A DNA stretch of 45,663 nucleotides, taken from positions 1-45,663 of the forward strand of contig NZ_JAKZKW010000027.1 of assembly GCF_022808695.1 (NCBI RefSeq), given 5' to 3'. This stretch comes from Fundidesulfovibrio soli (GTDB taxonomy: Bacteria; Desulfobacterota; Desulfovibrionia; Desulfovibrionales; Desulfovibrionaceae). The position numbers and the translations under genes were made by a program. Shown here in pieces: positions 1 through 45,663 of this stretch. Within the stretch, counting starts at the first letter, position 1; every line of letters begins with the position of its first letter. Under the pieces are notes generated by a model that made no database searches, was not told where the DNA came from, and saw only the letters and a program-made list of their open reading frames with translations.

Positions 1-319
1 CAGAGGTGTAGGTGCCCGTGGAGGCCTGGGTCGCCAGTTCCTTCATGCGGATCAGCTTTTCGTCGATGACGCCGAGCGCGCCGTCCGCGGTCTGGATCAT
101 GGAGATGGCGTCGTTGGCGTTGCGCACCCCCTGGTTGAGCGATGAGATGTTCGCGCGCATCAGTTCGCGGACAGCCAAGCCGGCCGCGTCGTCAGAAGCG
201 TTGCCCACGCGCAGGCCCGAGGACAGGCGCCTGGTCGAAACGCTCAACTTGCCGTACGAGTTCGACAAGTTGCGGGACGCGTTCATCGCCATCATGTTGT
301 GGTTGATTACGAGAGCCAT
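1..319 (-). CDS. Flagellin, N-terminal part (cut by window edge)
   Basis: Structural subunit of the flagellar filament. About 106 residues are present, starting at the ATG at 317-319 and running off the left edge. They form the conserved N-terminal D0/D1 helices, with motifs such as INHNMMAMNASRNLS, RRLSSGLRVGNASDDAAGLA and QTADGALGVIDEKL. A strong ribosome site (GGAGGAATCACC) precedes the ATG and a sigma-28-type promoter lies at 429-455. The fragment is almost the same protein as the complete flagellin at 541-1431, and bases 24-127 are identical to the corresponding part of that gene, so the pair is a recent duplication or is kept alike by gene conversion. The C-terminus lies outside the window. 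Confidence 0.95.
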   Translation of the reverse strand, partial: MALVINHNMMAMNASRNLSNSYGKLSVSTRRLSSGLRVGNASDDAAGLAVRELMRANISSLNQGVRNANDAISMIQTADGALGVIDEKLIRMKELATQASTGTYTS

Positions 320-428
320 GGTGATTCCTCCGTGAATGTTAAGCGGCTTCCTTGCCTGTTTTCATCCCCCCGGACGATCCCCCGCGCCGAACTGCCGGAC
401 CGGGTTTCAAGGGGATGATTCGCGCCTC

Positions 429-455
429 TAATCGGCCGATTCCTGAAAAGCTTTA
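429..455 (-). promoter_or_regulatory. Sigma-28 (FliA-type) flagellar promoter
   Basis: On the minus strand the sequence reads TAAAGCTT, an 11-base spacer, then GCCGATTA. This is a near-perfect match to the FliA consensus TAAAGTTT-N11-GCCGATAA. It lies about 110 bases upstream of the truncated flagellin ATG and in the correct orientation, so this flagellin is probably a late, FliA-dependent flagellar gene. Confidence 0.85.
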
Positions 456-473
456 GCCCTCTCCGGGCGAAGA

Positions 474-513
474 AACGAAAAAAGCCGGGGCGCTCGTACG
501 CCCCGGCCAACGG
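474..513 (-). terminator. Rho-independent terminator of the second flagellin
   Basis: On the minus strand a GC-rich hairpin (GCCGGGGCG, loop, CGCCCCGGC) is followed by a run of T. It lies directly after the stop codon of the flagellin at 541-1431, which keeps that transcript separate from the flagellin at the left edge. Confidence 0.85.
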
Positions 514-540
514 AGGAGAGGGAGGCTCTCGTTCCCTCTT

Positions 541-1431
541 TTATCCCAAAAGCTGCTGAGCCATTCTGGGCAGGTTGTTGGCCTGGCCGAGCATGGCCAC
601 GGCGGATTGGGTCAGGATCTGCTGACGGGTGAATTCCGTCATTTCGGTGGCCACGTCCACGTCGGAGATCTGCGATTCGGCGGACTGCAGGTTCTCGGCC
701 TGGATCTGCAGGTTCTGCACCGTGTTGGACAGGCGGTTCTGCAGGGCGCCCAGGTTGGCGCGGATCTTGTCCTTGGAGACGATGGCCTTGTTCAGGGCGG
801 AGAGCGCCTTCTGGGCCAGGTCCTGCGTGGAGATGGAGCGCCCGGCCTTGCCCGCGCCCGCACCCTGGCCCACGCCCAGGGACGAGGCAGTGGCCGCGTT
901 GATCTGCACGTAGTAGTAGTCGGAGGCGGAGTAGTTGTTGTTGCCGAAGTGCACCTTGAGCTTGCCGGTGGGCACCAGGCCGGAGCCGGAGTGCGTGGCG
1001 CCGGAGAGGTTGCCGTTGAGCAGGTAGATGCCGTTGAAGTCCGTGGACTTGGCGATTCGGGTGATCTCCGAGGACATGGCCTGGTACTCGGAGTCGATGA
1101 TCAGGCGCTGGTCAGAGGTGTAGGTGCCGGTGGAAGCCTGGGTCGCCAGTTCCTTCATGCGGATCAGCTTTTCGTCGATGACGCCGAGCGCGCCGTCCGC
1201 GGTCTGGATCATGGAGATGGCGTCGTTGGCGTTGCGCACGCCCTGGTTGAGCGAGGCGATGTTGGCGCGCATCAGCTCGCGTACGGCCAGGCCGGCCGCG
1301 TCGTCCGAGGACGTGCCCACCCGCAGGCCCGAAGAGAGGCGCCTGGTCGAGACTGCCAGCTTCCCGTACGAGTTGGACAGGTTCCGTGTGGCGTTCGCCG
1401 CCATCATGTTGTGGTTGATAACCAGTGACAT
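541..1431 (-). CDS. fliC: Flagellin
   Basis: Complete flagellar filament subunit of 296 residues. It has the canonical layout: conserved N-terminal D0/D1 helices (residues 1-140), a short variable surface segment (about 140-200, with a Tyr-rich SASDYYYVQI stretch) and a conserved C-terminal helix ending QQILTQSAVAMLGQANNLP. The small variable domain is typical of short bacterial flagellins. A strong GGAGG ribosome site precedes the ATG at 1429-1431. It has its own sigma-28-like promoter (1530-1557) and terminator (474-513), so it forms a single-gene unit beside its near-identical paralogue at the window edge. The symbol is generic; I cannot tell which paralogue name applies. Confidence 0.96.
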   Translation of the reverse strand: MSLVINHNMMAANATRNLSNSYGKLAVSTRRLSSGLRVGTSSDDAAGLAVRELMRANIASLNQGVRNANDAISMIQTADGALGVIDEKLIRMKELATQASTGTYTSDQRLIIDSEYQAMSSEITRIAKSTDFNGIYLLNGNLSGATHSGSGLVPTGKLKVHFGNNNYSASDYYYVQINAATASSLGVGQGAGAGKAGRSISTQDLAQKALSALNKAIVSKDKIRANLGALQNRLSNTVQNLQIQAENLQSAESQISDVDVATEMTEFTRQQILTQSAVAMLGQANNLPRMAQQLLG

Positions 1432-1529
1432 CGCGATTCCTCCTTGAATAGTGGTGGCATCCTTGCCTGCACGACTTCTCCCCTCCCCCCGGAAGGGCGT
1501 CGCGCTCTAGTGCACCCTTTCTGAAGCGC

Positions 1530-1557
1530 TTATCGAACGCGACAGGGTGTTTCTTTA
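1530..1557 (-). promoter_or_regulatory. Sigma-28-like promoter of the second flagellin
   Basis: The minus strand reads TAAAGAAA, a 12-base spacer, then TTCGATAA. This resembles the FliA consensus with one extra spacer base and a weaker -10 than the promoter at 429-455. The two promoters may therefore differ in strength. Confidence 0.65.
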
Positions 1558-1570
1558 GGGCGGAACCCCG

Positions 1571-1614
1571 AAAAAACGGCGGGCCGGGCGGGAATCGCTC
1601 CCCGCCCGGCCCGC
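1571..1614 (-). terminator. Rho-independent terminator of the cbiK-cobI operon
   Basis: A perfect 14-bp inverted repeat (1579-1592 with 1601-1614, left arm GCGGGCCGGGCGGG) is followed on the minus strand by six T (1571-1576). It lies about 30 bases beyond the cobI stop and closes the B12-regulated operon. Confidence 0.9.
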
Positions 1615-1646
1615 AACATGCCGGAATCTCTAGACTTGCAGCCAGG

Positions 1647-2351
1647 TTATTTTTTTACCAGAATCAACGAGAAATAGGGCGGCCTCTCGCCCACCTCCGC
1701 AAGCCCCCGCACGATGGCCTCCCCGGGCAGGCCGCAGCGGCTGACCAGCACGGCCTTGTCCGCCAGGCCCATGGAGCCCAGCAGCTCACGCAGCATGGGG
1801 AAGCTCCTGTAGGCCTTGAGGATCACCGCGCTGTCGCAGGCCTCCAAAGCCCGGCGCAGGCGGGCCGGGTCATCCACGCCGGAAAGCACGGCCAGGTTCT
1901 CGCCTGATTCCGCCAGCCCCACTCCGGCTGCGGCCGCGGCGGCCTGGATGGAGCTGACGCCGGGCACCACCTCCACGCGCGCGTCCGGGCGCATGGCCTT
2001 GATCGTGCGCCAGAGGTAGAGGAACGTGGAATAGGTCATGGGGTCGCCCAGGGTGATGAAGGCCGCGTCGCGCCCCTGGTCCAGCGCCTCCAGCACGGCC
2101 CGGGCGTTGGCCTCCCAGGCGGCCTCCAGCACGGCGCGGTCGCGTGTCATGGGGAAGCCCAGGGACACCACCGGCGTCTCGGGGCGCATGTGCGGCGCGG
2201 CGATGGACAAGGCCAGGGAGTGGTCGTTCTTGGTGGAGGCCGCGGCGAACACCACGGCGCAGGCCCCCAGGGCCTTCACGGCCCGGATGGTCAGCAGGTC
2301 AGGGTCGCCGGGGCCGACGCCCACGGCATACAGGGTTCCGGTCGATATCAC
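1647..2351 (-). CDS. cobI: Precorrin-2/cobalt-factor-II C20-methyltransferase
   Basis: SAM-dependent methyltransferase of the corrin ring pathway (CobI/CbiL family) that methylates C20 of precorrin-2 or cobalt-factor II. The 234 residues match the family length. The N-terminal VGVGPGDPDLLT (about 11-22) is the tetrapyrrole methylase signature; LGDPMTYSTFLYLW and EVVPGVSSIQAAA are the substrate and SAM pocket loops. The start is GTG (2349-2351), which overlaps the TGA of the upstream binding-protein gene as GTGA, with GGAG eight bases upstream. It is the last gene of the riboswitch-controlled operon. With the cobaltochelatase at the start of the operon, the anaerobic cobalt-early route (CbiL activity) is the more likely role. 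Confidence 0.92.
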   Translation of the reverse strand: MISTGTLYAVGVGPGDPDLLTIRAVKALGACAVVFAAASTKNDHSLALSIAAPHMRPETPVVSLGFPMTRDRAVLEAAWEANARAVLEALDQGRDAAFITLGDPMTYSTFLYLWRTIKAMRPDARVEVVPGVSSIQAAAAAAGVGLAESGENLAVLSGVDDPARLRRALEACDSAVILKAYRSFPMLRELLGSMGLADKAVLVSRCGLPGEAIVRGLAEVGERPPYFSLILVKK

Positions 2352-3214
2352 TTCGCCACTCCGTCGTTTGCGAACAGTTGCGGATACAAAAGGGCAGCCA
2401 TCTGGCGCGCGCCCTGGGCCAGACGCGGCGTGGGCCTGCTGGTCAGGGCCTCGTCCACCAGGTACACCCGGCCCTCGCGCACGGCCTTGAGCCCGGAAAG
2501 CCCCGGGGTGGACGCAATCTCCTCCACGCTCACCGGGTTCATGGGCCCCTTCTGGGCCAGGTACACGTCCACCCGGTCCCCCGCGGCCACCAGCCGCTCC
2601 AGTCCGAACAGCGCGATGTTGCTGCCCGAGACGGGCTCGGCGTCCGGGGCGGCGTTGATCCCGCCGGCACGCTCCAGAACGAAGGCCGCCATGGAGCCGG
2701 GGCTCACCGTCTTCATCTGGCGGTGGATGGACTCGAAATACACGCGTCTGCGCTCCCGCTCCGGCACCCTGGCCACCACGGCGTCCAGCTCCGCCATCTC
2801 CCGGCGGAAGGCCGTCGCCATCTCCCGGGCCTGGGCCTCGCGCCCGGCGAGCCTGCCCAGCTCCAGCCAGTAGGGCTCAAGCTCCTCGGGCGAGGAGGGC
2901 TGGAGGCAAGCCACCTTGACGCCCAGGCGCTCCAGTTGCTCGATCAGCCCGGGCTGCGTGGTGCGGTGCATGGGGCGGGCCAGCACGAGGTCGGGCTTCA
3001 GGGCCGCGATGGCCTCGGCACCGTCGCGGGCGGAGAGCACGGGCAGGTCGCCCAGGGGCTCGTTCACGCCCACCAGCAGGCCCGCCGCGCCCATGAGCGC
3101 CAGGTTCTCGGCGTGGGCCGCGTACAGGCTGACCACGCGCGGACCCTCCCCGGCGTGGGCCGCGCCCGGCAATATGAGAAGCGCCACGATGGCGCAAGCC
3201 AGCCAAAAGCGCAT
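2348..3214 (-). CDS. Periplasmic binding protein of a BtuF/FecB-type ABC importer
   Basis: Substrate-capturing protein for the importer encoded by the two preceding genes. It has 288 residues with a signal peptide (about 1-22, cut after AAHA) and a class III periplasmic-binding fold (helical-backbone type), seen in VVSLYAAHAENLALMGAAG and LKPDLVLARP. The ATG at 3212-3214 shares a base with the TGA of the ATPase gene (TGATG) and has GGAGG five bases upstream; the preceding TTG codon is a poorer start. The family binds cobalamin, siderophores or haem. Position under a B12 riboswitch and beside cbiK and cobI favours a corrinoid, cobalt-chelate or tetrapyrrole substrate, but the sequence does not identify it. 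Confidence 0.88.
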   Translation of the reverse strand: MRFWLACAIVALLILPGAAHAGEGPRVVSLYAAHAENLALMGAAGLLVGVNEPLGDLPVLSARDGAEAIAALKPDLVLARPMHRTTQPGLIEQLERLGVKVACLQPSSPEELEPYWLELGRLAGREAQAREMATAFRREMAELDAVVARVPERERRRVYFESIHRQMKTVSPGSMAAFVLERAGGINAAPDAEPVSGSNIALFGLERLVAAGDRVDVYLAQKGPMNPVSVEEIASTPGLSGLKAVREGRVYLVDEALTSRPTPRLAQGARQMAALLYPQLFANDGVAK

Positions 3215-3996
3215 CAATCCTCCAGAAACCGCACGTGCCCGCCGTCCACCCTGGAGCGGACGCCGAACACGCGGGCTATGTTCTCCTCGGTCAGGACCTC
3301 GGCCACCGGGCCGCAGGCAGCCGCCCCGCCCTCCTGGAGCAGGAGCAGACGCTCGCAGAACATGGCCGCCAGGTTGAGATCATGCAGGACCACCGCCACG
3401 CCCGCGCCGTGGCGCGAGGCCCGCTGCGCGAAGACGCGCAAGGCCAGGATGGCGTGGCGGATGTCCAGCCCGGCGGCGGGCTCGTCCAGCAGCACGGCGC
3501 GGCCGCCCTGGGCCAGGGTGCGGGCCAGGGCCGCGCGCCGTTTCTCGCCGCCGGAAAGCTCCGTGACCCGCCTCTGGGCCAGGCGCTCCAGGTCGAGCGC
3601 GGCCAGGGCCGCGTCCACACCCGCCCACTCGGCGTCCGGCGTCGCGCCGAAGCGCGGCAGCCAGGGGTGGCGGCCCATAAGCACGGCCTGGCGCACGGTG
3701 AAGCCGAAGCGGTCCTCGGTCTCCTGCGGGGAGTAGGCCACGGCGCGGGCCAGCTCCCTGCGGGGGACCGACTGGATGGGCCGCCCCTCCAGCAGAACCT
3801 CGCCCGAACTCGGGGCTTGCAGCCCGGCCAGGCAGCGCAGCAGGGTCGTCTTGCCCGCGCCGTTCGGCCCGACCACGCCCAGCACCTCGCCCTCGAAAAG
3901 AGTCACGTCCAGCCCGCGCAGCACCGGGCGGCCGCCGCGCTCCACATTGAGGCTCCGGGCCTCCAGCAGCGCGCGCTCAGCCCCCCCCTCAGCCAT
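3214..3996 (-). CDS. ABC transporter ATPase (BtuD/FecE type)
   Basis: Energy-coupling ATPase of the importer, 260 residues. Walker A is GPNGAGKTT (about 43-51), the Q-loop lies in YSPQETEDRFGF, the signature is LSGGEKRR, Walker B is AVLLDEPAAGLD, and the switch His is in VVLHDLNLAAMF. These are all the elements of an active FecE/BtuD-class ATPase. The ATG at 3994-3996 lies inside the end of the permease gene (8-base overlap), and the stop overlaps the binding-protein start, so the three subunits are translationally coupled. Confidence 0.93.
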   Translation of the reverse strand: MAEGGAERALLEARSLNVERGGRPVLRGLDVTLFEGEVLGVVGPNGAGKTTLLRCLAGLQAPSSGEVLLEGRPIQSVPRRELARAVAYSPQETEDRFGFTVRQAVLMGRHPWLPRFGATPDAEWAGVDAALAALDLERLAQRRVTELSGGEKRRAALARTLAQGGRAVLLDEPAAGLDIRHAILALRVFAQRASRHGAGVAVVLHDLNLAAMFCERLLLLQEGGAAACGPVAEVLTEENIARVFGVRSRVDGGHVRFLED

Positions 3997-4996
3997 TGGC
4001 GCGCCCCCTCAGGAACAGCAGGCAGAAATACGGCCCGCCCAGGAGCGCCGTGAGCACGCCCACGGGCACCTCGTGGGCCAGGGCCGCGCGGGAGAGGGTG
4101 TCCGCCCCCAGCAGGAGCAGCATCCCCCCCAGCATGGAGGCGGGCAGCAGCCTGGCATGGCCCGGCCCCACGCCCATGCGGGCCATGTGCGGCACGATCA
4201 AGCCCACGAAGCCGATGATGCCGGAGACCGCCACGGAGCAGGCCGTCATCAGGGCCGCCGCGGCAAGCAGGGCCAGGCGCACAGGCTCCACGGCCACGCC
4301 CAGTGCCCCGGCCTGCTCGTCGCCCAGGCAGAGGGCGTCCAGGTCGCGGGCGAAGGCCAGGGCCACCGGCAGGGCCAAGCCCAGCCCGGCCCAGGCCACG
4401 GCAGTCTCGGCCCAGGTCTTGGCGGAGAAGCCGCCCATGAGCCAGAACACCAGCCCGGCCACGTTCTCGCCGGCCAAAAACTTCACGAACCCGATGCAGG
4501 CCTGGAGCGTGGCGGCAACCATCACCCCGGCCAGCACCAGGGTCACGGCGTCGAAGCCTCCCCCGGCCCGGGCCATGAGCAGCACCACCGCCAGCGCGCC
4601 GAGCGAGCCGGCCAGAGCCCATGCCGGAACGGACAGCACTCCCAGGCCCGTGAACCCGGCCAGCAGGCACAGGCAGGCTCCCAGCGCCCCGCCCGCAGAG
4701 ACCCCCAGGGTGTAGGAATCCGCCAGGGGGTTGCGCAGCACGCCCTGCAAGAGCGCCCCGGAGAGCCCCAGGGAGCCGCCCACGGCCAGGGCGCAGGCGA
4801 TGCGCGGCAGGCGCACGTCCCAGACCAGGGCCACGCTCATGGCGGGCACCCCGGCCAGCCAGCCCTCCTGCCCCAGGAGCTTGCCCGCCAGCACGCGCGC
4901 CGCGTCGGCCGCGGGCACGGGCACGGTCCCGGCCGCGGCTGCCGCCAGCGCGGTGAGCGCCACGCAGAGCGCCAGGAGCGGTTCGACTCCCCTCAT
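3989..4996 (-). CDS. FecCD-family ABC transporter permease
   Basis: Membrane channel of the importer, 335 residues with about ten hydrophobic segments, as in BtuC/FecCD permeases. Family landmarks are RLPRIACALAVGGSLGLSG (N-terminal third), the coupling-helix region around GVAVEPVRLALLAAA, and the C-terminal GFVGLIVPHMARM. A GGGGAG ribosome site lies just before the ATG at 4994-4996. It sits 34 bases after cbiK and overlaps the ATPase gene. Substrate as for the binding protein: probably a corrinoid or metal-tetrapyrrole, not provable from sequence. Confidence 0.92.
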   Translation of the reverse strand: MRGVEPLLALCVALTALAAAAAGTVPVPAADAARVLAGKLLGQEGWLAGVPAMSVALVWDVRLPRIACALAVGGSLGLSGALLQGVLRNPLADSYTLGVSAGGALGACLCLLAGFTGLGVLSVPAWALAGSLGALAVVLLMARAGGGFDAVTLVLAGVMVAATLQACIGFVKFLAGENVAGLVFWLMGGFSAKTWAETAVAWAGLGLALPVALAFARDLDALCLGDEQAGALGVAVEPVRLALLAAAALMTACSVAVSGIIGFVGLIVPHMARMGVGPGHARLLPASMLGGMLLLLGADTLSRAALAHEVPVGVLTALLGGPYFCLLFLRGRANG

Positions 4997-5030
4997 GCGG
5001 CTCCCCGCCCTTGCCCTCAGGGGGGCCGGG

Positions 5031-5936
5031 CTATCTCAGGCGCTCCAGCGCCTGGGCAAGATGATCGATCCAGATGTCCGCCACGGGGCCCATCTCCCCC
5101 GTGCCCTTGAGCACGGGCGCGCAGGCCACGCCGTGGGCCTCCAGGGCGGTCTTCCAGGAATCCGGGCCGTCACCGGCCATGTCGTTGCGGGCGTGCTCCC
5201 CGGCCACGGCGAGCAGCGGCACGAGCCAGGCCTTCTTCAGGCCCGCCCGGGCGAGCTCCGCCAGCACGTCCTCCCGGGAGGGGGAGGCGTCCACGGTGCC
5301 CACGAAGGCGTTCCGGTCCTTGCGCCACAGGTAGTACTGCAAGGCCGGGTAGGAGGCGTTCGCGTTGTGGCGAGACCCGTGCCCCACCAGGACCACCGCC
5401 TCGCCCGGCTTGCGTTCGGCGGACACGGAGGCCAGCAGCGCGGCGGCGGCCCGCTCCATGTCCCGCGGGGAGGCCAGCAGAGGCTCGCCCACCTCCACCC
5501 GGGCGATGCCCTTGGGCATGCCGGAGAAGGCCAGGGCAGTCCTGCGCAGGGCCTCGAACTCCTCGCCGGGGATGGTCTGCAGGGACTGCACGGCCACGCG
5601 CCCGAAGCCCTCGTCGGCCATGCGGGCCAGGGCCAGGGCCGGGGAATCAAGTCGGACGCCCTTCTCTTTGGCCAGCTTGTTGCGGATGGTCACGGAGGTG
5701 TAGGCCCAGCGGACCTCCATGCCCGGGAAGCGCTCCCGGACCTTGGCTTCTATGTTGGCGTAGGCCGCGTCGGCCCCTTGGGCGCTGGTCCCGAAGGCCA
5801 CCAGCAGCAGGCCCGTCTTCCCCTCGTTTTTTGCTTCGCCGTGGGCCAGAGCCCCGGAAGCGGCAGACACGAGGCAGGCCAGAACAAGCAACGGGACGAG
5901 AATTCCACGCAAGGCGGGGGGGAAGGCGGAAGTCAT
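5031..5936 (-). CDS. cbiK: Exported sirohydrochlorin cobaltochelatase, CbiK(P) type
   Basis: Inserts Co2+ (or Fe2+) into sirohydrochlorin. The 301-residue product begins with a hydrophobic signal peptide (about 8-32, GILVPLLVLACLVSAASGAL), so it is the periplasmic form known from Desulfovibrio. The start is the ATG at 5934-5936; an upstream in-frame extension runs into the riboswitch and is not coding. Catalytic His186 (VGHGS) and His248 (AGEHARND) have the family's 62-residue spacing. The third metal ligand, normally Glu 30 residues after the first His, is Asp216 here. No His occurs between 33 and 185, so the haem-ligand His I recall from the D. vulgaris periplasmic enzyme is absent. It is the first gene after the riboswitch. 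Confidence 0.92.
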   Translation of the reverse strand: MTSAFPPALRGILVPLLVLACLVSAASGALAHGEAKNEGKTGLLLVAFGTSAQGADAAYANIEAKVRERFPGMEVRWAYTSVTIRNKLAKEKGVRLDSPALALARMADEGFGRVAVQSLQTIPGEEFEALRRTALAFSGMPKGIARVEVGEPLLASPRDMERAAAALLASVSAERKPGEAVVLVGHGSRHNANASYPALQYYLWRKDRNAFVGTVDASPSREDVLAELARAGLKKAWLVPLLAVAGEHARNDMAGDGPDSWKTALEAHGVACAPVLKGTGEMGPVADIWIDHLAQALERLR

Positions 5937-5974
5937 GAGCGCGCTCCATCGCTTTGCGGCTTGTTGGAAGGAAG

Positions 5975-6020
5975 AAGACCGGGCCGCTCCCCACCCGTTT
6001 CCGGCTGGAGAAGCGGCCCG
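5975..6020 (-). terminator. Possible expression-platform hairpin between riboswitch and cbiK
   Basis: GGGCCGCT (5981-5988) and AGCGGCCC (6012-6019) can pair. On the minus strand the hairpin is followed by a pyrimidine-rich GGTCTTCTTCC rather than a clean U-run. It could be the attenuator of the riboswitch or a translational control hairpin; function is inferred from position only. Confidence 0.4.
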
Positions 6021-6080
6021 TATTCGCCCTTCTGGGGTCCATGCACGGCAATAGCCCGTTGCCCTGCTGGAAGCATGGTA

Positions 6081-6240
6081 TGACGCACAGGCAGGTCTTC
6101 CGGCTCGTTCCGTCCGCCCCGGCCTTCCCGGGGGATTCCCCAGTGGCGCGCGAAGGGGCGGACACGCATGGAACTTACGGCGGCGGGACCGCTCCCGATT
6201 TGAACGGGATTCCCTATTCTCCCATTGCTGGGCACCTGTG
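6081..6240 (-). ncRNA. Cobalamin (B12) riboswitch
   Basis: The minus strand carries the class landmarks in order: GGTGCCC, a GGGAATAGGGAA-like block seen as GAATAGGGAATCCCG, AGCGGTCCCGCCGCCGTAA, GCGCCACTGGGG, and the B12-box region CCGGAAGACCTGCCTG. It ends about 145 bases before the cbiK start. Binding of adenosyl- or related cobalamin would be expected to turn off the cbiK-permease-ATPase-binding protein-cobI operon. Confidence 0.93.
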
Positions 6241-6406
6241 GGGCCTGCGCTATCCGGTCGGAGGGGGGTTGTCAATGAAGGCGACGGCCTTCCGGCGCAA
6301 GCGCAGAAAAGGGGCCTGTTGGTGGGCCTGCCCCTGCGCTCCGCGCGAGGCTGAGGGAGATTCATGCCGCCAGGGTTGAAGCAGTTCCGTGCAAGCTCAG
6401 GTGAGG

Positions 6407-6625
6407 CATTCAGTGGGCCAGCCCAGCGCCCCTGGCGGCGCGGCGGGCGGCCCAAGCTGCCGGGCCTGCGGCTCTGCTGCGAAGCGGATGGAAAAGTCAT
6501 TCAGTGGGCCAGCCCCAGCGTCCCTGGCGGCGCGGCGGGTGGCCCAAGCTGCCGGGCCTGCGGCCCTCTGGCGAAGCGCCAGCGCAAGGCCGCCCGCCGC
6601 GCCGCCAGGGGCGCTGGGGCTGGCC
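6407..6625. repeat. 91-bp-period tandem repeat with an inverted third copy
   Basis: Two direct copies of about 67 bp start at 6407 and 6498, both beginning CATTCAGTGGGCCAGCCC and ending near GCCGGGCCTGCGG. A third partial copy, inverted, lies at 6588-6625 and is complementary to about 38 bases of copy two (6508-6545), with only two or three differences. The array could fold into a long hairpin. Wholly intergenic. Confidence 0.85.
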
Positions 6626-6689
6626 TATCGTCACAACGTGGAATACGGGATGAAGAATATGGTCTCAGGCTGAAAGCGTATGCCGCAAC

Positions 6690-6744
6690 AACGCGAAGCT
6701 AAAGGGGATTCCAAAGGGAGGAACTCCCTTTGGCCGCCGGAGGC
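6690..6744 (-). repeat. Dispersed hairpin element, copy A (metW 3' side)
   Basis: Shares with 45587-45639 the flank AACGCGAAGC, the core TTCCAA and the tail TTGGCCGCCGGAGGC. Copy A forms the stem CCAAAGGGA/TCCCTTTGG, copy B CCAAGGGG/CCCCTTGG, so the base pairs change together. It lies 20 bases beyond the metW stop and probably acts as a transcription terminator there. Confidence 0.75.
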
Positions 6745-6763
6745 ATATCCCCCCTCCCCTCCT

Positions 6764-7360
6764 CTACCTTCCCAGCAAGAATATCCCGTTGGTGGCCCGC
6801 AGGTTGGGCAGCCAGTTCAGGATCAGCCCCGTGCGCGCCGAAGGCTCCGTCTTCACGGCCACGGCCTCGATGACCGGGATGGAGTGGCGCACGCAGAAGC
6901 GCTTGAAGTCCACCAGGGTGATCACGCGGATGTTGGGGGTGTCGTTCCACTCGTAGGGCAGTTCCGGGGTCACGGGGGCGCGGCCCTGGAAGAACATCTG
7001 GCAGCGGCCGCGCCAGTGGGCGAAGTTGGGGAAGCTGACCACGGCCCTGCGGCCCACGCGCAGCATCTGGCGGATGAGCCCCAGGGGCTCGGCCACCTGC
7101 TGCAACGTCTGGGAGAGCACCACGAAGTCGAAGAAGTGGTCGGGGTAGTCCATGACCTCGCGGGTGATGTCGCCCTGGAGGATGGAGACCCCCCGTGCGA
7201 TGCCCTCGGCGGCCTTGGCCTCGTCCTGCTCCACGCCGTAGCCCTGCACGTTCTTGGCCTGGTGCAGGTATTCCAGCAGTTCGCCCTGGCCGCAGCCCAG
7301 GTCCAGCACGCGCGATTCCGGGGCGATCCAGGAGGCGATGAGGTCGAGATCGTAGCGCAT
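6764..7360 (-). CDS. metW: MetW, methionine biosynthesis methyltransferase-fold protein
   Basis: Small class I SAM-methyltransferase-fold protein (198 residues) that works with MetX in methionine synthesis. The SAM-binding motif is VLDLGCGQGELL (about 19-30); the MetW-specific stretch SFPNFAHWRGRCQMFFQGR (about 108-126) and PYEWNDTPNIR follow. The ATG at 7358-7360 comes immediately after the metX stop (TAGATG), so the two are coupled. In other bacteria MetW associates with MetX and is needed for full activity; whether it methylates anything is not established. A hairpin element 20 bases downstream probably ends the transcript. Confidence 0.94.
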   Translation of the reverse strand: MRYDLDLIASWIAPESRVLDLGCGQGELLEYLHQAKNVQGYGVEQDEAKAAEGIARGVSILQGDITREVMDYPDHFFDFVVLSQTLQQVAEPLGLIRQMLRVGRRAVVSFPNFAHWRGRCQMFFQGRAPVTPELPYEWNDTPNIRVITLVDFKRFCVRHSIPVIEAVAVKTEPSARTGLILNWLPNLRATNGIFLLGR

Positions 7361-8539
7361 CTAGAGAATCCCCCTGGCCATGTCGCGGCTGGTGCGCTCC
7401 AGGTGGCCGGAGATGAGCCCGGCCAGGCGGGGGCTGTCCAGCAGGAAGGCGTCGTGCCCCCAGTGGGCCTCGATTTCGCAGAAGCTCACGTCCTTTCCGG
7501 CGCGCTTGAGGGCCTGCACCAGCTCGCGGGACTGGTAGGTGGGGTAGAGCCAGTCCGAGCTGAAGGAGACCACCAGGAAGCGCACCTTGCCGCGCGAGAA
7601 GGCCTTGGTGAGCGAACCGCCGCCGTGGGTGGAGCCCAGGTCGAAGTAGTCGGCGGCGCGGGTGATGTAGAGGAAGGAATTGGCGTCGAAGCGCTCCACG
7701 AACTTGCGGCCCTGGTAGCGCAGGTAGGACTCCACCTGGAAGTCGGCGTCGAAGCTGAAGGAGAAGTCGGCCCTGTCCTGCAGGCCCCGGCCGAACTTGT
7801 GGCGCATGGCCTCGTCGGAGAGGTAGGTGATGTGGCCGATCATGCGCGCCACGGCCAGGCCGTGGGCGGGCTTGCAGCAGCTGTAGTAGCGGCCGCCGTT
7901 CCAGTCAGGGTCGGCCACGATGGCCTGGCGGGCCACCTCGTGGAAGGCGATCTGCAGGGCCGAGTGCCTGGGCGCGGTGGCCAGGGCGATGGCGGAGACC
8001 AGCCGGTCGGGGTAGCGCGCGGCCCACTCCAGCACCTGCATGCCGCCCATGGAGCCGCCCACGGCGGCCAGCAGGCGCTTGACGCCTAGATGGTCCAGCA
8101 GGGCTTTCTGGGCGCGGACCATGTCCCCGATGGTGAGCACCGGGAAGTCCGGCCCGTAGGGCTGGCCCGTGGCCGGGTCGATGCTGGCCGGGCCGGTGGA
8201 GCCCATGCAGCCGCCCAGGACGTTTGCGCAGATGACGAAATACTGGTCCGTGTCGATGCCCTTGCCCGGCCCGATCATCACTTCCCACCAGCCAGGCTTG
8301 GGGTCGGAGGCGCTGTAGACCCCGGCGGCGTGGCTGTCGCCCGTGAGGGCGTGGCAGACCAGCACGGCGTTGGAGCCGTCCGGGGCCAGGGTGCCGTAGG
8401 TCTCGTAGGCCAGGGTCACGGGGCCGATGACTGCGCCGCTCTCCAGGGGCATGGGTTCGTCCTGGGCGAAGGTGAAGAGGCGCTTCTCCACCAGTCCCAC
8501 GCCCTCGGCGTCGAGGTCGTGCTCGGCGTACTCGCTCAC
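7361..8539 (-). CDS. metX: Homoserine O-acyltransferase (MetX)
   Basis: Alpha/beta-hydrolase-fold enzyme that acylates homoserine, the entry step to methionine. The 393 residues match MetX length. Nucleophile elbow VGGSMGGMQVLEWA, catalytic Asp in SFSSDWLYP and catalytic His in EAHWGHDAFLLD are present, and the oxyanion region GDSHAAG and the GPGKGIDTDQYFVIC block are typical. The start is taken as GTG (8537-8539), overlapping the TGA of the kinase gene as GTGA; an in-frame ATG further upstream would extend deep into the kinase gene with a non-conserved Gly/Pro stretch. Acetyl- versus succinyl-donor preference cannot be read here. metW follows without a gap. Confidence 0.93.
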   Translation of the reverse strand: MSEYAEHDLDAEGVGLVEKRLFTFAQDEPMPLESGAVIGPVTLAYETYGTLAPDGSNAVLVCHALTGDSHAAGVYSASDPKPGWWEVMIGPGKGIDTDQYFVICANVLGGCMGSTGPASIDPATGQPYGPDFPVLTIGDMVRAQKALLDHLGVKRLLAAVGGSMGGMQVLEWAARYPDRLVSAIALATAPRHSALQIAFHEVARQAIVADPDWNGGRYYSCCKPAHGLAVARMIGHITYLSDEAMRHKFGRGLQDRADFSFSFDADFQVESYLRYQGRKFVERFDANSFLYITRAADYFDLGSTHGGGSLTKAFSRGKVRFLVVSFSSDWLYPTYQSRELVQALKRAGKDVSFCEIEAHWGHDAFLLDSPRLAGLISGHLERTSRDMARGIL

Positions 8540-10521
8540 CTGAAGCCGCCCTTGGGCTTGTGGAGATGGTCCATGGCCAGGGCCACCTGGACCTCCAGGC
8601 ACTCGAACAGGGGGGAGTGATCCGCGTCCGGCTGGGCGGAGAGCGCTTTCTCCAAGGCCATGGCCGCGGCCTCCACTCCCGTGGCGCAGACCACGGCCGC
8701 CATGCCCTTGAGCGTGTGGGCGGCGCGCGTGGCATCGGCGAATCTGCCGGTCTCCATGGCGGCGCGCAGCGCATCGGTGGTGGAACCGGAATTCTTGATG
8801 AACAGGGCCAACAGCTCCGGCAGGATGTCACCCATATTGGCGAAGCGTCTGGCCTGCTGCGCCGTGTCGAACGGCCCGCCCCCCTCAGACGCGGGGGCCG
8901 CTGCTTCCGCCTGGTCGCCCGGGGCTTTCCCCGCTTCGGCCGGGCAGGCCGACGAGACCGAACAGACCTCCAGGATGACGCGTTCGAAGTGCTCCAGGTC
9001 CAGGGGCTTGGCCAGATAGGCGTCCATGCCGGCCTTGAGGAAGCGCTCCTCGTCGCCGCGCATGGCGTGGGCCGTGACGGCCACAATGGGGATGCGCGGA
9101 TCGAACCGGGAGCCGTCGTGGCCACGGATGGCCGCGGTGGCCTCCACGCCATCCATCTCCGGCATGGAGATGTCCATGAGCACGATGTCGAAGACGTCGC
9201 GGGCCAGGGTGTCCAAGGCCGCCCGCCCGTTCTCTACCGCTGTGACCCTGTGCCCGCGCTGGATCAGGAACTTGGTGGTGAAGCGCCTGTTCACGGCGTT
9301 GTCCTCGGCCAGCAGGATGCGCAGGGACGCCTTGGAGCCGCCGCCCTTCCGCGCCTGCGGGGCCCTCGCGGCGCTGCTTGCCGCCCACTCGTCGGCAGAC
9401 GCCGGGCTCATGCCGACAGGGATGACGCAGGTGAACACCGCCCCGCCGCCCTCCGCGTTGCGGGCGGAGATGGTGCCGCCCACGGTTTCCAGCAGGCGCT
9501 TGCAAACGGTGAGGCCCAGGCCCGCGCCGGGGTGCCGCCAGCGGCCCAGAAGGGCCGCCCTCGCCGGGGCGTCCTGCAGCAGGGACAGGCCGTACTCGTC
9601 CAGGCCGATGCCCGTGTCCTCCACCTCCAGCACCAGCAGCCCCTGGGTTTCCATTCTGGCCCGCACTGCGACTTTTCCGGCCGAGGTGAACTTGACCGCG
9701 TTGTCCAGCAGGCAGGCCGCCACCTGGCGCAGCCGGGCCGGATCGGTCCGCAGGTGCGCCGGCACGTCCGGGTCGACCTCCAGCGACAGGACCAGCCCCT
9801 TGCGGCTGGCCGCGCGGGAGAACGCCTCCAGGACGCCCTCCAGGACCAGGCGGACGTCGAAGTCGGCGGAGGAGTGGGCATCGTTGCCTGTTTCCGTGTC
9901 GGTGTAGTCCAGCAGGTTGTCCATGACGAAGCGCAGGGAGGAGGCTGCCGACTCAAGATCATCCAGGATGTCCCGCTGGCCCAGGGTGGGCTCGCTGTCG
10001 ATCAGCAGGCGGACCATGCCGAGGATGGAGTTCAGGGGGGTGCGCATCTCCCTGCTGACGTTGACCAGGAAGCTGTTCCTGAATACGGCTGCGCGCCCGT
10101 GCTCCTCGCGTTCGCGAAGCAGCTCGGCGCGGCATTCCCCCTCGCCGGCCCCGGGAATCTCCATCAATGCCCACAAGAGGTGTCCCTGCTCCCCGGAGCC
10201 CAGCTGAACACAGCGCACGGCCACGGGGATCTCCCTGCCGGACGCGGTCCGCAACGACAACCTGCGGGTCGGAGACGCGTTGCCGGGCTCCTCCGGCCCG
10301 GGATTGTCCAGGCTGTAGAGGAAGGCCTCCAGGGGCGCGCCCGCCAGGCTGGCGGGGGAGAGGCCGGTCATTTCCCCCAGCCGCGGATTCACGCGGAGCA
10401 CGGCGCCGTCGCGGTCAGTTACTGCGAGGCCCACCGGTGCGTCCTCCCACTGTGGCCGGGGGTAGGAAATGTCCGGGCGGGTACTGTCAACGAAGCCGGA
10501 TTCGTGTGATTCGGGAGCCAT
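8536..10521 (-). CDS. Hybrid sensor kinase-like protein without the phospho-acceptor His (PAS-HisKA*-HATPase-REC-Hpt)
   Basis: Two-component protein of 661 residues: PAS-like domain (about 20-130), dimerisation domain, ATPase domain, receiver and C-terminal Hpt. The H-box reads NVSREMRTPLNSILG, with Arg157 (codon AGG, 10051-10053) where the phosphorylated His should be. The rest looks intact: N-box LLDNAVKFT (Asn274), G-boxes DTGIGL and GAGLGL, receiver Asp450 (LMDISMPEMDG), Hpt His602 (AAHTLKG). The protein cannot autophosphorylate in the usual way but could bind ATP, pair with another kinase or act as a phosphate sink through REC/Hpt. No membrane segment, so cytoplasmic. ATG 10519-10521 is chosen for the GAGG eight bases upstream. 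Its stop overlaps metX. Confidence 0.88.
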   Translation of the reverse strand: MAPESHESGFVDSTRPDISYPRPQWEDAPVGLAVTDRDGAVLRVNPRLGEMTGLSPASLAGAPLEAFLYSLDNPGPEEPGNASPTRRLSLRTASGREIPVAVRCVQLGSGEQGHLLWALMEIPGAGEGECRAELLREREEHGRAAVFRNSFLVNVSREMRTPLNSILGMVRLLIDSEPTLGQRDILDDLESAASSLRFVMDNLLDYTDTETGNDAHSSADFDVRLVLEGVLEAFSRAASRKGLVLSLEVDPDVPAHLRTDPARLRQVAACLLDNAVKFTSAGKVAVRARMETQGLLVLEVEDTGIGLDEYGLSLLQDAPARAALLGRWRHPGAGLGLTVCKRLLETVGGTISARNAEGGGAVFTCVIPVGMSPASADEWAASSAARAPQARKGGGSKASLRILLAEDNAVNRRFTTKFLIQRGHRVTAVENGRAALDTLARDVFDIVLMDISMPEMDGVEATAAIRGHDGSRFDPRIPIVAVTAHAMRGDEERFLKAGMDAYLAKPLDLEHFERVILEVCSVSSACPAEAGKAPGDQAEAAAPASEGGGPFDTAQQARRFANMGDILPELLALFIKNSGSTTDALRAAMETGRFADATRAAHTLKGMAAVVCATGVEAAAMALEKALSAQPDADHSPLFECLEVQVALAMDHLHKPKGGFR

Positions 10522-10642
10522 GTACGGAACCTCATTGGCGAGCGCGCCATACTCCTTAGAACGGCATTCCATCCTGGGCGCGCTACTTTTGGGCCTAACC
10601 CAAACCCGCGCATAGCGCCAGGGTCCGAGCTGATTTTTTCGA

Positions 10643-10660
10643 CAGATCAAGCCTTATCTG
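10643..10660. promoter_or_regulatory. Inverted repeat in the kinase/ilvD divergent region
   Basis: CAGAT and ATCTG, separated by eight bases, lie in the AT-richer part of the 250-base divergent region between the kinase gene and ilvD. This could be an operator or part of the promoters; I see no clear -35/-10 pair on either strand. Weak evidence. Confidence 0.25.
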
Positions 10661-10772
10661 AGAAATTTTATTGCCTACTGGCGCGGTCGGCTTACAAGGC
10701 CGCAGAATCCCGGGGGGTGACTTCGCCCCGCTTTGGGGCTATCCACGGCTCATCCCACTCCCAGGAGCCGCC

Positions 10773-12434
10773 ATGCGCAGCAAACTCATGACCGGCGGGC
10801 TGGAGAAAGCCCCCCACCGCTCCCTGCTCCACGCCCTCGGACTGACCCGAGAGGAAATCGAACGCCCCCTGATCGGCATCGTCAACTCCGCCAACGAGGT
10901 GGTCCCCGGCCATCTGCACCTGGACACCATCGCCAACGCGGCCAAGGCCGGCGTCCGCATGGCGGGCGGCACGCCCATGGAATTCCCGGTGATCGGCGTC
11001 TGCGACGGCCTGGCCATGAACCACGCGGGCATGCGCTACTCGCTGCCCAGCCGCGAGATCATCGCCGACTCCATCGAAATCATGGCCACGGCGCACCCCT
11101 TCGACGCCCTGGTGATGATCCCCAACTGCGACAAGACCGTGCCCGCCATGCTCATGGCCATGCTGCGGCTGAACATCCCCTCGATCCTGATCTCGGGCGG
11201 CCCCATGCTGGCGGGCTCCTCGGCGGGCAACCCCGTTGACCTCATCAGCGTGTTCGAGGCCGTGGGCCGCGTGAAGCGCGGCGAGATGGACGAGGAGCAG
11301 CTCTGCGACCTGGAGATGAAGGCCTGCCCGGGCTGCGGCTCCTGCTCGGGCATGTTCACGGCCAACTCCATGAACTGCCTGTCGGAGTCCATCGGCCTGG
11401 CCCTGCCCGGCAACGGAACCATCCCGGCGGTGACGGCGGCGCGCGTGCGCCTGGCCAAGTACGCGGGCATGAAGGTCATGGAGCTGCTGGCCAAGGACAT
11501 CAAGCCCCGCGACATCGTGACCAAGGGCTCCGTGGCCAACGCCGTGACCATGGACATGGCCCTGGGCTGCTCCACCAACACGGTGCTGCACCTGCCCGCC
11601 ATCTTCGCCGAAGCCGGGCTGGACCTGACCCTGGACATCTTCGACGAGATCAGCGCGCGCACCCCCAACGTCTGCAAGCTCTCGCCCGCAGGCCACCACC
11701 ACATCGAGGACCTGCACCGCGCGGGCGGCATCCCCGCCGTGATGCAGGCCCTGGCCAAGCGCGGGCTCATCGACACCTCGCTCTTGACCGTCACCGGCAA
11801 GACCGTGGGCGAGAACCTGGCCGAGCTCAAGCCCGTCATCGCCGACGAGGACGTCATCCGCGACAAGACCCCCTACTCCGAGAAGGGCGGCATCGCCGTG
11901 CTGCGCGGCTCCTTGGCCCCGGAAGGCGCGGTTGTCAAGCAGTCCGCCGTGGCCCCGGAGATGATGCAGCGCACCCTCACGGCCCGCTGCTTCGACTCGG
12001 AGGAGACCGCCTACGCGGCCATCCTGGCCGGGGAGATCAAGCCCGACATGGCCATCGTCATCCGCTACGAAGGCCCCCAGGGCGGCCCCGGCATGCGGGA
12101 GATGCTCTCCCCCACGGCGGCCATCATGGGCATGGGCCTGGGCTCCGACGTGGCCCTGCTCACGGACGGGCGCTTCTCCGGCGGCACGCGCGGCCCCGCC
12201 ATCGGGCACATCTCGCCCGAGGCGGCCGAGGGCGGGCCCATCGGCCTGGTCAAGGACGGGGACAAGATCCAGATCGACATCCCGGCCCGCAAGCTGGAAT
12301 TGCTCGTCTCCGAAGAGGAGCTGGCGGCCCGCCGCGCGGTCTTCAAGCCCGTGGAGAAGCCCCTGCCCTCGGGCATGCTGCGCCGCTACGCCCGCTCGGT
12401 GAAGTCCGCAGCCTACGGCGCGGCCATGAAATAG
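10773..12434 (+). CDS. ilvD: Dihydroxy-acid dehydratase
   Basis: Fe-S dehydratase that makes 2-oxo acids for valine, leucine and isoleucine (and pantothenate) synthesis. It has 553 residues, full length. Cluster cysteines lie in [13 protein letters not shown] (about 117) and [17 protein letters not shown] (about 188); [16 protein letters not shown] is the C-terminal signature. The ATG at 10773 follows AGGAG by seven bases, and the product then begins [19 protein letters not shown] as in homologues; upstream in-frame codons are not conserved coding sequence. It is transcribed alone, divergent from the kinase-metXW operon, and ends at a bidirectional terminator. Confidence 0.97.
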
Positions 12435-12452
12435 GCCCCACAGCCTGAAACG

Positions 12453-12482
12453 AAAAAGCCCGGCTTGCGCCGGGCTTTTTTA
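12453..12482. terminator. Bidirectional terminator between ilvD and the Gly-rich gene
   Basis: AGCCCGGC-TTGC-GCCGGGCT hairpin with an A-run on its left (12453-12457) and a T-run on its right (12476-12482). It can stop both the rightward ilvD transcript and the leftward transcript of the Gly/Ser-rich gene ending at 12506. Confidence 0.9.
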
Positions 12483-12505
12483 TTGCCGCGCCGGGCGGCG
12501 AGAAC

Positions 12506-12958
12506 CTACTGGCCGGGTTGCTGGCCGCCGCCCGCGGGCTGCTGGCCTTGCACGCCCTGGGGATGCATCTGGCCGGGAGTCCCCACGCCTGGGGAGCCGG
12601 GCGTCATTGAGCCCGAGCCTGAGCCCGACCCCATGCCCGAACCGGAGCCCATACCGGAGCCAGAGCCCATACCCGAACCGGAACCGGAGCCAGAGCCCAT
12701 ACCCGAACCGGAACCGGAGCCGGAGCCAGATCCCGAACCCATGCCCCCTCCGGAGCTTCCGCCTCCCATACCGCCTCCGCCGCCGGAGCCACCGCCACCA
12801 CCGGAGCCGCCTCCGCCACCACTGGATCCACCGCCACCACCGGAGCCGCCTCCGCCTCCGCCACCGCCGCCCATGCCCGCAAAGGCCAGGGAACTCACGA
12901 GCAACAGGGCGAGGCACACCGACACGATCTTCTTCACCCGCTGGGAAATCGTCGCCAT
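12506..12958 (-). CDS. Exported Gly/Ser-rich low-complexity protein
   Basis: Not a recognised family. The 150-residue product has a clear signal peptide (about 1-27: KRV-type basic start, then [17 protein letters not shown]) followed by almost pure Gly with Ser (about 28-75), a [13 protein letters not shown] repeat (about 75-118), and a Pro/Gln tail ending [13 protein letters not shown]. The strong ribosome site AAAGGAGGATACGG fixes the ATG at 12956-12958. Two perfect 30-bp direct repeats (12661-12720) encode part of the array, so length may vary between strains. Such sequences suggest a disordered, extracellular or matrix-associated protein, but no function can be assigned. Confidence 0.75.
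12661..12720. repeat. 30-bp tandem repeat inside the Gly/Ser-rich gene
   Basis: Two exact copies (12661-12690 and 12691-12720) starting CAGAGCCCATACCCG. They encode the GSGSGSGM-type array. Flanking sequence (12601-12660, 12721-12740) contains degenerate versions, indicating growth of the array by slippage. Confidence 0.85.
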
Positions 12959-13030
12959 GTTCCGTATCCTCCTTTGGGAGAGCCTCTCCCAACGCTGGTC
13001 ATCGTCCAAAAACAACGCGCCGGGCAGCGA

Positions 13031-13255
13031 TCACCGCCGAGCCCCGGCTCCCGGTCCGGTCCAGGCGGCATCCGCCGCTGACGAGCCCCTCGCGCCCCTG
13101 CCTGCGGCGCGGCCTGATGCGTCGGGCCGAGCTGCGGCCAGGATTTTCCTTCCATCCCTGTTGATGAGCCATATCATAACCGCTGCCCAGGTCGAGACCC
13201 ACAGCAAAGTCAGCATCAATTCCATCGGAATCGTCAACACAGTGAACTGCAACAC
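13031..13255 (-). CDS. Small membrane protein of unknown function
   Basis: Predicted 74-residue product with one strong hydrophobic helix (about 3-31, containing [20 protein letters not shown]) followed by basic NRDGRK and a Gly/Ala/Arg-rich tail. The start is GTG (13253-13255). The upstream 12 bases AGGAGGATACGG are identical to the leader of the Gly/Ser-rich gene 300 bases downstream, which is the main argument that this is a real gene. I recognise no family; the tail composition could also be chance high-GC reading, so confidence is moderate. Confidence 0.5.
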
Positions 13256-13460
13256 AGCCGTATCCTCCTGTCATGCGTCCCAATTGCGGACAAACAGCTT
13301 CTGCATGGTTGATGCCAGGAAAATACCCTATGATATCAACAAGGCGGTTGGGGATTTGTGCATCCTGAAGTGCAGATCCCTGCACATCCGGCGCGCCAGG
13401 ACGACGTGTGGGCGCCGAAACTGGGCGGAAAACGCCCTCAGAGGCGGGGCCCGCTGAAAC

Positions 13461-13490
13461 AGAAAAGCCCCTCCGCATGGGAGGGGCCTC
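13461..13490 (-). terminator. Terminator of the Pro-rich exported protein gene
   Basis: GCCCCTCC (13467-13474) pairs with GGAGGGGC (13480-13487). On the minus strand the hairpin is followed by CTTTTCTGTTT. It lies about 20 bases after the stop of the gene ending at 13509. Confidence 0.8.
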
Positions 13491-13508
13491 TTCTTTCTCC
13501 GGCAGAGT

Positions 13509-13865
13509 CTATCTCACCCGCTTCCAGGGCCTGCCCTCCTCGGCGGGCACCATGTAGTAGCGGCCCAGACGGCTTGGGTGCACATGCGGCGGCAGGCCGC
13601 CGAGCACCCAATGCCTCCCCTGGCGGGACCAGTACATCCCGGCGACCGGGTCCCAGTAGACGTTCCAGGCCGGGTAGTACCAGTAGTTGACCACCGGCAC
13701 CCGGTACACCCGGACCGGAGGCGGCGGGGGAGGCGGCGGGGGCGGATACCCGGGGGTGATGATCACCGCCGGAGGTTCGTAGACGTAAACCTTGCGGGCC
13801 TGCGCCGTGGCGGTCAGGGCCAGGCACAGCGCCAACGCTGCCAGTGCTGCGGTGCTCATTCGCAT
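13509..13865 (-). CDS. Exported Pro/Tyr-rich protein of unknown function
   Basis: 118 residues with a signal peptide (about 1-24, STAALAALALCLALTATAQA), then a poly-proline run (PGY followed by ten Pro) and an aromatic-rich segment VVNYWYYPAWNVYWDPVAGMYW. The start at 13863-13865 is chosen because GGGAG sits six bases upstream; an ATG two codons earlier abuts the GGGAG. A WYYP/Y-W repeat with polyPro resembles small envelope proteins of unknown role in Desulfovibrionaceae; no function is inferred. It has its own terminator and lies head-to-head with the M48 protease gene. Confidence 0.8.
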   Translation of the reverse strand: MRMSTAALAALALCLALTATAQARKVYVYEPPAVIITPGYPPPPPPPPPPVRVYRVPVVNYWYYPAWNVYWDPVAGMYWSRQGRHWVLGGLPPHVHPSRLGRYYMVPAEEGRPWKRVR

Positions 13866-14051
13866 GGACATCTCCCGCGCGCCGGGGCGGAACCATTACC
13901 GCCCTGCGGGCGTTGTATGCACTGGACAGTATCACGCCACGGCGCGGGACACAGCATTGGTCCGGGTTAACAATTTGAAAGCATGGCCTGTTGCCGGGAG
14001 ACCCGGCGCGGTATATCTCCCCGGGACGACCCGCCTCCAAGGAGTCACCGC

Positions 14052-15314
14052 TTGCTGGTCAACGGCCCCACCCTTCTCGTGCTCGCGGCGCTGGTGCTGT
14101 GTTATCTCGTCACAGGGCTGGCCCGGCGGCTCAACGTCCGCTGCCTGAGCGAGTCCATCCCGCCCGAATTCGAGGGCGTGTTCGACCCCGGGCAGTACCG
14201 CCGCTCCCAGGAATACCTGCGCGCCGGCGCACGCCTGGAGCAGCTGCGCGAGAGCTTCGACACCCTCCTGGCCTGCGGTTTCGTGCTGGCGGGCGGCATC
14301 GGCTGGGCAGACGCCCTGGCGCGCGGCCTGGCCGGGAGCCTGGGGCTTGGAGAACTCGGTACCGGGTTGATCTTCCTGGGAGGGCTGGGCCTGGCCCAGG
14401 CGGTCCTGAGCCTGCCCTTCGACATCTACTCCACCTTCCGGCTGGAGGCCCGTTTCGGCTTCAACCGCACCACGCCGGGGCTGTTCATCGCCGACAGGCT
14501 CAAGGGCCTGGCCTTGGGGGCCGTGCTTGGCGGCGCGTTGTGCTCCGGGGTGATCTGGGCCTACATGCGAATGGGTTCAGTGGCCTGGCTTGTGGCCTGG
14601 GGCGTGGTGGCCGGGTTCTCGGCGCTCATGCTCTGGCTGGGGCCCGCCTGGCTGCTGCCCCTGTTCAACCGCTTCACGCCGCTGGAGCCGGGGGAGCTGC
14701 GCGAGGCCATCGAGGCCTACGCGGCCGGGCACAGCATCGGGCTGGATGGCATCTTCGTCATGGACGGCTCTCGCCGCTCGGCCAAGGCCAACGCCTTCGT
14801 CACGGGACTGGGCAGAAGGAAACGGATCAGCCTGTACGACACCCTGTTGGACAGACTGTCAAACGAACAGGTGGTCGCGGTGCTGGCCCACGAGGTGGGG
14901 CACAGCGTGCGCAGGCACATCCTCAAGGGGTTCGCCGTGGCCATGCTCAAGACGGGCCTGCTCCTGGCCGTGCTCCAGGCCATGCTGGCCAGCGCCCCCC
15001 TGCAGCAGGCCTTCGGAGCCGCCCAGCCTTCGGTGCATGTGGGCTTGACGGTCTTCGCCCTGGCCTACCAGCCCCTGGCCCTGCTGCTGGCGGCTTCGGC
15101 CAACGCGCTCTCCAGGCGCTTCGAGTTCGAGGCCGACGCTTTCGCCGCCGACACCCCCGAGCGGGCCGGAGCCCTGTCGGGAGCGCTCAAGGCGCTCAGC
15201 GTGGCCAACCTGGCCAACCTCACGCCGCACCCGCTCACCGTCTGGCTGCATTACAGCCATCCGCCCGTCCTGGAGCGCGTCCGGCGTCTGGAAGGCGCCA
15301 GCAGACCCCGGTGA
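14052..15314 (+). CDS. Ste24-like membrane metalloprotease (peptidase family M48)
   Basis: Integral-membrane zinc protease, about 420 residues. Zinc site HEVGH (His280, Glu281, His284) and third ligand Glu360 in RFEFEADAFA match family M48A (Ste24/CAAX-prenyl-protease-like). The N-terminal half holds several hydrophobic segments plus DIYSTFRLEARFGFNRTTPGLF, a motif conserved in this subfamily. No ATG suits: TTG at 14052-14054 has AAGGAG seven bases upstream and is taken as start. In bacteria such enzymes take part in envelope protein quality control; the CAAX activity itself has no obvious substrate here. A GGDEF gene follows by 53 bases on the same strand. Confidence 0.87.
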   Translation: MLVNGPTLLVLAALVLCYLVTGLARRLNVRCLSESIPPEFEGVFDPGQYRRSQEYLRAGARLEQLRESFDTLLACGFVLAGGIGWADALARGLAGSLGLGELGTGLIFLGGLGLAQAVLSLPFDIYSTFRLEARFGFNRTTPGLFIADRLKGLALGAVLGGALCSGVIWAYMRMGSVAWLVAWGVVAGFSALMLWLGPAWLLPLFNRFTPLEPGELREAIEAYAAGHSIGLDGIFVMDGSRRSAKANAFVTGLGRRKRISLYDTLLDRLSNEQVVAVLAHEVGHSVRRHILKGFAVAMLKTGLLLAVLQAMLASAPLQQAFGAAQPSVHVGLTVFALAYQPLALLLAASANALSRRFEFEADAFAADTPERAGALSGALKALSVANLANLTPHPLTVWLHYSHPPVLERVRRLEGASRPR

Positions 15315-15367
15315 TTTTTTTACACATCCAAATTGAAAAGCCTGCCGATATATATTAGCCCCCGGAC

Positions 15368-16240
15368 ATGCCAACGCGGACGAAACGGCTGCTCCGAGAG
15401 ATCATACTGGTCAAGCTGCCCCAGCTGGGCAAATGCCGGAGCGTGCTGTTGTGCGTCCTGTTGCTCGGCGCCGTGGCATACCTCGACTGGCTGACAACAT
15501 TCGGAATCAACCTCGCCGGCCTCTATCTGCTGCCTGTTTTCGTGGCGGCCGTATCCACCGGCCTGAGGGGCGGGCTGTTGGTGAGCCTGGCCAGTTCCGT
15601 CGCGAGAACCACCACCGACGTCCTCACGGGGGTGGTATTCACCTCCTGGCTTGGCTTTTATGCCAACCTGTTCATCAGTTTCCTCATTTTCTTCTGTTTC
15701 GCCTGGCTGGTGAGGGCGCTGCACGAATCCTACGTTGAGGAGAGCCAGGCCAGCCGCACCGACGAACTCACCGGGATAGCCAACCGCAAATGCTTCTACG
15801 AGATGGCCACCCTGGAGCTGGAGCGGTGCAGACGCTTCGACAAACCCCTCAACCTGCTCATCGTGGACGCCGACAATTTCAAGGCCCTCAACGACGCTCA
15901 CGGCCACCTCACGGGTGACAGGGCCCTGCGGGTCATCGCGGAGACCATCGTGAACAACGTGCGCGCCATCGATCTCGTAGCCAGGCTGGGGGGAGACGAG
16001 TTCGCGGTGCTCCTGCCCGAGATCGGGCCTGAGGAGACCAGGAAGGTAGCGACCAAGATCCACGACATGGTCATCAAGGCCATGCGCCAGAACGGCTGGG
16101 CCTTGACCTGCAGCGTGGGGGCGATCTCCTGCCAGGACCACAGCGCCTCACTGGAGGCCATCCTGCACAAGGCCGACATGGCCATGTACGAGTCCAAGCG
16201 CACGGGGAAGGACCGCGTAACGGAAGAAAACGCCTGCTGA
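15368..16240 (+). CDS. Membrane-bound diguanylate cyclase
   Basis: Makes cyclic di-GMP. The 290-residue product has an N-terminal membrane region with about three or four hydrophobic segments (25-120, MASE-like, ending LFISFLIFFCFAWLV) and a GGDEF domain (about 130-285). The active-site GGDEF is intact at 208-212 and is preceded at the right distance by an RxxD inhibitory site (RAID), so the enzyme should be active and product-inhibited. No other sensor domain is seen. Its stop is 22 bases from the convergent HD-GYP gene, placing a maker and a likely breaker of c-di-GMP side by side. Confidence 0.92.
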   Translation: MPTRTKRLLREIILVKLPQLGKCRSVLLCVLLLGAVAYLDWLTTFGINLAGLYLLPVFVAAVSTGLRGGLLVSLASSVARTTTDVLTGVVFTSWLGFYANLFISFLIFFCFAWLVRALHESYVEESQASRTDELTGIANRKCFYEMATLELERCRRFDKPLNLLIVDADNFKALNDAHGHLTGDRALRVIAETIVNNVRAIDLVARLGGDEFAVLLPEIGPEETRKVATKIHDMVIKAMRQNGWALTCSVGAISCQDHSASLEAILHKADMAMYESKRTGKDRVTEENAC

Positions 16241-16262
16241 GCCGCCGGAAGGCCCGAGGATT

Positions 16263-17549
16263 CTAGGCGCCGCCCTGCGTCAGGAAGGGGCAGGTCATCT
16301 CCTCCGGCTCCACGTTGCGCTCTATCTCGAATTCCTTGCGGCCCATCTCCTCGCAGAGCCTGCGCGTGTTGACCCTGCGCCTGGGCACGGGGACCCGGTT
16401 CGCGTCGCAGATGACGATCACCTCGGGGTGCAGCGGGCTCCCCTCGATCTGGCGCGAGACCACGGCGTAGCAGCCGTTGCGCAGCTGCACCACGCTGTTG
16501 GCCGGAAACACGCCCATGCGCTTGATGAACATGTCCACCATGTCCCTGGGGAAGGCCTTGTCCCTCATGTTGAAGAGCGCGCGGATGGCCGTGTGGCCCG
16601 AGACCCGCCCGCTGTACACCCGCTCGGAGGTTATGGCGTCGTACACGTCCACGATGCTCACAAGGTAGCTGTGGGGATGGATGGCGCCGCCGGTCAGGCC
16701 GCGAGGATAGCCGCTGCCGTCCATGCGCTCGTGGTGCTCCAGGGTGGCGCGCAGCACCAGGGGGTCGACCCCTTTCTGGGCTTTGAGGTGATCATGGCCC
16801 AGGCGGCTGTGTTGCTTGACCACCTCGAACTCTTCCTGGGTGAGCTTGTCCGGTTTGGCGATGAGCTCCTTGGGCACGAGGCATTTGCCCACATCATGCA
16901 GGATGCCCGCCAGGCCCACGATCTCCAGGGCCTTGCGGTCCAGCTGCATGGCCTCGCCCAGCAGGACGCCCAGGGCGGCCAGGTTCACGGAGTGGGTGTA
17001 GGTGTAGTCGTCGAAGGCTTTGAGCTGCAGCAGGTTGTGCAGCACGTCCTCGTTGGTGTGCACGGAGGCGATAAGATGCCCCACGAGGGCCTTGAGTTCG
17101 TCCACGTCCAGCTGCTCACCCCCGACCACCCCGCGCGTGAGCTTGCGAGTGGAGCGCATGGCGTGGTCGAAGAGCTTGCGGGCGAACCGGGCGGTCCGCG
17201 CCGGATCGGTCGGGGGCGGCACCGGAGGCAGGCCCGGAGCGGCTGCCGGCGCTTCGCTCCTCAGTTGCGGGCTGTCGAAGCGGGGCGGCGGGCCAAAGCC
17301 TTCGGTGGTGTGCTCGAAGGCGTCGGGCGGAGACTGGGAGGCCCCGCCGGCCGTGCCGCCGACTTTGCTGCCGAGCGCCGGGTCGATCTGCACATGGCGC
17401 ACCCCAAGGCGCTGCAGCTCGTCGATGAGCCGCTGGTCCCTGATGACGCCAAGACGCGAGGAAACGAAGGGGTGGCGGAACCAGGAAAGGTCGAAGGAGC
17501 TGACAAACATGCCAGGCTTGAGCTCCTCCAGGGGAATCCACTTGCTCAT
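16263..17549 (-). CDS. HD-GYP domain protein, probable c-di-GMP phosphodiesterase
   Basis: 428 residues: an N-terminal DUF3391-type domain (IPLEELKPGMFVSSFDLSWF, about 4-60), a Pro/Gly/Ala linker (about 65-120) and an HD-GYP domain (about 150-370). Metal-binding HD is at 218-219 (GILHDVGK) and the signature is in HHERMDGSGYPRGL (about 277-290). The family hydrolyses c-di-GMP, often to GMP. The start is the ATG at 17547-17549, where homology to the N-terminal domain begins; a TTG six codons upstream is possible. The C-terminal 60 residues (after MGVFPANSVVQL) form the usual extension for this subfamily. Confidence 0.91.
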   Translation of the reverse strand: MSKWIPLEELKPGMFVSSFDLSWFRHPFVSSRLGVIRDQRLIDELQRLGVRHVQIDPALGSKVGGTAGGASQSPPDAFEHTTEGFGPPPRFDSPQLRSEAPAAAPGLPPVPPPTDPARTARFARKLFDHAMRSTRKLTRGVVGGEQLDVDELKALVGHLIASVHTNEDVLHNLLQLKAFDDYTYTHSVNLAALGVLLGEAMQLDRKALEIVGLAGILHDVGKCLVPKELIAKPDKLTQEEFEVVKQHSRLGHDHLKAQKGVDPLVLRATLEHHERMDGSGYPRGLTGGAIHPHSYLVSIVDVYDAITSERVYSGRVSGHTAIRALFNMRDKAFPRDMVDMFIKRMGVFPANSVVQLRNGCYAVVSRQIEGSPLHPEVIVICDANRVPVPRRRVNTRRLCEEMGRKEFEIERNVEPEEMTCPFLTQGGA

Positions 17550-17712
17550 GCCATCCGCCCGCGCCAACTCCGACCGTTAAAGGATGAAATTATGCAACAC
17601 CTATTATAGCCGCATGCCCGGCGCTACACAATACTTACGGAGCTGTTTCCCGAGACGGGCGCACCGTATCGCGTGAAACGAAGCAGGCCCGCCGTCAGCA
17701 CGGGGAAAGGGG

Positions 17713-18828
17713 CTACGGCAAAGCCTGCCCCCCCTTGAGGTAATGGGCCACGGCCATGATCGTGTTCACGTAGGTTTCGGAGTGGTTGTACCGGAAAAGG
17801 GACTCGCGCAGCGTGGCCTCGTCGTCGAGGTTGCCGGTGAAGCCGTGGGCCCGCAGGTAGTTGCCCATGGAGTTCACGGCGTCGCGCACGTTGAAGATGT
17901 CCACCACACCGTCCCCGTCGCCGTCCATGCCGAAACGCAGCAGGCTCGTGGGCATGAACTGGCTCACCCCGATGGCCCCGTAGATGGAGCCGGGCATGGC
18001 AGCGATGTCGAGCTTGTTGCGCTCCCCGTAGGTGAACAGGGCCTTGAGCTCGTTATAGGCCCAGGCGGCCTTTTCGGCTGCCTTTGAGTCCAGCCAGGCC
18101 ATGCGCTCCGGGGTCACCTTCTCGCCCGCGAACACGCTCATCACGGTCGAAGCCTTGGAACTGGCCGCCATGCTGGCCAGGTTGTTCAGGGCCAGGTTGT
18201 CGCCCAGGAACTTGCCCGCGCGCGTCTCCACGGTGAGCAGGCCCACGGTGGCCTCGGGCGGCACGCCGTAGCGCTGACGCACCTCGTCCAGAACGGCCTT
18301 GTTGGCCAGGTAGAACTCCTTGGCCTCGCCCAGGCGCTCGGGGGTGATGATGGCCTCGTACATCTGCGGCGGGCCGCTGGCGGCCAGGGCCTTCAGGTCG
18401 TCCTGCACCTGCCGCGGGGCCTTGGCCTGCTCCTGCACGGCCAGGGTGAGCATGTCCAGGCTGTAGCGGCCGTCCACGGGCAGGCCGTGCTCACGCTGGA
18501 AGGCCCGCACGCCGCTGCGGAACAGGTAGTCCGGCCGCCCGTTGGCGGGCCCGCTGAAATAGCCCAGCTCGGTGAAGCGCTTCTGGAGTTCGCGCACCAC
18601 GTCGGAGCCGAACTTGGAGGTGTACATCTCCAGGAGCTTCTTGCCCATGGGGTCCACGCTGAAGCGCACGTCCGGCCTGGAGAACGCCGCCTTGACCTGC
18701 GCCGCGGGGATGCCGTCGGCCGTCAGGCGGGTTTTCACCGCGTCGAACTCGGCCGCCAGGGCGGCGGTGGCCAGCAGCACCATGAGGCAGGCTCCGAGCA
18801 GCCGTGCGCCAAAGGAAATCCTCATCAT
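17713..18828 (-). CDS. Lytic murein transglycosylase B family protein
   Basis: Cleaves peptidoglycan glycan strands, forming anhydro-muramic ends. The 371-residue product has a signal peptide (about 1-25, LLGACLMVLLATAALAA; no lipobox Cys at the cleavage site), a peptidoglycan-binding-like segment (about 85-130, GYFSGPANGRPDYLFRSG), then the catalytic MltB domain. Catalytic Glu201 lies in GLLTVETRAGK; IYGAIGVSQFMPTS and the calcium-loop-like MDGDGDGVVDIFN are family hallmarks. The order PG-binding before catalytic domain is less usual than the reverse. The ATG at 18826-18828 follows the WD40 gene stop by two bases with GGAGGG upstream, so it is co-translated. Confidence 0.9.
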   Translation of the reverse strand: MMRISFGARLLGACLMVLLATAALAAEFDAVKTRLTADGIPAAQVKAAFSRPDVRFSVDPMGKKLLEMYTSKFGSDVVRELQKRFTELGYFSGPANGRPDYLFRSGVRAFQREHGLPVDGRYSLDMLTLAVQEQAKAPRQVQDDLKALAASGPPQMYEAIITPERLGEAKEFYLANKAVLDEVRQRYGVPPEATVGLLTVETRAGKFLGDNLALNNLASMAASSKASTVMSVFAGEKVTPERMAWLDSKAAEKAAWAYNELKALFTYGERNKLDIAAMPGSIYGAIGVSQFMPTSLLRFGMDGDGDGVVDIFNVRDAVNSMGNYLRAHGFTGNLDDEATLRESLFRYNHSETYVNTIMAVAHYLKGGQALP

Positions 18829-18830
18829 TC

Positions 18831-19865
18831 TCAGCCCTCCGAGAGCATTTTGCCCAGATCCAGCAGGGCGGCCCGGCCGTCCTCCATGCCGCAGGCCAGG
18901 TGCAGCCCGGCCCCGCTCCAGCACAGGCAGGAGACGGGGAAGCCCGGGTCCAGGCCCAGCGGGAAGGCGGTGAAGCGCTTGAGCTCCGCCAGGAGCACCG
19001 TGCCGTCGCCGAAACCGGCGGCAGCGAAGGGGATGCGCGTGTTGGCGGCCAGGGCGGTCATGCGGGCCTCCTCCTGCACGGCGAAGGCCACGGGCTCCGG
19101 GTGCTGGTTGAAGCAATCAGGCACGGGCCAGCAGACAACGGCCCGGGTGCCGGTGTGCATCAGGTAGCGCCCGTCCAGGGACCAGGCCAGCTGGCCGGGC
19201 TTGGCGGGCAGGCCGCCCAGTTGGAACACCTTGCGCGAGGCCAGGTCCACCACGTGGATGGCGTTCTCCTGGTGCCCGCAGGCCAGGAAGTTGCCGTCCG
19301 GGGAGAAGGCCGGGGCCAGGTTCAGGCCGCGCAATTCCAGAAAGATCGGTTCGGATGGCTCGTCCAGGTCCCACAAGGAGACGCCGCCCACGTGGGTGGC
19401 CGCCAGGATGCCCCCGGCCGGGCTGAAGGCCAGCCCGGAGACGTTGCCCTGGTGCGGGCCGTACTCGGTCATGGAGCCCAAGGACAGGTCGAACACCAGC
19501 ACCGTGCGCCCGGCGGCCACGGCCAGGGTGCCGCCGTCCTGGCTTGCGGCCATGACCTCCAGCCAGTGCCCCGGGACTTCATGCACCATGGTGCATTCGC
19601 CCTCGGGCGAGGTGTAGACCAGCCTGCCGTCGTCGCCGCCGCTCAGCCAGCCGCCCTTGGGGTGCGCCGCCAGGGACATGCAGGAGCCCCCCTCGTGCGG
19701 CGCGAAGAAGCGCGCATCCTGCCCCTCCACGCCCATGACCGCGATGCGCCCGTCGCCCAGGGCGAAGGCCATCTCCGCGCTGTCGGCGCTGAAGGCGGCC
19801 CGCTCGGGGAAGGCCCCCAGGCTCCACTCCAGGATGCCGGAGCCCAGCTCCCTGGCGGCGGTCAT
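18831..19865 (-). CDS. WD40-repeat beta-propeller protein
   Basis: 344 residues made of about seven degenerate WD40-type blades, seen as repeating units such as [53 protein letters not shown] (each quoted in part by position about 150-230) and [14 protein letters not shown]. No signal peptide or enzymatic motif, so a cytoplasmic scaffold is likely. The ATG at 19863-19865 overlaps the TGA of the GTPase gene (ATGA). The tight link to a COG0523 metal GTPase upstream and a transglycosylase downstream suggests a partner for the GTPase or its client, which is inference only. Confidence 0.82.
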
Positions 19866-20827
19866 GACGTCACCAGGCAGTCGCGGAAGGCGATCTGCAG
19901 GGCCAGGCTGTCCAGGCCACGGCCGATGAACACGGCCTTGCTGCTGCGCGGCTCGCCCTCTTTCCAGGGCATCCCGAAACCCATCTCCATGAGCATGTGC
20001 ACCCCCTGGAACACCAGCCGCTGCCGTTCGCCCGGCAGATGCAGGATTCCCTTGCAGCGGTAGACGTTCTGCCCTTGGGCGTTGAGGAACTCGCCGATCC
20101 ATTTCTTGAAGCGTTCGAAGTCCACGGCCTTGTCCGAGACCAGGGAGACGGACTGCACGTGCCCGTGGCTGTGCTCGTGCGCGCCCTCGTCCAGCAGCTC
20201 GGGCTCGATGTCCAGCAGGCGCAGCAGGTCGAAGGAGCGCCGCCCCATGACCTTCTCCAGGGGCACGTCGCAACGCGTGGCCGGGATGATCTCCACCGAG
20301 GGGTTGAGCTCACGGATGCGCGCCCGGGCCTCCTCCAGCCCGGCCTCGTCCACCAGGTCGCACTTGTTGAGGATCACGGCGTCGGCGAAGATCACCTGCT
20401 CGCGGGCCTCGGCGCTGCGTTCCAGCTGCCCCTGGAAGTGGCGGGCGTCCACCACGGCCACCACGGCGTCCAGCGCGGTGCGCTCCTTGGTCTCCTGATC
20501 CAGGAAGAAGGTCTGGATGACCGGGGCGGGGTCAGCCAGGCCCGTGGTCTCGATAATCACGCCGTCGAGGTGGCCCTTGCGGCGGATCAGCCCGCCCACC
20601 ATGCGGATCAGGTCGCCGCGCACGGTGCAGCAGATGCAGCCGTTGTTCATCTCGAAGATTTCCTCGTCGCTGTGGGCCACGAGCTCGTTGTCGATGCCTA
20701 CCTCACCGAATTCGTTGACGATCACGGCATAGCGTTTGCCGTGCTCCTGGGTGAGGATGCGGTTGAGCAGCGTGGTCTTTCCCGCGCCGAGATAGCCGGT
20801 GAGGACAGTAACCGGGATGGGGAGCAT
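19862..20827 (-). CDS. COG0523 (CobW-like) GTPase, probable metallochaperone
   Basis: G3E-family GTPase of 321 residues. Walker [10 protein letters not shown] (11-19), the metal-binding GCICC (Cys64, Cys66, Cys67), Walker B-like [11 protein letters not shown], guanine motif NKCD, and a His-rich insert (AHEHSHGHV, about 219) that could bind metal, followed by the CobW C-terminal domain. Family members deliver zinc, cobalt or iron to client enzymes. The GGAGG ribosome site lies in a perfect palindrome (20831-20843). It comes 47 bases after the molybdopterin oxidoreductase gene and overlaps the WD40 gene. Which metal and client it serves is unknown; there is no obvious Zur box. Confidence 0.9.
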
Positions 20828-20830
20828 AAA

Positions 20831-20843
20831 ACGGAGCCTCCGT
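20831..20843. promoter_or_regulatory. Palindrome over the ribosome site of the COG0523 GTPase
   Basis: ACGGAG-C-CTCCGT is a perfect 13-base palindrome containing the Shine-Dalgarno of the GTPase gene. In RNA it could only make a six-pair stem with a one-base loop, which is strained, so a protein-binding site or chance is as likely as a translational switch. Confidence 0.3.
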
Positions 20844-20874
20844 GGGCGTTATTGCTGTGGAAAACCGGAGGAGG

Positions 20875-22878
20875 CTAGTTCCGGGAGGATTCCCTGTCAA
20901 CCGGATGCCCCTGGGCCGCGCCGGACGGCAGCGGGAGCAGGGTGACCCGCGTCTCGTAGTAGGGGGTGCCCGAGCCGAGGGCGCTGGCCCGGGCCGCGGC
21001 CAGCCGGTTCAGGCCGTGCCCGGCCGCCAGCCAGCCGCCCCGCGCGCACAGGCAGACGTCGCGGCGTTGTGCCGCGTCGAACTCCACCAGCACCGTCACG
21101 CTGGCCTGGGCGTTTTGCAGGAGCGCGGGCGAGCCGTGGGCCAGCCCCAGTGCGGCCCCGGTGTCCGGGTGGATGCGCGCCGTGGGCAGGGTGGCGTGCT
21201 CGGCCAGGGTCAGCTCGGAGCAGAGGTGCTCCGCGCTGCCGATGGTCAGAAGCCACAGGGGCAGGGCCGGGGCCGGCATGGAGCGGGAGGGGGCCTGACC
21301 CAGGAAGTGGAACCTGCCGTCCGCCGTGGCGAACGGCCCTTCGGCCCAGGGGGCCATGGGCGCGTCCGGGTCGCGCAGGGGTCCGCGCCTGAGCTGCTCC
21401 AGGGTGAAGCCCTTGCCGATGAAGGGCTCGCAGAGCGCGCGCAGCCATTCGTCCCTGGGGCGCACATACTCCCCGGCGAAGGGGAAGCGCCCGGCCAGGT
21501 CCTGGTATATGTCGAACTGGGGGCGGCACTCCCCAACGGGCTCCACGGCCTTGTTCACCGGGCCCAGGAAGTTGTGCCCGTAGGCCGCCACCACGTCGTC
21601 CTCCTCCAGGAAGGTGGCGCAGGGCAGGAAGAGGTCCGCCAGGCGGGCGGTGTCGTCCAGGAAGTGGCCCAGGTGCACGGTGAACTCCCGGCTGGAGAAG
21701 GCCTCGGCCACGGTGTCGCTGTCCGGGGCCATGCACACGGGGTTGGCCGCGCTGGTGACGATCATGCGGATGGGAGGGTCCTTGGCGCCCAGGATCTCCC
21801 GGCCGATGCGCGCCATGAGCAGCCTGCGCCGGGGCGGGTGCAACTCGTGGCCCCAGGCGGACTGGTCGTAGGGGCCGTACTCCTCGAAGCCCTGGCTCAC
21901 GCCGCCGCCTGGCAGGCCCACGTTGCCGGTCATGGCCGAGAGCGCGTCGATGGCCCGCACCCCCAGGTGGGCGTCCGCGTGGCGGTGCATGCCCCAGCCC
22001 AGCAGGATGGCGGTTGGCTTGCCCAGCCACATGGCCTGGGCCAGGGAGCGCACGTCCGCGGGGGACACGCCGGCCAGGGCGGCGCGCTCCTCCACGGTGG
22101 CCTCCAGGGCGATGCGCCGGAAGGCGTCGAAGCCCGTGGCCCGTTCCGACACGAAGGACTGGTCCACCCAGCCGTTCTCCAGGGCGGAGCGGGCCGCGCC
22201 CAGGGCCAGGTGGACGTCCGCCCCGGGCCTGGGCTGGATGTGCCGCGAGCACAGGGCCAGACTCTCGGTGGCGGCCGGGTCCACCAGCCAGACCGTCGCG
22301 CCGCGCTTGCGGGCCTCGCCCAGGATACGGGTCATGTTGAACTGGGTGACCGCAGGGTTGCGGCCCCAGAGGATGATGGTGCGGGCGTTCAGATGATCCA
22401 GCGGGTCGTGGGAGACGCGCACGCCGAAATCCTGCGCCATGGCCGCGTAGGCCGTGCCCGAGCAGAGCGTGCCCGCCAGGCCCGTGACCCCGCCCAGGTG
22501 GGCGAAGAAACGCTCGTTGAGCACGGTGAGGGCCGTGCGCTCTCCGTAGCCCTGATAGTGCAGGATGGACTCCGGCCCGGACTCGGCCACGAAGGCCTTG
22601 ATCTTCTCCGCCCAGAGGTCCAGGGCCTCGCCCCAGCCGATGGCCCGCCAGGCGCCGCCCCTGCGCAGCATGGGGCTGGTGACGCGCTCCGGGCTGTAGA
22701 CCCGGCGCACGTAGGCTTTCATCTTGCCGCAGCAGCCGCCCTTGTTCAGCGGATGGGCCGGATTGCCCTTGATGGCCGTGAGGCGGCCCTCCTCCACCAC
22801 GGCCAGCAGGCCGCAGCAACTGGGGCAGTCCCGGGTGCAGGTGGTGACGATGGAACGGGTGTTTTCGGTCGCGCGCAT
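20875..22878 (-). CDS. Molybdopterin (bis-MGD) oxidoreductase catalytic subunit
   Basis: Anaerobic-dehydrogenase-type molybdo/tungsto-enzyme, 667 residues. The N-terminal 4Fe-4S motif is CTRDCPSCCGLL with a fourth Cys in GGCCGKMKAYV (about residue 48). Typical blocks follow: TLCSGTAYAAMAQDFG, ILWGRNPAVTQFN, TSAANPVCMAPDS, and a C-terminal MGD-binding domain starting near PLWLLTIGSAEHLCSE. No twin-arginine or Sec signal and no separate electron-transfer subunit, so it is probably cytoplasmic. It is too distant from formate dehydrogenase, nitrate or thiosulfate reductases for me to name a substrate. The start (22876-22878) has only a weak ribosome site. The COG0523 GTPase follows 47 bases later. 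Confidence 0.88.
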   Translation of the reverse strand: MRATENTRSIVTTCTRDCPSCCGLLAVVEEGRLTAIKGNPAHPLNKGGCCGKMKAYVRRVYSPERVTSPMLRRGGAWRAIGWGEALDLWAEKIKAFVAESGPESILHYQGYGERTALTVLNERFFAHLGGVTGLAGTLCSGTAYAAMAQDFGVRVSHDPLDHLNARTIILWGRNPAVTQFNMTRILGEARKRGATVWLVDPAATESLALCSRHIQPRPGADVHLALGAARSALENGWVDQSFVSERATGFDAFRRIALEATVEERAALAGVSPADVRSLAQAMWLGKPTAILLGWGMHRHADAHLGVRAIDALSAMTGNVGLPGGGVSQGFEEYGPYDQSAWGHELHPPRRRLLMARIGREILGAKDPPIRMIVTSAANPVCMAPDSDTVAEAFSSREFTVHLGHFLDDTARLADLFLPCATFLEEDDVVAAYGHNFLGPVNKAVEPVGECRPQFDIYQDLAGRFPFAGEYVRPRDEWLRALCEPFIGKGFTLEQLRRGPLRDPDAPMAPWAEGPFATADGRFHFLGQAPSRSMPAPALPLWLLTIGSAEHLCSELTLAEHATLPTARIHPDTGAALGLAHGSPALLQNAQASVTVLVEFDAAQRRDVCLCARGGWLAAGHGLNRLAAARASALGSGTPYYETRVTLLPLPSGAAQGHPVDRESSRN

Positions 22879-22999
22879 GCGCCAGGCTACCGCAATCGGC
22901 CCCAAACCGCCAGCCGACAGCCCGGAGGCCTTGACCCGGGCCCCGGCCAGGTTGCGGGCCTTGACCTGGGCTCCAGCGAGGAGTAGCCAAATCCCCCCT

Positions 23000-23713
23000 A
23001 TGCAGCACGCGAACGACGACCATACCGCCCAGCGGGCCGAGCCCTCCGCCCTCTCGCAGGCCCTGCCCATCGTCATGGGCTACCTGCCCGTGGGCTTCGC
23101 CTACGGCGTGCTGGCGGTGAAGGCCGGGCTCTCCCTGGCCAACACGGGGCTCATGTCCATCCTGGTCTACGCGGGCTCGGCCCAGCTCATCGCCGTGGAC
23201 ATGATCGGCGCGGGCGCCCCGGCCTCCAGCGTGATAGCCACGGCCTTCATCGTGAACCTGCGCCACGTGCTCTTCTCCGCCGCGCTCTCGCCGTTCCTGG
23301 CCAGCTGGCCCGTGCGGCGCATCGCCCGGTTCTGCTTCGAGATGACCGACGAGACCTTCGCCCTGCACGCCACGCGCTTCCACAACAGGCAACTGAGCGC
23401 CCGCAAGACCCTGGCCATCAACCTGCTGGCGCATACGGGCTGGATCGTGGGCGGCATCGCCGGGGCCGTGGCTGGGGGCTTCGTGCCCGACGTGAAGCCC
23501 CTGGGGCTCGACTACGCCCTGCCCGCCATGTTCGCGGTGCTGCTGGTGGGCCAGCTGCTGAGCCCCGCGCACATCCTGGCCGCGGCCCTGGGCGGCTCCC
23601 TGGCCCTGATCATCTCCCAGACCGACGCCTCGGCCTACGCCACCCTGGCCGGAGCCGTCATCGCCGCCGCCACCGCGGCCTTCACGCCATGGACCAGCAA
23701 ACGATCCTCCTGA
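23000..23713 (+). CDS. azlC: AzlC-family branched-chain amino acid exporter, large subunit
   Basis: Large subunit of a two-component exporter of branched-chain (and related) amino acids. It has 237 residues with about six to seven hydrophobic segments. Family motifs are LPIVMGYLPVGFAYGVLAV (about 22-40), GSAQLIAVDMIG and FIVNLRHVLFSAALSPFL. The ATG at 23000 is used, though the nearest purine-rich site (GCGAGGAGTAG) is about 12-16 bases upstream, longer than ideal. The 3' end overlaps azlD by 25 bases. A short 27-bp imperfect tandem repeat (GGCCTTGACC units) lies in its leader at about 22930-22983. Confidence 0.93.
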   Translation: MQHANDDHTAQRAEPSALSQALPIVMGYLPVGFAYGVLAVKAGLSLANTGLMSILVYAGSAQLIAVDMIGAGAPASSVIATAFIVNLRHVLFSAALSPFLASWPVRRIARFCFEMTDETFALHATRFHNRQLSARKTLAINLLAHTGWIVGGIAGAVAGGFVPDVKPLGLDYALPAMFAVLLVGQLLSPAHILAAALGGSLALIISQTDASAYATLAGAVIAAATAAFTPWTSKRSS

Positions 23714-24012
23714 CCATCCTGGGCATGGCCGCGGTGACCTACCTGCCGCGCGTTGTCCCGGCGCTGTTCTTCGCTTCGCGCCCCATGCCCGAGGTCCTGC
23801 GCCGCTTTCTCTCCGTGGTGCCCCCGGCGGTGCTGGGCGCGTTGCTGGCCCAGTCCGTCCTGCTCGAGAAAGGCGCGCTGCACCTGAGCCTGGACAACGC
23901 CTTCCTCTGGGCCTCCGCCCTGACCTGCCTGCTTGCCTGGCGCACCAAGGGCTTCTTCGGCCCCGTGCTGGCGGGCTTGTGCTTCGTGGCCCTCTGGCGC
24001 GCCATCTTCTAG
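23689..24012 (+). CDS. azlD: AzlD-family branched-chain amino acid exporter, small subunit
   Basis: Small partner of AzlC, 107 residues with three to four membrane helices (ILLTILGMAAVTYLPRVVPA, VVPPAVLGALLAQSVLL, FLWASALTCLLAW). The conserved TYLPR motif near the N-terminus is typical. The ATG at 23689 lies within the azlC 3' end, implying translational coupling and 1:1 assembly. Confidence 0.93.
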   Translation: MDQQTILLTILGMAAVTYLPRVVPALFFASRPMPEVLRRFLSVVPPAVLGALLAQSVLLEKGALHLSLDNAFLWASALTCLLAWRTKGFFGPVLAGLCFVALWRAIF

Positions 24013-24070
24013 CCGTTGCCAACAACCTCCGTGCTCGGCTATCCTGGTTCAAACCCAGAGGAGGTCGGAC

Positions 24071-24262
24071 ATGGAAGGCTTCACAGACACCGTCGTCATC
24101 CGCGGCGAGGAATGCCTCTACAATCCCAAGACCGGCATCGCCATGATCCAGTGCGAGAAGTGCGGCCACATGAACCATGTGGAGATCGAGGTGGTGGACG
24201 GGGAGGCGCGCTTCTACGGCTTCTCCTGCGAGAACTGCGGGACGTTCAACAGCCCTGACTAA
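24071..24262 (+). CDS. Small four-cysteine zinc-ribbon-like protein
   Basis: 63 residues with two CxxC pairs, Cys28/Cys31 (CEKCG) and Cys53/Cys56 (CENCG), spaced as in a zinc ribbon or rubredoxin-like knuckle. A strong GAGGAGG ribosome site precedes the ATG at 24071, excluding the longer in-frame extension. Cytoplasmic; no family name recognised. It follows azlD by 58 bases on the same strand and may share the transcript. Confidence 0.8.
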   Translation: MEGFTDTVVIRGEECLYNPKTGIAMIQCEKCGHMNHVEIEVVDGEARFYGFSCENCGTFNSPD

Positions 24263-24280
24263 TTGACGTTTTCATTTTGT

Positions 24281-24293
24281 ATACGATTCGTAT
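24281..24293. promoter_or_regulatory. Palindrome ATACGA-T-TCGTAT before the lipoprotein gene
   Basis: A perfect 13-base palindrome in the short AT-rich stretch ahead of the lipoprotein start at 24301; TTGACG lies just upstream (24263-24268). It could be an operator, but no matching -10 at standard spacing is seen. Confidence 0.3.
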
Positions 24294-24300
24294 CACAGTT

Positions 24301-24822
24301 ATGTTGCTGGCCGCCCTGCTGCCCGCCCTTCTCCTGGGCGGCTGCGGGCGCGACGGCGTGGCGCGCCTCAAGGAACAGCGGCACCCCGTGGCCCCCGCCC
24401 AGACCCTGGGGGAACTCCTCGGTGCCTGCCCGCTTTTCACCCGGGTGACTTGGTCGGCCACGCCCCAGCCTGACGGTGGCACGCTGGCGCGGGCCACAGG
24501 CATCTTCAACCTGGACGCCCTGGTGGGCAGGACGATCCAGGGCCGCACCTTCACCACGCAGGACAGGGCCGCCCTGGCCAAGGCCGGGGCGAATCTGTGT
24601 TACGTACTGGAATACCATTTCGGACGGGACGACCCGCAGGGGCGGCAGGTCATGCAGGCCGTGATGCTCGTGACCATGGACTGGACCCAGCCCGCCCCCC
24701 TGCAGGGCGACGCGATGCTGCGCGAGATCGCCTCGGGAGCGGCAGGACCGGTGCTGCTGGCCGCCGCCACGGACGCAGCGGCCTACAGCCGGGCGCGGCT
24801 TTCGGTGCCGGAAAGGAAGTGA
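24301..24822 (+). CDS. Putative lipoprotein of unknown function
   Basis: About 173 residues beginning with a lipoprotein signal peptide, MLLAALLPALLLGGC, where LGGC is the lipobox, so the mature protein would be lipid-anchored at Cys15. The rest is a mixed alpha/beta-looking domain with no motif I recognise. No ribosome site is evident before the ATG at 24301; a TTG at 24277 would add eight residues but has none either. It converges on the gene ending at 24844. Confidence 0.72.
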   Translation: MLLAALLPALLLGGCGRDGVARLKEQRHPVAPAQTLGELLGACPLFTRVTWSATPQPDGGTLARATGIFNLDALVGRTIQGRTFTTQDRAALAKAGANLCYVLEYHFGRDDPQGRQVMQAVMLVTMDWTQPAPLQGDAMLREIASGAAGPVLLAAATDAAAYSRARLSVPERK

Positions 24823-24843
24823 CAGAGAGGACGTGAAGGACTT

Positions 24844-25680
24844 TTAGGGCAGAGGCTCGGAGATGTCGTCCAGGGTGCCCAGGCGGCCGTCCGGCCCCGG
24901 GGAAACCACCCGCCCCCTGCCCTGCGGATCGACGGCGAGCACGTAGGGAGAGCCCCAGGGGTCGCTCTGGACCTCGGACGGGGCGGCATCCGCGTTGCCG
25001 GGCGGCGGCACGGCCCCGAGGAAAAGCTGCCCGCTGGCCGTCTTCCAGGCCTGCCTGCAGGGGGCGTCAGGGGCTAAGCCGCGCAGGTCCGCACCCGTGC
25101 AGGCCTCGAAATCCTTGAGTTTGGGCACCCCTTCCGGAGCTTTCCCAGCGAACCTGGCGACCTGGGTCCAGGCCCGGCCGATGAGGCGCGCTGCCTCAAG
25201 GGCCGTCTCCGCCCTGGCGGCGTCCAACCCTGCGGCCAGCCGGGCGCTGCGCGCCTCCTGCCATCTCCACCATCCCCCGAAGATCGCGGCGGCCGCCAGC
25301 AGCGCGCAGAGCGTCCGCAAGGCGAGCCTGCGGGCCGCGTCGCGCCCCAGGATGTCCCCAGCGTCCTGCCAGGGCCCGGCGCAGAGGGCCGCGTAGCGCT
25401 CCCGCAGCCGCTCCAGGGCCTCCAGGCCCGCGCGCCTGAACGCCTGAAGCGAACCCGGATCGGACCAGCCAGGCTCCAGCCCGGCCGCCGCCTCGGGCAG
25501 CAGGGTCAGGGCGGCCAGTTCCCGCAGGCGGAGGTCGGCCTCGCGGGCCAGGCGGGCGGCATCCTCCATGCGCCCCGCATCCAGGGCCTCGCGCATGGAT
25601 TCCAGCCCCAGCGCAGCGCGCTCCGCCAGCTCCTCGCAGCGCATGCGCCGGAGGCGCGGTTGGTCGTATGCGCCGTTCAT
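24844..25680 (-). CDS. Membrane protein with GspG-like C-terminal motif
   Basis: 278 residues: an N-terminal helical, Arg/Glu/Ala-rich cytoplasmic part (about 1-125), one membrane helix (about 127-145, LCALLAAAAIFGGWW), then an external part ending in DPWGSPYVLAVDP and SPGPDGRLGTLDDI. The last two stretches match the calcium-site C-terminus of type II secretion major pseudopilins (GspG), but the prepilin leader and N-terminal pilin helix are absent. It is therefore not a normal pseudopilin; a membrane sensor or assembly protein with a borrowed GspG fold is possible. The ATG at 25678-25680 overlaps the TGA of the MerR-like gene (ATGA). Last gene of the five-gene chain. Confidence 0.72.
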   Translation of the reverse strand: MNGAYDQPRLRRMRCEELAERAALGLESMREALDAGRMEDAARLAREADLRLRELAALTLLPEAAAGLEPGWSDPGSLQAFRRAGLEALERLRERYAALCAGPWQDAGDILGRDAARRLALRTLCALLAAAAIFGGWWRWQEARSARLAAGLDAARAETALEAARLIGRAWTQVARFAGKAPEGVPKLKDFEACTGADLRGLAPDAPCRQAWKTASGQLFLGAVPPPGNADAAPSEVQSDPWGSPYVLAVDPQGRGRVVSPGPDGRLGTLDDISEPLP

Positions 25681-26579
25681 TGGACCAACGACTCCTTCAC
25701 CTGGCGCAGAAACGTCTGCAGGGCCGCGTCGGACACGGTGCGCCCGCCCACGGACAGGGCCGAGAACCGGGACACGGCGTTGCCCTTGGGCGTCACGGCC
25801 CGGATGAAATGATGGTCGTGGGACTGGCCGCCGCTGCGCAAGCCGAGCACCCACTCCTGCCCGGCACCGCGCCAGAGGGGCTCCACCGCGCCCAGACCCT
25901 TGGCCCGGGTGATGAGGAACTCCTCGAACTGCGCCAGGGAGAAGGCCTTGCCGCCCTTGCTGGTGACGCCCAGGTATTCGCCGTCGGCCGAGAGCACCAC
26001 CACGGGCAGGGCCAGGAAATCCGCCGGGGGCCGGATGGCCGTGCTCACGGCGCTTGGTTTCGGGGCGGGCTTGATCGCGGGCTTGGGCGCGGGCTTTTCT
26101 TGGGCGGAAGGCTTCGGCTGGGATTGGGCCGCCAGGGCGTCGGCCACGGTGTCCAGCCTGGACAGCAGGTCGGCCAGCAGGGAGTGCGTGCGGTTCTGGA
26201 TGGAGAACAGCCCCTCCAGCAGGCCCTCGATGCGGGCCAGGGGGTCCGGGGGGGAAAGGGGAATCTCCGCGCTGCCGGTGGGCGGCGCGGGTTGGGCCTG
26301 CTGCCCAGAGAACTCCTGGGCGGAAAACTCCAGGGCCAGGCGCTCCCGCACCTGCTCCACCGCATAACCTCGCTTGAACAGGGCCTGGATGCGCGCGCAG
26401 ACCTGCCCGGCCTGGGCCGGAAAGCGGATGGGCCGGGTGCCCGACGCCCCGGTGAAGAACTCAGGGAACTTGTGGCGGTAGCTCTTGACCGTGGTCACCG
26501 TGATCCCCAGGGCCGCGGCGATGTCGCGGTGGGTCAGGCTGGGCTCCTCGGCCCCGGGCGCGGCGGGGGTCTCGCTCAT
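25677..26579 (-). CDS. MerR-like DNA-binding protein with novel C-terminal domain
   Basis: 300 residues. Residues about 14-80 form a MerR-type winged helix (LTHRDIAAALGITVTTVKSY, then IRFPAQAGQVCARIQALFKRG). A helical stretch (about 115-150, IEGLLEGLFSIQNRTHSLLA) could dimerise, followed by a Lys/Pro/Ala-rich linker (about 155-185, PAPKPAIKPAPKP) and a C-terminal domain (about 190-295) that I do not recognise. No Cys metal site, so not a metal-sensing MerR. The start overlaps the CNBD gene stop (ATGA) and the stop overlaps the next gene. It may regulate this operon or, given the linker, a separate target. Confidence 0.78.
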   Translation of the reverse strand: MSETPAAPGAEEPSLTHRDIAAALGITVTTVKSYRHKFPEFFTGASGTRPIRFPAQAGQVCARIQALFKRGYAVEQVRERLALEFSAQEFSGQQAQPAPPTGSAEIPLSPPDPLARIEGLLEGLFSIQNRTHSLLADLLSRLDTVADALAAQSQPKPSAQEKPAPKPAIKPAPKPSAVSTAIRPPADFLALPVVVLSADGEYLGVTSKGGKAFSLAQFEEFLITRAKGLGAVEPLWRGAGQEWVLGLRSGGQSHDHHFIRAVTPKGNAVSRFSALSVGGRTVSDAALQTFLRQVKESLVQ

Positions 26580-27085
26580 TTCTTGCCGGAGAGCACCAAG
26601 GCCAGGGCGGTGGTCAGCTTCATGACCTGCTGGTTGCCGGAGCGCACAAGGTCGGCCATGCGCGCGGCCAGAGCGGTGAGCAGGCGGCAGCCCAGCTCGG
26701 GCTCGCGGCGCACCAGATCGAAGAGCCGGGCCCTGTCCGTGACCAGGAAGGTCGAGGGCTCCAGCGTCTCCACTGTGGCGGAGCGCGGGTTGTCGGAGAT
26801 CAGGCCCATCTCCCCGAAGAAGGGCAGCGCCTCCCCGGTGAGGGTGGCCAGCACCTTGGTCGGGTCCAGGCCGCCCAGGGCGGCGGCGTCAACGGGCAGT
26901 AGCATGGACTTGACGATACGCACCCGCCCCTGGACCAGCACGAACATCTCCTCCCCGGGCTCGTTCTCCACGATCACGCGGGTGCCGGCCCCGACCTGGC
27001 GCGGCTCGAAGATGGGGCGCACCTTGGCCAGGGCGTCCTCGTCAAGGCCGCGCAGCAAGCCGATGTCTTTCCAGCGTACGTCCAT
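26576..27085 (-). CDS. Stand-alone cyclic-nucleotide-binding-domain protein
   Basis: 169 residues consisting of one CNBD/Crp-like beta-roll (about 15-140). Its phosphate-binding cassette region reads FFGEMGLISDNPRSATV, with the GE and RSA positions of a ligand-binding site. There is no DNA-binding helix-turn-helix and no membrane segment. The gene shares a base with the stop of the K+-channel gene (TGATG at 27083-27087), so the pair may be a two-protein version of a cyclic-nucleotide-gated K+ channel. Ligand (cAMP, cGMP, c-di-GMP or none) is not determinable. Confidence 0.87.
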   Translation of the reverse strand: MDVRWKDIGLLRGLDEDALAKVRPIFEPRQVGAGTRVIVENEPGEEMFVLVQGRVRIVKSMLLPVDAAALGGLDPTKVLATLTGEALPFFGEMGLISDNPRSATVETLEPSTFLVTDRARLFDLVRREPELGCRLLTALAARMADLVRSGNQQVMKLTTALALVLSGKK

Positions 27086-28239
27086 CAGGGCCTGCGCTCC
27101 AGGTAGACGATGCCGTCGAAGCTCTCCAGGGGCAGCTCCGGCCCGGGGTTGAGCACCACCTCGGAGCCTTGCTGGCCCAGGCTGTCGCTCTGGCCCGAGG
27201 TCTTGATCAGCTCCATGACGAAACGGTCCAGCCCTTCAGAGGCGTCCAGCACGTCGGAGAGCCGCAGCTCGCGGGGCAGGCGGCACACGCCCAGGGGCAG
27301 CTGCCCGCTGGCTTCGAGGCTCTGGCGCACCAGCTCCGCCCAGGAGGACTTCTTCTCAGCCGCGCTCATGGCCCGGTAACGGAAGTTGCCGCCCTTGCCC
27401 AAGCCAGGCATCCCGCCCAACAGGGCGCGCAGCACGTCGTGCATCACGGGGTGGGCGGCCATGAAGGCCAGGGTCCGCCCGGTGAGCTCCTCCCGGCCGA
27501 GGGCCTTGGTCACGCCCGCGCGGAGGAGGTGGTCGCGGCTCTGGTCGTGCATGGCCTCGGCGTAGACGGTCAGGTCAGGGGCCAGGGAGCGCAGGGTCAG
27601 GGCGGTGAGCACGCTCAGGTTGTCGGCCTCCTCCCCGGGGATGTGGTCCGACGCCAGGATGTAGGCCACCCGGGCCTTGGCCGGGTTGGCCCGCTCCAGA
27701 ACTGACCTGTGCGCCGGGTTGCCGCGCACGAAGGAGAGGTCGGGCCCCAGGCTCATGGCCTCGGCCTCCTGCTCGAAGGCGGCCGGGTCCATGTCGCAGG
27801 CCAGCACCACGGGCGCTCCGGCCAGATCGGACAGGCGGCGCAGGTGCTCCACGAGCATGCGCCCGTGGCCGTTCCAGCCCAGGATGAGGATGTGTCCTTG
27901 CTTGTCCAAACGCAGCAACCCCCGCCGTTTCAACGTCTGCCGCTCCACCATGGCCGAGGCCATGGTGCCGGTCAACACCGAGACAAGCCCGATGCCCGAT
28001 GCCATGACCCCCATGCCCAGGAGCCTCCCAGGCACGGTCTTGGGGGCGAAGTCGCCGTAGCCCACGGTGAACAGCGTCACCATGGCCCACCACAGCCCCT
28101 CGAAGAAGCCTACGGGTTCGGCCTGCGTGCCTGTCTCAAACCACCAGAACCCGGCCGCCGAGACGGCCAGGATGACCGCCATGAGTGTAAGCGGCAGGGT
28201 AAAGGGGCTCTCAGTCAGCTTGGCCCAGGGTCTCGGCAT
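27085..28239 (-). CDS. Two-helix K+ channel with RCK (TrkA-N) domain
   Basis: Potassium channel subunit of 384 residues. Two membrane helices (about 14-35 and 72-94) flank a pore loop with the selectivity filter TVGYGD (58-63). The cytoplasmic part contains an RCK Rossmann domain starting HILILGWNGHGRML (about 116) and continuing to about 250, then a C-terminal region ending FDGIVYLERRP. The MthK/KtrC-like layout suggests a ligand- or nucleotide-gated homotetramer. The ATG at 28237-28239 lies within the 3' end of the HMGL-family enzyme gene (29-base overlap). The next gene is a free CNBD, possibly the channel's regulatory subunit. Confidence 0.9.
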   Translation of the reverse strand: MPRPWAKLTESPFTLPLTLMAVILAVSAAGFWWFETGTQAEPVGFFEGLWWAMVTLFTVGYGDFAPKTVPGRLLGMGVMASGIGLVSVLTGTMASAMVERQTLKRRGLLRLDKQGHILILGWNGHGRMLVEHLRRLSDLAGAPVVLACDMDPAAFEQEAEAMSLGPDLSFVRGNPAHRSVLERANPAKARVAYILASDHIPGEEADNLSVLTALTLRSLAPDLTVYAEAMHDQSRDHLLRAGVTKALGREELTGRTLAFMAAHPVMHDVLRALLGGMPGLGKGGNFRYRAMSAAEKKSSWAELVRQSLEASGQLPLGVCRLPRELRLSDVLDASEGLDRFVMELIKTSGQSDSLGQQGSEVVLNPGPELPLESFDGIVYLERRP

Positions 28240-30034
28240 CTTCCAGGTCGCTGTGGCGCTTGAGCAGCTCCTCGAAGCGGATGTCCGCGCCGAGCACGCC
28301 GGTTATCTCGTCGCGCTCGTTGGCCACGGGCACGGACACTGTGAGGCAGAGCTTGCCCGTGAAGGTGGAGCGGTAGAAGTCCGTGATGTGCAGCTTGCCG
28401 TTCTGCATGGGCTGGATGAACCACTCGCGGTCGGACTGGTCCACCCCTTCGGTCATGGAGGCGTACTTGGGCCTGTCCACGGGGTTGGCCACGTGGGAGG
28501 TGACCAGCTTGCCCCTGGTGTCGGTCAGGTACATGAACTGGATGAAGGGGTAGTCCGAGAGGAAGGTGGCCATGCACTCCGTGGCCGGGGCCACTTCCAG
28601 CTCGCTGATGCAGGGCTGCTCCGAGAGCTTGAGGATGAGCTGCGAGGCGATGGTGTGGGCCAGCTTCTTGAGGTGGTCGAACTCGGAGGGGAAGAGCTCG
28701 GGCATGTAGCGCTTCACCAGGGTCTTCATCTCCTGGTTGGAGAAGGAGGTGTTGCGCCCGCCCTCGTAGGCCTCCATGATGCGGGAGTAGATCTTGTCCA
28801 CGGCCGGGTGGCGCTTGTCCACCCGCTGTTCCTCGTCCAGCTCCAGCTCGGTGTTGATCCAGTAGCTCACGCCCGCCTTGCCGGACTTGTCCGTGATGAT
28901 GATCGGCACGGGGCGGCCCAGGATCTTCTGGGTGTCGAAGATGTTGTAGATTTCCTCGTTCTTGGCCAGGCCGTCCACGTGGATGCCCGCCGAGGTGGCG
29001 TTGAAGTCGCGCCCGGCGAAGGGGTAGTTGGCGGGCACGTTGTAGTCCAGCTCGTCCTCGAAGTAGCGCACGATCTCGGAGATCACCTGGGTGTTGGCCG
29101 CGTCGTCCTCGCCGGTGAGCGAGATGTACTCGATGATCATGGCCTCAAGCGGCGCGTTGCCGGTGCGCTCGCCGAAGCCCAGCAGGGTGCAGTTGGCGCC
29201 GGCGCAGCCCGAAAGCCAGGCCGTGGCCGCGTTGATGAGCACCTTGTGGAAGTCGTTGTGGCCGTGCCACTCCAGCCATTCGCCGGGCACCTCGGCCTCG
29301 TCGGTGAAGGCGCGCACCACCTTGGCCACGCTGCGCGGGATGGACGCCGAGGGATAGGGCACGCCGTAGCCCATGGTGTCGCACAGGCGGATCTTCACGG
29401 GCATGCCCGCATCCTTGCTGCGGGCCATGAGCGCGCGGGCGAAGGGGATGCAGAAGCCGTAGATGTCGGCGCGGGTCACGTCCTCGAAGTGGCAGCGCGG
29501 CACGATGCCCCACTCCAGGGCCTGGTCCACCACGGAGAGGTAGTCGGCCATGGCGGCCTTGCGGTCTTTCCCGAGCTTCAAATAGACGTGGTAGTCCGAG
29601 ACGGAGGTGAGCATCCCCGTCTCCTTGAGGCCCAGCTGCTTGACCAGCTTGAGGTCGGCCTTGTTGGCCCTGATCCAGCCCGTGACCTCGGGGAACTTGT
29701 AGTCCTTGGCGAGGCAGGCCTCCACGGCCCGGCGGTCCTTGTCGGAGTAGAGGAAGAATTCGCTGGCCCGGATCAGCCCGGAGTGGCCCCCGAGCTTGTG
29801 CAGCAGGTCGTAGATGTGCGCGATCTGGCGCACGGTGTAGGGCGGGCGGGCCTGCTGGCCGTCGCGGAAGGTGGTGTCCGTGATGAACATCTTCTCCGCG
29901 GGGCGGGGAAGGACCATCGTGTCGTCGAAGCTGACGCGGCTGACCTTGGTGTAGGGGAACAGCTCCCGATAGAGCTCGGGCTTCTCCCTGTTCTGCAGGC
30001 GGTGGAGCGAACGGTTGAGATGCATCAGGGACAT
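28211..30034 (-). CDS. HMGL-family (Re-citrate/homocitrate synthase-like) enzyme with C-terminal Cache-like domain
   Basis: 607 residues. The DRE-TIM metallolyase domain (about 45-400) has DTTFRDGQQ (53-61), HGHND in WLEWHGHNDFHKVL, and GFGERTGNAPLEAM, the metal and acyl-CoA sites of isopropylmalate/homocitrate/Re-citrate synthases. From memory, Desulfovibrio lacks Si-citrate synthase and uses an enzyme of this group to make citrate, so Re-citrate synthase is the best guess. Residues about 472-595 (FIQFMYLTDTRGKLVTSH, then DREWFIQPM and SVPVANERDEITGVLGADI) look like a Cache/PDC sensor domain, normally extracytoplasmic, here attached to a cytoplasmic enzyme. GAGGAAG precedes the ATG at 30032-30034. 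First gene of a five-gene overlapping operon. Confidence 0.85.
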   Translation of the reverse strand: MSLMHLNRSLHRLQNREKPELYRELFPYTKVSRVSFDDTMVLPRPAEKMFITDTTFRDGQQARPPYTVRQIAHIYDLLHKLGGHSGLIRASEFFLYSDKDRRAVEACLAKDYKFPEVTGWIRANKADLKLVKQLGLKETGMLTSVSDYHVYLKLGKDRKAAMADYLSVVDQALEWGIVPRCHFEDVTRADIYGFCIPFARALMARSKDAGMPVKIRLCDTMGYGVPYPSASIPRSVAKVVRAFTDEAEVPGEWLEWHGHNDFHKVLINAATAWLSGCAGANCTLLGFGERTGNAPLEAMIIEYISLTGEDDAANTQVISEIVRYFEDELDYNVPANYPFAGRDFNATSAGIHVDGLAKNEEIYNIFDTQKILGRPVPIIITDKSGKAGVSYWINTELELDEEQRVDKRHPAVDKIYSRIMEAYEGGRNTSFSNQEMKTLVKRYMPELFPSEFDHLKKLAHTIASQLILKLSEQPCISELEVAPATECMATFLSDYPFIQFMYLTDTRGKLVTSHVANPVDRPKYASMTEGVDQSDREWFIQPMQNGKLHITDFYRSTFTGKLCLTVSVPVANERDEITGVLGADIRFEELLKRHSDLEDAETLGQAD

Positions 30035-30144
30035 GGCGGGGACTTCCTCCTTGAGGGCGATGGCGCGGCGGGCAGGCGGCCCCGGGAGCAGGGGCCGGGC
30101 CTTCCGACAACGTAGCTTCACCGAACCGTCGATGAAGCAGGTTG

Positions 30145-30275
30145 TCGCGGCCTGTTCAAAAAACTCGCTGGCAAGGCGCAAGAAAAAGTCAAGGCCGAAG
30201 CGTATGCTGCATACGCGAGGGTTTGACTTTTTTAAAGCAACGCAGCCAGTGAGGATTTTTCAACAGGCTGCTAGG
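30145..30275. repeat. Palindromic intergenic element, copy 1
   Basis: About 127 bp bounded by inverted ends (GCGGCCTGTTCAAAAA and TTTTTCAACAGGCTGC). Nested stems include CTCGCTGGC/GCCAGTGAG, AGTCAA/TTGACT and a GCGTATG/CATACGC tip. A second copy is at 35808-35939. The TAG stop of the adjoining minus-strand gene (30271-30273) lies in the element's right end. It carries no gene. It may be a MITE-like or structured-RNA element and could serve as terminator. Confidence 0.88.
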
Positions 30276-31041
30276 CCTTCATTCTCTCCATCCAAGTATC
30301 AACGATTTGCTTTTCCCGCAACACGCGCGGGTTTGCGGGGGCAAGCTCGTAGGCGGCGCCCGCGGCTTCGGCGGCGTGGGTCATCCAGCCGCCCTGGCGC
30401 AGGCTCTGGGCGGCCATGACGTAGAGCATCTCCGGCTGGTTGCGGTACACCGCGCGGGTGAAGTCCTCGAAGTCGGAGCCGAAGAACTTGCGCACCAGGG
30501 CGTTCTGCTCGAACAAGAAGCGCCCCAGGAGCGGGTTCTCGCCCTGGTCCTCCAGGTAGGCGCCCAGCAGCTTGCGGCAGCGCGCGAAGAAGAAGCGCAC
30601 GCGGGCGATCTCCCTGCGGATGGATTCGGTGGTCTGCAGCACCACCTGGAACAGCTCGCGGGAGATGACGTGGTCCTCCTCGGGGAGCTCCTGGTCCATC
30701 AGTTCGCGGAACCAGGGGCCGTAGTTCTGCTGCTGGTAGGCGTCCTCCTTGAGCTTCATGGTCTCGTGGAAGATGTAGCCGATGGACCAGTCCAGGAACT
30801 GCCCGGCCAAGAGCTGCTTGCCGTCGTTGCGGAACAGGTGGTGGGCGGTGTCCTTGAGGCGCCAGAGCAGGCCCTTGTTCATCTCCTCGCCCACCAGGGA
30901 GTGCAGCACCTCGAAGGAGAGCTGGGAGGTGCGGTCGAAGATGGCGAACTGGCTCTCCAGGATGTCGGCGGAGAGGCAGAGGTCGCGCAGCATGTCGCGC
31001 ACGAACTCGGGCAGCTTTTCGGTGATCCAGGCTTTTGACAT
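30271..31041 (-). CDS. Uncharacterised protein linked to a Lon-like protease
   Basis: 256 residues, mainly helical and rich in aromatic, charged residues (for example IGYIFHETMKLKEDAYQQQN, RREIARVRFFFARCRKLLG). No signal peptide, membrane segment or recognised domain. The ATG at 31039-31041 comes three bases after the protease stop, so the two are surely co-expressed; it could be a substrate, adaptor or regulator of the protease. Its TAG stop is supplied by the palindromic element that begins just after it, so the last residues could differ in strains lacking the element. Confidence 0.78.
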   Translation of the reverse strand: MSKAWITEKLPEFVRDMLRDLCLSADILESQFAIFDRTSQLSFEVLHSLVGEEMNKGLLWRLKDTAHHLFRNDGKQLLAGQFLDWSIGYIFHETMKLKEDAYQQQNYGPWFRELMDQELPEEDHVISRELFQVVLQTTESIRREIARVRFFFARCRKLLGAYLEDQGENPLLGRFLFEQNALVRKFFGSDFEDFTRAVYRNQPEMLYVMAAQSLRQGGWMTHAAEAAGAAYELAPANPRVLREKQIVDTWMERMKA

Positions 31042-31044
31042 GGC

Positions 31045-33471
31045 TCAGGGCTCGCAGTTCAGACGGTTCACGCCGGACCAGCGCGAGGCCAGTGCGGCGA
31101 ATCGGGCCAGCTTCTCGTCCACCAGGCGGAACAGGCTCCCCTCGGGGAACAGCCCGTCCGGGCCGCGCTGCCCGGCGGGCATGCCGGAGAGCAGCTCGAT
31201 GGCCTCCTCGATGCTTCCGAGCGGATAGATGTTGAACTGGCCGTTGCGCACGGCCTCCAGCACCTCTTCCTTGAGCATCAGGTTGACCACGTTGTCCGCC
31301 GGGATGAGCACCCCCTGCCCACCCGTGAGGCCCCGGCGCTTGCAGACCTCGTAGAAGCCCTCGATCTTCTGGTTCACCCCGCCCACGGCCATGATTGCCC
31401 CGGAGGAGCTCACCGCGCCGGTGAAGGCCAGGGAGAGGTTCAGCGGCGCGCCCGACAACGCGGAGAGCAGCGCGGCCAGCTCCGCGCCGGAGGCGGAGTC
31501 GCCCTCCACCTCGGCGTAGCTCTGCTCGAAGCAGAGGCTGCCGGTGAGCACCACGGGCTTGTCCTGCGCGAACTGGCTCACCAGGTAGCTCTTGAGGATC
31601 ATCATGCCCTTGGTGTGGATGGGCCCGCCCAGCTCGGCCTCGCGCTCCAGGTCCAGGATGCCGCCGTGACCCACGCCCACGGTGCAGGCGATCTGGTGGG
31701 GCAGGCCGAAGGCGAAGTCGCCGTACATGCGCACCGAGAGCCCGTTGGCCCGGCCCACGGCGCTGCCCGAGGTGGAGACCTTGATCATCTCGCGGTCGTA
31801 CTCGGCCAGGAACTCCTCCTCCAGGAGGTTGGCGCGGAACAGCCTGGCGTCGCGGGCGGCGCGCAGCACGCCGGCGTCCACCATGTCCCTGCCGCGGATG
31901 CCCGCCAGGGCCGAGGCCTCGCACATGAGCTCCCGCAGGAGCGGCAGGCGCAGGGTCAGGCGGGTCTGGTCGTCGCAGAGGGCGGAGGCCTGCTCCACCA
32001 GGGCGGCCAGGGCCCCCCGGTCGAAGGGCTTGAGCCCGCCCTCGTCGATGACGCGGCGCAGCATGGAGAGCAGCGCCGCCTCGTTGGCCGGGGTGCGGGG
32101 GATGTGGTCCTGCAGGTGGGCCTTGAGCTTGAAGAGCTTCTGGAAGCGCTCGTCGCCGTAGAGCAGCACCTCGTAGGCCTCGTCGGTGCCCACCAGGATC
32201 ACCTTGGCCGTGAGCGGCACCGGCTCCGGCTCGATGGTGCGGGTGCGCACCTGCTCGCCGTCGGCGGGGTCCTCGATGCGGCACAGGCCGGAGCGCAGCG
32301 CGCGCAGCAGGCCCTCCCAGGCCTGGGCCCCGTGGGCCAGGTCGTCGATGCGCAGCACCAGGAAGCCGCCCAGGGCGCGGTGAATGGCCCCGGGCTTGAT
32401 CAGGGTGTGGTCGGTGTAGAGCGCTCCGAAGTCGGATTCGCGCTCCACGCAGCCCAGCAGGTTGTGGTGGGTGGGGTGGTCCTCGATGACCACGGGGGCG
32501 CCCTCCAGCCGGGAGTTGTCCACGAAGAGGTTGACCTCGTAGCGGGCGATGAGGCCGTCGGCGGTGAGGCCCTGGTCCTGCCCGGGGTGCACGGGCACGG
32601 GCGGGGCGTCCTTGACCAGGAATCCCTCGTAGTTCTCGATGACGTCCTGGCGCACCCCGCGCAGGAAGCGCAGCACCTCCGGCTGGTCCGCGAACTCGGC
32701 CAGCAGCGCCTCCAGGTGGAAGTCCACCACCTCGCCCACGGTCTGCTGGTCGAGCTTCTTCTCGTTCTCGCGGTAGGTGCGGTCCTCGGCGGCCAGGGTG
32801 CGCATGTAGCCGCCCATGTCGGAGAGGATCTCGTCGCCCTGCTGCTTGAGGGACTTGCGCAGATCCGGGTCCATGCGCTCGTAGTCCTCGTCGCTGACCA
32901 CCTTGCCCTCAAGCAGGGGGTAGAGGGTCATGCCGCCCTGCTCGTCCACGTCCAGGTTGAAGCCCTGCTCGGCGGCGCGCTCCTCCATCTCGGAGAACAG
33001 CTCCTCGCGCACGCTCTGGAAGTCGCGCTGGAGGCTCTGGCGCCTGGCCAGGTGGCCCTCCTGCTCGAAGCGGATGGGTATCTCGTCGCGCACGGCCGCC
33101 ACGGCCTTGGCCGTCTCGGCCTTGAGCCTGCGCCCCTGGCCCGGGGGCAGGGTCAGGGCGGCGGGGCGGTCCTGGTCCTCGAAGTTGTGCACGTAGACGA
33201 TGTCCGGGGGCGTGGGGGCCTTGGCCGCCACCGGGGTCAGGAAGCGTTTGAGGAAATAGGTGCGGCCCTGGTAGGGCTCCCCGGCCAGGAAGATGTTGTA
33301 TTCGCGCCCGCTGAGCGAGAGCCCCAGCTCCAGCGCCGAGAGGGCCCGCGGCTGGAAGGACGCGTCGGAGGCCTCGGCCTCCGGCAGCGTGGTGCTGTCG
33401 TCGCAGGGAATGGATTCAGGGGGGCAGACGGCCCGGAGCTTTTCCGGAGCCAGAGGCGAAGGCTTGGGCAT
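31045..33471 (-). CDS. Lon-like ATP-dependent protease (AAA_32/COG1067 type)
   Basis: 808-residue protease. The C-terminal Lon domain has the Ser/Lys dyad, Ser659 (EGDSASGAELAALL) and Lys702 (VNQKIEGF), 43 residues apart as in E. coli Lon. The ATPase part is of the AAA_32 type. Its P-loop region reads GEPYQGRT (64-71), with Arg in place of the Walker A Lys, which is frequent in this subfamily but leaves ATP use uncertain. A helical insertion (about 120-300) and a Walker-B-like FLVLRIDDL follow. The ATG at 33469-33471 has AGGA eight bases upstream; an earlier ATG at 33498 has none. Followed by the uncharacterised partner gene. Confidence 0.9.
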   Translation of the reverse strand: MPKPSPLAPEKLRAVCPPESIPCDDSTTLPEAEASDASFQPRALSALELGLSLSGREYNIFLAGEPYQGRTYFLKRFLTPVAAKAPTPPDIVYVHNFEDQDRPAALTLPPGQGRRLKAETAKAVAAVRDEIPIRFEQEGHLARRQSLQRDFQSVREELFSEMEERAAEQGFNLDVDEQGGMTLYPLLEGKVVSDEDYERMDPDLRKSLKQQGDEILSDMGGYMRTLAAEDRTYRENEKKLDQQTVGEVVDFHLEALLAEFADQPEVLRFLRGVRQDVIENYEGFLVKDAPPVPVHPGQDQGLTADGLIARYEVNLFVDNSRLEGAPVVIEDHPTHHNLLGCVERESDFGALYTDHTLIKPGAIHRALGGFLVLRIDDLAHGAQAWEGLLRALRSGLCRIEDPADGEQVRTRTIEPEPVPLTAKVILVGTDEAYEVLLYGDERFQKLFKLKAHLQDHIPRTPANEAALLSMLRRVIDEGGLKPFDRGALAALVEQASALCDDQTRLTLRLPLLRELMCEASALAGIRGRDMVDAGVLRAARDARLFRANLLEEEFLAEYDREMIKVSTSGSAVGRANGLSVRMYGDFAFGLPHQIACTVGVGHGGILDLEREAELGGPIHTKGMMILKSYLVSQFAQDKPVVLTGSLCFEQSYAEVEGDSASGAELAALLSALSGAPLNLSLAFTGAVSSSGAIMAVGGVNQKIEGFYEVCKRRGLTGGQGVLIPADNVVNLMLKEEVLEAVRNGQFNIYPLGSIEEAIELLSGMPAGQRGPDGLFPEGSLFRLVDEKLARFAALASRWSGVNRLNCEP

Positions 33472-33515
33472 GGGGTATCCTGAAAGAATCTTTGTCATAG
33501 AGTAACGCTTGGCAG

Positions 33516-33563
33516 CCGCGCTCGCAAGGGCCGCGCTCGCAAGGGAACCCCGCAAATGCGGGG
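33516..33563. repeat. 15-bp tandem duplication and adjacent hairpin
   Basis: CCGCGCTCGCAAGGG occurs twice in tandem (33516-33530, 33531-33545), followed by the hairpin CCCCGCA-AA-TGCGGGG (33548-33563), in the divergent region between the Lon-like protease and uspA. No promoter boxes are recognisable. Possible slippage product. Confidence 0.6.
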
Positions 33564-33662
33564 AATCGCCGCTCCAGCTGATTGCCCTTGCATTTTTCTC
33601 CCCCCGCGTTAGTGTGGCAGGGTCGTATTCCTCTCCACTCCAACCCAATTCGAGGGGGAACC

Positions 33663-34121
33663 ATGGAAGTACGCACCATCCTCTGGCCCACTGACCTCTC
33701 TCCCGGCTCCCTCAAGGCGTCGGGGCACGTTCTCTCCCTGGCCGAGAAATACGGCGCCCTCGTGGTGGTCATGTACGTCAGCGTGGACCTCTGCTCCTAT
33801 TTCCCGGCCTACGGCAACTACCCCAGCCCGAACATGATCCAGGAGTTCCAGGGCTGGGAGGTGGAGCAGGCCAAGCTCAAGCTGGAGCATATCTGCGGCG
33901 AGGCCCTGAAGGGCTGCCCAAGGCTCAAGATCCACCTGGTTTCGGGCGAGCCCGCGGCCGAGATCCTCAAAGCCATCGACACCGAGAAGGCCGACCTGGT
34001 CGTCATGACCAGCCGGGGCCATGGCCTGGGGGCCAGGCCGGGCGGGGAGACGGGGCTGGGGCGCGTGGCAAGGGAAATCCTGGAGCTGTCCAAGGTCCCC
34101 GTGCATATCGTGCGGCCCTAG
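33663..34121 (+). CDS. Universal stress protein (UspA family)
   Basis: 152 residues with the UspA fold: N-terminal VRTILWPTDLSPGSLKASGH, central VVVMYVS, and the C-terminal nucleotide loop VMTSRGHGLGARPGGETGLGRVAREIL (G-2x-G-9x-G-like; quoted by position about 115-141), which suggests an ATP-binding member. A GAGGGGGAACC ribosome site precedes the ATG at 33663, so upstream in-frame ATGs are not used. A cytoplasmic stress/survival protein with unknown specific role. Divergent from the Lon-like protease gene. Confidence 0.92.
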   Translation: MEVRTILWPTDLSPGSLKASGHVLSLAEKYGALVVVMYVSVDLCSYFPAYGNYPSPNMIQEFQGWEVEQAKLKLEHICGEALKGCPRLKIHLVSGEPAAEILKAIDTEKADLVVMTSRGHGLGARPGGETGLGRVAREILELSKVPVHIVRP

Positions 34122-34215
34122 CGGAGCCGGGCCAGGCAAGGCGCAGCAAACGGGCCGCGACCGTCACGCCGGGAGCGCGGCCCCCAACCCGTGCCGTTCC
34201 ACACGGAGGCAGGCC

Positions 34216-34491
34216 ATGAACGTCGACGCAAAGGCGATCGAAGCAAAAATCAGGAGCATGTTCCCCGAGATCGTCGAGTACGGTGTGACCCTGGAGGTTA
34301 TCGAAGACCCGCGAATGGACTCCTGGGAGGTCCGGCTGGGCAAGGGCCAGAACAGCATGAGCTCGTGCCTGGACAACGAGGACGTCCGCAAATGCCTGGG
34401 CGGCGAAGAATGCACGGCCTTCGCCGCTGAGCTGCGCCAGTTCGTGCACAGCTACTGCCGCCACTCCAAGGAGTGCCCCGTAGGCGGCTGA
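34216..34491 (+). CDS. Small cysteine-containing protein of unknown function
   Basis: 91 residues; no family recognised. Five cysteines in the C-terminal half (in SSCLDNEDVRKC, GEECTA, SYCRHSKEC) could bind a metal or form disulfides. No signal peptide, so probably cytoplasmic. GGAGG lies eight bases before the ATG at 34216. Separated by 94 bases from uspA, same strand. Confidence 0.78.
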   Translation: MNVDAKAIEAKIRSMFPEIVEYGVTLEVIEDPRMDSWEVRLGKGQNSMSSCLDNEDVRKCLGGEECTAFAAELRQFVHSYCRHSKECPVGG

Positions 34492-34602
34492 CCCTGGGGC
34501 GGCCCCGCCCCCTGCCGCCCATCCGTTTCGCACTTTTCCACCGTCGTCAGGCGTACAGGCTGCGTTTCCCTCTGGCACACCGATAACCGCAGGGAGGTTC
34601 CC

Positions 34603-34848
34603 ATGGCTGCTGATCTGAAGACTTTCACGAACGTTCTGAAGGACGCCATGTCGCAATGCATCAAGACCGACGAGGACGCGGCCGAAGTGATCACCATCGT
34701 GGGCTCCGTCATCACCAACGCCATGAAAAACAAGGACACGGCCTATCTGGAGGGCATCGGCGAGTGGCGCTCCGAATCGGACGGCGGCGGCAAGAAGCGC
34801 ATCATCTTCACGCCGGACAGGAAGCTCATCGACGCGGCCAACGAGTAG
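34603..34848 (+). CDS. Small protein with weak resemblance to HU/IHF
   Basis: 81 residues. The C-terminal half, LEGIGEWRSESDGGGKKRI then FTPDRKLIDAANE, runs parallel to the HU/IHF pattern (L.GFGTF...GRNP.TG..I.....FKPGKALKDAVN) but is shortened in the DNA-binding arm and lacks its Arg/Pro tip. It may be a degenerate DNABII protein or unrelated. GGGAGG precedes the ATG at 34603. A strong GC hairpin follows 12 bases after the stop. Confidence 0.7.
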   Translation: MAADLKTFTNVLKDAMSQCIKTDEDAAEVITIVGSVITNAMKNKDTAYLEGIGEWRSESDGGGKKRIIFTPDRKLIDAANE

Positions 34849-34860
34849 ACCACCACGGCA

Positions 34861-34899
34861 GCCTGGCCGCAGGGAGGGTCCGCCCTCCTGCGGCCAGGC
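34861..34899 (+). terminator. Long GC-rich hairpin after the small HU-like gene
   Basis: GCCTGGCCGCAGGGAGGG pairs with CCCTCCTGCGGCCAGGC (one bulged G, 4-base loop). Very stable, but no U-tract follows on either strand, so it may pause or protect RNA rather than terminate on its own. Confidence 0.55.
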
Positions 34900-34932
34900 C
34901 TCGCGCTTGACAAGCCCGCCCACGGCGGTGCA

Positions 34933-34957
34933 TTTTCGATTTGACGCTTATCGAATT
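34933..34957. promoter_or_regulatory. Likely ArsR operator
   Basis: TTCGAT (34935-34940) and ATCGAA (34950-34955) form an inverted repeat with nine-base spacing, 20 bases before the arsR-family start, overlapping a TTGACG -35-like box (34941-34946). This is the usual size and place for an autoregulatory site of an ArsR repressor. Confidence 0.55.
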
Positions 34958-34975
34958 TCACAAGCAGGTCCGTGC

Positions 34976-35272
34976 ATGAACACGCAGCAGGCAGCCAAGG
35001 TGCTCAAGGCCCTCTCCCACCCCAACCGGCTGGAGATCTATCTGGCCATCGTCCGGGGCGAACGGAGGGACTTCCAGGCCGGGTGCGAATGCTGCGTCTC
35101 CGACATCATGGCCAGGCTCAACATCGGGGCCCCGACCATTTCCCACCACCTCAAGGAGCTGGTGAACGCCGGGCTGGTGGAGACCGAGCGCCAAGGCAAG
35201 TTCCTCACCGCGCGGCCCAACCCGGCCGTGCTGGAGGAGGTCATGGGCCTGCTCTCCGCTGGCCGGCGCTGA
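34976..35272 (+). CDS. ArsR-family transcriptional repressor
   Basis: 98-residue winged-helix protein: VLKALSHPNRLEIYLAIV (about 9-26), then the recognition region IMARLNIGAPTISHHLKELV and beta-wing LVETERQGKFLTARP. A CECC cluster (GCECCVSDIM) lies at the start of the helix where classical ArsR has CVC; aligned, the second Cys of CVC is Ser but two extra Cys precede it, so a thiol-based metal or metalloid site is still plausible. The start is ATG 34976. It sits 25 bases before an EVE-domain gene and not beside any arsenic pump, so its inducer and targets are open. Confidence 0.9.
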   Translation: MNTQQAAKVLKALSHPNRLEIYLAIVRGERRDFQAGCECCVSDIMARLNIGAPTISHHLKELVNAGLVETERQGKFLTARPNPAVLEEVMGLLSAGRR

Positions 35273-35297
35273 ACGCCCGGCACTCCAAGGACGCCGC

Positions 35298-35771
35298 ATG
35301 CCCAGACACTGGCTGCTGAAAACCGAGCCCGGCTGCTACTCCATCGCGAACCTCTCCCAGGAGGAGGACCAGACCACCTCCTGGACCGGGGTGCGCAACT
35401 ACCAGGCCCGCAACTTCATCCGCGACGGCATGGCCCCGGGCGACCTGGCCATCTTCTACCACAGCGTGACCGACCCCTCGGCCGTGGGCGTGGTGCGCGT
35501 GGTGCGGGAGCCCTACCCCGACCCCACCGCCTGGGACCCCGAAGACCGGCACTACGACCCCAAATCCCCACCTGAGAAACCCCAGTGGTACGCCGTGGAC
35601 GTGCGCCTGGAACGGATATTCCCACGCCCGGTGCCCTTGGGGGCCATGCGGGCCGCGCCCGGGCTGGCCGGGATGGAGCTGTTGCGCCGGGGCTCGCGCC
35701 TCTCGGTCATGCCGGTGAGCCAAGGGGAGTTCGCCCTGGTCTGCGCCATGGCCGAGGCTGGCGAGTCCTGA
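35298..35771 (+). CDS. EVE-domain protein
   Basis: 157 residues forming one EVE domain (PUA-like fold), with WLLKTEPGCYSIANL at the N-terminus, WTGVRNYQARNFIRDGM (about 32-48) and AIFYHSV, the standard signature. EVE domains bind modified bases in DNA or RNA, so a role in recognising modified nucleic acid is likely; the exact ligand is unknown. It follows the ArsR gene by 25 bases and is probably co-transcribed. The palindromic element begins 37 bases after the stop. Confidence 0.92.
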   Translation: MPRHWLLKTEPGCYSIANLSQEEDQTTSWTGVRNYQARNFIRDGMAPGDLAIFYHSVTDPSAVGVVRVVREPYPDPTAWDPEDRHYDPKSPPEKPQWYAVDVRLERIFPRPVPLGAMRAAPGLAGMELLRRGSRLSVMPVSQGEFALVCAMAEAGES

Positions 35772-35807
35772 GCTTTCCGGCCTTGCTGTCCGTTGAAAAG
35801 CCGATTC

Positions 35808-35939
35808 TCGCAGCCTGTTCAAAAAACCTGCTGGCAAGGCGCAAGAAAAAAGCCAAGCCCGACGCGCAGCTCTCCTACGCGAGGGTTTGGCTATTATTGA
35901 GCAACGATGTCAGCAGGGATTTTTCAACAGGCTGCTAGG
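35808..35939. repeat. Palindromic intergenic element, copy 2
   Basis: Second copy of the element at 30145-30275, with ends GCAGCCTGTTCAAAAA and TTTTTCAACAGGCTGC. Its stems are CCTGCTG/CAGCAGG and AGCCAA/TTGGCT, which differ from copy 1 by compensatory changes. As in copy 1, the right end supplies the TAG stop (35935-35937) of the minus-strand gene to its right. Lies between convergent genes. Confidence 0.88.
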
Positions 35940-36759
35940 ACACCACGTTCACCCGGGCCGGGCCGCGTTGCACGGTGCGGCGGTAGGCCACGTCCGGGAG
36001 CCCGAAGGTCATGGCGTAGCCGAGGCGGTGATCCCGCGGGATGCCCAGGCGATCCCGGAGTTCGGGGCAGAGCTTCAGGGCCGCCATGACCATGCCGTTC
36101 CAGAGGGTGCCCACCCCGGCGGAGCAGGCCAACAGCTCGAAGGTGGTCAAAGCGGCCAGGCAGTCCTCCACGGGCGAGGGGACGCTCTCGGGCGCGCTGG
36201 CCACCAGCAGGTGCGGTGCGTCCCGGAACACGGCGTCGCGGCCCTGCTCCCGCCAGACCTTCACGGCCCAGCCCAGCACCCGCCCCATGTAGCCTTCGGG
36301 CAACCTCCCCTCCCGCTTGAGCCGCTCCAGGGCGTCCAGCACCTGCGCGCGCACCCCCCGCATGGCCTCCAGGCCCGGCACCAGCGTGAAGAGCACGCCC
36401 TGGGAGTTGACCCCGGTGGGCGCGTGGCAGGCGGCGTCCAGCAGGGAGCGCACCAAAGCCGGGTCCAGGTCGCGGAGCTGGTAGCGGCGCACGGAGCGCC
36501 TGCCCTTGACCAGCACGGCCAGGCTGCGGAAGTCCGGGATGCCCCCCTCCAGTGGCTCGCTGTCCTCGGGGTTCCGGCCCAGGATGGAGAGCGCCCCGGT
36601 GGGGCACACGGCCAGGCAGTGCTGGCAGCGGATGCAGCCCTGAGGGTTGGTCAGGCGCGGCAGGTCGTCCAGAAGGATCACCGACGCGGGGCAATCCTGC
36701 GCGCATTCGCCGCAGCGCACGCAGAGCGTCTCGTCCACGCGAAAATCCAGGTCCTGCAT
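35935..36759 (-). CDS. Ferredoxin-nitroreductase fusion protein
   Basis: 274 residues: an N-terminal two-cluster ferredoxin (CVRCGECAQDCP at 13-24, CIRCQHCLAVCP at 42-53, two 4Fe-4S sites) joined to an FMN nitroreductase domain (about 80-270), with RRSVRRYQLRDLDP and APTGVNSQG as flavin-site motifs and ACSAGVGTLWNGM near the C-terminus. Such fusions in anaerobes pass electrons from internal clusters to FMN; the substrate is unknown. The ATG is at 36757-36759. The stop codon is supplied by the palindromic element. It follows the RarD-like gene by ten bases on the same strand. Confidence 0.93.
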   Translation of the reverse strand: MQDLDFRVDETLCVRCGECAQDCPASVILLDDLPRLTNPQGCIRCQHCLAVCPTGALSILGRNPEDSEPLEGGIPDFRSLAVLVKGRRSVRRYQLRDLDPALVRSLLDAACHAPTGVNSQGVLFTLVPGLEAMRGVRAQVLDALERLKREGRLPEGYMGRVLGWAVKVWREQGRDAVFRDAPHLLVASAPESVPSPVEDCLAALTTFELLACSAGVGTLWNGMVMAALKLCPELRDRLGIPRDHRLGYAMTFGLPDVAYRRTVQRGPARVNVVS

Positions 36760-36769
36760 GTGTCCTCCG

Positions 36770-37678
36770 TCAGCTGTTTGCGTCCGCCCGCCTCGCGAGC
36801 CCGCGCAGGCGCATGGCCCCGTCCACGGTGTAGAGCGCCACGCCCGCCCAGATCAGGCCGAAGGTGGCGGCCCTGGCCAGCCCCAGCGGCTCGCCGTAGA
36901 CCAGAATGCCCAGCGCGAACATGCCCGTGGGCCCGATGTACTGCAGCACGCCCAGGGTGGTCAGGCTGATGCGCCGCGCACCGAAGGCGAAGGTCAACAG
37001 CGGCAGCGTGGTGACGGCCCCCGCGCCCACCAGCAGCAAATCCAGCGCCAGGCCGCCGCTGCCCATGCCGCCCACGCCCTGCGCGGCCCGCCAGAACAGG
37101 TAGCCCGCGGCGGGCAGGCCCAGGCAGGCCGTCTCCACGAACAGGCCCGGCAGGGACTCCACCGCCGTGAGCTTGCGCACCATGCCGTAGATGCCGAAGC
37201 TCACCGCCAGGGACAGGGCGATCCAGGGCAGGCTGCCCGCGCCCACGAACTGCACGGCCACACCGCAGGCCGCCAGCCCCACGGCCACGGATTGTGGCCT
37301 GTTCAGGCGCTCGCGGAACACGGCCATGCCCAGCACCACGTTCACCAGGGGGTTCAAGTAGTAGCCCAGGCTGGCGTCCAGCACGTGGCCGTTGTTCACC
37401 GCCCAGATGTAGAGCACCCAGTTCACGCCGATCATGGCGCTGCTCACGGCCAGCAGGCCCAGGTCCCGCCGGCTGGAGAGCGCCTTGCGCACCTCGCCCG
37501 CGCGGCCCAGGGCCAGGAGCAGCAAACCGGTGAGCGCGCCGGACCAGACCACGCGGTGGCAGCTGATTTCCAGGGCCGCAACGCCGTCCAGCAACCGCCA
37601 GTACAGGGGGAGCATCCCCCAACAGAGAAAGGAGAAGGCCGCGGCCGCGAGGCCCGGGCCTGTCTGTCTTTGGGACAT
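36770..37678 (-). CDS. rarD: RarD-like EamA-family permease
   Basis: 302-residue inner membrane protein with about ten helices. SFLCWGMLPLYWRLLDG near the N-terminus, ISCHRVVWSG and NWVLYIWAVNNGHVLDASLG are RarD landmarks; LQYIGPTGMFALGILVYGE lies near the C-terminus. RarD proteins are drug/metabolite-superfamily transporters of uncertain substrate. The start at 37676-37678 has AAGG nine bases upstream; another ATG three codons earlier abuts that site. Co-oriented with the ferredoxin-nitroreductase gene, ten bases away. Confidence 0.9.
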   Translation of the reverse strand: MSQRQTGPGLAAAAFSFLCWGMLPLYWRLLDGVAALEISCHRVVWSGALTGLLLLALGRAGEVRKALSSRRDLGLLAVSSAMIGVNWVLYIWAVNNGHVLDASLGYYLNPLVNVVLGMAVFRERLNRPQSVAVGLAACGVAVQFVGAGSLPWIALSLAVSFGIYGMVRKLTAVESLPGLFVETACLGLPAAGYLFWRAAQGVGGMGSGGLALDLLLVGAGAVTTLPLLTFAFGARRISLTTLGVLQYIGPTGMFALGILVYGEPLGLARAATFGLIWAGVALYTVDGAMRLRGLARRADANS

Positions 37679-37802
37679 GATGGGCATCCTTGTGTGAAGG
37701 GGGCGATAGTGCTCCTTTTGCAACCGCTTGTGAACCCCTTCCCCCGGGTGGCGGGAAAGCCGGAAAAGCGCTATCCTGGCACTCCCCATCCTGGAGGCCC
37801 GC

Positions 37803-38429
37803 ATGCTGCAGACCCTCAGCCTCAAGTTTTCCGAGCTGGAGCCCGGCCAGCGCTTCCAGCACGATGAAGCCGTGCTGGTGCTGCCCTTCATCGACCCCCG
37901 GGCTGCGGAGCTGAGCAGGGAGGTGCTGACGCGCCGCGCCCTGGCCGACGGACTGCTTGTGCTGGTGGAGGACGACAGGCGCATGGGGTTCGTGGGCGTG
38001 GCCAACGCCCTGTTCGCCCGCAGCGAGTCGAAATATTTCGGATACCTGGCCGAGGACGCCTTCCCCAGCGACGGCTGGCTCAAGTGCGCGCTCTTCACCC
38101 TCGAAAACAGCGGCGCCTGCCTGCTGGCCTTCAACGACGGCCGCTTCCACGGCAACCTGGCCGTGTTCGGGCTGGCCAGCCGCGCCTGGGCCCGCGCGCT
38201 CTACCGCACCTGCCTGTTCTTCCCCGGCTACAAGAGCCACTTCGCCGACGTGGAGCTCTCGGCCATCGCACGCGCCCAGGAGGTCATGACCTACAACCCC
38301 AACTGCGTGCTCATGGAGGTGGACCACCTCAAGCACACCAAGTCCAACTCGCCCGACGACGACACCCTCTACCGCAAGCGCGCCTCCGCCGGATTCGGTG
38401 GGCTGGTTCCGCCCTTCGAGCCCGACTGA
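37803..38429 (+). CDS. Uncharacterised protein, possibly glycosyltransferase-like
   Basis: 208 residues, no signal or membrane segment. The C-terminal third, FFPGYKSHFADVELSAIARA, YNPNCVLMEVDHLKHTK and DDDTLYRKRA, resembles the acceptor-side end of GT-A glycosyltransferase-like proteins that carry PGYxxHxxDxE and a distal DxxYxxRR pattern; the N-terminal nucleotide-sugar DxD motif is not obvious. The assignment is tentative. The ATG at 37803 has GGAGG nine bases upstream. Divergent from rarD. Confidence 0.72.
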   Translation: MLQTLSLKFSELEPGQRFQHDEAVLVLPFIDPRAAELSREVLTRRALADGLLVLVEDDRRMGFVGVANALFARSESKYFGYLAEDAFPSDGWLKCALFTLENSGACLLAFNDGRFHGNLAVFGLASRAWARALYRTCLFFPGYKSHFADVELSAIARAQEVMTYNPNCVLMEVDHLKHTKSNSPDDDTLYRKRASAGFGGLVPPFEPD

Positions 38430-38500
38430 GCCCCCGGGCGACATGATCGCCTGTTGGAAAAGCATTGTGGGCACCTGCGGCATAGGCTAGTCTGAGTGCG

Positions 38501-38535
38501 TGGTATAATGTCGAGTATTCGTATGGATATCGAAT
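38501..38535 (+). promoter_or_regulatory. Extended -10 promoter and adjacent palindrome ahead of the sensor operon
   Basis: TGGTATAAT (38501-38509) is an extended -10 box with a consensus TATAAT; no good -35 is present, as expected for this class. Just downstream, ATTCG (38517-38521) and CGAAT (38531-38535) form an inverted repeat over the likely transcript start, a good site for a repressor. The binding-lipoprotein gene starts 14 bases later. Confidence 0.6.
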
Positions 38536-38548
38536 GTACGGAGCGCCC

Positions 38549-39868
38549 ATGACCATTGCCCGCACCGGATCATCAGCCGGACGCCGCTCCCGCGGCGTCC
38601 TGTCCCGCAACATCATCTCGCGCGCCTTCCTGGCCTGCGCCCTGGCGGCAGCCTTGGCCGCCGCCTGTTCCGGCCAGCCCGAGCGCTTCGTCTGCTCGGA
38701 CAAGCTGGGCTGCGTGGATCTCGGGCCCGACGACCCCGTGAAGATCGGCGTGATCCAGGCCCTTTCGGGCAAGGTGGCCATCCTCGGGCAGGAGCAGGTG
38801 CGCGGCCTCGAGCTGGCACTGGCCAAGCGCGGCGGCCTGGTGGCCGGGCGCCCCGTGGCACTGCCCACCGAGGACACCGGCTGCAAGCCCGAGGGCGGCG
38901 CCAACACCGCGCTCAAGCTGGTGGCGGATCCGTCCGTGCTGGCCATCTTCGGCACCACTTGCTCGGGCGACGCGGCCACCGCGGCCGGGGTCATGTCCGA
39001 GGCGGGGCTCTCCATGATCTCGGGCAACAACAGCGCCCCCTTCCTGACCTCCGTGGCCGGCAAGCGCGCACCCAAGTGGCAGCCCGGCTATTTCCGCACC
39101 GCCCCCAACGAGGAGGCCTCGGGCCCGGCCGCCGCCACCTACGCCTTCAAGACCCTGGGTATCCGGCAGGCCGCCACGGTCAACGACGGCGACATCTACA
39201 CCGCCGGGCTCACCGAGGGGTTCCGGCAGGAGTTCGAACGCCTGGGCGGACGCATCACCCTCTCGGCCACCGTGAACAAGAGCGACACCAACATGGCGCC
39301 CGTGCTCACGGCGGCGGCCAACTCCGGCGCGCAGCTGCTGTTCTTCCCGCTGTTCCAGCCGGAGGGCAACCATGTGCTGCGCCAGGCCAGATCGATGCCT
39401 GAGATGAAGGACGTCATCCTGATGAGCGACGGCTCGCTCATCGAGGGCACCTTCCTGGCGGATGTGAAGCAGGACGCCCTGGGCATGTATTTCGTCGGCC
39501 CCACCCCCCCGGCGGCCACCCCCGAGGTGGCGGCCCTGCGGCAGGCGTACATGGAGCGCTACAAAACGGAGCCGCCCACCATGTATTACCAGAGCGCCTA
39601 CGACGCGGCCAACATCCTCTTCGACGCCATCGAGAAGGCCGCAAAGAGGGACTCCAAGAACACCCTGCACGTGGGCCGACAGGCCCTGCGCGACGCGCTC
39701 TACGCCACCGCGGACTTCAAGGGCGTCACCGGCACGCTCACCTGCAACGATTTCGGGGATTGCGCCCCGCCCCGCTTCAACGTGCTGCGCCTCGACGACC
39801 TTTCCAAAGGCGTGGAAGGCCTGCGGGCCAACGTGCTCTTCACCTACGCACCGGGGACCGCCCGCTAG
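38549..39868 (+). CDS. Solute-binding lipoprotein, branched-chain-amino-acid type (Peripla_BP_6)
   Basis: 439 residues with a lipoprotein signal (lipobox LAAAC, Cys40) and a type I periplasmic binding fold: VKIGVIQALSGKVAILGQEQ, GCKPEGGANTALKLVADPSV and TMYYQSAYDAANILFDAIE are LivJ/AmiC-like. Two further Cys pairs (CSDKLGC, CNDFGDC) may form disulfides. No permease or ATPase gene is nearby; the next two genes are a hybrid kinase and a GGDEF response regulator, so this is probably the sensory ligand-binding component, not a transport subunit. The ATG at 38549 has GGAG six bases upstream. Confidence 0.9.
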   Translation: MTIARTGSSAGRRSRGVLSRNIISRAFLACALAAALAAACSGQPERFVCSDKLGCVDLGPDDPVKIGVIQALSGKVAILGQEQVRGLELALAKRGGLVAGRPVALPTEDTGCKPEGGANTALKLVADPSVLAIFGTTCSGDAATAAGVMSEAGLSMISGNNSAPFLTSVAGKRAPKWQPGYFRTAPNEEASGPAAATYAFKTLGIRQAATVNDGDIYTAGLTEGFRQEFERLGGRITLSATVNKSDTNMAPVLTAAANSGAQLLFFPLFQPEGNHVLRQARSMPEMKDVILMSDGSLIEGTFLADVKQDALGMYFVGPTPPAATPEVAALRQAYMERYKTEPPTMYYQSAYDAANILFDAIEKAAKRDSKNTLHVGRQALRDALYATADFKGVTGTLTCNDFGDCAPPRFNVLRLDDLSKGVEGLRANVLFTYAPGTAR

Positions 39869-39874
39869 GCCGGC

Positions 39875-42800
39875 ATGAACACCGTCACTTCGTTCTGGCG
39901 CAACCTCTCCATCACCTACAAGCTCGGGCTGGCCTTCGCCCTGCTGCTGGCCATGCTCACGCTCGTTGCGGCGGTGAGCTACTTCGCCCTGGCGTCCGTG
40001 CGCCACGCAGAGAACGTGATCCTGAACAGCGCCGAGATCAGGCAGCGGGTCTACGAGATGGACGCCGGGCTGGAAAAGGCCCGCCGCCTGCACCGCGACT
40101 TCTTCCTCAACTACCCCTCCGTGGGCTTCAGCAAGGCACACGAACTCTACTTCCAGCCCTCCATCCAGGCCATCGCCCGGGTGGTGGCCCTGAGCGACGA
40201 CCTCAAGCGGCTGGTCTCCAGCCCGGACGTCAGCGATGCGCTGCAACGCCGCAATGTGGAGATCAACCTTTATCTCTCCTCGGCCAAACGCTTCACCCAG
40301 ACCTTCCTGGAGCTCGTTGACCTGGTGACCATCCTGGCCGCGCCCGAGACCGGCCTGCAGGACCGGCTGGATGAGCAGATGGCCGTTCTGGCCCCGCTGG
40401 CCGACGCCAGCGAGGAGATGTCCCGGCTGTTCCTCAAGCAGCTGGCCCAGCAGAAGCAGTACCAGCTCACGAAGCAGCGCCCGGACATGCAGGCCGCGCT
40501 CAACGAGGGTTTCCTGCTGGGCAAGGCCGTGGCCGCCTCCAAGCATCTCAACGCCGACCAGAAGGCCCAGGCCCGCGAGATCCTGCGCAACGTCGCCTCC
40601 ATCGGCGAGGACATCGCCAACGTCGACTCGGCCATAGCCGGGAAGTTCAATGACTTCGCCCTGCAATCACAAGCCATCGACCCCATTTCCGAAGAGCTCA
40701 AGGCCCTGGTGACCTCCGAGGTCAACCGCACCAGGGCGCACATCGACGCGGTGAGCCGCTCCGCCACGGCCATCATAGCCGTCACCGCCCTGCTGGGCCT
40801 GGTCTGCACCCTGCTCATAGCCTGGCTGGTCAACGCCTCGGTCACCAGGAAGCTGGTTGCGCTCACGGATTCGGCCGCCTCGCTGCGCTCGGGCAACCTG
40901 GACGTCAGGGTGCCGGTGGATACCGGCGACGAGTTCGGCGAGCTGGCCGACACGTTCAACTCCATGGCGTCCGAGATGAGCGGCCTGGTGGGCGACCTGG
41001 AGACCAAGGTCAGCCAGCGCACCGGGGAGCTGGCCAAGGCCAAGGACGAGCTGGAGGAGGCTGTGCGCGGGCTGCGCGCCGCCAACTTGGCCGCCGAATC
41101 CGCCACGAGGATCAAGAGCGAGTTCCTGGCCAACATGAGCCATGAGATACGCACCCCCATGAACGCTATCCTGGGCTTCTCCAGCCTGGGTCTGGACAGC
41201 GACGATCCCACGCGCCTGCGGGACTACCTGAAGAAGATCAACTCCTCGGCCCGCTCCCTGCTGGCCATCGTCAACGACATCCTGGACTTCTCCAAGATCG
41301 AGGCTGGCAAGCTCAACATGGAGCTCGTGCCCTTCGCCCTGGACGACGTGCTGGCCGACGTGTCCAACGTGCTGGGCGCCCGCGCCGGAGAGCGCGGGAT
41401 CGAGCTCATCATGCGCAGGGAGCCGGACGTGCCCACCAACCTGCTGGGCGACCCGCTTCGCCTGGGCCAGGTGCTGCTCAACCTGGTGGGCAACGCGCTC
41501 AAGTTCACGGAGCAGGGCGAGGTCGAGATCCGCATCGCCCTGGATAGCCATCAGGACGGCAAGTCGGTGCTGCGCTTTTCCGTTCGGGATACGGGCGTGG
41601 GCATGACCCGTGTCCAGCTCGACAACCTGTTCAAGCCCTTCTCCCAGGCGGACGGCTCCATCACGCGCAAATACGGCGGCACAGGCCTGGGCCTGGCCAT
41701 CTGCAAGCGCCTAGTGGAATTCATGGGGGGCAAACTCTCGGTGGAATCCGAATATGGGTCGGGCAGCACCTTCACATTCACCGCCGCATTCGGAGTCGAG
41801 GAGAAGAAACGCCGCCGCGCCGCGCCCGACCAGTCCCTGCGCTCCCTGAAGGTGCTGGCCGTGGACGACAACGCCAACGCCCTGGCCCTGGTGTCCGAAT
41901 TCCTGCGCGGCTACGGGCTGCAGGTGAGCGCGGCCACCAACGCCCGGGACGCCCTGCGCATCCTGGAGCAGGCCGACCCCGCGGACCCCTTCTCCCTGGC
42001 GCTCATCGACCTGCTCATGCCCGACATGGACGGCCTGGAGCTGGCCCGGCGCATACGCGGCAGCCTGCGCATCCAGAAACAGCCCGCGCTGCTCATGCTC
42101 ACCGCCTACAGCCGCATGGGCCTCATGTCCGAGGCCTCCGGCTCCGGCGTGGACATGGTGCTGACCAAGCCCTTCACCCAGTCCAGCCTGTTCGATGCCG
42201 TGCTGAAAGTCCTGGGGCGCCCCGTCAGCCCAGATGGCGAGGGCTCGCCTGACACCCCGGCCCCCCCGGAAGGGGTGGACCTCACCCGGCTCGAAGATCT
42301 GCGCGGGGCCCGGGTGCTCGTGGTGGAGGACAACCCCCTCAACCAGCAGGTCTCCGTGGAATTGCTCCATCACGCCGGCGTTGTGACGGAAGTCGCTACC
42401 AACGGCTCCGAAGGGATCGCCAAGGCTCTGGCCCAGCCCTTCGACCTGGTGCTCATGGACATCCAGATGCCGGGAATGGACGGTTTCCAGGCCACGGCTG
42501 CCATCCGCGCCGTGGAGCGCCTCAAGAACCTGCCCATCGTGGCCATGACCGCCCACGCCATGACCGGCGACCGCCAGCGTTGCCTGGATGCGGGCATGGA
42601 CGACCATTTGGGCAAGCCCATCGACCCGTCTGAGCTGTTCGCCGCCCTGCTGCGCTGGATGCCGCGCCGAAACGGCCGCATGGGTGCGGCCTCCGACGCT
42701 CCGCCCCAGGGGCAGGACCAGCCCCCCGCGCCTCCGGCACTGCCTGACTCCCTGCCGGGAATCGACATGCAGACCGGCCTGGCGAGGGTCATGGGCAACT

Positions 42801-43345
42801 CGAAAACGTACCTGGAACTGCTCTCAGGCTTCGCGGCCCAGGCCCGCGCCTTCCCGGACAAACTCCGCCGGGCGCTCCGGGAAAGGCCGGACGAGCTGCC
42901 GGGACTGCTCCACGCCATGAAGGGCGTTGCCGCGAACATGGCTGCGAACGAGGTGCGCGAGGCCATCCAGCCTCTTGAGCACGCACTGAAGGAAGGCACC
43001 AACCGGGACCTGCAGCCGCTCATCGACCGCCTGCTGCATGCCCTCCAGACCGTGCTACAGGGGCTCGACGCCCTGCCCGGAGTCCGGCCCGCCACGGCTG
43101 CACCCGGCGGCCACGCGCGCACAGCGGCGGACAAGCTTGCGCTGGCCGCCCTGGCGCACGGCTTGCGCGCCCAGCTCCAGGCCCACGACATGGACGCGGC
43201 GGACACGCTGGCGCAGCTGCGGGCCGCCTCGGCCGGACTGCACGCCTCCCTGCTCGACGAACTGGAAGCCCGCCTCTCCCAACTGGACTACGAAACCGCC
43301 CTCGCGGTGTTGCAGGAACTGGAGACCGAACTCCAGTCCGATTGA
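39875..43345 (+). CDS. Membrane hybrid histidine kinase (HAMP-HisKA-HATPase-REC-REC-Hpt)
   Basis: 1156-residue sensor kinase. TM1 (about 16-38) and TM2 (about 299-321) enclose a 260-residue helical periplasmic region that could receive a liganded binding protein. Then HAMP (about 322-366), HisKA with His423 ([11 protein letters not shown]), HATPase (N-box [10 protein letters not shown] near 538), receiver 1 (Asp712), receiver 2 (Asp862) and Hpt His1013 ([11 protein letters not shown]). All phosphorelay residues are intact, and the layout (two receivers plus Hpt) resembles BarA/TorS-type kinases, TorS being one that works with a periplasmic binding protein. It starts six bases after the lipoprotein stop with a poor ribosome site, so it is probably coupled. 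Confidence 0.93.
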
Positions 43346-43354
43346 AGGCATCGT

Positions 43355-44332
43355 ATGGCAGCAGTCACCAACAGGCCCCGCGTGCTCGTCGTCGACGACA
43401 TGCCATTAAACATCAAGCTGCTGCGGGAGCTCCTCAAGAACAGCTACGCGGTGAGCTTCGCCACCGACGGGCACATGGCCCTGGCCCTTGCGGAATCCTC
43501 TCCGCCCGACCTGGTGCTGCTGGACATCTCCATGCCGGAGATGGACGGCTACGAGGTCTGCCGCAGGCTCAAGGCCAACCCGGCCACGCGCGCCATCCCC
43601 GTGGTGTTCCTCACCGCCCAGAGCGACGAGACCAACGAGCTGGAGGGCCTGAGCCTGGGGGCCATAGACTACATCACCAAGCCCTTCAGCCCGCCCATCG
43701 TGCTGGCCAGGGTCAAGAACCACATCGAGTTCGTCCGGGCCAAGAACCGCCTCAACGAGGCCTACACCCTGCTGGACCTCAAGAACCAGGAGCTCGACGA
43801 CAAGAACCGCGCCCTGGAGGTGCTCCTGCAGACCGACCGCCTGACCCGGCTGCACAACCGCCACAAGCTCGACGAGGCCTTCCAGGCCGAGGTGCTGCGG
43901 GCGAAGCGCTACGCCACCCAGTTCTCCGTCATCCTGCTGGATGTGGACTCCTTCAAGACCGTCAACGACACCTTCGGGCACCTGGTGGGCGACAGCGTGC
44001 TGGTGCAGGTGGCGGACACCCTCTCGGCCAACGTGCGCGAGATGGACATGGTGGGCCGCTGGGGCGGGGAGGAGTTCCTGCTGCTGTGCCCAGAAACCGG
44101 GCTGGAGACCGCTGCCGAGCTGGCATCCCGCCTGCGCTCGGTGCTGGCCTGCCAGCCCCTTCCCCCTGTGGAGCAGGTGACGGCCAGCTTCGGCGTGGCC
44201 GCCTACCACCCCGGGGACGACGTGGCCAGCTTGCTGCGCCGCGCTGACGACGCCCTCTACAGGGCCAAAGCATCAGGGCGGAACCGCGTGGAGATCGCCC
44301 CGCCGCCGGGGTTGACCTCTCCGGGGGAATGA
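43355..44332 (+). CDS. Response regulator diguanylate cyclase (REC-GGDEF, PleD/WspR-like)
   Basis: 325 residues: receiver (about 8-125, phospho-acceptor Asp57 in LLDISMPEMDGYEV, Lys in YITKPFS), a coiled linker (about 130-165) and a GGDEF domain (about 165-315). The active site is GGEEF (237-241), preceded by an RxxD inhibitory site (REMD). Phosphorylation from the adjacent kinase Hpt would be expected to turn on c-di-GMP synthesis. The ATG at 43355 is nine bases after the kinase stop. Confidence 0.94.
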   Translation: MAAVTNRPRVLVVDDMPLNIKLLRELLKNSYAVSFATDGHMALALAESSPPDLVLLDISMPEMDGYEVCRRLKANPATRAIPVVFLTAQSDETNELEGLSLGAIDYITKPFSPPIVLARVKNHIEFVRAKNRLNEAYTLLDLKNQELDDKNRALEVLLQTDRLTRLHNRHKLDEAFQAEVLRAKRYATQFSVILLDVDSFKTVNDTFGHLVGDSVLVQVADTLSANVREMDMVGRWGGEEFLLLCPETGLETAAELASRLRSVLACQPLPPVEQVTASFGVAAYHPGDDVASLLRRADDALYRAKASGRNRVEIAPPPGLTSPGE

Positions 44333-44368
44333 GCCATCGCAAGCCCCTCGACCTTAGGGGGCTTCGCC

Positions 44369-45586
44369 ATGCAGACGCCGGTTTTCTCCAACCCTTCCTT
44401 CAAGCGCTTCTGGCTCTCCCGCGTGGCCTCGGGCTTCGCCTACCAGATGATGACCGTGGCCGTGGGCTGGCAGATGTACGAGCTCACAGGCAGCGCGCTC
44501 AGCCTGGGCCTGGTGGGCCTGGCCCAGTTCCTGCCGCAGCTGGCTTTGACCCTGGTGGTGGGGCACGCGGCCGACCACATGGAGCGCAGGCGCATCGTCT
44601 TCGTCTGCCAGGCGGCCCAGGGGCTGCTGGCCGCGATCCTTGCCGCCGGGAGCTTGGCCGGGCTGGTGGACCAGCACGCCATCTACGCCTGCGCCTTCGC
44701 CATCGGCGCGGCCCGCTCCTTCGAGATGCCCACCATGCAGGCCCTGCTGCCGGGCCTGGCCGAAACGGCCATGCTGCCGCGCATGCTGGCCGTGAGCGCC
44801 TCGGGCTGGCAGAGCGCGGTGATCGTAGGCCCGGCCCTGGGCGGGGCGCTCTACCTGGCTGGCCCCCAGGCGGTGTACGGCGTGTGCGCCGTGTGCTTCG
44901 TGCTGGGCTCGGCCGCCATGTTCTCCATCCCCCGGCAGGCCCCCCAGGCCCGCCGAGAGCCGCCCACCCTGCGCTCGGTGCTGGGGGGCATCTCCTACAT
45001 CCGCTCCCGCCCCGAGATCCTGGGGGCCATCTCCCTGGACCTCTTCTCCGTGCTGCTGGGCGGGGCCACGGCCCTGCTGCCCGTCTACGCCAAGGACATC
45101 CTGCACTCCGGCCCCTGGGGCCTGGGCATGCTGCGCGCGGCCCCTGCCGTGGGGGCGCTCTCCATGTCGCTGTTCCTGGCCCGGGTGCCGCTCACCCGGC
45201 GCGTGGGGCACAAGATGTTCGGGGCCGTGGCCGTGTTCGGCGTCTCCACGGTGGTGTTCGGGCTTTCCACCTCGTTCCCGCTGTCGCTTGCGGCCCTGGC
45301 CTGCCTGGGGGCCAGCGACATGGTCAGCGTGGTGATCCGCTCCACCCTGGTGCAGCTCGAGACGCCAGACGAGCTGCGCGGCCGGGTCAGCGCGGTGAAC
45401 TCCATCTTCATCGGCACTTCGAACCAGTTGGGCGAGTTCGAGTCCGGCGTGACGGCGGCCCTGTTCGGCGCGGTGGGGTCGGTGGTGCTGGGGGGAATCG
45501 GGACGCTGGTGGTGGTGGCCTTGTGGATGCGGTTGTTCCCGGCGCTGCGCCTGCGCGACAAGCTCGTCCAAAACAAACCCGCATAG
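44369..45586 (+). CDS. Major facilitator superfamily exporter (MFS_3/EntS-like)
   Basis: 405-residue permease with about twelve hydrophobic segments. The N-terminal FKRFWLSRVASGFAYQM, GHAADHMERRR between helices 2 and 3 (the A-like motif GxxADxxxRRR) and the large C-terminal half LETPDELRGRVSAVNSIF match the EntS/MFS_3 group of siderophore, drug or metabolite exporters. The substrate is unknown. GGGGG precedes the ATG at 44369, 36 bases after the REC-GGDEF stop; it may be transcribed with the sensor operon but has no clear functional tie. Confidence 0.9.
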   Translation: MQTPVFSNPSFKRFWLSRVASGFAYQMMTVAVGWQMYELTGSALSLGLVGLAQFLPQLALTLVVGHAADHMERRRIVFVCQAAQGLLAAILAAGSLAGLVDQHAIYACAFAIGAARSFEMPTMQALLPGLAETAMLPRMLAVSASGWQSAVIVGPALGGALYLAGPQAVYGVCAVCFVLGSAAMFSIPRQAPQARREPPTLRSVLGGISYIRSRPEILGAISLDLFSVLLGGATALLPVYAKDILHSGPWGLGMLRAAPAVGALSMSLFLARVPLTRRVGHKMFGAVAVFGVSTVVFGLSTSFPLSLAALACLGASDMVSVVIRSTLVQLETPDELRGRVSAVNSIFIGTSNQLGEFESGVTAALFGAVGSVVLGGIGTLVVVALWMRLFPALRLRDKLVQNKPA

Positions 45587-45639
45587 AACGCGAAGCCGAT
45601 CGGGGTTCCAAGGGGCACAACCCCTTGGCCGCCGGAGGC
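45587..45639 (-). repeat. Dispersed hairpin element, copy B
   Basis: AACGCGAAGC flank, stem CCAAGGGG/CCCCTTGG, tail TTGGCCGCCGGAGGC; partner of copy A at 6690-6744. It starts directly after the MFS stop. Relative to copy A, which sits downstream of a minus-strand gene, copy B has the same orientation, which suggests that the next gene to the right, beyond the window, also ends here on the minus strand. Confidence 0.75.
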
Positions 45640-45663
45640 CTGCCGGTTGTCCAGGTCCGGCCC

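Follow-up and report, generated by a model that had tools for sequence, protein, structure and literature searches.

A hybrid histidine kinase without its phospho-acceptor histidine, encoded next to metX in Fundidesulfovibrio, as a probable phosphotransfer protein

The protein encoded immediately upstream of metX in Fundidesulfovibrio soli is, judging from its sequence, probably a former hybrid histidine kinase that has had its kinase activity disabled and now serves in phosphotransfer. The gene lies in a window of 45,663 nucleotides (the whole stretch of DNA analysed; contig NZ_JAKZKW010000027.1). An ancestral hybrid kinase would here be turning into a phosphotransfer protein that is fed in trans, with a logic like that of RcsD, a conversion that probably took place repeatedly. 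We also put forward, tentatively and with rather more doubt than confidence, a fuller account: at one operon position within one genus, hybrid kinases would have been reduced stepwise and repeatedly towards a free-standing Hpt, by point inactivation (Arg and F-box loss), by deletion of DHp with decay of CA, and by loss of kinase and receiver together, each in different species. The relay histidine and its HTLKGM[AS][AS]VVCA surface would have stayed unchanged, the phosphate would come from a source in trans, and in the species that carry arginine the dead kinase would serve a new role under selection.

The reading frame consists of 661 codons and a stop, and the HisKA, HATPase_c, Response_reg and Hpt models all score above their Pfam cut-offs (Table 1). 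An earlier note on this DNA had reported the arginine codon within the H-box NVSREMRTPLN, the open frame, the GTGA overlap with metX and the retention of the receiver aspartate and the Hpt histidine; the translation agrees with each of these. Measured against an active HK-Rec-Hpt protein, the window protein has the receiver Asp (D450) and the Hpt His (H602), but its phospho-acceptor His is replaced by Arg157, as it is in the F. agrisoli orthologue, and its set of CA boxes is incomplete.

Table 1. Positions of the gene, its domains and key residues, and its neighbours in the window
Feature	Position	Strand	Evidence or remark
metW	6764..7360	-	TIGR02081 above cut-off
metX, homoserine O-acyltransferase	7361..8539	-	NF001209 552 bits, cut-off 331
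GTGA stop/start overlap (kinase TGA, metX GTG)	8536..8539	-	
Pseudo-histidine hybrid kinase, 661 aa, PAS-DHp-CA-Rec-Hpt	8536..10521	-	translation and Pfam
Hpt module, residues 550-661	8539..8874	-	Pfam Hpt 42.2 bits
Hpt His602	8716-8718	-	within HTLKGMAAVVCA
Receiver domain, residues 402-513 (E406, D407, D450, T483, K505)	8983..9318	-	Response_reg 89.1 bits
Receiver Asp450	9172-9174	-	present in translation
CA/HATPase_c domain, residues 260-369	9415..9744	-	Pfam 69.4 bits
F-box (residues 316-319), lacking both Phe	9565..9576	-	alignment with other cores
DHp/HisKA domain, residues 148-212	9886..10080	-	Pfam HisKA 44.0 bits
Arg157 codon AGG, phospho-acceptor His site	10051..10053	-	codon CGG in F. 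agrisoli
PAS region, residues 25-125	10147..10449	-	71% identity between both Arg species
Kinase start codon ATG	10521	-	GAGG 8 nt upstream, same in F. agrisoli
ilvD, divergent neighbour	10773..12434	+	

Arginine at this site is rare among related kinases. Histidine occupies it in 105 of 107 scorable homologous loci (109 were given), and the two exceptions (L002 and L033) are a single F. agrisoli gene fetched twice; a narrower set, 59 loci less identical rows and rows with stops, has histidine in 52/52 other kinase cores, both sets having been picked by similarity to these kinases. The CA domain is damaged as well. The earlier note had described the ATP-binding boxes as kept, which holds for N274, D302, G304, G306, G332, G334 and G336, residues that we assign to the N, G1 and G2 boxes, and fails elsewhere: the first N-box Asn, an N in 51 of the 52 other cores, is Cys270, and the F-box pair, Phe at both positions in all 52, is Gln316/Pro319 in the window protein and Arg/Pro in F. 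agrisoli. Loss of the F-box phenylalanines is a second lesion besides H157R, one that the earlier note had overlooked, and makes autokinase activity doubly unlikely, and the protein is very probably kinase-dead, as the note had proposed. E158 and T161 of the H-box, present as E and T in 52/52 other cores, are intact; we take them to be the phosphatase motif of HisKA kinases.

The F. agrisoli orthologue is 80% identical at the protein level, and identity between the two proteins falls below that of the PAS region only in residues 1-24 and in the linker 373-398. The change from AGG to CGG at the arginine codon is synonymous. Over DHp and CA we counted 42.2 nonsynonymous differences at ~528 sites and 54.8 synonymous differences at ~198 (Fisher p 4e-11), and dN/dS between the two species is 0.28 for DHp, 0.22 for CA and 0.10 for Rec; the DHp and CA core of this pair is under purifying selection. 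A sequencing error or single-strain mutation was rejected because a second species has Arg by a different codon, and a pseudogene was rejected on dN/dS and the Fisher test, in line with the earlier note. The Hpt has a dN/dS of 0.43, the highest among the named domains; this counts against our best explanation, as the naive prediction for a kept part would be different.

A homologue lies directly upstream of metX on the same strand in all six genomes of Fundidesulfovibrio, a genus of sulfate-reducing bacteria, that have metX, and these six make up our entire sample of the locus. G003 encodes a canonical hybrid kinase with His, the window species and F. agrisoli encode Arg pseudokinases, G005 has lost DHp and retains a decayed CA, and G002 and G004 are reduced to an Hpt-only protein. 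The Pfam scores for HisKA, HATPase, Rec and Hpt are 76, 94, 93 and 51 bits in G003 (HisKA 75.9 vs 44.0 in the window protein), 44, 69, 89 and 42 in the window protein, and no HisKA match, 23 (below the cut-off of 26.4), 93 and 53 in G005; the Hpt-only proteins score 54 (G004) and 60 (G002). The losses proceed from the 5' end. The Hpt histidine is kept in every one of the six genomes within the signature given above, 26 Hpt columns including the His region are invariant in 6/6, and within the Hpt codons position 3 is less conserved than either position 1 or position 2 in 15/15 pairs. The earlier note had held that orthologues with a normal His would point to a recent single-strain mutation or error; F. 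agrisoli shares the Arg, whereas G003 does have the His, which is the state of another species in a graded series and not a sign of such an error. In G003 an extra CheB-CheR-PAS-like frame precedes the kinase, so the locus might have been rebuilt by recombination and the canonical state need not be the ancestral one.

The four receivers of metX-linked proteins form one clade (99/96), in which G003 pairs with G005 (98/90; bootstrap rough), and the CA remnant of G005 finds its best match among 55 cores in G003. Grouping both Hpt-only species was rejected (p-AU 0.025), suggesting that Hpt-only forms probably arose twice. Support for the inner forks in the species tree is 80/81 and 87/91, the order of G003, G004 and G005 is not fixed, and in a tree of metX and metW only the outermost branch is G002 instead of the Arg pair (support 63). 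Whether there were three or four independent losses is therefore uncertain. For the HK core, the stem of the Arg pair measures 2.44 changes per column vs a median end branch of 0.75. Common descent of this core with that of G003 is neither established nor rejected (AU p 0.415), and in the best tree a G002 kinase stands nearer to the Arg pair than G003 does (68/91).

In five of the six genomes the homologue either overlaps metX or stops 3-4 nt short of it, and in the remaining one the gap is 13 nt. An exact GTGA overlap is confined to two genomes, and three of the other four have the gap of 3-4 nt. ilvD lies on the other side in all six, in G003 past an extra open frame. At the Rfam gathering threshold, no SAM or other methionine riboswitch was found ahead of the kinase in the window or in L141-L146. 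The sole Rfam matches were a cobalamin riboswitch at 6073-6254 (-) of the window, before a CbiK-like gene, and copies of it in L141 and L142. Among 149 genomes of the family, taken from a larger group, 42 from outside the genus had a metX match, and we fetched 34 of these 42 loci, all but the 8 weakest. In these 34, no related kinase or Hpt lies immediately upstream of metX on its strand. The ordinary hybrid kinase of G011, with its His (MSHEIRTP) and HTLKGSSGVIGA, likely starts ~204 nt from metX and is transcribed away from it, and its Rec (L254) falls outside the metX-linked clade; in G072 there is a weak match 5.3-6.0 kb upstream. The linkage to metX described in the earlier note is conserved in the genus, and it was not found in the 34 loci fetched from elsewhere in the family. 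The note's suggestion that the protein tunes methionine synthesis is not supported, given this count and the two-genome GTGA overlap, and we know of no case of MetX as a phosphorelay output. Among the open-licence PMC papers listed, no title or abstract opening concerns this locus, and the excerpts of two reviews (PMC12189002, PMC12471899) contain nothing on it.

Under the phosphotransfer reading, phosphoryl groups would come from another, unlinked hybrid kinase and pass onto the Rec where one is present; in the Hpt-only species, the Rec of an unlinked hybrid kinase would pass them to the Hpt directly. The Hpt His would then deliver them to an unlinked response regulator. The inert DHp-CA of the window species may be retained as a folded module for dimerisation, docking or sensing. 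The amount of the protein would be set by its shared transcript with metX-metW and probably also by translational coupling to them; we claim no effect on MetX.

A different reading of the same core makes it a phosphatase: a His-less DHp-CA, producing no phosphate itself, would strip the attached receiver and so drain a regulator through Hpt and Rec to inorganic phosphate. The intact E158 and T161 of the presumed phosphatase motif, the preserved N274, G1 and G2 residues and the selection on CA all fit this. However, the Hpt stays where DHp is gone (G005) and where Rec is gone too (G002, G004), so phosphatase activity is not the locus-wide common function, and we consider this reading unlikely. 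The earlier note had likewise thought of a phosphate sink or a decoy partner, which is a less likely reading, since the Hpt is all that survives in two species, and this suggests that phosphotransfer is what has been retained.

It is also conceivable, and in our view quite unlikely, that most lineages are losing the kinase and retain only its 3' end, as the ribosome entry for metX; the close spacing to metX and the losses from the 5' end are what such decay would leave. Against it, the Hpt-only genes of both species have unbroken reading frames and their products reach full Pfam scores, the Hpt is constrained as a protein in every pair and has its invariant columns around the His, and the core of the Arg pair is under selection. 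The conserved dimerisation domain could instead serve pairing with an active kinase that the protein modulates, in the way that the pseudokinase ChrS acts on HrrS; ChrS (PMC9491836) and DivL (PMC4211667) offer precedents. This heterodimer we regard as very unlikely: it is inapplicable to G002 and G004, and the 20 candidates scored out of 156 in the window genome include no close active paralogue, the next match being 36% identical.

Kinase-derived phosphotransferases such as RcsD, Spo0B and ChpT represent finished outcomes of such a change, and to our knowledge the steps from a sensor kinase to a surviving relay are rarely visible. Here a single syntenic locus in close relatives is canonical in one species, inactivated in two, truncated in another and reduced to the Hpt in two more. 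Such a series lets experiments ask when the phosphate supply shifts to a kinase in trans and why a dead kinase core remains selected, and it raises the question of why an Hpt shares an operon with metX and metW.

In domain order, HK-Rec-Hpt, the window protein matches the unorthodox hybrid kinases of the TorS/BarA/ArcB type, and its best NCBIfam matches are TorS (280.4 bits) and BarA (275.8 bits); unlike them it lacks the phospho-acceptor His, and it scores far under their cut-offs (676.5 and 890). In Caulobacter DivL, a non-phosphorylatable H-box residue is conserved across species and CA is present but impaired (excerpts of PMC4211667). The window protein and its F. agrisoli orthologue likewise have such a residue in more than one species, but it is Arg, whereas DivL has Tyr (Ala in one species), and DivL is a PAS-HK without Rec-Hpt that senses DivK~P. 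A DivL chain (4q20) is among 45 PDB sequence matches, over the kinase core only (E 1.6e-20), and several other kinases match more strongly. PhyT/PhyP, Spo0B and ChpT, thought to be kinase-derived phosphotransferases, share the conversion from kinase to phosphotransferase, and PhyT works through its own DHp His (excerpts of PMC5898713). The window protein, unlike PhyT, has lost that His and kept a separate Hpt domain. Spo0B and ChpT, like PhyT, use their DHp His. RcsD is kinase-derived, its HK part is inactive and its C-terminus carries an Hpt, and phosphate flows from RcsC through RcsD to RcsB (excerpts of PMC7418988 and PMC3762810). The window protein resembles it, as far as sequence goes, in combining an inactive HK part with an intact Hpt, and the RcsD model NF007907 matches residues 137-371, the kinase core only, at 68.8 bits (cut-off 634). 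RcsD is membrane-bound, has an ABL domain and is controlled by IgaA (excerpts of PMC7418988), and the two differ in the receiver, which is intact in the window protein.

Translation of the window and a domain search place a gene for a hybrid kinase directly before metX. An earlier note had claimed that the phospho-acceptor His of its H-box is replaced by Arg, that the ATP-binding boxes, receiver Asp450 and Hpt His602 are kept and that its stop codon overlaps the metX start. The translation bore out the replacement (Arg157, codon AGG, within NVSREMRTPLN), the retention of the receiver (Rec) Asp450 and of His602 in the phosphotransfer domain (Hpt), and the overlap (GTGA). The claim of intact ATP-binding boxes held in part. 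Compared with 52 other kinase cores, the window kinase retains N274, D302, G304, G306 and the G2 glycines, whereas residue 270 is Cys in place of the Asn found in 51 of the 52, and both F-box Phe, present in all 52, are gone. Judged from the sequence, autophosphorylation is spoken against by two independent lesions, the H-box Arg and the loss of the F-box Phe.

The nearest orthologue, which lies beside metX in F. agrisoli SG106 (G001) and is 80% identical, also carries Arg at the matching position, encoded by CGG as opposed to AGG. Between the two Arg species dN/dS is 0.32 overall (DHp region 0.28, CA 0.22, Rec 0.10, Hpt 0.43; as yardsticks, metX 0.11 and metW 0.05), and synonymous change is in significant excess in the DHp-CA core (Fisher p 4e-11). 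His occupies the H-box position in 105 of 107 scorable homologous loci (109 given), the two Arg rows being a single gene fetched twice; these loci were picked by similarity to the query, some partly by Rec motif, so that the Rec column of this set is partly conserved by construction. In the kinase-core tree the stem of the Arg pair measures 2.44, whereas the end branches have a median of 0.75. From this long stem followed by constraint we infer a change of function, not simple decay.

The genus was sampled by seven genomes, and metX is present in all but G006, a genome 66% complete. In each of these six, metX is directly preceded on its own strand by a kinase or Hpt homologue, on whose far side lies a divergent ilvD. 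The stop codon of the homologue overlaps the metX start in the two Arg species, and is separated from it by 3-4 nt in G003, G004 and G005 and by 13 nt in G002. HATPase Pfam scores are 94 bits in G003, 69 in the window and 23 in G005 (under the 26.4 cut-off), where the CA has N274, D302, G306 and G334 altered or absent, along with most positions of its F-box and lid; the Hpt scores 51, 42 and 53 bits in these, 54 in G004 and 60 in G002.

Features of the window and forms of the metX-linked gene in the genus
Feature	Window position	Strand	Description
metX-linked kinase, window	10521 to 8536	-	661 aa; PAS, HisKA (DHp), HATPase_c (CA), receiver, Hpt; Arg form
H-box Arg codon	10051-10053	-	AGG
metX-linked gene, G001			Arg form
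metX-linked gene, G003			canonical hybrid kinase; 850-codon open frame; H-box His present; normal F-box
metX-linked gene, G005			433 aa (length depends on start codon chosen); without DHp; CA degraded; Rec and Hpt intact
metX-linked gene, G004			159 aa (length depends on start codon chosen); Hpt only
metX-linked gene, G002			121 aa (length depends on start codon chosen); Hpt only
Conserved stretch just before ilvD	10715-10772	ilvD strand	GG.TGAC, GGCTAT or GCTAT, then Shine-Dalgarno
CTTTGGGGCTATCC	10731-10744		within the conserved stretch; changed in G002, G003 and G004
Glycine-serine-rich frame	12506-13015	-	169 codons; repeat tail strongly glycine-serine-rich
Cobalamin riboswitch	6073-6254	-	102.7 bits; before the CbiK-like gene
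CbiK-like gene	about 5031-5999		182.5 bits, under the model cut-off of 400; ABC transporter genes of corrinoid/iron type come next
cobI/cbiL-type methyltransferase	1647-2351		after the CbiK-like gene
Possible two-component pair (by eye only)	39875-44332	+	1156-codon frame, then 325-aa frame whose start (VLVVDDMPLNIKLLRELL) resembles a response regulator; lies ~30 kb away from the metX-linked kinase

The stretch just before ilvD is conserved in all six genomes and gave no Rfam match at the gathering threshold; it may represent a leader or operator of ilvD. In G003 a 1119-codon open frame, CheB-CheR-PAS-like by eye, separates ilvD from the metX-linked kinase (L146, G003:C28), which suggests an insertion or module gain.

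We examined 149 family genomes, the genus included; 42 outside the genus had a metX match. Of these, 34 loci were fetched with ~6 kb upstream each, and in none is metX directly preceded on its own strand by a related kinase or Hpt. The conserved linkage of kinase and metX thus holds for the genus, as far as examined. At one of the 34 loci (L152, G011:C82) an ordinary hybrid kinase, with both His and Hpt, starts ~204 nt from metX and runs on the other strand, showing that a kinase adjoining metX can occur outside the genus; since its Rec does not group with the metX-linked clade, it is apparently unrelated to the gene of the genus.

Common to all six metX-linked genes are the Hpt and the position before metX. 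Over a 72-codon Hpt core, conservation is higher at codon position 1, and likewise at position 2, than at position 3 in every one of the 15 genome pairs, and 26 columns, HTLKGM and VVCA among them, are invariant in all six. A profile built from the six recovers each, by construction, at 7e-47 or better; the best other Hpt in 119 genomes reached 8e-19, and VVCA occurs in none of the 23 recognisable motifs among the best 24 other Hpt loci, one per genome, of a longer match list. Because of this gap and the absence of VVCA elsewhere, the metX-linked Hpt is a distinct subfamily, restricted as far as searched to the genus and the metX position.

In a tree of rpoB, gyrA, metX and metW, the Arg species lie outside, next G002, then G003, G004 and G005, whose order is not separated; the two inner forks are supported at 80/81 and 87/91. 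A tree of rpoB and gyrA alone was similar (bootstrap 73 and 71), and metX and metW alone place G002 outermost (support 63). The four Recs form a single clade (99/96) with G003 and G005 paired (98/90), compatible with the species tree, and the CA remnant of G005 has G003 as its clear best match (score 253 vs 205 for the next). Grouping of the two Hpt-only species was rejected (p-AU 0.025); three other groupings tested were not (0.157, 0.118 and 0.077). The simplest history for these six genomes starts from an ancestor with a full hybrid kinase, which was then reduced on three or four separate occasions. Possibly, the canonical kinase of G003 is rebuilt and not ancestral. As to the ancestry of the Arg core, a G002 kinase, L004, groups with it at 68/91, and the test did not reject monophyly of this core and that of G003 (p 0.415). 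L004 (G002:C5) is an 854-codon frame with the best core match to the Arg core after G001 and G003 (91 of 222 identical), and its Rec lies outside the metX-linked clade.

An Hpt lacking a kinase would need charging by the receiver of another protein, which we propose for all the species except perhaps G003. The attached receiver of the Arg species, being their most constrained domain (dN/dS 0.10), is probably in use, as entry point or drain. The inactive DHp-CA, being under selection, may serve in dimerisation, docking or sensing. That the metX-linked protein tunes methionine synthesis, as the earlier note suggested, is no more than a possibility.

Among known systems the nearest in logic is RcsD, described as an inactive kinase part joined to an active Hpt that receives its phosphate from RcsC (PMC7418988, PMC3762810); the window protein scores 68.8 with the NCBIfam RcsD model against a cut-off of 634 and is not a member. 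For the altered H-box the closest parallel is DivL, which has Tyr, or Ala in one species, where the window kinase has Arg, and is described as without kinase or phosphatase activity and binding ATP weakly (PMC4211667). Conversion of a kinase to a phosphotransferase has precedent in PhyT, Spo0B and ChpT, as presented in PMC5898713. ChrS, a pseudokinase made by mutation, is reported to be able to act through a heterodimer partner kinase (PMC9491836), and Rec domains of hybrid kinases are described as differing from those of regulators (PMC9981736). What is unusual against these systems is the graded series of forms at one locus.
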